NCBI GenBank assembly: GCA_031266535.1
Contig: JAISAS010000002.1
Span: forward strand, 1 to 32,723
Direction: 5' to 3'
Source: Endomicrobium sp.
GTDB lineage: Bacteria; Elusimicrobiota; Endomicrobiia; Endomicrobiales; Endomicrobiaceae
Length of the DNA stretch: 32,723 nt
The notes under the pieces were generated by a model. It searched no databases, was not told the origin of the DNA, and saw only the letters and a program-made list of their open reading frames with translations. Positions 1 through 32,723 of the stretch are shown one piece after another. A program made the position numbers and the translations under genes. Every line of letters starts with the position of its first letter. Positions within the stretch are counted from its first letter, which is position 1.

Positions 1-1423
1 ACTAAATACAATAAAAGAATTATTTAAAGGTAATAAACAATTATTTGAAGGACTATATATATATGACAAATGGGATTGGTCTAAAACTTATCCTATCATT
101 CATTTGGATTTTAGTGTGACGGATTATTCTACGCCAAAGGAATTAAAATCTTCTCTTAATAAATTTATTGAACTAACAGCGCGAAATAATGGAGTAATGA
201 TAGATGAAGGACTTTTATTGCCAATGAAATTTGCTGATTTGATAAAAAAATTACGTGAAAAAACTGGTAATCAAGTAGTGATTTTAGTGGATAATTATGA
301 TAAGCCGTTATTGGATAATTTTAATAATGAGAATATATATTTAGAGATAAAGAAGATATTGCATAATTTCTATCAAGTTGTGAAAGCCGAAAACATCAAT
401 GAAAAATTTGTGTTTCTAACTGGAGTATCTAGATTTACAGATCTTTCAATTTTTTCAGGATTAAATAACTTAAATGACATAAGTATGAATTATAAATATT
501 TAACAATATGTGGATATACACAAGAAGAACTAGAAAATAATTTTTTGGAGTATATAGAATATATTTGTAAAAGTTTAGAAACAAGTTATGATAAGGTATT
601 AGATACAATGAGAATGTGGTATGGTGGGTATTCTTGGGATGGAAGGACATTTGTATATAACCCTTTTTCAATATTATTATTTCTTGATAAAAAAGAATTT
701 CAAGAATACTGGGTTAAAACAGAAATTTCTACGTTCTTGATGGAACAAATAAAGAAAAAAAATAATTTAACTTATTTTATAAAAAGTCAAAAAATAACAG
801 GTAACTTTCTTAGGGTAAACGTGAATAATAATATAGAAATAATGACTTTACTGTTTCAAATAGGATATTTAACAATAAAGAAAAAAAAGATGGAGAAAGA
901 TGGTAGTGTGCAATATAATCTAGATTTTCCTAATATGGAAGTGAAAGTAGCTCTCTTAGGTAATTTAATGAAAGAATATTCATTTAGAGAATTGATAGAA
1001 ATATATGAGATAAATAAGAAAATAATAAAAGCTTTAAAAGAAAGAAACTCAAATTCTTTACAAAAGAGTTTAGTAGAATTATTTGCGAATACTTTTTATG
1101 ATTTAATCGTAAAAAAAAGATTGTACTATCATTTTTTGTTTTTGTTTGCCCTAAGATTAGGTGGATTTGAAGTAGAAGGGGAAGATATATATATAGATAA
1201 TGAAAGGATAAGTATGTTATTAAAAAAAGGTAGTGATATAATAATTATAGAGATAAAATCCGGTAAAGAGAAACCAGCTAATAAGATGGCTAAAGAAGCG
1301 ATGAAACAGATAAAAAATAAAAAATATTTTGAAAAATATATTTTAGATAACAATGTAACTTTATTGGCTGTGGCTTTTGGGAATAAAAGGGAGGTTTCTT
1401 GTCATTTTCAGACTATATCTTAA
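1..1423 (+). CDS. AAA-ATPase-like / PD-(D/E)XK nuclease-fold protein, 5' end outside window
   Basis: The reading frame is open from base 2, so the true start lies upstream; the TTG at 104 is internal. About 473 residues are visible. The first visible residues (KELFKGNKQLFEGLYIYDKW) and the later 'WYGGYSW..YNP' segment are typical of the AAA-ATPase-like family (Pfam AAA-ATPase_like) that carries a C-terminal PD-(D/E)XK nuclease-like domain. The Walker A region would be upstream. The Walker B-like strand reads ILVDNYDKP (codons around 281-307), where the family normally has DE-Y-DKP. The C-terminal segment keeps E-I-K (1250-1258), but the position I align with the usual catalytic Asp is Ser (1211-1213). 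The biochemical role of this family is not established. Such genes are often multicopy in host-associated bacteria. This copy may be inactive or repurposed; the residue comparisons are from memory. Confidence 0.82.
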   Translation, partial: LNTIKELFKGNKQLFEGLYIYDKWDWSKTYPIIHLDFSVTDYSTPKELKSSLNKFIELTARNNGVMIDEGLLLPMKFADLIKKLREKTGNQVVILVDNYDKPLLDNFNNENIYLEIKKILHNFYQVVKAENINEKFVFLTGVSRFTDLSIFSGLNNLNDISMNYKYLTICGYTQEELENNFLEYIEYICKSLETSYDKVLDTMRMWYGGYSWDGRTFVYNPFSILLFLDKKEFQEYWVKTEISTFLMEQIKKKNNLTYFIKSQKITGNFLRVNVNNNIEIMTLLFQIGYLTIKKKKMEKDGSVQYNLDFPNMEVKVALLGNLMKEYSFRELIEIYEINKKIIKALKERNSNSLQKSLVELFANTFYDLIVKKRLYYHFLFLFALRLGGFEVEGEDIYIDNERISMLLKKGSDIIIIEIKSGKEKPANKMAKEAMKQIKNKKYFEKYILDNNVTLLAVAFGNKREVSCHFQTIS

Positions 1424-1433
1424 AAAGGGAAAA

Positions 1434-1679
1434 ATGAAAAAATTAATTTTGTTGACTTTGTTTTTAATGTGTTTATTTGTTTCAGGTTGTTTCCAACATA
1501 GAAGAAATGGAAATGAAAGGGAATTGTTGTGTTATACGGTTTCAACAAATAAAGATGGAGTAGTCAATTGGATAGATAAAAATTGTTGTGATAAAAATTG
1601 TAAATCTACAGGAAAATGTTCAAACTGTACTTGCTTTCGTAATGAATTTAATGAATGTAGTATGGTGTGTATTATTTAA
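1434..1679 (+). CDS. Small cysteine-rich putative lipoprotein
   Basis: I do not recognise this 81-residue protein. The ATG at 1434 is preferred over the upstream in-frame codon at 1377, because it begins a clean lipoprotein signal: MKK, a hydrophobic run, then the lipobox V-S-G-C with Cys at about residue 19. An A/G-rich stretch (1425-1430) sits just upstream. The mature part is very rich in cysteine. Counting the lipobox Cys there are ten in the whole protein, including CC, a C-x2-C-x-C cluster and paired Cys near the C-terminus, which suggests disulfides or metal binding in the envelope. It starts 10 bases after the stop of the AAA-ATPase-like gene, so co-transcription is likely. Function unknown. 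The frame could be fortuitous, but signal, spacing and Cys pattern argue it is real. Confidence 0.6.
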   Translation: MKKLILLTLFLMCLFVSGCFQHRRNGNERELLCYTVSTNKDGVVNWIDKNCCDKNCKSTGKCSNCTCFRNEFNECSMVCII

Positions 1680-1811
1680 TTAATTTTATTAAAATAATTA
1701 AAGTACCATTTGATATTTTTTTTAAATGTTTTTAAAATAACTATAAATGATAAAAATTAATAAAGTAAGAATGTACAAAATCTTGAGTTTATAAGAGGGG
1801 AATTATTTAAA

Positions 1812-2153
1812 ATGAAAAAATTAATCTTATTTCTACTTTTTTGTTTTTATTTTTTAGGAGGTACTTTTACCAATGTATATGCTTATATAAATAAATATAT
1901 AAATGAGGCATATAAGTTTACAAATCCGGAAGCAGTGGAAGTGTATTCTCTTTCTATAAAGAATATAAAAAGGCCATATATTGAAATAGCTGAAATTATG
2001 TCAATTTCAACAAAAGATGTAAGCGAATTAAAAAAAATTGCTGCAAAATTAGGTGCAGATGCTATTTTTATAGTTGATCGTTCATCTTATAGAGCAGTAG
2101 CAATAAAATATATAGATAATATATATAGAACAGCATTAAAAAATTGTAAATAA
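1812..2153 (+). CDS. Small exported protein of unknown function
   Basis: This 113-residue protein has an N-terminal signal sequence (MKKLILFLLFCFYF) with probable cleavage after the Val-Tyr-Ala near residue 24. The mature part has a compact alpha/beta look. A segment around residues 38-63 (PEAVEVYS...YIEIAEI) is followed by a helix ending in KLGADAIFIVD. This 'E-V-Y ... Y-x-E-I-A ... L-x-x-x-A-A-x-L-G-A-D-A-I' layout resembles small periplasmic or outer-membrane domains of the DUF4156 / YbjQ-like type. I cannot assign it to a family with certainty. The ATG is preceded by a GAGGGG Shine-Dalgarno at about 1795-1800. It lies 132 bases after the Cys-rich lipoprotein and 47 bases before murJ. No function is proposed. 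Confidence 0.6.
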   Translation: MKKLILFLLFCFYFLGGTFTNVYAYINKYINEAYKFTNPEAVEVYSLSIKNIKRPYIEIAEIMSISTKDVSELKKIAAKLGADAIFIVDRSSYRAVAIKYIDNIYRTALKNCK

Positions 2154-2200
2154 GAAAAATAATTTGGATTTTTATTTCGTATATTTTGTGATCATTAAAA

Positions 2201-3754
2201 ATGAAGAGTGATGATATATTGGTAAGGTATGCTACAAGAACATTTTTTGGTACAATCTTATCTAGAATTGTTGGGTATATGCGTGATGTGCTTGTTTCTA
2301 GCTTATTTGGTACAGGCATGTTGTCTGATGCTTTTTATGTGGCTTTTAGAATTCCAAATCTTTTGAGACGTATATTTGGAGAGGGTGCATTTTCGTCAGC
2401 TTTTGTACCGATATTTAATGAATATTTGCATAGAAAGAGTAAAGAAGAAACACAAGAATTTTTGAATATAGTGTTTGCAGTTTTGTTATTGACTCTTGTA
2501 ACAATATCTATTTTAGGAATGTTTTATTCATCATTTTTGGCAAAAATAGTTGCAGGTGGATTCTCAAATGAACCTGAAAAGATACAACTTGTTATAAATC
2601 TCACAAGAATGATGTTTCCTTTTGTTACTTTTATTTGTCTTACTGTTTTTTTACTTGCGATATTAAATGCTTTAAATTCATTTTTTATTCCATCGCTTAC
2701 ACCGGCTATTATAAGTTCTTCTGAAATTATTTATATACTTGCAGTTGCGCCATTGTTTGCTCCTAATAAGCAAATTAAGGGACTTGTTGTTAGTATTGTT
2801 ATAGGAGGAATGTTATGTTTTTTTGTACAATATCCTAAACTTAAAAGTTTGGGATGGCGATTGAATTTTAAACTAAATTTAAAACATCCAGCTGTAGTAA
2901 AAATATTATTTCTTATGATACCATCAATCATAGGTTTATCTGCAGATCAAGTAAATGCTTTAGTTGATAGTAGGTATGCATCTTCACTTGGACAAGGCGC
3001 AGTATCAGCTATTTATTATGCTAATAGATTAATGCAAATGCCATTAGGAGTTTTTGGTTTTGCTATTGCAACAGCTTTATTGCCAATTTTGTCGAAGGCC
3101 TATATTCAAAGAGATATAGTAGCATTTAAAAAATCTTTCAATTATTCAATAAGATTATCAAATTTTGTTCTTATTCCTGCATCAATAGGTTTCATGTTTA
3201 TAGGTCTTCCAATTGTAAAGTTTTTGTTTGAATATGGGAAATTTAATGCTTCTAGTTCTATTATGACGAATAACGCATTGTTTTATTATTCTTTAGGTTT
3301 ACCAGCATATGCTTTGGTGAGAATTTTTGCAAACGCATTTTATTCATTTCAAGATACAAAGACTCCAGTTAAAGTAGCTGTAGAAGCTATTGGTTTGCAT
3401 GTTATTCTTGGTATAATATTAATGCATTCACTAGGTTTAGGAGGTTTAGCGCTTGCGACGACTATTTCTTCTTATATTAATTTCATTTTACTTGCAGTTT
3501 ATTTAAAAAAATATGTAGGAAAATTTGAGTTGAAACAGATAGTATTTTCATTCTTAAAATCTTTATTTGCTTCGTTTATATCAGGTATAGTAGCTTTGTA
3601 TGTGTGCAGGTTTTCAGATAAACTATTTATTGCTGTTCCTTGTGCAATAATTTCAAGTTTAATAGTATTTATCACAGTTTCATATATTTTTAAATCTGAG
3701 GAATTAATGGTAATTCATAAAATGCTTAAAAAAAATCTTGATAGAATTTTTTAA
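2201..3754 (+). CDS. murJ: Lipid II flippase MurJ (MviN)
   Basis: MurJ moves the lipid-linked peptidoglycan precursor (lipid II) across the inner membrane. The 517-residue length and roughly 14 hydrophobic segments fit the MOP/MVF superfamily. The N-terminus carries the diagnostic pattern SR-IVGYMRD (R22, R28), D43-AF, FRIPN (R50), LRR and E-GAFS-AFVP. Later segments such as 'YYANRLMQMPLGVFGFAIATALLP' type residues (about 274-298) are also MurJ-like. The start is ATG 2201, which gives the usual short N-terminus before the first helix; no strong Shine-Dalgarno is visible in front of it. It is the last plus-strand gene before a minus-strand tRNA and gene pair. It implies a peptidoglycan wall, in agreement with mltG and ftsK elsewhere in the window. 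Confidence 0.95.
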   Translation: MKSDDILVRYATRTFFGTILSRIVGYMRDVLVSSLFGTGMLSDAFYVAFRIPNLLRRIFGEGAFSSAFVPIFNEYLHRKSKEETQEFLNIVFAVLLLTLVTISILGMFYSSFLAKIVAGGFSNEPEKIQLVINLTRMMFPFVTFICLTVFLLAILNALNSFFIPSLTPAIISSSEIIYILAVAPLFAPNKQIKGLVVSIVIGGMLCFFVQYPKLKSLGWRLNFKLNLKHPAVVKILFLMIPSIIGLSADQVNALVDSRYASSLGQGAVSAIYYANRLMQMPLGVFGFAIATALLPILSKAYIQRDIVAFKKSFNYSIRLSNFVLIPASIGFMFIGLPIVKFLFEYGKFNASSSIMTNNALFYYSLGLPAYALVRIFANAFYSFQDTKTPVKVAVEAIGLHVILGIILMHSLGLGGLALATTISSYINFILLAVYLKKYVGKFELKQIVFSFLKSLFASFISGIVALYVCRFSDKLFIAVPCAIISSLIVFITVSYIFKSEELMVIHKMLKKNLDRIF

Positions 3755-3795
3755 TTATAATAAAAATTGTATAGAAATAAAATACATCAAAAAGA

Positions 3796-3866
3796 TGGAG
3801 CCAGTGAGAATTGAACTCACATCTTATCGTTGCGAACGATATATTTTTCCATTTAACTATGGCCCC
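3796..3866 (-). tRNA. tRNA-Ala (anticodon CGC)
   Basis: On the minus strand a 71-base cloverleaf can be folded. The acceptor stem GGGGCCA/TGGCTCC has seven pairs and includes G3-U70, the alanine identity element; the discriminator is A. The anticodon stem TATCG/CGATA has loop TTCGCAA, which gives anticodon CGC. The T-stem GTGAG/CTCAC has loop TTCAATT. No 3' CCA is encoded. The D-arm is weak (about three pairs, A-rich loop holding GG) and the variable region is only four bases. A tRNA-Ala reading GCG is unexpected in such an AT-rich genome, so it may be a minor or degrading tRNA. It lies between convergent murJ and pfp, close to the end of murJ. Confidence 0.82.
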
Positions 3867-4028
3867 GCTGTATATATTTCTACACGTGCTATATATATTA
3901 AAATAAATATAAATTTTAAGATCAAGGCATAAATTGCCAAACGAACAAAGAAATATAATAAAAATCTTGCAATGGAAATGTGACTTGATATTTAAAGCAA
4001 TTTAAAGTTAATAAATTATATATTATAT

Positions 4029-5729
4029 TTAATAATTGTTTTCAAAACATTCGTATTGAAGTGTTTTTGTTGTTATATCAGTGATATCTGAAGGGCCAAA
4101 GTACTGTATGGGGCCTGGAGAAATGTAATTTTCGCCAATAGCCCATTTGTTTCTATTTTTTATAAATTTCTTGAACACATTGCCATTTAGATTAACTAAA
4201 GTTTTTTGTATAACTGGTTTGTTTTTGTTGTTTCTTTTTTCCATACTCATCATTGCTGTAAGAGGAATTCCTCCACATTTCCATTGTTTTGGGGGCCTAG
4301 TAAGGTTTTTTACATATGATAAATAACCAGTAAGTTTATTGAGTACAAGTGTAGTTGCACTATAACCTAGTGCATATGTATAATTTGCATCAAAATTTGA
4401 AGGTGCACCACAACGACCTTCGTATCCAAAGAAATGTGAAATGGGTGAGAACTTACCTTTATATTTATTTTTCTTTTTAAGATAGAAAAGTTTTCTATAT
4501 ACCATTTCTATTAAAAGTTTTTCCGTTTCAATTTGCGATACATTTATATTGCCATGTGGATCTCTATCTGAGATAAGTTGTGATGCTATATTTAATGGAA
4601 GAGATATCATTAAGTCAGAAAGTTTATTCGGAATTTTGTTGTATATAAAATTTTTTTTCTCTTCTAATGAATAAAATTTTGAGATAATATTAGAATTTTT
4701 GTGTAAAACATCATTAAGAGCTGAAGTAAGTTTTTTTATTTCAGGTATAAATTCTATAAGTCCTTCTGGTACGAGTACAACTCCAAAATCTTTACCTGCT
4801 TCTGAACGTTTAACTATAATGTCAGTTATATTTTCAATAATTTTAAAAAGTGTCATATTTTTTGCTAGAACCTCTTCACCTATTAAGACAATATTTGGTT
4901 GTGTTTTAAAACCAACTTCAAGTGCAACATGAGAAGCACTTCTTCCCATAAGACGTATAAAGTGCCAATGTTTTTGTGAAGAATTTACGTCTTTGCAAAT
5001 ATTTCCTACGAGTTCTGAATAAATTTTGGTTGCAGTATCAAATCCAAATGAAGTTTCAATATATTTGTTTTTTAAATCACCATCAATGGTTTTAGGAATA
5101 CCTACAATGCATTTATTTAATTTTTCTTTTATAACGTATTCAGCTATCATAGCTGCATTTGTGTTAGAATCATCTCCACCAACAATTACTAACGCATCTA
5201 TTTTATTTTTTAAAAAATTTTTTTTTATTAAACCAAATTGTTCATATGTTTCAATTTTTGCTCTACCAGATTGTATAAGATCGAAGCCACCTGTATTCCT
5301 ATATTTTTTAAGAACATTTTTGGAAATTATCTTAAATTTATTTTCTAAAATTCCAGTTGGTCCACCAAGATATCCTATCAAAATATTCTTCTTATTTACT
5401 TTTTTTAATCCATCGAAAATTCCTGCTATGACATTGTGTCCACCTGGAGCCTGTCCACCTGAGAAAACTACAGCAACTTTTATAGCTTTTTTCGCAATAG
5501 TAGCATTTGCTTTTTTTTTAAATGTAACTTCTGGAAGTCCATATGTATTTTCAAAAATCTTTTTCAATTTGGATTGATGTGACTTAGATTTTGTAGATTT
5601 GCCTTTTACAATTTTAGTAAATATAATTCCATTCATAAATACATTAGGTAAAGTTGGACTAAATTTCCATCTTTTGATTTGAAGTTTTGAAATATTTGTT
5701 GTGTTACGTATCATTTTTAATTTTTTCAT
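4029..5729 (-). CDS. pfp: Diphosphate-dependent phosphofructokinase (PPi-PFK)
   Basis: It catalyses the reversible conversion of fructose 6-phosphate plus PPi to fructose 1,6-bisphosphate plus Pi, a glycolytic step that saves ATP. The 566-residue length matches the long PPi-PFK clade found in spirochaetes and plant PFP beta-type enzymes rather than the roughly 320-residue ATP enzymes. Visible motifs are SGGQAPGGHN (90-99), GGDDSN (184-189; the second Asp is associated with PPi use), PKTIDGD (212-218, catalytic Asp) and MGRSASH (261-267). A later YEGRCGAPSNFD segment is typical of the long clade. The ATG at 5729 lies two bases after the stop of the upstream glycosyltransferase, so the two form an operon. 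With uhpC and por it fits fermentation of hexose phosphate. Confidence 0.95.
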   Translation of the reverse strand: MKKLKMIRNTTNISKLQIKRWKFSPTLPNVFMNGIIFTKIVKGKSTKSKSHQSKLKKIFENTYGLPEVTFKKKANATIAKKAIKVAVVFSGGQAPGGHNVIAGIFDGLKKVNKKNILIGYLGGPTGILENKFKIISKNVLKKYRNTGGFDLIQSGRAKIETYEQFGLIKKNFLKNKIDALVIVGGDDSNTNAAMIAEYVIKEKLNKCIVGIPKTIDGDLKNKYIETSFGFDTATKIYSELVGNICKDVNSSQKHWHFIRLMGRSASHVALEVGFKTQPNIVLIGEEVLAKNMTLFKIIENITDIIVKRSEAGKDFGVVLVPEGLIEFIPEIKKLTSALNDVLHKNSNIISKFYSLEEKKNFIYNKIPNKLSDLMISLPLNIASQLISDRDPHGNINVSQIETEKLLIEMVYRKLFYLKKKNKYKGKFSPISHFFGYEGRCGAPSNFDANYTYALGYSATTLVLNKLTGYLSYVKNLTRPPKQWKCGGIPLTAMMSMEKRNNKNKPVIQKTLVNLNGNVFKKFIKNRNKWAIGENYISPGPIQYFGPSDITDITTKTLQYECFENNY

Positions 5730-5731
5730 TT

Positions 5732-6670
5732 CTATATTTTTACCTTTGAAATAATATCTTCTGTTGTAATTTGAGTTATATTATTTTTCTTTATTATTAT
5801 ATGTTTTTTTAAAGGCATAGGGCCTGTTTGTAGCGGATCTGTGCGTCCGAATATACCTATACACTTTGTTCCTACAGCAGCAGCTAAATGCATGGAACCT
5901 GAATCTATGCCTATAAACAAAGAAGAAACTTTAAATAAAGCTGCGCTATCTAAAATATTTTTTTTTGAAATAAATAATTTAGGCTTTATTTTACATTTTT
6001 CAGCAGTTTTTTTTAAAGATTTTTTTTCTAATTCAGTACCTGAAAGAATACAATTAAGTCCTTTTTTTAATAATACATTTATAACATCTATCCATCTATT
6101 TTCTTTTAAACATTTATCTTGCCTCTGATTACTTGCGTTCATTGAAATTACTATCGTTTTTAAAATATTGAGATTATTTTTTTTAAACCATTCTTTAACA
6201 TTGTCTAAATTTTTTTGTGGTACGTTTAATATGTTTGTGTAATCTGTATGTATGGTTTTTAATCCTATTTCAAATCCAAGTTTTCTGTTGTTAGACAACG
6301 AAGGGACGCCTGATCTCCGTACTTTTCTTGTGAGCAAAAAATTTAAAGATGATGTTTCAAAACCTATTTTTTCTCTTATTTTTAACAGACATGATGTAAT
6401 TAAAGATTTTGGAGACTCAGAAAAAAAAATTGCTTTATCAAATATTTTTTTTCTGATTTTTTTTATAAATTTTATCTCTTTGGGTACTATTTCATCAACA
6501 AGTCCTGAAGATGTTAAAATTGGAGATAAATCTTGTTTAATAATAGAGTACGTCTCAACATTCAATTCTCTTTTTACAGAGTCCAAAACTGGTAAGGAGA
6601 ATATTAAATCTCCTAATTGATTCATGTGAAAAAAAATTATCTTATTTGTTTTATGTTTACTAATTAACAT
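5732..6670 (-). CDS. Glycosyltransferase family 9 (heptosyltransferase-like)
   Basis: This 312-residue protein belongs to the GT-B fold family 9, which includes the ADP-heptose:LPS heptosyltransferases. The N-terminus has the family pattern 'IIFFHMNQLGDLIFSLPVL' (about residues 11-29), with the conserved GD followed by an aliphatic turn. The C-terminal nucleotide-sugar site reads SLFIGIDSGSMHLAAAVGT followed by IGIFGRTDP, with the D-S-G-x-M-H-L-A-A signature. Family members transfer heptose or related sugars to the lipopolysaccharide core at the inner face of the inner membrane; the exact sugar here cannot be read. The ATG at 6670 is the first gene leftwards of the 6671-7359 gap. It is followed by pfp after two bases. 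No transmembrane segment is expected or seen. Confidence 0.88.
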   Translation of the reverse strand: MLISKHKTNKIIFFHMNQLGDLIFSLPVLDSVKRELNVETYSIIKQDLSPILTSSGLVDEIVPKEIKFIKKIRKKIFDKAIFFSESPKSLITSCLLKIREKIGFETSSLNFLLTRKVRRSGVPSLSNNRKLGFEIGLKTIHTDYTNILNVPQKNLDNVKEWFKKNNLNILKTIVISMNASNQRQDKCLKENRWIDVINVLLKKGLNCILSGTELEKKSLKKTAEKCKIKPKLFISKKNILDSAALFKVSSLFIGIDSGSMHLAAAVGTKCIGIFGRTDPLQTGPMPLKKHIIIKKNNITQITTEDIISKVKI

Positions 6671-6919
6671 CTTGCAATTTAATTTTTCATCCTTATTATT
6701 TCTTTTGATTATAGTATAAAAAAATATTTTATTTCAATAAAATATTCAAAAATTTAAATATCATTATTATTATAATTCTATGTTATGTATTGTTATAATA
6801 TCCAAGTTTTTTGGTGTACACTAATTAATAAATGATATTTTATTGTTTTTACGTAAAATCATTAAAAAATTTTTGTGTACAAATGTACAAATTAAATATT
6901 AGTCATAATTTACACCATG

Positions 6920-6948
6920 TAATATAACATTCATCATATGTTATATTA
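6920..6948. repeat. Inverted repeat, 11-bp arms, 7-base spacer
   Basis: The arms TAATATAACAT (6920-6930) and ATGTTATATTA (6938-6948) are perfect reverse complements. There is no T-run on either strand just after it, so an intrinsic terminator is unlikely; a protein-binding operator or an AT-rich cruciform is possible. Confidence 0.65.
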
Positions 6949-7127
6949 TCATAAATATAAATAATAAATAATTATTTTATACTACTATGTACTACCTGTT
7001 TGTGTGTATTACTTTATTTATATGTGTGATACTAGAATATTAACACAAAATTTAATTTATGTTTGCTTTGTATATGTTTAAATAAATTTTTGGTTTAGAG
7101 AACAAAAAACAATATTATAATTGAATT

Positions 7128-7136
7128 TGTGTATAA
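7128..7136 (-). promoter_or_regulatory. DnaA-box-like 9-mer
   Basis: TGTGTATAA is the reverse complement of TTATACACA, which fits the consensus TTWTNCACA. A second word, TTGTGCACA (7142-7150), lies six bases further on with one mismatch. Isolated matches are expected by chance in AT-rich DNA, so this is weak without skew data. Confidence 0.35.
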
Positions 7137-7165
7137 TAAGCTTGTGCACAGTACAAATAATATGT

Positions 7166-7185
7166 ATGCTACAATATGCTACAAT
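7166..7185. repeat. Perfect tandem duplication of a 10-mer
   Basis: ATGCTACAAT occurs twice back to back inside the non-coding gap. Its role is unknown; it could be an iteron-like binding site or simple slippage. Confidence 0.7.
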
Positions 7186-7359
7186 TCTAAAATTATGTAA
7201 AAACTTTTTAGATTTTAATGATTTTATTTTTTGCTAACTTAAGAAGGAATATGTAAAAGTAAAATAATATGTTAGAATTCAATGTATGTAAATGTATAAA
7301 TATTGTAAAAACATATGTAATTGCGCGTATTATAAGTTAATAGGGTTTTTATAAACAGA

Positions 7360-7956
7360 ATGAATAGACCGCAACCTGTAGAAAAAATGATTGAAATAAT
7401 AAAAAGATTACCTGGTGTAGGACCAAAAATGGCAGAAAGATTGAGTTATCATATATTAAAAATGTCTCAATCAGAAGCTGATAAGCTCATACATGCTATA
7501 CAAGTAGCGAAAAAGGTTATGAAATATTGTAGTAATTGTTATAATTTTAGCGAACAAGATCCTTGCAAAATATGTTCTGATATGACAAGAGATCATCGTA
7601 CTTTATGTGTTGTTGAGACTCCTCAAGATTTGATTGCTGTAAGTAAGGTGAAAGAGTATCATGGACTTTATTTTGTTTTGGGAAATGCTTTGTCTCCACT
7701 TGATGCTATAGGTCCTGAAGATATACGAATTAATGAATTGATAAAGAGATTAGAAAATGCTAGTATCAGCGAAGTTATAATTGCTACTGATACGGATTCT
7801 AAAGGTGAAATGACTGCAGTTTATATTGCAAAAGTTGTTAAAACGTTGAATATTAAAGTTACTAGATTGGGTTATGGGTTGCCAGTTGGTGGTGATATTG
7901 AATATGCTGATGAAGTTACAATTTCACGTGCTATTGTAGGACGTCAGGAAATGTAA
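7360..7956 (+). CDS. recR: Recombination mediator RecR
   Basis: RecR works with RecO (and RecF) to load RecA on gapped single-stranded DNA coated by SSB. The 198-residue length is standard. The N-terminal helix-hairpin-helix region reads IKRLPGVGPKMAERLSYHIL (15-34). A zinc finger follows with C57-x2-C60 and C69-x2-C72. The Toprim domain (about 80-175) contains IIATDTDSKGEMTAVYIAK, with the acidic positions expected. The C-terminal LGYGLPVGGDIEYADEVTI segment is diagnostic. The start is ATG 7360, matching the family's N-terminus; only a weak AGGG lies upstream. It is the first gene to the right of the non-coding gap and precedes porC by 23 bases, so it may head the same transcript. Confidence 0.96.
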   Translation: MNRPQPVEKMIEIIKRLPGVGPKMAERLSYHILKMSQSEADKLIHAIQVAKKVMKYCSNCYNFSEQDPCKICSDMTRDHRTLCVVETPQDLIAVSKVKEYHGLYFVLGNALSPLDAIGPEDIRINELIKRLENASISEVIIATDTDSKGEMTAVYIAKVVKTLNIKVTRLGYGLPVGGDIEYADEVTISRAIVGRQEM

Positions 7957-7979
7957 AAATAATTTTATGAGGTGATATA

Positions 7980-8555
7980 ATGTCAAAAAAAATGATTGAA
8001 GTTCGTTGGCATGGACGTGGAGGACAAGGTGCAAAAACTGCTGCACTTTTGTTTGCTGAGACACTTTTGGCGACAGGTAAATATATTCAGGCATTTCCAG
8101 AATATGGTCCAGAAAGGATGGGAGCTCCTGTACAGTCTTTTAATAGAATAAGTGATGAAATAATCACAATTCATTCTGGAATTACAAACCCTAATTATGT
8201 AGTTATTTTAGATTCATCTCTCATGAATTCAGTTAATGTAACATATGGTGTTGATAATAACGGTAAGATTATAGTGAATACTTCTCTTAATTCTCAAGAT
8301 ATTGTAAAAAAACTTGGTGTTTTGACAAACCAAGTTTGTGTCATAAATGCTAGCAAGATAGCTCTAGAAACAATAGGAAAAGATATTCCGAATACTCCTA
8401 TGCTTGGTGCTTTGGTTAAAGTTATAGGAGCTTTAAATATTGATGATGTATTAGAGAATATAAGAGTTAAACTTATGACAAAATTTAGACATAAACCAGA
8501 AGTAATCGAAGGAAATTTAACTTCAATAAAACGTGCTTTTGATGAAGTATGCTAA
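7980..8555 (+). CDS. porC: Pyruvate:ferredoxin oxidoreductase, gamma subunit
   Basis: This 191-residue protein is the gamma subunit of a four-subunit 2-oxoacid:ferredoxin oxidoreductase. The N-terminus carries the glycine-rich signature RWHGRGGQGAKTAA (about 9-22), followed by FPEYGPERMGAPVQSF. Both are characteristic of the subunit that helps form the CoA-binding region. It has a strong Shine-Dalgarno, GAGGTGAT, just before ATG 7980. The gene order gamma-delta-alpha-beta (7980-11204) is the same as in the Thermotoga maritima pyruvate enzyme, which supports pyruvate as the substrate. A related 2-oxoacid such as 2-oxoisovalerate cannot be excluded from sequence alone. The enzyme acts in the cytoplasm and yields acetyl-CoA, CO2 and reduced ferredoxin. 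Confidence 0.93.
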   Translation: MSKKMIEVRWHGRGGQGAKTAALLFAETLLATGKYIQAFPEYGPERMGAPVQSFNRISDEIITIHSGITNPNYVVILDSSLMNSVNVTYGVDNNGKIIVNTSLNSQDIVKKLGVLTNQVCVINASKIALETIGKDIPNTPMLGALVKVIGALNIDDVLENIRVKLMTKFRHKPEVIEGNLTSIKRAFDEVC

Positions 8556-8656
8556 ATTAATATTTAGTTAAGTTTAGTTAAACTGTGATTGATCGTCATA
8601 ATTATACAGTGTTTTGGATTTTATGCTGTTTGTAGTTTTATTGGAGGAGGAATAAA

Positions 8657-8998
8657 GTGAAAAAAAAAGAAGTAAAAGGATTTAATGTACATGATAATGA
8701 GAAAAAACTATCAGTTTCTGAACTTCCTGTAGGAGATATAGTTGAAGCTGGGACTGCAGTTGATTTTTATACAGGAAGTTGGCGTTTACAAAGACCTGTA
8801 TGGAATAAGGAAAAATGTATTAATTGTTTAATATGTTGGATTTCATGTCCGGATTCTTGTATAAAAATTCTTCCTGATAAACAAAAAACAAGTATTGTTG
8901 CTGGTATAGATTATGATCATTGTAAAGGTTGTGGAATTTGTGCCAAGGAATGTCCATCTAAAATTAAAGCAATTACTATGGAACATGAAAAGAAATAA
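8657..8998 (+). CDS. porD: Pyruvate:ferredoxin oxidoreductase, delta (ferredoxin) subunit
   Basis: This 113-residue polyferredoxin subunit has two [4Fe-4S] motifs. The first is CINCLICWISCP and the second is CKGCGICAKECP; each has C-x2-C-x2-C-x3-C-P. The stretch before the clusters (GSWRLQRPVWNKEKC) is typical of PorD proteins. The start is GTG 8657, chosen because GGAGGAGG lies at 8643-8650 with good spacing. It passes electrons from the thiamine-diphosphate centre of the alpha/beta subunits towards external ferredoxin. It follows porC after 101 non-coding bases and precedes porA by 28. All eight cluster ligands are present. Confidence 0.94.
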   Translation: MKKKEVKGFNVHDNEKKLSVSELPVGDIVEAGTAVDFYTGSWRLQRPVWNKEKCINCLICWISCPDSCIKILPDKQKTSIVAGIDYDHCKGCGICAKECPSKIKAITMEHEKK

Positions 8999-9026
8999 AC
9001 ATAATGGCAAAAAGAGGTTTAATTAA

Positions 9027-10238
9027 ATGATAAAAACTGTGTGTTCAAGAGGAAAAATTGTTGCAAAAACTGGCAATGAAGTTATGGCTGAAGCAATGCG
9101 ACAGATAGAACCTGATGTAGTTGCAGCATATCCTATAACTCCAGCTACGGAAATAGTACAAATTTTTTCACAGTTTGTTGCAGACGGAATTATAAAAAGT
9201 GAATTTGTAGCTGTAGAGAGCGAACATTCAGCAATGTCAACCACCATAGCTGCATCAGCTGCTGGAGCAAGAGCTATGACAGCTACATCTTCTCAGGGGT
9301 TATCTCTTATGTGGGAGATGCTTTATATAGCTTCTGGATTAAGACTCCCCGTAGTAATGGCTGAAGTAAATAGAGCACTTTCTGCTCCTATTAATATTCA
9401 TGGAGATCAATCTGATACTATGGGAGCAAGAGATTCTGGTTGGATTCAAATATATTCTGAAAATTCGCAAGAAGCTTATGATAACATGATTCAATCTATA
9501 AGAATAGCGGAAAAAGCGAAGCTTCCAGCTTTTGTAACTACAGATGGATTTATTATTTCTCATTGTATGGAAGTTGTAGAAGTTTATCCAGATGTGGATG
9601 TAAAAGCATTTATTGGTGAATATAAGCCGGATAGATATTTATTAGATGTAAAAAATCCTTATACTTTAGGATCGATTGATTTGCAGGATTATTATTTTGA
9701 ACACAGATATCAATTAGCTAAAGCAATGACAGATGCAAAAGATATAATTTTAGATGTAGCAGATGATTTTAAAGAGACTTTTGGACGTGAATATGGATTG
9801 TATGAAAAATATATGATTGATGATGCAGAAATTGCAATAGTAGTTATTGGATCTGTTGCTGGAACTTCAAAAGTTGTAGTAAAAGAATTAAGAAAAAGGG
9901 GTATTAAAGCAGGACTTTTAAAAATAAGAGTTTATAGGCCTTTTCCTTCATATCAGATAGCTAAAGATCTAAAACGAATTAAAGCTGTTGCAATTCTTGA
10001 TAAGGCAGATTCTTGTTCTGGTGCTTTTGGTCCTATCTATTCAGATGTTGCTGCATCTTTGTGTTCTATTGGGATGGTATCATCGTGTCCTAAGATTGTA
10101 AATTATGTTTATGGACTTGGTGGAAGAGAAATTAATACTGATCATATTTTTAGTATTTATGAAAAATTAAAAAAAATTGTTCTAGGTGTGGAAAATTTTT
10201 CAAATAAAATTGAATATATAAATGTGAGGATAAAATAG
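9027..10238 (+). CDS. porA: Pyruvate:ferredoxin oxidoreductase, alpha subunit
   Basis: The 403-residue alpha subunit holds the pyrimidine-binding domain for thiamine diphosphate. The AAYPITPATEIVQ segment (about 34-46) contains the conserved Y-P-I-T-P. The EFVAVESEHSAMS segment provides the catalytic Glu and neighbouring residues. ATSSQGLSLMWEMLY and the later MGARDSGWIQIY are also family hallmarks. The C-terminal third (from about residue 255) is the transketolase C-terminal-like domain. The start is ATG 9027 with AGAGGT upstream. It lies between porD and porB with short gaps, consistent with one operon. The length is usual for separate PorA subunits, with no sign of damage. Confidence 0.95.
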   Translation: MIKTVCSRGKIVAKTGNEVMAEAMRQIEPDVVAAYPITPATEIVQIFSQFVADGIIKSEFVAVESEHSAMSTTIAASAAGARAMTATSSQGLSLMWEMLYIASGLRLPVVMAEVNRALSAPINIHGDQSDTMGARDSGWIQIYSENSQEAYDNMIQSIRIAEKAKLPAFVTTDGFIISHCMEVVEVYPDVDVKAFIGEYKPDRYLLDVKNPYTLGSIDLQDYYFEHRYQLAKAMTDAKDIILDVADDFKETFGREYGLYEKYMIDDAEIAIVVIGSVAGTSKVVVKELRKRGIKAGLLKIRVYRPFPSYQIAKDLKRIKAVAILDKADSCSGAFGPIYSDVAASLCSIGMVSSCPKIVNYVYGLGGREINTDHIFSIYEKLKKIVLGVENFSNKIEYINVRIK

Positions 10239-10268
10239 AAATAATAAAGTTTTTAGGAGACATATAGA

Positions 10269-11204
10269 ATGATAAATCTAAGGGAATTAAGTAAGAATCC
10301 AGAGAGAATAACATCTGGGCATCGTCTTTGTGCTGGTTGTGGAGCCGGAATAGTTGCAAGGCAAGTTTTAATAGCTACTGGATGTATCCCAGTTGTTGTT
10401 ACAAGTGCAACTGGTTGTTTAGAAGTTTCTACTACTATATTTCCTTATACTGCATGGAAAACTTCATTCTTTCATAGTGCGTTTGAAAATTCTGCAGCAA
10501 CATGTAGTGGTATTGAGGTGGCATATAAAAGTTTAAAAGCGCAAAAAAAAATAAAAGAAGATATTAGATTTATAGCCTTTGGTGGTGATGGAGGTACGTA
10601 TGATATAGGTTTTCAATCTTTATCTGGTGCAATGGAAAGAGGTCACAGAATGCTTTATGTGTGTTATAATAATGAAGCGTATATGAATACTGGAATTCAG
10701 AGATCTGGTGCGACTCCTAAGGGGGCTCATACTACAACTGCACCAGCGGGTAGAGTTAAACAAGGTAAGGATCAATATAGAAAGGATTTAACGCAGATTA
10801 TGGTTGCTCATAATATTCCTTACGTTGCTCAAAGTTATATTGGAAATTGGAATGATTTAATGCAAAAAGTGCAAAAAGCTTTGGCAATTGATGGTCCATC
10901 ATTCATAAATGTACTTACACCGTGTAGATTAGGATGGAATTATAAAGTTGAAGATACAATGGAACTTGCGAGGCTTGCGGTTGAAACTTGTATTTGGCCA
11001 TCTTATGAAGTTGAAAATGGAGTTTACAAAATAAATGTTGAACCTAAGGAAAAGAAACCAGTAGTAGAATTTTTAAAAATGCAAGGACGATTTAGACATC
11101 TTTTCAAACCTGAAAATACTTATATTATTGAAGAGATACAAAAAAATGTTGACGAAAGATGGAAAATTTTACAATTTAGAGCAAAAATTGATTATGGAGC
11201 ATAA
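10269..11204 (+). CDS. porB: Pyruvate:ferredoxin oxidoreductase, beta (TPP-binding) subunit
   Basis: The 311-residue beta subunit binds the diphosphate of thiamine diphosphate and the proximal [4Fe-4S] cluster. GHRLCAGCGAG (18-28) provides two cluster cysteines, and further Cys occur at TSATGC and near the end in TPCRLGW. The GDGG...N motif of TPP enzymes is seen as FGGDGGTYDIG followed by YVCYNNEAYMNTGIQ. The SGATPKGAHTTTAPAG segment is typical of pyruvate-type beta subunits. The start is ATG 10269 with AGGAGA upstream. It is the last gene of the por cluster; a tRNA-Asn follows on the same strand after 41 bases. Confidence 0.95.
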   Translation: MINLRELSKNPERITSGHRLCAGCGAGIVARQVLIATGCIPVVVTSATGCLEVSTTIFPYTAWKTSFFHSAFENSAATCSGIEVAYKSLKAQKKIKEDIRFIAFGGDGGTYDIGFQSLSGAMERGHRMLYVCYNNEAYMNTGIQRSGATPKGAHTTTAPAGRVKQGKDQYRKDLTQIMVAHNIPYVAQSYIGNWNDLMQKVQKALAIDGPSFINVLTPCRLGWNYKVEDTMELARLAVETCIWPSYEVENGVYKINVEPKEKKPVVEFLKMQGRFRHLFKPENTYIIEEIQKNVDERWKILQFRAKIDYGA

Positions 11205-11245
11205 GTATAATTTTCGGTAAATAAATAGTTAAATTTATTTTTTAT

Positions 11246-11317
11246 TCCGACGTAGCTCAATGGTAGAGCAATCGGCTGTTAACCGATTGGTTGTTGGTTC
11301 GAATCCAGCCGTCGGAG
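11246..11317 (+). tRNA. tRNA-Asn (anticodon GTT)
   Basis: A full cloverleaf is visible. The acceptor stem is TCCGACG/CGTCGGA with discriminator G. The D-arm is GCTC...GAGC, the anticodon stem ATCGG/CCGAT has loop CTGTTAA, and the T-stem GTTGG/CCAGC has loop TTCGAAT. The anticodon GTT reads Asn. The 3' CCA is not encoded. It lies between porB and rpsO. Confidence 0.96.
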
Positions 11318-11380
11318 TGTTTCATAGAAAAAATTAAATGTAAATATAATAGCTTATTGTAGCTGAGGAGTGAATAAATT

Positions 11381-11641
11381 ATGATATTAAAAAAAAAAGA
11401 AATAGTTGAAAAATTTAAAATGCATGTGGCAGATACAGGATCTACGGAAGTTCAAGTTGCTCTTCTTACATCAAAGATTAGATATCTTTCTGAGCATTTT
11501 CAGAAAGCTCCAAAAGATTTTGCTTCAAAGGTGGGATTTCTTAAAATGATAGGACAAAGAAGAAGATTATTGAACTATATTAAAAAGCACAATGAAGATG
11601 GTTATTCCTTATTAATTAAAAAGTTGGATATTAGAAAATAG
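11381..11641 (+). CDS. rpsO: 30S ribosomal protein S15
   Basis: S15 binds 16S rRNA at an early step of small-subunit assembly. The 86-residue length is close to the usual 88-89. The conserved core is present: DTGSTEVQVALLT (18-30), then the H-x2-K region ending in LKMIGQRRRLLNYIKK (about 54-69). The ATG at 11381 has GAGGAG at 11365-11370. It is followed by pnp, the classic rpsO-pnp arrangement, with an inverted repeat between the two genes. In other bacteria S15 represses its own translation through its leader. I see no clear pseudoknot in the 63 bases between the tRNA and the start, so such control is only a possibility here. Confidence 0.96.
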   Translation: MILKKKEIVEKFKMHVADTGSTEVQVALLTSKIRYLSEHFQKAPKDFASKVGFLKMIGQRRRLLNYIKKHNEDGYSLLIKKLDIRK

Positions 11642-11695
11642 GTGTTATTAATAAAAAAAGCTTAACCAATGTATTTATGTGAACATTTTTATTTT

Positions 11696-11725
11696 AAATA
11701 CTTAACTTTTTTATGTTAGGTATTT
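11696..11725 (+). terminator. Hairpin between rpsO and pnp (terminator/attenuator or processing site)
   Basis: AAATACTTAAC (11696-11706) pairs with GTTAGGTATTT (11715-11725) over 11 positions with one G-U pair and an 8-base T-rich loop. TTGTT follows. It ends 18 bases before the pnp start. It resembles a leaky intrinsic terminator or an RNase processing stem like that in the rpsO-pnp spacer of Escherichia coli. Confidence 0.6.
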
Positions 11726-11743
11726 TTGTTAAATGAGGTTAAA

Positions 11744-13813
11744 ATGGAATATTTTATAAAAGAAATTGAAATTGTAGGGAAAAAATTTATTGTTGAATCT
11801 GGAAAGCTTGCGAGGCAATCAAATGGTTCGTGTATGATAAGAGTTGGTGGTACAGTAGTTTTAGTTACCGTAGTTGCTGCGAAGGAAGCTAAATTTGGTG
11901 TAAACTTTGTACCTTTGACAGTAAATTATAGAGAAAGAACTTATGCTTCTGGAAAAATACCAGGTGGATTTTTTAAAAGAGAAGCTAAACCTAAAGATGG
12001 TGAGATACTAATAAGCAGATTGATAGATAGAAGTATAAGGCCGTTGTTTCCAAAATATTGGAAAAATGATACTCAAATATCTGTTATTGTTCTTTCACAC
12101 GATGGGCAAAATGATTCTGCAACAGCTGCTATTTTGGGTGCGTCTATTGCTTTGTATACATCTGATTTGCCATTTACGACTCCTGTAGCTTCAGTAAGAA
12201 TAGGTAAAATAAATGGACATTTTGTTGTAAATCCGTTGATAAATGATCAAAAATTTAGTAGCTTAAATTTGATTTTAAGTGGTGCCGAAGAAGCTTTGAC
12301 AATGGTTGAGGCAGATGCTCAAGAGATTTCAGAAGAAGAAATGTTACAAGCTTTAAATCTTGGAAAAGATATAATAAAAGAAATTTGTTTATTTCAAAAC
12401 TTGCTTCCTACAAAGGCAAAATTTCAAATTGTAGAACCTCAGTGTAATATGCTGTTAAAAGCTGATATTGAGGTTGAAGCAATCCCAAAAGCTAAAGAAG
12501 CTATTATGATCGAAGAAAAAACAAAAAGAGAATCTTTTTGGAATTTATTTAAGAAAGATATATTGTTGAGGTTTATCGAAAAATATCCTAAAGAATTGCC
12601 AGAAACTATAGAAACAATTTTGGAAGATATTTTTTTCAAAAAAGCAAGAGAACTTATATTAACAAGAAAAATCCGTACAGACGGACGTAATTTAGAAGAA
12701 ATAAGATCAATAACTTGTGAAACAAATATGCTCCCAAGAGTTCATGGCTCAGGATTATTTACAAGAGGGCAAACACAGGCTTTAGTTACTGTAACTCTTG
12801 GAACTCCAAATGATATGCAAGTTGTAGATGAACTTCAAGGTGAATACAAAGAACGATTTATATTTCATTATAATTTCCCTGGATTTGCAACTGGAGAACC
12901 CAAAGGAGAAAGGTCTGTAAGTAGAAGGGAAGTTGGACACGGATATTTAGCTAAAAGAGCTCTAAAGGCAATTTTACCAAATGAAGAAGATTTTGGTTAT
13001 ACTATAAGAATGGTATCTGATATATTAGAGTCTAATGGTTCTTCGTCAATGGCTTCAGTTTGTGGTGGTTCGCTTGCTTTATTTAATGCTGGAGTACCTG
13101 TAAAAACAAGTTGTGCTGGAGTTGCTATGGGACTTGTTAAAGAAGGGAATGATTATGTCATTTTAACAGATATTATGGGTATGGAAGATCATATTGGAGA
13201 TATGGATTTTAAAATAGCAGGAACGAGAAAGGGTATTACAGCGCTTCAGATGGATATAAAAATTTCAGGGCTTACAACTGAAATTATGGCTCAAGCCTTA
13301 GATCAAGCAAAACGTGGAAGATTTTTTATATTAGATAAAATGGATATTGAAATTCCATTTCCAAATAATAATCTCTCAAATTTTGCACCTCGTATTGCGA
13401 TTCTGACAATTCCTCAAAATAAAATAGGTGAACTCATAGGTCCTGGTGGAAAAAATATAAGAAAAATTCAAGAAGAAAATGATGTTAAAGTAGATATTAA
13501 TGAAAATGGTAAAGTATTTATTTCTGGAATTAAGTCAGCCGGAGTTGATTCAGCGAAGGAGTATATAAAATCTTTAGTTAATGATATTGAAATTGGAAAA
13601 ATTTATAAAAGTAAGATCATAAAAATAGTAGCATTTGGAGCTTTTGCTGAAATTTTCCCTGGAAAAGAAGGTTTAATTCATATTTCACAGCTTTCAAATC
13701 AGCGTGTTAAAAAAATTGAAGATTTGTTAAAAGAAGGAGATGAAGTTAAAGTTAAAGTAATTGAGATTGATAAACAAGGAAAGATAAGTCTAAGTGTAAA
13801 AGCAGCTAATTAA
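11744..13813 (+). CDS. pnp: Polyribonucleotide nucleotidyltransferase (PNPase)
   Basis: PNPase degrades RNA 3' to 5' by phosphorolysis and is a trimer in the cytoplasm. The 689-residue protein has the full order: first RNase PH domain (to about 210), helical linker, second RNase PH domain (about 310-545), KH domain and S1 domain. The second catalytic domain shows ETNMLPRVHGSGLFTRGQTQ and the D-I-x-G-M-E-D-H-x-G-D-M-D-F-K region. KH shows IGPGGKNIRKIQ. S1 ends with GKISLSVKA. ATG 11744 is preferred over the TTG at 11726, because GAGG at 11735-11738 precedes it and the TTG lies at the foot of the hairpin. The stop is six bases before accB. Confidence 0.96.
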   Translation: MEYFIKEIEIVGKKFIVESGKLARQSNGSCMIRVGGTVVLVTVVAAKEAKFGVNFVPLTVNYRERTYASGKIPGGFFKREAKPKDGEILISRLIDRSIRPLFPKYWKNDTQISVIVLSHDGQNDSATAAILGASIALYTSDLPFTTPVASVRIGKINGHFVVNPLINDQKFSSLNLILSGAEEALTMVEADAQEISEEEMLQALNLGKDIIKEICLFQNLLPTKAKFQIVEPQCNMLLKADIEVEAIPKAKEAIMIEEKTKRESFWNLFKKDILLRFIEKYPKELPETIETILEDIFFKKARELILTRKIRTDGRNLEEIRSITCETNMLPRVHGSGLFTRGQTQALVTVTLGTPNDMQVVDELQGEYKERFIFHYNFPGFATGEPKGERSVSRREVGHGYLAKRALKAILPNEEDFGYTIRMVSDILESNGSSSMASVCGGSLALFNAGVPVKTSCAGVAMGLVKEGNDYVILTDIMGMEDHIGDMDFKIAGTRKGITALQMDIKISGLTTEIMAQALDQAKRGRFFILDKMDIEIPFPNNNLSNFAPRIAILTIPQNKIGELIGPGGKNIRKIQEENDVKVDINENGKVFISGIKSAGVDSAKEYIKSLVNDIEIGKIYKSKIIKIVAFGAFAEIFPGKEGLIHISQLSNQRVKKIEDLLKEGDEVKVKVIEIDKQGKISLSVKAAN

Positions 13814-13819
13814 TAAAAT

Positions 13820-14257
13820 ATGACTAATAATATTAAAGAAAAAGTAAAATCTATCTATGATGTAATGAAAGAAGAAAATGTTTTAGAGCTTGATGTAAAG
13901 TCAAAAGATTATGGTATTTATATAAGACGTAAAAATAATAATGATAAGGAATTCAAAAAGCAAAAAATAAATTTTGAAGATGATCGTGAGGATGATCGTG
14001 AAGAATCAGTAGTTTTGGGGACAACAATAAAATCACCATTAACTGGTATATTTTATAGAGCTCCGTCACCTTCTTCAAAAGTATATGTGAATGAAGGAGA
14101 TATTGTAGAAATTGGAAATACGGTGTGTTTAATTGAAGCAATGAAGGTTATGAATGAAATAAAGGCTACTTTTAAAGCAAAAATTTTAAAAATATTGATT
14201 GAAAATGGTAGTTCTGTGAATTCTGGACAAAGTCTATTCGAAGTTGAGAAAATATAA
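13820..14257 (+). CDS. accB: Biotin carboxyl carrier protein of acetyl-CoA carboxylase
   Basis: AccB carries carboxybiotin between the carboxylase and transferase parts of acetyl-CoA carboxylase, the first step of fatty acid synthesis. The 145-residue length is typical. The biotinyl domain (about 68-145) contains the attachment motif EAMKVMNE with Lys109. Many homologues have EAMKMMNE, and Val is a known variant. TIKSPLTGIFYRAPSP is the usual domain start and thumb region. The linker holds an acidic/basic repeat DDREDDREE encoded by a short DNA duplication (about 13979-14001). There is no Shine-Dalgarno and the gene begins six bases after pnp, so translational coupling is likely. accC does not follow, which is unusual because accB and accC are commonly adjacent. 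Confidence 0.94.
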   Translation: MTNNIKEKVKSIYDVMKEENVLELDVKSKDYGIYIRRKNNNDKEFKKQKINFEDDREDDREESVVLGTTIKSPLTGIFYRAPSPSSKVYVNEGDIVEIGNTVCLIEAMKVMNEIKATFKAKILKILIENGSSVNSGQSLFEVEKI

Positions 14258-14454
14258 GAGTAAATATACATGTAATTTATAGCGTTATAGTAAATAATAT
14301 TTTGTTTCATATTGGTGTGTATGTAGGTAATAAATTCGTTTTCTGTACTTTTCTAAAAAATAAAATAGTAATAAAAATGAATTTGATATAAATTTATAAA
14401 GCTTCTTTTAAAATAAATTATAGAGTGTTTTTTCTTGTAAGAGGGCTGATTTCT

Positions 14455-16548
14455 ATGCCACAAAATAGTGGAGAAGATAAAAATAGATTAGAAATAAATA
14501 GAGGAGCTGCGTCTGTATTTTTCATATTAGCAACATTTTTTAGTGCTTATGTATTTATTAATCCAGCTAAATCAGGTCTGATTGGAAAAGTATTTTTTAC
14601 TATAATTTTTAATATATTTGGAACGGCATCTTATATTTTACCCCTGATATTTTTGCAATATTTTATGATAAATATTAAATGGTCCGTAAAATTGAATGTA
14701 AAACTTACATTTGTATGGTCTCTTATATGTCTTATTTCATTATCAATATTATTTGAAGCAATAAAACTTACATTTAAATTTACAATTTACGGAGGTTGGA
14801 TAGGTCATAATTTATATCCATTTTTCAAAGAATTTTTTGAAACGTGGATTAGTCTTATTATTTTGATTATAGTTTTTTTATTTTCTGTAGCGAAATTTTT
14901 AAAAATTCCAATAGTTTTATATTTTCTAAGAAACATGAAAAAATTAGTTAATAAAAAACAATCGCAATATGAAATGCAACAAGAGTTTATTCCTAAAATT
15001 CATAAATTAGAACATATGAATTCAAACGTCACGCAAAAGCAAGAAAATAATATTGAACATTTAGTTGAACAAGAAAAAATAAATAGTAAAATTTTTAGTT
15101 ATAAGCTTCCTATTAGTGATTTACTCAAACCTGAGTTTACTTCTATTTTTAAAGTAAGTAAAGAAGAGCTTTTAAGAATGGCATCACTTTTAAGGAGTAC
15201 CCTTGCAGATTTTGATATCAATGCAGAGGTTAGAGATATTATTCCTGGTCCAGTAGTAACTAGGTATGATTTAGTTTTAGCTCCAGGTGTGAGAATACAA
15301 GCTGTATCAAGCATTGCTGATAATATTTCTCTTACTATGCGTACTGCATCCATAAGAATTGTTCCTATTCCAGAAAAATCAGCTGTTGGAATAGAGGTAC
15401 CAAATTCTTTAAGTGTTGTGGTTGGCTTAAAAGAAATTTTAGAAAGTAATGCTTTTAAAAATTCGAAATCTTTGCTTACTTTGGCTTTAGGTAAGACAAC
15501 TGATGGAACTGGTTATGTAACAGATTTGATTTCAATGCCACATCTTTTGATTGCAGGATCAACAGGTTCAGGAAAAAGTGTAGGCATTCATACTATAATA
15601 CTTTCTATTCTGTATAAAGCGCGGCCTGATGAAGTAAAATTTATGTTGATTGATCCGAAACATGTTGAAATGTCTGTATACAAGGATATTCCACACATTT
15701 ACAATCCATGTTCTCTAGCTTCTGATGCAAATATTATAACTGATCCAAGAGAAGCTGCAGTGGCTTTGAAAAAACTTGTGAATGTTATGGACACAAGATA
15801 TTTAAAATTTGCAAAAAAGATGGTAAGGAATATTGAAGATTATAATAAAAAAGTAACTAATGGTGAAAAAGAATTTTATATTGTTGTCATAATAGATGAA
15901 TTTGCAGATTTAATGCTTGTTGTACAAAAAGAAATAGAAAGCTCTATACAACGTTTAGCTCAGATGGCGAGAGCTGTTGGTATACATTTAATTCTTGCAA
16001 CTCAAAGGCCGTCAGTTAATGTTATAACTGGTATTATTAAGGCAAATTTTCCAGCTAAAATTTCATTTCAAACAAGTTCAAAAGTCGATTCGCGAGTTAT
16101 TTTAGATTTACTTGGAGCAGAATGTTTAATGGGAAAAGGAGATATGTTATTTATGCTTCCTGGAGAATCAAGGCCTATTAGATTACAGGGCGCTTACGTC
16201 TCACCTAAAGAAGCTGAAAGAATTGTATCATTTATAAAGAATCAAGCTTTTCCGAAAATATACGAACCTACAATGATTGAAGTTATGAACAAAAATGATT
16301 TTAACAATGTATGTGAAGAGAAAAAAATGAAAGATTTAATTCCAGCTCTAAATCTTATAAACGAACGTAAACGTATATCTCAAGATTTACTTAAGGCAAA
16401 TTTTGGGAGTTCTGCAAGAGCTACTAATATATTAAGTATTCTTGAAACTAAAGGATTTATAGCTAAGCCTAGGGGTACAAACAGATGGTGTATAGATTAT
16501 AAGAAAATTGCAGAATATTTAGTGGATAATATGGAAAGTAAACATTGA
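14455..16548 (+). CDS. ftsK: DNA translocase FtsK/SpoIIIE
   Basis: FtsK anchors at the division septum and pumps chromosomal DNA so that sister chromosomes separate before closure. ATG 14455 is chosen over GTG 14425 because GAGGG lies at 14441-14445; this gives 697 residues, shorter than Escherichia coli FtsK but normal for this group. Four membrane segments fill about residues 20-165. A variable linker follows, then the motor: alpha domain, Walker A AGSTGSGKS (from about residue 367), Walker B VVIIDEFADLM (about 477-487), and TQRPSV. The C-terminal winged-helix gamma domain is present (LLKANFGSSARATNIL), which in other bacteria reads polar DNA motifs and contacts XerD. xerC/D lies about 1.9 kb downstream. 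Confidence 0.95.
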   Translation: MPQNSGEDKNRLEINRGAASVFFILATFFSAYVFINPAKSGLIGKVFFTIIFNIFGTASYILPLIFLQYFMINIKWSVKLNVKLTFVWSLICLISLSILFEAIKLTFKFTIYGGWIGHNLYPFFKEFFETWISLIILIIVFLFSVAKFLKIPIVLYFLRNMKKLVNKKQSQYEMQQEFIPKIHKLEHMNSNVTQKQENNIEHLVEQEKINSKIFSYKLPISDLLKPEFTSIFKVSKEELLRMASLLRSTLADFDINAEVRDIIPGPVVTRYDLVLAPGVRIQAVSSIADNISLTMRTASIRIVPIPEKSAVGIEVPNSLSVVVGLKEILESNAFKNSKSLLTLALGKTTDGTGYVTDLISMPHLLIAGSTGSGKSVGIHTIILSILYKARPDEVKFMLIDPKHVEMSVYKDIPHIYNPCSLASDANIITDPREAAVALKKLVNVMDTRYLKFAKKMVRNIEDYNKKVTNGEKEFYIVVIIDEFADLMLVVQKEIESSIQRLAQMARAVGIHLILATQRPSVNVITGIIKANFPAKISFQTSSKVDSRVILDLLGAECLMGKGDMLFMLPGESRPIRLQGAYVSPKEAERIVSFIKNQAFPKIYEPTMIEVMNKNDFNNVCEEKKMKDLIPALNLINERKRISQDLLKANFGSSARATNILSILETKGFIAKPRGTNRWCIDYKKIAEYLVDNMESKH

Positions 16549-16653
16549 AAATTCTAAATTTTATAAAAATAGTTTTGTTCCAACTGATTATGTACGGTTT
16601 TTTTATGTAAACAACATATTATTAATAAATTTATTTCTATTAGGGAGAAATTA

Positions 16654-17238
16654 ATGAATATACCGAATAAGCTTACTGTGGCTAGAATATGCATAGTTCC
16701 TTGCTTTATTTTTTTTATGGAAATGGAAGGTATTTTTAATAATATTCTAGCGCTGATTATATTTTGTTTAGCGGCGATTACAGATTTTTTTGATGGACGA
16801 ATAGCAAGGAGAAATAAAGCAATTACTGATATAGGGATATTTTTGGATCCACTTGCAGACAAGTTGTTAATATCTGCTGCTTTTATATGTTTTGTTGATA
16901 TACCATTTCTTGATGTTCCTGCATGGATGGTAATAACTATTATTGCTAGAGAGTTTTTAATAACAGGGTTACGATCTATAGCTGCGTCAAAAAATATAAT
17001 AATACCTGCAAATAAAGCTGGAAAGTTTAAAACTACTTCACAGTTGGTTGTAATCATATTGATATTAATAGTTTTAATAGTAAGTAAAGTGTTTACGTAT
17101 TGTAATAGTTTTTATTATTGTACTGCTTTATTGAATAGAATACCATTTTGGGCAACTTTCATTATTACTTTGCTCACCATTTATTCTGGATTTAACTATA
17201 TATGGAAATATAGGAAAATGTTAAATGAAAATAAATAA
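16654..17238 (+). CDS. pgsA: CDP-diacylglycerol--glycerol-3-phosphate 3-phosphatidyltransferase
   Basis: PgsA makes phosphatidylglycerophosphate from CDP-diacylglycerol and glycerol 3-phosphate at the inner membrane. The 194-residue protein has several hydrophobic segments and a complete CDP-alcohol phosphotransferase signature: D47-G48-x2-A51-R52-x8-G61-x3-D65-x3-D69. The start MNIPNKLTVARI matches the family N-terminus, and AGGGAG lies just upstream of ATG 16654. The 3' end overlaps pgpA by 14 bases. The adjacent gene encodes the next enzyme of the pathway, so together they complete phosphatidylglycerol synthesis. The C-terminal extension after residue 155 is Tyr/Phe-rich and probably membrane-embedded. 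Confidence 0.94.
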   Translation: MNIPNKLTVARICIVPCFIFFMEMEGIFNNILALIIFCLAAITDFFDGRIARRNKAITDIGIFLDPLADKLLISAAFICFVDIPFLDVPAWMVITIIAREFLITGLRSIAASKNIIIPANKAGKFKTTSQLVVIILILIVLIVSKVFTYCNSFYYCTALLNRIPFWATFIITLLTIYSGFNYIWKYRKMLNENK

Positions 17239-17692
17239 AATAATATTTTTTTTTTCTTCCGTAGCTGGATTGGGTTATATAAAATATGCTCCAGGAACAT
17301 TTGCTAGTTTAGCTAGTATTTTATTATGGGTGTTTTTTATACCAAATTTTTATATATTTCAAGTTTTTATGCTCTTTATAATACTTATTTTTGCAATTTT
17401 ATTTTCTTCACTTGCTGAAAATATTTACAATAATAAAGATGATCAAAGAATAGTTATAGATGAATTTATAGGTGTATGGTTTTCTGTTGCTTTTTTACCT
17501 AAAACTTTTTCATTTTTAGGGTTTTTGTTGTTTAGAGTATTTGACATTAAAAAACCTTTATTTATAAAACAACTTCAAAAAATGAAGAACGGATTAGGTA
17601 TAACTGCAGATGATATTATATCAGGTGTATTTGTAAATATAATATTACAAGTTTTAAAATTGATGATATCTTGTGTATATATTAAATGGTAA
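17225..17692 (+). CDS. pgpA: Phosphatidylglycerophosphatase A
   Basis: PgpA removes the terminal phosphate of phosphatidylglycerophosphate to give phosphatidylglycerol. The 155-residue protein shows the family features: GLGYIKYAPGTFASL (15-29), then RIVIDEFIGVWFSV in the middle with the conserved D-E, and FRVFDIKKP. Three to four hydrophobic segments fit the inner membrane. It starts inside the last 14 bases of pgsA, so the two are translationally coupled. After the gene there are 90 non-coding bases before the next start. Confidence 0.93.
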   Translation: MKINKIIFFFSSVAGLGYIKYAPGTFASLASILLWVFFIPNFYIFQVFMLFIILIFAILFSSLAENIYNNKDDQRIVIDEFIGVWFSVAFLPKTFSFLGFLLFRVFDIKKPLFIKQLQKMKNGLGITADDIISGVFVNIILQVLKLMISCVYIKW

Positions 17693-17782
17693 ACTTGTTA
17701 GTTTAAAAGTTAATATTAACAAAAGTATTTTATACATTAGATAACTATTTACTATTTATGAGATGTTTTGTACACTAAAGGT

Positions 17783-18394
17783 ATGCTAAAAGTAAAAAAA
17801 ATAGTGTCAGGAGTTTTAAGAGAAAATTGTTACGTAATTTATGATTCTGAAAGTTTGCGAGCAGTGATTATTGATCCTGGTGAAGATGGAACAAAAATAA
17901 TTCGTGAAATAGAAGTGAATTGTCTAAAACCTGAGTTGGTTGTAAATACTCATGGTCATTATGATCATGTATTTTCAAATAATCAGGTGTGTTCTGAGTT
18001 CAATGTTCCATTGGCGATACATAAAAATGACATTGAGATGCTTGCAAGTATTTATAAATCTCCTAGTTTGTCTGTATGTATATTTAAAGAACCAGAGATA
18101 CTACTTAAGGATAATTGTGAATTAAAATTATCTTTTACAACCTTTAGGACTATGCATACTCCTGGACATACAAAGGGTAGTGTATGTTTGTTATTTGATA
18201 ATTTTTTAATTACAGGAGATACATTGTTTGCTGGTACAATAGGTAGGACTGATTTAAATGGTGGAAATTACGAAGAAATTATGGATTCTATTTCTAGATT
18301 AAAGAAATTGGATTCGTGCCTTACTATTCTTCCAGGACATGGGAGTTGTACCACGTTAGCTAATGAAATTAGACATAACTCATATTTAAAATAA
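17783..18394 (+). CDS. MBL-fold metallohydrolase (glyoxalase II-like)
   Basis: This 203-residue protein belongs to the metallo-beta-lactamase superfamily. The metal-binding motif is THGHYDH (T-H-x-H-x-D-H), with further ligands in HTPGHTKGS, FLITGDTLFAGTIGRTD and LPGHG. Small proteins of this layout are related to glyoxalase II but lack its C-terminal helical domain; substrates are commonly unknown, with thioester or persulfide hydrolysis as candidates. ATG 17783 is preferred over the TTG at 17768. No good Shine-Dalgarno is visible for either, so the start is uncertain by a few residues. xerC/D follows after 31 bases. Confidence 0.85.
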   Translation: MLKVKKIVSGVLRENCYVIYDSESLRAVIIDPGEDGTKIIREIEVNCLKPELVVNTHGHYDHVFSNNQVCSEFNVPLAIHKNDIEMLASIYKSPSLSVCIFKEPEILLKDNCELKLSFTTFRTMHTPGHTKGSVCLLFDNFLITGDTLFAGTIGRTDLNGGNYEEIMDSISRLKKLDSCLTILPGHGSCTTLANEIRHNSYLK

Positions 18395-18425
18395 GTGAAA
18401 TATTGATATAATAATTGGGAAAAAA

Positions 18426-19301
18426 TTGAAAAAAGTATTTTATGATTTTATTTCTTATATAAGTATTGATAAATGTTTATCAAAAAACACTGTTTTTGCA
18501 TATAAAACAGATATTTTAAAGTTTATTAGTTTTGCTGAAAAAAAACAGATGGATTTTAAAGATTTTAAACATAATGATATAACTGATTTTTTATTTGAAA
18601 TGAAGACTAGAGGTTTAAGCCCAAGATCTGTGCGTAGAATTATGGAATCTTTAAAACAATTTTATAAATTTTTAAGTTCAGAAAATTTTATAGAAAATGA
18701 TCCGACTATGTATTTATTATCTCCAAAGATTTCAGAAAATTTACCTAATATTATTAATTTGGAAGAAATTACTCTTCTTTTGAATTCTATAGATGCTGAT
18801 GATAAAGTGAGTGTAAGGAATAGAGCTATGTTAGAGCTTCTTTACGCAACTGGATTAAGGGTTTCAGAATTAATAAATCTTAAATTTTCAAATATAAATT
18901 TAGAGGATTGTTTTTTAAGAATTATTGGAAAAGGAGTTAAAGAAAGGATTATTCCTTTTGGGAACAAGGCAAAATATTTTGTAAGTATTTATCTCTCTAT
19001 GAGAAAACCTATTATAAAAAAAGAAGATTACATATTCATATCAAGACTTGGAAATAAACTTTCGAGAATAGAATTTTGGAGACAGCTTAGGAACATAACT
19101 AGAAATATTGGAATTATTAAAAATGTTACACCTCATACTTTAAGACATTCTTTTGCAAGTCATTTATTATTTGGTGGAGCAGATATTCGTTTTGTGCAAG
19201 AAATGTTAGGACATGCCTCAGTAGCAACAACTCAGATTTACACACATCTTGATAAAGCACAAATTATGCAACAATATAAAAAATTTCACCCAAGAAGTTA
19301 A
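18426..19301 (+). CDS. Tyrosine recombinase XerC/XerD
   Basis: Xer recombinases resolve chromosome dimers at dif, usually under FtsK control. The 291-residue protein has an N-terminal SAM-like core-binding domain (1-90) and a catalytic domain with the full set of residues: R145 (ATGLRVSEL), K169 (GKGVKER), H237 and R240 (HTLRHSFASHL), H263 (LGHAS) and nucleophile Y272 (IYTHL). The start is a TTG at 18426 preceded by GGGA; no ATG exists nearby in frame, and the next residues (KVFYDFISYIS) fit the domain start. The sequence does not tell me whether it is XerC, XerD or a single-Xer system. Housekeeping is more likely than an integron or phage integrase, given the neighbours and length. Confidence 0.93.
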   Translation: MKKVFYDFISYISIDKCLSKNTVFAYKTDILKFISFAEKKQMDFKDFKHNDITDFLFEMKTRGLSPRSVRRIMESLKQFYKFLSSENFIENDPTMYLLSPKISENLPNIINLEEITLLLNSIDADDKVSVRNRAMLELLYATGLRVSELINLKFSNINLEDCFLRIIGKGVKERIIPFGNKAKYFVSIYLSMRKPIIKKEDYIFISRLGNKLSRIEFWRQLRNITRNIGIIKNVTPHTLRHSFASHLLFGGADIRFVQEMLGHASVATTQIYTHLDKAQIMQQYKKFHPRS

Positions 19302-19314
19302 ATAACAGTTATTT
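19300..19314. repeat. Short palindrome between convergent genes
   Basis: AAATAACAGTTATTT is a perfect palindrome around its middle base, at the stop of xerC/D and 14 bases from the stop of comEB. It could act as a weak bidirectional terminator, but the stem is short and AT-only. Confidence 0.3.
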
Positions 19315-19328
19315 GATCAAAAATTTAT

Positions 19329-19826
19329 TTATAAAAGTTGTGTTATAGCTAGGTTGCTTATTTGTAATCTTGAAAAGTCTATACCTGCATGTAAAAACAG
19401 TTTTTTAAAAGCATTATCTGGGTATTGTATACTTGTTATAACTTTTCTTATACCAACGTTTATTATCATTTTGCTACATAATATACATGGAGAATGGGTA
19501 CAGTATAGTGTCGAATTTTTAATATTTACACCATTATAACCACTTTGTATAATCGCGTTTTGCTCAGCATGAACCGCCATACACATTTCTTGATTTTGTC
19601 CTGAAGGGATATTTAATTTATTTCTTAAACATCCTAAAGATATACATTCTTGGACACCTACAACAGCTCCATTATATCCTGTTGTTAAAATTCGTTTATC
19701 TTTTACGATTACAGCCCCAATATGATGACGTAAACAAGTAGATCTTTCAGCGATAAGCCAAGCAAGTTTCATAAAATATTCATCCCAAGACGGACGTTTA
19801 TTAATTGTCTTTTGTTTTTTTTTCAT
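19329..19826 (-). CDS. comEB: dCMP deaminase (ComEB-like)
   Basis: The enzyme deaminates dCMP to dUMP, the precursor of dTMP. ATG 19826 (165 residues) is preferred over the TTG six bases upstream. The zinc-dependent deaminase core is complete: HAEQNAI (H86, catalytic E88) and SPCILC (C114, C117). The upstream WDEYFMKLAWLIAERSTC and ILTTGYNGAVVG segments are typical of the ComEB / deoxycytidylate deaminase family. It is the only minus-strand gene between 7360 and 30440. thyX lies about 1.8 kb away and would use the dUMP. No strong Shine-Dalgarno is visible. The dCMP assignment rests on similarity to the family; a related deaminase is possible. Confidence 0.88.
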   Translation of the reverse strand: MKKKQKTINKRPSWDEYFMKLAWLIAERSTCLRHHIGAVIVKDKRILTTGYNGAVVGVQECISLGCLRNKLNIPSGQNQEMCMAVHAEQNAIIQSGYNGVNIKNSTLYCTHSPCILCSKMIINVGIRKVITSIQYPDNAFKKLFLHAGIDFSRLQISNLAITQLL

Positions 19827-20015
19827 ACTCAATTTTATTAAACAAAAAAAATATTATAATTTCAATAATTTTCTAAATAATTTAAGTAAAGAACTAATTT
19901 TTACTTAAAATTAAATTGAAACAAGATAAAAAATTGTAAAAATTATATTTATCAATTTATTTGAATTTATGTTTCAAAATGAGATTATATAAATTCAATT
20001 AAATTTTGTTTAAGT

Positions 20016-20044
20016 TTGACAAAAAACTATTTTTATGGTACCCT
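20016..20044 (+). promoter_or_regulatory. Probable promoter of the tRNA-Lys/tRNA-Glu unit
   Basis: A perfect -35 TTGACA (20016-20021) is followed after 17 bases by TACCCT (20039-20044), which is only a poor -10 match. The first tRNA starts 59 bases further on. The remaining 19827-20015 stretch is AT-rich; I see nothing else in it apart from the presumed comEB promoter on the other strand. Confidence 0.45.
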
Positions 20045-20102
20045 CCATGAGTCTGTAGTTTGTGATGCAAATTCAATTAATTAAAGATGAAATGTGTAAA
20101 AA

Positions 20103-20176
20103 GGGCCCGTAGCTCAGTTTGGTAGAGCACCTCACTTTTAATGAGGTTGTCGTGCGTTCGAGCCGCACCGGGCTCA
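20103..20176 (+). tRNA. tRNA-Lys (anticodon TTT)
   Basis: The cloverleaf is complete. The acceptor GGGCCCG/CGGGCTC has one G-U pair, the D-arm is GCTC..GAGC, the anticodon stem CCTCA/TGAGG has loop CTTTTAA, and the T-stem GTGCG/CGCAC has loop TTCGAGC. The discriminator is A, with no encoded CCA. It is five bases upstream of tRNA-Glu. Confidence 0.96.
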
Positions 20177-20181
20177 TTTGT

Positions 20182-20254
20182 GCTCCCATCGTCTAGAGGT
20201 TTAGGACACAGGATTTTCAATCCTGCAACACGAGTTCAAATCTCGTTGGGAGCG
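20182..20254 (+). tRNA. tRNA-Glu (anticodon TTC)
   Basis: The acceptor GCTCCCA/TGGGAGC carries discriminator G. The D-arm region TCGTCTAGAGGTTTAGGACA is typical of tRNA-Glu. The anticodon stem CAGGA/TCCTG has loop TTTTCAA with anticodon TTC. The T-stem is ACGAG/CTCGT with loop TTCAAAT. No encoded CCA. Probably co-transcribed with tRNA-Lys. Confidence 0.95.
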
Positions 20255-20311
20255 CGTATTGTTAAATGTAAAGTTTGAATGAATTTATCATAATAAAAGG
20301 GTTGATTTGCT

Positions 20312-21601
20312 ATGTCCACATTAATTGTTTTGGGGATGCAATGGGGAGATGAAGGGAAAGGAAAAGTTGTGCATTATCTTGCAAAGCAGGCAGATTATGT
20401 TGTTCGATATCAAGGTGGTAATAATGCTGGTCACACTTTAATTTATGAGAATAAACCTTTTGTATTACATTTGATACCTTCTGGGATATTGTTTCGCAAA
20501 AAATATTGTTTGATTACAAATGGTGTTGTTGTTGATCCTGAAGCATTAAAAGAAGAGATTTATATATTAAAAAAAAAAGGAATTTTTGTTACTGGAAGAT
20601 TTTTTATAAGCGAACAAGCTCATGTTATACTTCCTTATCATAAACTTATTGATGTAATTTTGGAGAAGGGAGATGTTAAAATAGGAACTACAAAGAAAGG
20701 AATAGGTCCTGCTTATGCCGATAAAGTAAAGAGAATAGGGATAAGGGTTATTGATTATCTGGAAAAAGATGTTTTTGAAGATTTGCTTGAAAAAAATCTT
20801 AATGAGAAATTGTTTATTTTGAAAAAAAGTAAAATAAATATATTAAAATTAAAAGAAAAAATATTAAAAGATCATAAAGAACTTTCAAAATTAATTAAAC
20901 CTTTTGTTGCTGATACAAGTCTTATAATAGAAAATGCGATAGCTAAAAATAAAAAAATTCTTTTTGAAAGTGCACAAGGAACATTGCTCGATTTAGATTT
21001 TGGAACTTATCCGTTTGTAACATCGTCTAATCCCATAGCAGGTGGTGCATGTTTGGGTGCAGGAGTTGGGCCTACGAAAATAAATGATGTTTTAGGTGTT
21101 GTTAAAGCTTATGCTACAAGAGTTGGTGAAGGGCCTTTTGCTACAGAACTTTTAGATAATGTAGGTGAATTTTTAAGAGAGGAAGGTGGTGAATATGGGG
21201 CAACTACTGGTAGACCTCGTCGTTGTGGTTGGTTTGATGCAGTTGCTGTACGTTTTAGTGTAAGGATTAATAATATAAAGCATTTAGTTCTTACTAAACT
21301 TGATTGTATGCAGAGTTTGAAAAAGATTAAGATATGTATTGCATACAAATATAAGAATGATATATATAAAGAATTCCCTGCTTCAAGGACTATTCAAAAA
21401 TATGCCAAACCTGTTTATGAAGAAATTCCTGGATTCAATAAACGAATCAAGGGTATTACAAAATTTGATAAGTTACCTATAAATGCAAGAAAATATATTA
21501 AGCGTTTAGAGCAACTTATAGGTGTTTCTATAGATTTAATTTCTCTTGGTAGAAAAAGAGAAGAGATTATAGAAATTAAAAAAAATACTAGATGGTTTTA
21601 A
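20312..21601 (+). CDS. purA: Adenylosuccinate synthetase
   Basis: PurA converts IMP, aspartate and GTP to adenylosuccinate, the committed step towards AMP. The 429-residue length is standard. The N-terminal P-loop region reads GMQWGDEGKGK (8-18), with catalytic Asp13, followed by YQGGNNAGHT (33-42, catalytic His41). Other landmarks are GTTKKGIGPAYADK (about 129-142), the QGTLLDLDFGTYPFVTSS segment, and TTGRPRRCGWFDAV near residue 300. The start is ATG 20312 with AAAGGG upstream. It follows the tRNA pair after 57 bases and precedes thyX by 22, so purA and thyX probably share a transcript. No damage is seen. Confidence 0.96.
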   Translation: MSTLIVLGMQWGDEGKGKVVHYLAKQADYVVRYQGGNNAGHTLIYENKPFVLHLIPSGILFRKKYCLITNGVVVDPEALKEEIYILKKKGIFVTGRFFISEQAHVILPYHKLIDVILEKGDVKIGTTKKGIGPAYADKVKRIGIRVIDYLEKDVFEDLLEKNLNEKLFILKKSKINILKLKEKILKDHKELSKLIKPFVADTSLIIENAIAKNKKILFESAQGTLLDLDFGTYPFVTSSNPIAGGACLGAGVGPTKINDVLGVVKAYATRVGEGPFATELLDNVGEFLREEGGEYGATTGRPRRCGWFDAVAVRFSVRINNIKHLVLTKLDCMQSLKKIKICIAYKYKNDIYKEFPASRTIQKYAKPVYEEIPGFNKRIKGITKFDKLPINARKYIKRLEQLIGVSIDLISLGRKREEIIEIKKNTRWF

Positions 21602-21623
21602 AAATAAATTGGAGTTTTGAGAA

Positions 21624-22289
21624 ATGAGAGTAAAACTTATAAAGTTTACTCAAAATTCAGAGCAAATATGTGCTATGGCTGCAAGATTATGTTATAGCGA
21701 TATTGATGTTGATGAGATTTTGGATAAGCTTACGGTTGACAAAATAGAAAAACTTCTTCTTAAGGTCATTTCATCAGGTCATTGTTCTGTTTTAGAGCAC
21801 GTTTCGTTTACTTTTGGAATTGAAGATGTATCACGATCTTTACTTGCACAACTTACAAGACATAGGATAGCTTCTTTTTCTGTACAAAGTCAAAGATATG
21901 TAAAGTTCAAAAATGACATTAAATTTATAATTCCTAAAACAATAAAAAAAAATGGAGTTTTGTTAAAAAAATATAATAATATTTTAAAAAATGTTAAAGT
22001 TTTATATAAGGAATTACTAGGTATAGGTATACCAGCTGAAGATGCTAGATATATTTTACCTATTTCTTCTGCAACAAAAATTATAGTTACAATGAATGCG
22101 AGAGAATTGAGACATTTTTTTTTATTAAGATGTTGCAATAAAGCGCAGTGGGAAATAAAAGATGTAGCGTGTTGTATGTTAGAGTTTGTAAAAAAAGAAT
22201 CTCCGCTTTTATTTGCAGATGCTGGTCCAAGTTGTATAAGAGGATGTTGTCGTGAAACTTTTCCTTGTACTAAGCCGTGGATTAAATAA
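21624..22289 (+). CDS. thyX: FAD-dependent thymidylate synthase
   Basis: ThyX makes dTMP from dUMP using methylenetetrahydrofolate and FAD/NAD(P)H. The signature R-H-R-x2-S-x4-S-x-R-Y is seen at residues 79-92 (RHRIASFSVQSQRY). SVLEHVSFTF (55-64) and the NARELRHFFLLR segment, also typical, are present. The 221-residue length fits. GGAG at 21611-21614 precedes ATG 21624. It replaces ThyA, so no DHFR is needed to recycle dihydrofolate from this step. With comEB it gives a route from dCMP to dTMP. The last residues, after ADAGPSC, are rich in Cys, as in several anaerobe homologues. Confidence 0.95.
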   Translation: MRVKLIKFTQNSEQICAMAARLCYSDIDVDEILDKLTVDKIEKLLLKVISSGHCSVLEHVSFTFGIEDVSRSLLAQLTRHRIASFSVQSQRYVKFKNDIKFIIPKTIKKNGVLLKKYNNILKNVKVLYKELLGIGIPAEDARYILPISSATKIIVTMNARELRHFFLLRCCNKAQWEIKDVACCMLEFVKKESPLLFADAGPSCIRGCCRETFPCTKPWIK

Positions 22290-22456
22290 GTTCTTATAGA
22301 TGTGATTTGTTATATTTTTTTTGCGATTATTATGTTAGAACTATTAGTTGCTTATCATGAGGAGTAATTTTTGTAATTTAGTGGAAAGTTTTAGATTATT
22401 TGTAAATTATTTAATTTTAACTAGAGAAATTATGATTTGGAGTGGGTATATAATTA

Positions 22457-23641
22457 ATGTGTGAAATATTCAGTTTTTTAATAGCTTTGGCTAGTATTTT
22501 TTTCTTTTCTAAAATATTTGGAGAATTTGCCTTAAAATTTGGACAAAGTGTCATAATAGGTGAACTTGTAGCAGGTATTATTATTGGACCTAGTTTTTTG
22601 GGGATTGTTAGTAAAACACAGATTTTGTCTAGTATATCTGAACTTGGAGCAATAATACTTCTTTTCGAAGTTGGGCTTTCAACAAATATTGAAAAGTTTT
22701 TAAAAGCAGGTGGTTGGGCATTAGTTGTAGCATTTGTTGGAGTAATAATTCCTTATTTTTTTGGATATTTTATATTTTTATATTTTGGTGGACTTACAAA
22801 CATACAGGCAATTTTTGCAGGAGCTGTGCTTACAGCTACTTCTGTTGGTATTACAGCAAGAGTGTTTATGGATTTACAGTTTCTCGAAACTGAAGAAGCG
22901 AAAATAGTACTTGGAGCTGCGGTTATTGATGATGTTATAGGACTTGTGATATTGGCTGTTGTATCAAAACTTATTATTGGTGGAACTATTACTTTTGGGA
23001 CTATTTTATCTATAAGTGGAACTGCAGTATTGTTTTTAATTTTATCAATTATAATTGGTGTTCTTATAGTTCAAATATTTTTTAAACTTATATTAAAAAT
23101 GAAACAACAACATGTAACATTAATTATGGGAATAGTTTTTTGTTTAATTTTATCTGCGTTATCAATAAAAGTAAGACTTGCTCCAATAGTAGGTGCATTT
23201 GTGGCTGGACTTGTATTATCAACAATTAAACAAGAAAAAGAAATAAAGGAAAAAATAGAACCAATTTATGCATTTTTTGTACCTATATTTTTTGTTACTA
23301 TGGGAATAAATGTTGATATAAATGTATTTAATCCTTTCGTTGTATCAAATAGGGAAATTTTAGTTTTAGTAGGAGTACTTTTTGTTGTTGCTTTTATAGG
23401 TAAAATATTATCAGGTTTTGTCGTTTTAAAAAAAAATATAAATAAACTTTTGGTAGGTATTTCAATGGTTCCTCGCGGTGAAGTTGGATTGATATTTGCA
23501 GGTATTGGATTACAAAACAATGTTTTTAATGCCAAAAATTATAGTGCATTAATTGCGGTTATAATGCTTACTACATTTGTAACTCCTATAATATTAAAAA
23601 GCCTTATATCAAAGAAAAAAAATGATTCGATAATTATATAA
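22457..23641 (+). CDS. Cation:proton antiporter, CPA2 (KefB/NapA-like) family
   Basis: This 394-residue membrane protein has about 12-13 hydrophobic segments and no cytoplasmic RCK/TrkA-N domain, so it is the bare exchanger. The early GQSVIIGELVAGIIIGPS segment (about 29-46) is typical of CPA2. The ion-binding pair appears as AVIDDVIGL (about 155-163); the DD motif is associated with electrogenic Na+/H+ exchange in CPA2. The later FFVTMGINVD segment and VPRGEVGLIFAGIG are also hallmarks. GGAGTGG lies about 15 bases before ATG 22457. It precedes hydCBA by 70 bases on the same strand, so a link with ion or pH balance during fermentation is conceivable but unproven. Ion specificity cannot be read. 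Confidence 0.88.
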   Translation: MCEIFSFLIALASIFFFSKIFGEFALKFGQSVIIGELVAGIIIGPSFLGIVSKTQILSSISELGAIILLFEVGLSTNIEKFLKAGGWALVVAFVGVIIPYFFGYFIFLYFGGLTNIQAIFAGAVLTATSVGITARVFMDLQFLETEEAKIVLGAAVIDDVIGLVILAVVSKLIIGGTITFGTILSISGTAVLFLILSIIIGVLIVQIFFKLILKMKQQHVTLIMGIVFCLILSALSIKVRLAPIVGAFVAGLVLSTIKQEKEIKEKIEPIYAFFVPIFFVTMGINVDINVFNPFVVSNREILVLVGVLFVVAFIGKILSGFVVLKKNINKLLVGISMVPRGEVGLIFAGIGLQNNVFNAKNYSALIAVIMLTTFVTPIILKSLISKKKNDSIII

Positions 23642-23711
23642 TTTCTTTTTATTTTATGTATAGTTTTGTTTCAATATTCAAGTTGTAGTAAGATAATAAG
23701 GAGATGGATAA

Positions 23712-24203
23712 GTGAAGTTGAGCTGTATTAAGTATAAAATAGTTTATAGAATTTTAGAAAAAAATAATTTTGATAAGTCTAGACTAATATCTATTCTTCA
23801 AGCTGTACAAAAAGAATATAAGTATCTTCCTGAAGAAATTCTATTTTTTATAGCTTCTTCTTTAAGTATTTCTCCGGCAAAAATTTACGGTGTTGCTACA
23901 TTTTTCACACATTTTACTTTACAGCCTAAAGGTAAGCATATTATAAAAGTATGTGATGGAACAGCTTGTCATATAAAAAAGTCTATAAATCTTATAGATG
24001 TGCTTAGAAATAAACTTGAAGCAAAAGGAAAAAACTGTTTAATTAAAGAAAATATATTTACAGTTGAAACTGTTTCTTGCCTTGGTGCGTGTGGACTTGC
24101 TCCAGTTCTCATTATTGATTATGATGTTTATGGCCAAGTGACTCCAGATAAAGTTATTAGTCTTATCGATGTTATATTAGAACAAGAGATGGTGAAGAAA
24201 TGA
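23712..24203 (+). CDS. hydC: [FeFe] hydrogenase gamma subunit (NuoE-like)
   Basis: This 163-residue protein is a thioredoxin-fold [2Fe-2S] protein like NuoE, HndA and HydC. The cluster ligands are C81 and C86 (CDGTAC), then C123 and C127 (CLGAC). The preceding ILQAVQKEYKYLPEEI and KIYGVATFFTHF segments are typical. The start is GTG 23712 with AAGGAGAT at 23698-23705. The 3' end overlaps the next gene by four bases (ATGA), so translation is coupled. The order hydC-hydB-hydA is the same as in the trimeric bifurcating hydrogenase of Thermotoga maritima. The subunit acts in the cytoplasm. Confidence 0.93.
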   Translation: MKLSCIKYKIVYRILEKNNFDKSRLISILQAVQKEYKYLPEEILFFIASSLSISPAKIYGVATFFTHFTLQPKGKHIIKVCDGTACHIKKSINLIDVLRNKLEAKGKNCLIKENIFTVETVSCLGACGLAPVLIIDYDVYGQVTPDKVISLIDVILEQEMVKK

Positions 24204-26074
24204 TAGATTTGAACGATATAACACGGTCAGTTAAGAATAGTGAAAAAAATATAACTAAAAAGATTATTGTGTGTGCTGGTACTGGATGTATTGCAAATGG
24301 TTCTCTTAAAGTTTTTAAAAGTTTTTTAGATATAGCAAAAAAAATTAAAATAAATGTACATATAGAGTTAAAAAAAGAAAATGAAGGCGTTTTTTTGTTT
24401 AAAAGTGGATGTCAAGGATTTTGCCAAAACGGTCCGTTAGTTAGTATTTTTCCAGATCAGATATTATACACGAGAGTTACAACTGATAATGTAGAAGAAA
24501 TTTTACAAAAAAGTGTAAAAAATAATGAGATTATAGAGAAATTTTGCTACATTCACAATGGAACTACTATATGCAAGAAGCAAAATGAAATTCCATTTTA
24601 TCAAAAGCAATGTAGAATGGTTTTAAAACAATGTGGTGTTATAGATCCTGAAAATATAAGGGAGTATATTGCATGTGGTGGATATAAAGCAGCTAAAAAA
24701 GTTTACTTAAATATGACGGATAGAGAGGTATGTGATGTAATTTTATTATCTGGACTTAGAGGTCGTGGAGGTGCTGGATTTCCTACAGGTAAGAAATGGA
24801 ATTTAATAAGAGTACAGACAAGTTCAAAGAAATATGTTATTTGTAATGGTGATGAAGGTGATCCTGGTGCATTTATGGATAGAAGTCTTATGGAAGGAAA
24901 TCCTCATAGTATCATAGAAGGTTTAATAATTTCTGCAAAGGCAACTGGAGCTGATGAAGGTTATGTATATGTAAGGACAGAATATGCTCTTGCTGTTAAG
25001 AGGATGAAAAAGGCTGTAATAGATGCGATAAATGTTGGTATTTTAGGGAATAATATTTTTGGAACAAATTGTAATTTTACACTTAGAATTATGGAAGGAG
25101 CTGGTGCTTTTGTTTGTGGAGAAGAAACAGCGTTAATAGCTTCCATAGAAGGTAAAAGAGGTATGCCTTCTCCTAAACCACCTTTTCCAACGCAAAATGG
25201 TTTATGGAATAAACCTACGCTTATAAATAATGTTGAGACTCTTGCAACAATTCCTATTATAATAAATTGTGGAGTGGATGTATTTAAAAATATAGGGACT
25301 AATTTCTCTTCTGGAACAAAAACATTTGCATTAACTGGTCATGTGTTAAATACAGGACTTATTGAGGTTCCTCTTGGGTCAACTTTGAGACATATAATAT
25401 TTGACATTTCTGGCGGAGTTACGGATGAAAAAGGTAATGTAAATGAAAATAACTTTAAAGCTGTTCAAATAGGAGGTCCTTCTGGTGGTTGTTTAACTGA
25501 AGAGCATTTGGATATGTCTTTGGATTTTGATTCTTTAAAAAAAATTGGGGCTATGATAGGTTCTGGTGGACTTGTAGTAATGAATAAAAATACTTGTATG
25601 GTAAATGTCGCAAAATTTTTTATGCAGTTTGCGCAAAATGAATCTTGTGGTAAATGTGTTCTATGTAGAGAAGGAACAAGACAGATGTTTTTAATGCTTA
25701 GAGATATTACTGATGGTATAGCTAATGAAAGTGTTATTTTACTTTTGGAAAAACTTGCTAAAATTGTTCGTATAGGTTCTTTATGTGGACTTGGAAAAAC
25801 TGCTCCTAATCCAGTTTTGTCAACTTTAAAATATTTTAGAGATGAATATTATGCCCATGTTAAAGATAAAAAGTGTCCAGCTGGAGAATGTGAATATCTT
25901 ATAAATTATAAAATAACTGATAAGTGTGTTGGCTGTACTATTTGTGCAATAAAATGTCCTGTAAAGACGATAAGTGGTGTGCGTGGAAAAAAACATAATA
26001 TTGATGTTACGAAATGTGTAAAATGTGGTGTTTGTGTGAATTCATGTAAGTTTAGTGCAGTTGTAAGAGGTTAA
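24200..26074 (+). CDS. hydB: [FeFe] hydrogenase beta subunit (NuoF-like, NADH/FMN)
   Basis: The 624-residue subunit is the NADH-oxidising module. An N-terminal thioredoxin-like [2Fe-2S] domain has C25, C30, C71 and C75. The NuoF core follows: GRGGAGFPTG (188-197), CNGDEGDPGAF (215-225) for FMN/NAD binding, the GEETALIASIEG region, an SLBB-like segment, and the [4Fe-4S] site ESCGKCVLCREGT. The C-terminus adds two ferredoxin-type [4Fe-4S] motifs (CVGCTICAIKCP and CVKCGVCVNSC). This architecture is that of HydB/HndC in trimeric bifurcating hydrogenases. hydA starts three bases after the stop. All cluster ligands are present. Confidence 0.94.
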   Translation: MIDLNDITRSVKNSEKNITKKIIVCAGTGCIANGSLKVFKSFLDIAKKIKINVHIELKKENEGVFLFKSGCQGFCQNGPLVSIFPDQILYTRVTTDNVEEILQKSVKNNEIIEKFCYIHNGTTICKKQNEIPFYQKQCRMVLKQCGVIDPENIREYIACGGYKAAKKVYLNMTDREVCDVILLSGLRGRGGAGFPTGKKWNLIRVQTSSKKYVICNGDEGDPGAFMDRSLMEGNPHSIIEGLIISAKATGADEGYVYVRTEYALAVKRMKKAVIDAINVGILGNNIFGTNCNFTLRIMEGAGAFVCGEETALIASIEGKRGMPSPKPPFPTQNGLWNKPTLINNVETLATIPIIINCGVDVFKNIGTNFSSGTKTFALTGHVLNTGLIEVPLGSTLRHIIFDISGGVTDEKGNVNENNFKAVQIGGPSGGCLTEEHLDMSLDFDSLKKIGAMIGSGGLVVMNKNTCMVNVAKFFMQFAQNESCGKCVLCREGTRQMFLMLRDITDGIANESVILLLEKLAKIVRIGSLCGLGKTAPNPVLSTLKYFRDEYYAHVKDKKCPAGECEYLINYKITDKCVGCTICAIKCPVKTISGVRGKKHNIDVTKCVKCGVCVNSCKFSAVVRG

Positions 26075-26077
26075 AAA

Positions 26078-27793
26078 ATGACAAAATATTTAGTTGTAAA
26101 TGGTAAAAAGGTTTTGTTCAATGATGAAAAAAATATTTTAGAAATAATAAGACGAGAAAATATAGATCTTTTAACTTTTTGTTATTATTCAGAATTTAGT
26201 GCATATGGTTCATGTAGGCTTTGTATGGTAGAGGTTAATGGTAAAGACATTTTGCCTGCGTGTTCTACACCCCCTGAAAATGCGATGAAAATTAGAACAA
26301 ACACTGAACAAATAATAGAGATAAGAAAAATTATAGTTGAACTTTTACTTGCTAATCATGATAGAGAGTGTACTATTTGTGTAAAAAGTAAGGTTTGTCA
26401 ACTTCAGACTTTATCAAAGAGACTTGGTATTAATGATATAAGATTCAAAAATATTGTAAACGAAAAAACTAAAGATCTATCTACGTATTCTTTAGTAAGA
26501 GAACCTAGGAAATGCGTTCTTTGTGGGACTTGTGTAAGATTTTGTGATGAAGTTCAGGGTATAGGAGTACTAGATTTTGCAAATCGAGGATCACAGTCTA
26601 TGGTTTGTTCTAGTTTTAATAAAGATTTAGAATCATCTGAGTGTGTTTATTGCGGACAGTGTGCTAGAGTATGTCCTACTGGTGCAATTGTACCTAAATC
26701 TGAAGTAGATTATGTATGGACAGCTTTAAGTGATCCTAATAAAAAAGTGATAGTTGCGATAGCTCCAGCTGTACGTGCAGCAATTTGTGAGGTGTTTGGG
26801 ATTGTTTGTAATGATGGAAGTGAAGTAGCTGGTAAAATAGTTACAGTTTTACATTCCATGGGTTTTGCAAAAGTTTTTGATATTTCTTTTTCTGCTGATA
26901 TGACTATAGTTGAAGAAGCAGATGAATTTATTAGGCGTCTTGAAGAAAATAAAAATATGCCTATGTTTACATCATGTTGCCCTGCATGGGTAAAATTTGT
27001 GGAAAAATATTATCCAGATTTTATTTCAAATCTTTCAAGTTGTCGTTCTCCTCAAGGGATGTATGGGTCTGTTGCAAAAAAAATTATTCCAAAAATGTTA
27101 GGAATTTCAAAGAAAGATTTAGTAGTGGTTTCAATAATGCCATGTACTGCTAAAAAATTTGAAGCGAAAAGAATTGAGCTTTCAAAAGATGGTATTCCAG
27201 ATGTTGATTATGTTTTAACAACACAGGAACTTGCAAGAATGATTGAAGAGTCTGGTTTGCAGTTTGAAAAACTTAAACCATCATTGTTTGATATGCCTTT
27301 AGGATTTAAGACAGGTAGTGGAATAATATTTGGGAATTCAGGAGGTGTTACGGAGGCTATTTTAAGGAATATTGTAAATAATAAATCAAATAAAATAGAT
27401 GAAGTTGATCAATTTAGTTTTGTTCGTGGTGAAGAAGATTTACGAGAAATAAAAGTGAACTTAAATAAAAGAGAACTCAATGTAGCTATTATTTGTGGGC
27501 TAAAAAATGCAAGAAAAGCTTTAGAAGATATTAGAATTAATAAATGTAAATATAATTTTCTAGAAGTTATGGCATGTCCTGGAGGATGTATAGGAGGAGC
27601 TGGACAACCTGCTTATACGAATTTATCTGTTAGGAGAGCAAGAACTAAAATATTATATGAGATTGATAAGGCTATGGAACTTCATAAACCTCAAGATAAT
27701 TTATATGTTCAAAAAATATATAAGGATTATTTTGATAATTCCAATAACTGTTATGTACATGAATATTTGCATACAAAATATAAACATAAATAA
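26078..27793 (+). CDS. hydA: [FeFe] hydrogenase catalytic alpha subunit
   Basis: HydA produces H2 at the H-cluster. The 571-residue protein has, in order, a [2Fe-2S] domain (C35, C46, C49, C62), a His-Cys cluster (H94, C98, C101, C107), two [4Fe-4S] motifs (C146-C156 and C189-C199), and the H-cluster domain. The three H-cluster signatures are intact: TSCCPAW (298-304), MPCTAKKFE (354-362) and MACPGGCIGGAGQP (498-511), then the small-subunit-like tail. C301 in the first signature is the usual proton-relay Cys. With hydC and hydB it forms a group A, NADH plus ferredoxin-linked complex. The maturases HydE, HydF and HydG are not in the window and must be encoded elsewhere for it to work. Confidence 0.96.
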   Translation: MTKYLVVNGKKVLFNDEKNILEIIRRENIDLLTFCYYSEFSAYGSCRLCMVEVNGKDILPACSTPPENAMKIRTNTEQIIEIRKIIVELLLANHDRECTICVKSKVCQLQTLSKRLGINDIRFKNIVNEKTKDLSTYSLVREPRKCVLCGTCVRFCDEVQGIGVLDFANRGSQSMVCSSFNKDLESSECVYCGQCARVCPTGAIVPKSEVDYVWTALSDPNKKVIVAIAPAVRAAICEVFGIVCNDGSEVAGKIVTVLHSMGFAKVFDISFSADMTIVEEADEFIRRLEENKNMPMFTSCCPAWVKFVEKYYPDFISNLSSCRSPQGMYGSVAKKIIPKMLGISKKDLVVVSIMPCTAKKFEAKRIELSKDGIPDVDYVLTTQELARMIEESGLQFEKLKPSLFDMPLGFKTGSGIIFGNSGGVTEAILRNIVNNKSNKIDEVDQFSFVRGEEDLREIKVNLNKRELNVAIICGLKNARKALEDIRINKCKYNFLEVMACPGGCIGGAGQPAYTNLSVRRARTKILYEIDKAMELHKPQDNLYVQKIYKDYFDNSNNCYVHEYLHTKYKHK

Positions 27794-27820
27794 GATAAAA
27801 ATGTTAGAAAAGTATATACA

Positions 27821-28234
27821 ATGAGCAAAATTATGGGTATAGATTATGGGTTAAAGCGTATAGGAGTTGCTATGACTGATATAATGCGAACTATGGCAAT
27901 TCCGTTTGATTCTGTTATAAGTTTATCTTTAAAAAAAAATGCTTCGAGAATTTTAGAAATTGCTAAAAATAATGATGTTTCTATAATTGTTTTTGGATTA
28001 CCTATAAATATGAATGGCAGTGAAGGTAAAATGGTTTCTACTGTGTATGATCTGATTGAAATAATTAAATCAATATCTGCTAATATTAAGGTAATAACAG
28101 TTGATGAAAGACTTACAACTGTTCAGGCTGAAAAAATTCTTGTCAATTATGTGCCTAGAAAAAAACGTAAAAATTTAAAAGACAAAATTGCTGCTACGTT
28201 AATTCTACAAACTTACTTGGATATGTGCAATTGA
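27821..28234 (+). CDS. ruvX: RuvX/YqgF family RNase H-fold protein
   Basis: This 137-residue protein is the YqgF/RuvX family, called a putative Holliday junction resolvase and also implicated in 16S rRNA pre-end processing. The family landmarks are MGIDYGLKRIGVAMTD (5-20) with the catalytic Asp, IVFGLPINMNGSEG in the middle, and VDERLTTVQAEK then KDKIAATLILQTYLD at the end. The N-terminus fits ATG 27821, though no clear Shine-Dalgarno is visible. The gene lies 27 bases after hydA and overlaps mltG, an arrangement common in many bacteria where ruvX and mltG are adjacent. Confidence 0.92.
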   Translation: MSKIMGIDYGLKRIGVAMTDIMRTMAIPFDSVISLSLKKNASRILEIAKNNDVSIIVFGLPINMNGSEGKMVSTVYDLIEIIKSISANIKVITVDERLTTVQAEKILVNYVPRKKRKNLKDKIAATLILQTYLDMCN

Positions 28235-29217
28235 ATTGGTTATATGCTAGAATCATAGTGGTTGTTTTTAAACGTATAAAAATTGTTCTGTCAATAGGAT
28301 CAATGTTTTTTTTTGTGTGTTATTTGTATCCATCTTTTTTTGCGATAGATAATAATAGAATTTTAGTAACTGTAAATAATGGGGATAGTGCTTCAGTTGT
28401 TGCGTCCCGTTTGAAAAATAATGGACTTGTATTTTCTAAAAAATTATTCTTGTGTTTAGTTAAAATCACAAAATCACAAAAAAAAATTAAAGCTGGTGTT
28501 TACAGTTTTTCTAAAAAAAATAATATGTTTGAGATATTAAAAAAATTAAATATTGGATTATGTAGTGTCTTGCGTTTTACTATTCCTGAAGGGAGTAATG
28601 TAAAACAGACTGCTGAAATTATTTCAAAAACTGTGAATATTAATAAAGAAAAATTTATTAAAATTGCTAAAGATAAAAATATGGAAGGTTATTTAATGCC
28701 TGAAACATATTTTGTAACTCCTGTAGTAAATGAAGAAAAATTGATCGAAATGATGTTTAGTGAATTTAAAAAGAAAATTAAACAATGTATGTACGAAAGA
28801 GCAAAAGAAATTAATGTTGATTTTAAAAATATAATTATAATGGCTTCAATTATTGAAAAAGAAGCTATTAAATCTGAAGAAAAGCCTATAATAGCTTCAG
28901 TTTTTTATAATAGACTTAGTAAACATATTAAATTACAATCGTGTGCTACTGTTTTATACGCTATAGAAAGAAATAAATCAAAGTTAACTTTTAAAGATAC
29001 AAAATTTAATTCGCCGTATAATACATATATGTATTTTGGTTTTCCTCCTGGACCTATATGTAGTCCTGGAATAGAATCGATAAAAGCGGCTTTATATCCC
29101 GCAAATACAAAAAATTTGTTTTTTGTATCAGATAAACGTGGTAGACATTTGTTTGCAAAAAATTTTGATGAGCATAGAAAGAATATACAAAGTATAGAAA
29201 TTTTGAAAATAAAATAA
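28225..29217 (+). CDS. mltG: Endolytic murein transglycosylase MltG
   Basis: MltG cleaves nascent glycan strands within the chain, at the outer face of the inner membrane. The protein (330 residues from GTG 28225) has one N-terminal membrane segment (about 18-40), a LysM-like region and the YceG catalytic domain. The catalytic motif is ASIIEKEA, with Glu211 the probable acid; GFPPGPICSPG and the ALYPA region near the end are conserved. The usual LQSDPTV motif appears as LQSCATV, so the conserved Asp-Pro is replaced by Cys-Ala. The start is uncertain: GTG 28225 overlaps ruvX by ten bases, TTG 28231 is an alternative, and no ATG lies before residue 27. Confidence 0.9.
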   Translation: MQLNWLYARIIVVVFKRIKIVLSIGSMFFFVCYLYPSFFAIDNNRILVTVNNGDSASVVASRLKNNGLVFSKKLFLCLVKITKSQKKIKAGVYSFSKKNNMFEILKKLNIGLCSVLRFTIPEGSNVKQTAEIISKTVNINKEKFIKIAKDKNMEGYLMPETYFVTPVVNEEKLIEMMFSEFKKKIKQCMYERAKEINVDFKNIIIMASIIEKEAIKSEEKPIIASVFYNRLSKHIKLQSCATVLYAIERNKSKLTFKDTKFNSPYNTYMYFGFPPGPICSPGIESIKAALYPANTKNLFFVSDKRGRHLFAKNFDEHRKNIQSIEILKIK

Positions 29218-29240
29218 AGGTGGGGAAAAATTATAATTTT

Positions 29241-30440
29241 ATGGTACAGAGAAAAGTTTATTTAGATAATAGTGCTACTACTGTTGTTTATTGTGAGATT
29301 GTAAAAGAAATGGAAAAATATTTTTCTGAAATTTATGGAAATGCGTCAAGTATTCACTATTTTGGGAGACAGGCAAATATGGTACTAGATGATGCAAGGA
29401 ATAAAGTGGCATTACTATTAGGTTCAAGTCCTGAAGAAATATTTTTTACTAGTTGTGGAACTGAGTCTAATAATATTGCAATAACTGGAATATTAAATGC
29501 TTACAAAAAAAAAGGACATATAATAACGAGTAGCATTGAACATCATTCAGTCTTTTATTTATGTAAGCATTTTGAAAAAAATGGATATGAAGTAACTTAT
29601 CTTGATGTAAATAAAAATGGTATCGTTTCAATTGAAGATTTTAAAAAAGCTGTAAAAGATAGTACTTTACTTGTAACAATAATGCATGCTAATAATGAAA
29701 TTGGATCAATACAGCCTATAGAAATAATTGCTAATGAATTAAAAAAAATTAATGATAGAAAAAAAAATAAAATATATTTTCATACTGATGTTGTTCAAAC
29801 AGCAGGGAAACTTAGATTAGATGTCGAAAAATTGGGTGTTGATTTACTTTCTATGTCGGCACATAAGTTTAATGGGCCTAAAGGTGTTGGGGGCCTTTAT
29901 ATTAAAAAAGGAACACATATATCTCCAATAATTTTTGGAGGTCATCAAGAGAATGGTCTTAGACCAGGAACAGAAAATATTCCAGCAATTTTTGGGTTTG
30001 CAAGAGCGTTTGAAATTTCAAATATTAAAATTGAGGAACAAAGCGAACGTATTTATATTTTAAGAGAAAAACTTAAAAAAGGTATTTTGGAAACAATACC
30101 TGAAGTAGTTATAAACGGAAGTGGGAATAAATCGATTTCTAATATTTTAAATGTAAGTTTTAACTATATAGAGGGAGAGGCATTGCTTCTTATGCTTAGC
30201 ATGAAAGGTATATTTGTTTCTACCGGGTCTGCGTGTGCATCTGGTGGACCATCTCATGTTTTATCTGCTTTAGGTGTTAATCCTATTGTGGCTCAAGGTG
30301 CTATTCGTTTTTCTTTTGGATATCATAATACTGCGAAAGAAATTGATTATGTACTTAGTGTTCTTCCTGATGTTGTGAAAAATTTACGTTCAATGTCTTC
30401 TGTATGGAGTAGGAGTCAAAAAAAATTACAAAATTTTTAA
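29241..30440 (+). CDS. Cysteine desulfurase (NifS/IscS family)
   Basis: The pyridoxal-phosphate enzyme takes sulfur from cysteine for Fe-S clusters and tRNA thiolation. ATG 29241 gives 399 residues and places YLDNSATT at the N-terminus as in the family; a GTG at 29220 would add seven residues. GGTGGGG at 29219-29225 is the only Shine-Dalgarno candidate and is rather far from the ATG. PLP residues are clear: HHS near 102, the D-V-V-Q-T segment, and SAHKFNGPKG with Lys209. The catalytic loop STGSACASG has Cys332. The iscU, sufBCD or iscR neighbours are absent here. Demand is plausible because por and hyd carry many Fe-S clusters. Confidence 0.93.
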   Translation: MVQRKVYLDNSATTVVYCEIVKEMEKYFSEIYGNASSIHYFGRQANMVLDDARNKVALLLGSSPEEIFFTSCGTESNNIAITGILNAYKKKGHIITSSIEHHSVFYLCKHFEKNGYEVTYLDVNKNGIVSIEDFKKAVKDSTLLVTIMHANNEIGSIQPIEIIANELKKINDRKKNKIYFHTDVVQTAGKLRLDVEKLGVDLLSMSAHKFNGPKGVGGLYIKKGTHISPIIFGGHQENGLRPGTENIPAIFGFARAFEISNIKIEEQSERIYILREKLKKGILETIPEVVINGSGNKSISNILNVSFNYIEGEALLLMLSMKGIFVSTGSACASGGPSHVLSALGVNPIVAQGAIRFSFGYHNTAKEIDYVLSVLPDVVKNLRSMSSVWSRSQKKLQNF

Positions 30441-30469
30441 AATATATTTTTATTTTTTAGCAAATAAAA

Positions 30470-30997
30470 TTACTTATGTACTACTTTGTGAGGTTTATTA
30501 GTTATTTTTTCTATAACGGTTGTTCCTGTTTCTACATCAATACCAATTAAAGTATAATACGAAACTTTAGGTATAAAACTATTATTAGCAAAAACATAAA
30601 CTTTAGAAAGATATGATTTTTTGTTATTTATTTTAATTTCTGCTTTAGGAATACCATTTATCATAATGATTTTTATTATTTTATTAGGTACAGCTTTCAA
30701 AATTAATTCGTAATATCCACTATTATTATATTTTATTTTGAAACCATATGCTTTTTTTTCAAAAGTGGTTATTTTTTTATGTTGTCCTTGTTTTGTGTAC
30801 AAAATCCAATAAAAATTTATAGGATTAGATTTATTTATTTCTCCATTTGAATTTAATATTACGTCATACATAACGATATTAGTATTTTTGTTTCTTTCAA
30901 TTTTAAAAAGATTTTTATTACTTGAAGTATATGCTGATGTAACTAAAAATATAAAAGCTAAACTAACAAAAAAAAATGTGATAATTTTTCTTTTCAT
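30470..30997 (-). CDS. Exported DUF4833-like protein
   Basis: The 175-residue protein begins with a signal peptide (MKRKIITFFFVSLAFIFL, probable cut near TSAYT). The mature part contains LFKIERNKNTNIVMYDV, then PINFYWILYTKQG, a KKAYGFK segment, and a C-terminal strand-rich part ending with YYTLIGIDVETG. This pattern resembles DUF4833, a small secreted beta-rich domain of unknown function seen in Bacteroidetes and other bacteria. I recall the family by sequence pattern only. It is convergent with the cysteine desulfurase and lies 163 bases downstream of uhpC on the same strand. Function unknown. Its periplasmic or surface location is an inference from the signal. Confidence 0.7.
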   Translation of the reverse strand: MKRKIITFFFVSLAFIFLVTSAYTSSNKNLFKIERNKNTNIVMYDVILNSNGEINKSNPINFYWILYTKQGQHKKITTFEKKAYGFKIKYNNSGYYELILKAVPNKIIKIIMINGIPKAEIKINNKKSYLSKVYVFANNSFIPKVSYYTLIGIDVETGTTVIEKITNKPHKVVHK

Positions 30998-31109
30998 TTT
31001 TTATTAACTCTTTACTTTTTTGCAATAAACCCTAATGTTAATATTACACTCCTAAAAAACCTGATGTATGTTAATTGCAAAACATACAATAAGTCCGAAG
31101 TGACTCTTA

Positions 31110-31146
31110 AACTAAAAAATTTAGTAGAAACTTATATTTTTTAGTT
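31110..31146. repeat. Inverted repeat, 11-bp perfect arms, 15-base spacer
   Basis: AACTAAAAAAT (31110-31120) and ATTTTTTAGTT (31136-31146) are reverse complements. They lie just downstream of the uhpC stop on the minus strand. It may act in transcript ending or stability of uhpC; no clear T-run follows. The surrounding 30998-31160 spacer holds nothing else I can name. Confidence 0.5.
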
Positions 31147-31160
31147 CATAAATGTACATT

Positions 31161-32507
31161 CTATTTATTTTTTATCATTTTTAATTTTTCAATTTCTGCT
31201 TTCCATGTTAGTGAAATAAAGAACATAACTATTATGCAAAATATTCCACAAGTCACGAAAATTCCATGCCAGCCATATTTTTCAATAATCAATGCAGCAC
31301 CAATTCCTGATAAAAACGTACCTAAATATTGAAACATGCCACTAAATCCGAGGGCAGCAGCTGCAGATTCTTGTAGAGTAAGACGACTTAATAGTACTCC
31401 TAATGCTACACATTGTGGTCCTTCAATAAAAAAACCAACTAATGATAAAAATAATCCCACAATCCATAATGGTGTTTGAGAATTAGTAAAATGATACATT
31501 CCCCATAGACTTCCTATTAAGAGAGATAAACATACGATACTAATAGGTACACAACGACTTTTAAAAAATTTATCGCAAATATAACCAGATGATACTCCAC
31601 TTAAAGTACCAAGAAGTGGCGTAAGAACTAAAAGGGAAGCAGCTGTTTTTGGATGTATTCCTCTTTCGACCATAAATATAGCACTCCAATCAAGCGTTGC
31701 AAAACGAATAAAATACATAAATGTAGAAGCTATAGCAATAAACCATATATATTTATTACAAAAAACATATTTTGTTAAAACTTGCCAACGTGAAAGGTTT
31801 CCTTGTTTTTTTAAAGGTGGTATGTCTTTTCTAAAAACTTCAATAGCTGGTAAACCAATTGACGAAGGTGTGTCTGTTAGAACAAAAAGCATCCCAATAC
31901 CTGTTATGATTCCAATTATTCCAGGTATGTAGAAAACTGCACGCCAGTGATTTATTGCTATAAAAAAAGATGCCAATATTCCTATTAGTGTAACACCACA
32001 CATTCTAGCAGAACCAAATAAAGTCCACATAGTTCCTCTTTCATTTTGTGAGAACCAGTATACTAAAGCTTTTGCTACAGGAGGAAATCCCATAGATTGA
32101 AATCCTCCATTTAATCCCCAAAAGAAAACCAATATAGGTAGTGATGGAAGAAAGCCAAAAAAAAGATTTACTATAGAAGATCCTATCAAGCCAAACGCCA
32201 TAAATGTCCTAGTATTGCATTTATCTGCAATCATACCACATAAAAACTTACCTACACCATAAGCTATAGCCATTGCAGAATTCAAGACACCGAAACTTAC
32301 TTTTGTAAGGTTGAGTTCATTAATAAACAAAGGTGCTACGTAAGATATATTTTTACGAGTAAAATAATAAAACATATATCCAATATACATCCCTAAAAAC
32401 ATTCTAATACGCCAAGCTCTATATTTTTTTGCAATTTCTTTTTCATCTGTCAATTGTATTTTAGCATCCGGCATTGGTTTTATCCAGTTAATGAATTTTA
32501 ATAACAT
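31161..32507 (-). CDS. uhpC: Hexose-phosphate MFS carrier of the OPA family (UhpC-type)
   Basis: The 448-residue protein is a 12-segment major facilitator of the organophosphate:phosphate antiporter family. The region YYFTRKNISYVAP (about 48-60) with its Arg is typical, and FIRFATLDW in the second half carries the second conserved Arg thought to bind the phosphate group. The layout is closest to UhpC, which is a glucose 6-phosphate sensor in Escherichia coli but a transporter in Chlamydia-type intracellular bacteria. There is no uhpAB nearby, so transport is more likely. The likely substrate is glucose 6-phosphate exchanged for Pi. AAGGAG lies seven bases before ATG 32507. It is divergent from rplI. 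Substrate is inferred, not shown. Confidence 0.88.
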   Translation of the reverse strand: MLLKFINWIKPMPDAKIQLTDEKEIAKKYRAWRIRMFLGMYIGYMFYYFTRKNISYVAPLFINELNLTKVSFGVLNSAMAIAYGVGKFLCGMIADKCNTRTFMAFGLIGSSIVNLFFGFLPSLPILVFFWGLNGGFQSMGFPPVAKALVYWFSQNERGTMWTLFGSARMCGVTLIGILASFFIAINHWRAVFYIPGIIGIITGIGMLFVLTDTPSSIGLPAIEVFRKDIPPLKKQGNLSRWQVLTKYVFCNKYIWFIAIASTFMYFIRFATLDWSAIFMVERGIHPKTAASLLVLTPLLGTLSGVSSGYICDKFFKSRCVPISIVCLSLLIGSLWGMYHFTNSQTPLWIVGLFLSLVGFFIEGPQCVALGVLLSRLTLQESAAAALGFSGMFQYLGTFLSGIGAALIIEKYGWHGIFVTCGIFCIIVMFFISLTWKAEIEKLKMIKNK

Positions 32508-32694
32508 TTACACTCCTTTTGTTGATTACAGCATTTATTGTAACGTTTTAAAGATACGCATAACATGTTCAAATTATTATAATTATAAAACATAATGTCA
32601 AATCAACAATCAACTTTTAGTGTTTATAATTTTATATCATTGTACAGTATATTATATACAAATATATAACACAAAAAATTAAATATGGAAGAAT

Positions 32695-32723
32695 ATGAAA
32701 GTTATTGTACTAAAAGATTTAAA
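32695..32723 (+). CDS. rplI: 50S ribosomal protein L9, first codons only
   Basis: ATG 32695 begins MKVIVLKDLK, which matches the near-invariant L9 N-terminus (MKVILLKDV...). GGAAG at 32687-32691 gives a suitable Shine-Dalgarno. Only about ten codons are inside the window, so the call rests on a short match. The 187 bases upstream are non-coding and divergent from uhpC, so rplI would head its own transcript here rather than follow rpsF/rpsR. Confidence 0.65.

Follow-up and report, generated by a model that had tools for sequence, protein, structure and literature searches.

A predicted orphan cysteine-rich lipoprotein adjoining a DUF1703-type ATPase gene in a reduced Endomicrobium genome

We found that the open reading frame at positions 1434–1679 (plus strand) of the window, by which we mean the whole stretch of 32,723 bases analyzed here (contig C1 of a 395-kb, five-contig assembly that is 52.9% complete), is probably a real gene, predicted to encode an 81-residue, cysteine-rich putative lipoprotein. 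The frame carries a lipobox and far more cysteine than chance would give, the searches made returned no relative of it, and the DUF1703-type ATPase gene directly before it has no recurring linkage to a gene of this kind. On balance, we favor the view that it is a lineage-specific orphan small lipoprotein gene that adjoins the ATPase gene through genome rearrangement and not through functional partnership. The original prediction, which had proposed such a partnership, spotted the gene correctly and paired it wrongly; what is left is an orphan small lipoprotein that we regard as ordinary to mildly interesting.

The frame opens with an ATG ten bases past the stop codon of the ATPase gene (TAA, 1421–1423), just as had been described. 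The span first assigned to it, 1377–1679, is a genuine open frame that would encode 100 residues if an upstream TTG were used as the start; however, 1377 is merely where this in-frame TTG lies, and the ATG at 1434 is the natural start. Read from the sequence, the N-terminus of the 81-residue product consists of a basic start, then a hydrophobic stretch, and then VSG immediately before C19, and so it has the two attributes by which a bacterial lipoprotein is recognized, an N-terminal signal peptide (predicted to comprise residues 1–18) and a lipobox ending in Cys, with Cys19 as the predicted lipid anchor. Cysteines occupy positions 13, 19, 33, 51, 52, 56, 62, 65, 67, 75, and 79, which makes eleven overall; the ten reported earlier are those counted from the lipobox onward. 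Eight of them are packed into the 29 residues from 51 to 79, and this cluster contains the C62-x2-C65-x-C67 arrangement that had likewise been noticed.

Alternatively, the frame may be spurious or decaying: either it is open by chance or it is what remains of a once longer gene, filling the space that separates a repeat gene from the following genuine gene in a reduced genome. We consider this unlikely, in the first place because of the cysteine excess combined with a signal peptide and a lipobox at the expected place. Given the base composition of the window, 80 random codons would include 11 or more Cys with a probability of 1.4e-5 per ORF; none of 956 ORFs of 60–150 residues, taken from 60 simulations of the window by a first-order Markov model, reached 10 Cys; and in the real window a cysteine fraction of 10/81 was reached by none of 39 spurious ORFs (out-of-frame or antisense frames of 45–130 residues inside accepted genes). 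The alternative frames of 1424–1811 also argue against this reading, since none of them yields a segment longer than 47 residues. Codon usage is weakly coding-like: the 27 accepted genes span 0.205–0.508 bits per codon (scored with a codon table trained on themselves), and the score of this frame, 0.222, falls within that span, toward its low side. However, this score was equalled or exceeded by 6 of the 39 spurious ORFs, and by 9 of the 39 when the comparison was with the mature part alone, so that codon usage by itself is no proof of a gene. A spurious or decaying frame would also fit with the failure of the searches made to find a homologue, with the position of the frame beside a member of an ATPase family whose congener copies are frequently broken, and with the result of a search of the plus strand at 1000–1434, in which no promoter-like site was found.

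The pairing had been expected to fall if related genomes held no homologue of the lipoprotein, and no credible one was found among the class's 94 other genomes. At E ≤ 0.01, matches were obtained in 3 of 95 class genomes, the window's own included; the other two contain internal stop codons. When 59 genomes (the window's own and 58 relatives) were searched, none of the relatives gave a homologue at E ≤ 1e-3. Weak matches appeared in 12 of the 58, with best E values from 0.00175 to 0.38 and stops in the best two, and we judged these to be chance; the nearest thing in the loci of these relatives is a 155-residue lipoprotein-like ORF with 5 Cys (L014). Scans of genome_contigs and viral_contigs, which are sensitive to close relatives only, found no homologue, nor did tblastn against phages and plasmids yield a credible one (a single partial plasmid match had an E value of 2). 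Among family models, Pfam offered no match to the product at E ≤ 1, metallothionein models included, NCBIfam gave only LptM (E = 1.5, a chance signal match), and PHROGs gave four weak matches, the best at E = 0.055.

The spacing of the cysteines was also followed without regard to overall similarity. The six-cysteine spacing CC-x3-C-x5-C-x2-C-x-C is matched in 45 of 340 genomes of the phylum, and in 30 loci from spacing-matched genomes 111 of 121 matches are open; once frames whose motif holds more than 7 Cys had been set aside as mere cysteine repeats, 4 frames were kept, and only one of these has a lipobox, namely that of the window itself. For the eight-cysteine pattern in viral_contigs, there were, among the matches listed, 81 open ones in 120 loci, from which two frames were kept, both lacking a lipobox. 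The literature was similarly silent: no title on Endomicrobi(a) and lipoproteins points to such a protein, no work joining Endomicrobi(a) with DUF1703 was found, a search on cysteine-rich small secreted lipoproteins of endosymbionts produced one general review only, and the main texts of two papers on Endomicrobia, in the portions at hand, mention neither "lipoprotein" nor "ATPase" (PMC11257099, PMC8809381).

The next gene, at 1812–2153 on the plus strand, encodes an exported protein of 113 residues that belongs to a genus-level family, found in 7 of 41 genus genomes, the window's own included, at E ≤ 1e-3. The window's copy is without the lipobox Cys, and several congener copies have a lipobox (leaders compared by eye). 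A weak promoter-like site precedes this gene at 1710–1738 (plus strand), in a region where 6 such sites were seen as compared to 9.5 in shuffles. In one congener (G031), copies of the family adjoin thyX-like and purA-like ORFs (named by eye); in the window, the counterparts of these two ORFs are adjacent to each other at 20312–22289. Another exported-looking protein of the window, encoded at 30470–30997, has a DUF4833 domain (E = 5.7e-30).

Beyond this gene, at 2201–3754 on the plus strand, lies what we take to be murJ, encoding the lipid II flippase, which was found in 34 of 41 genus genomes including the window's own. Of 29 murJ loci in congeners, 24 have a miaA-like ORF (named by eye) as the upstream neighbor, and one further locus (L019) does not extend far enough upstream to show its neighbor; the window's murJ is unlike most of these in that miaA does not precede it. 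Two congener loci carry small cysteine-rich ORFs directly upstream of murJ, one on G024:C12 (L209:4248–4484, minus strand, 90 bases before murJ, 7 Cys) and one on G023:C13 (L210:2496–2711, minus strand, 146 bases before murJ, 10 Cys), neither with a Pfam match at E ≤ 0.01. Judged by eye, both have signal-peptide-like starts and no lipobox, and the G023 ORF is without a usual start codon ahead of its full signal. The two peptides share homology (BLASTP E = 4e-8; none of 2000 shuffles scored as high), and a third relative, cut short, is present elsewhere in G024. Two intact murJ genes are present in G024, one following miaA (L234) and the other with the cysteine-rich ORF (L209), and G023 has one intact murJ with the cysteine-rich ORF (L210) and a broken murJ elsewhere, beside a uvrC-like ORF (L236), in what is apparently a replacement; the gene names at these loci were given by eye.

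One could thus envision the window ORF as the positional counterpart of these peptides, fast-evolving, host-facing, and travelling with a second type of murJ, a reading that we hold to be quite improbable. In its favor, the peptides stand in the two congeners where most loci have miaA, they are related to each other, and the MurJ of the window groups as sister with the G024:C12 protein at support of 96/99; in addition, a clade uniting the MurJ proteins of the window, G024, and G023 is not rejected, nor is it shown (p-AU 0.267). However, the window's row is a long branch, the G023 murJ is placed elsewhere in the free tree, another gene intervenes between the window ORF and murJ, and two further loci (L035 and L038) have neither miaA nor a cysteine-rich ORF. 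The window ORF resembles the congener ORFs in being small and cysteine-rich, with a signal-peptide-like start, near murJ and in the same genus, yet it differs from them in its lipobox and in having no detectable sequence homology to them. Its Smith-Waterman scores against the two peptides were not beyond those of shuffles (p 0.61 and 0.40), a profile of the peptides ranked it 191 of 201 against its own shuffles, and in the window's genome the two-row profile picked up no more than a chance-level hit, elsewhere, that has an internal stop. Homology to the murJ-upstream peptides found no support in the shuffle comparison or the profile rank, and a common origin is not supported; a shared niche is possible. 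A broader proposal would have the genus place small, fast-diverging, cysteine-rich exported peptides before murJ, with the window lipoprotein as a membrane-tethered member, acting through thiols or metal or as a knotted fold where symbiont and flagellate host meet, and evolving so fast that sequence searches would miss their kinship; this we rate as a long shot. Even so, murJ is a better lead than the ATPase for the context of the ORF.

The gene on the other side, at 2–1423 (plus strand), is the 3' part of a DUF1703-type gene, its product matching both AAA-ATPase_like (PF09820, E = 8.8e-34) and PDDEXK_9 (PF08011, E = 3.8e-8) above the curated cut-offs. The contig edge cuts the gene at its 5' side, so that the last 473 codons are present and the PF09820 match begins at profile position 49. 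A single copy was found in this assembly; besides the window's own genome, 12 of 40 congeners have whole and broken copies, a single genome holding as many as 25 matches, and many of the congener copies are broken or situated at contig ends. A multicopy repeat of this kind may break assemblies, which could explain why the window starts inside the ATPase gene. In the part of the account at hand, the same PF09820 plus PF08011 family is described as expanded in the arthropod symbiont Cardinium cCpun, where partial copies lie close to scaffold borders (PMC6387759). The family in the genus is like that of Cardinium in having both domains and in being multicopy and often broken, but unlike that expansion only one copy was found in the incomplete assembly studied here, and the same part of the Cardinium account mentions no cysteine-rich lipoprotein partner.

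Among the congeners we examined 49 ATPase loci, chosen from a longer list, and in 42 of them the match reaches residue 440 or beyond; a few of the 49 overlap, so that an end may count twice. Same-strand ORFs of 40–130 residues with at least 6 Cys were listed for the 900 bases downstream, and none of the 42 3' ends is followed by a cysteine-rich lipoprotein. Three ends do have a same-strand ORF with 6–8 Cys, 228–546 bases downstream and unlike the 81-residue product; one of the three (L047) includes a lipobox-like stretch, but it is an out-of-frame overlap with a longer ORF of 119 residues. The genes downstream of the ATPase differ between copies, and this, taken with the lack of a cysteine-rich lipoprotein after the 42 ends, is why the adjacency is best read as incidental. 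That the lipoprotein works together with the DUF1703 ATPase/nuclease, perhaps as its immunity or anchoring protein, is highly improbable: the 10-base gap, the shared strand, and the failure to find a terminator-like site between the two genes would suit a partnership, but such a gene does not recur behind the ATPase in congeners, the few cysteine-containing ORFs there are at least 228 bases away and dissimilar, the neighbors vary from copy to copy, and PADLOC matches neither protein at E ≤ 1. A pairing would have implied a new two-gene system; recurrence at 0 of 42 ends led us to reject that system, and the fact that the pairing does not hold saves follow-up work.

Turning back to the lipoprotein as an orphan, the genome in which it lies is probably a reduced one. 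The GC content is 28.6%, the genus is represented by 41 genomes of roughly 0.2–1.4 Mb, and the window encodes a [FeFe]-hydrogenase, a phosphofructokinase family gene, and an MFS transporter. In the part of the description at hand, the Endomicrobiellum endosymbionts of flagellates have the smallest genomes and the lowest GC of the family and possess a HydABC hydrogenase and sugar-phosphate transporters (PMC11257099). The features of the window and its genus would fit a placement of the organism in Endomicrobiellum. In symbionts with otherwise shrunken genomes, exported peptides without relatives are candidates for contact with the host, and the cysteine-rich lipoprotein of 1434–1679, if retained in a reduced genome, merits an expression check. 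It may have a host-facing role, or an effector-like one as the original prediction proposed.

The product, which we infer to be expressed, would be exported through Sec, with lipidation and LspA cleavage at Cys19, whereupon a linker of about 30 residues would follow Cys19 and lead to the C-terminal, eight-cysteine block (51–79), which would be localized at the membrane surface. There the thiols would more likely be kept reduced and bind metal ions, as a tethered metallothionein-like cap, than be joined in disulfides. LspA was found in 36 of 41 genus genomes, including all 14 of those with completeness of 90% or more and contamination of 5% or less, and was not found in the window's own assembly, which is 52.9% complete. 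Among the same 41 genomes, many of them incomplete, DSBA was found in none and VKOR in one. The lack of DSBA and near lack of VKOR in the genus, together with the obligately anaerobic nature of the family (as given in the portion of PMC11257099 at hand), make oxidative folding doubtful and reduced thiols the more likely state; the two oxidase families, the only ones searched, favor free thiols mildly. Our preferred role, entertained only tentatively and suggested by the cysteine spacing and by these two families being missing or nearly so, is that a lipid-tethered peptide binds metal via thiolates. The 81-residue product is best pictured as an orphan lipoprotein of a symbiont with a reduced genome, probably one of the Endomicrobia; it would be lipid-anchored and bear a C-terminal cysteine cluster that may bind metal.

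A knotted, disulfide-bonded fold is possible as an alternative to metal binding. The single-sequence AlphaFold model of the product, of low confidence (mean pLDDT 62, pTM 0.37), has a helix at 49–56 and strands at 65–69 and 75–79, and a helix followed by two strands would be reminiscent of small disulfide-knotted domains (EGF-like and follistatin-like, as well as CS-alpha-beta). Follistatin and EGF-like modules did appear among the short, weak Foldseek matches, alongside unrelated folds. Against such a likeness, Foldseek returned nothing at E ≤ 0.001 (best E = 2.8), no PDB sequence matched at E ≤ 10, and the genus appears to be without DSBA.

Bacterial metallothioneins are small and cysteine-rich, with C-x2-C and C-x-C spacings, and the 81-residue product is comparable in all of these respects. 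It differs from metallothioneins in matching none of their Pfam families at E ≤ 1 and in where it would act: the known bacterial metallothioneins are cytosolic, whereas this peptide is predicted to be exported and held at the membrane by a lipid anchor.
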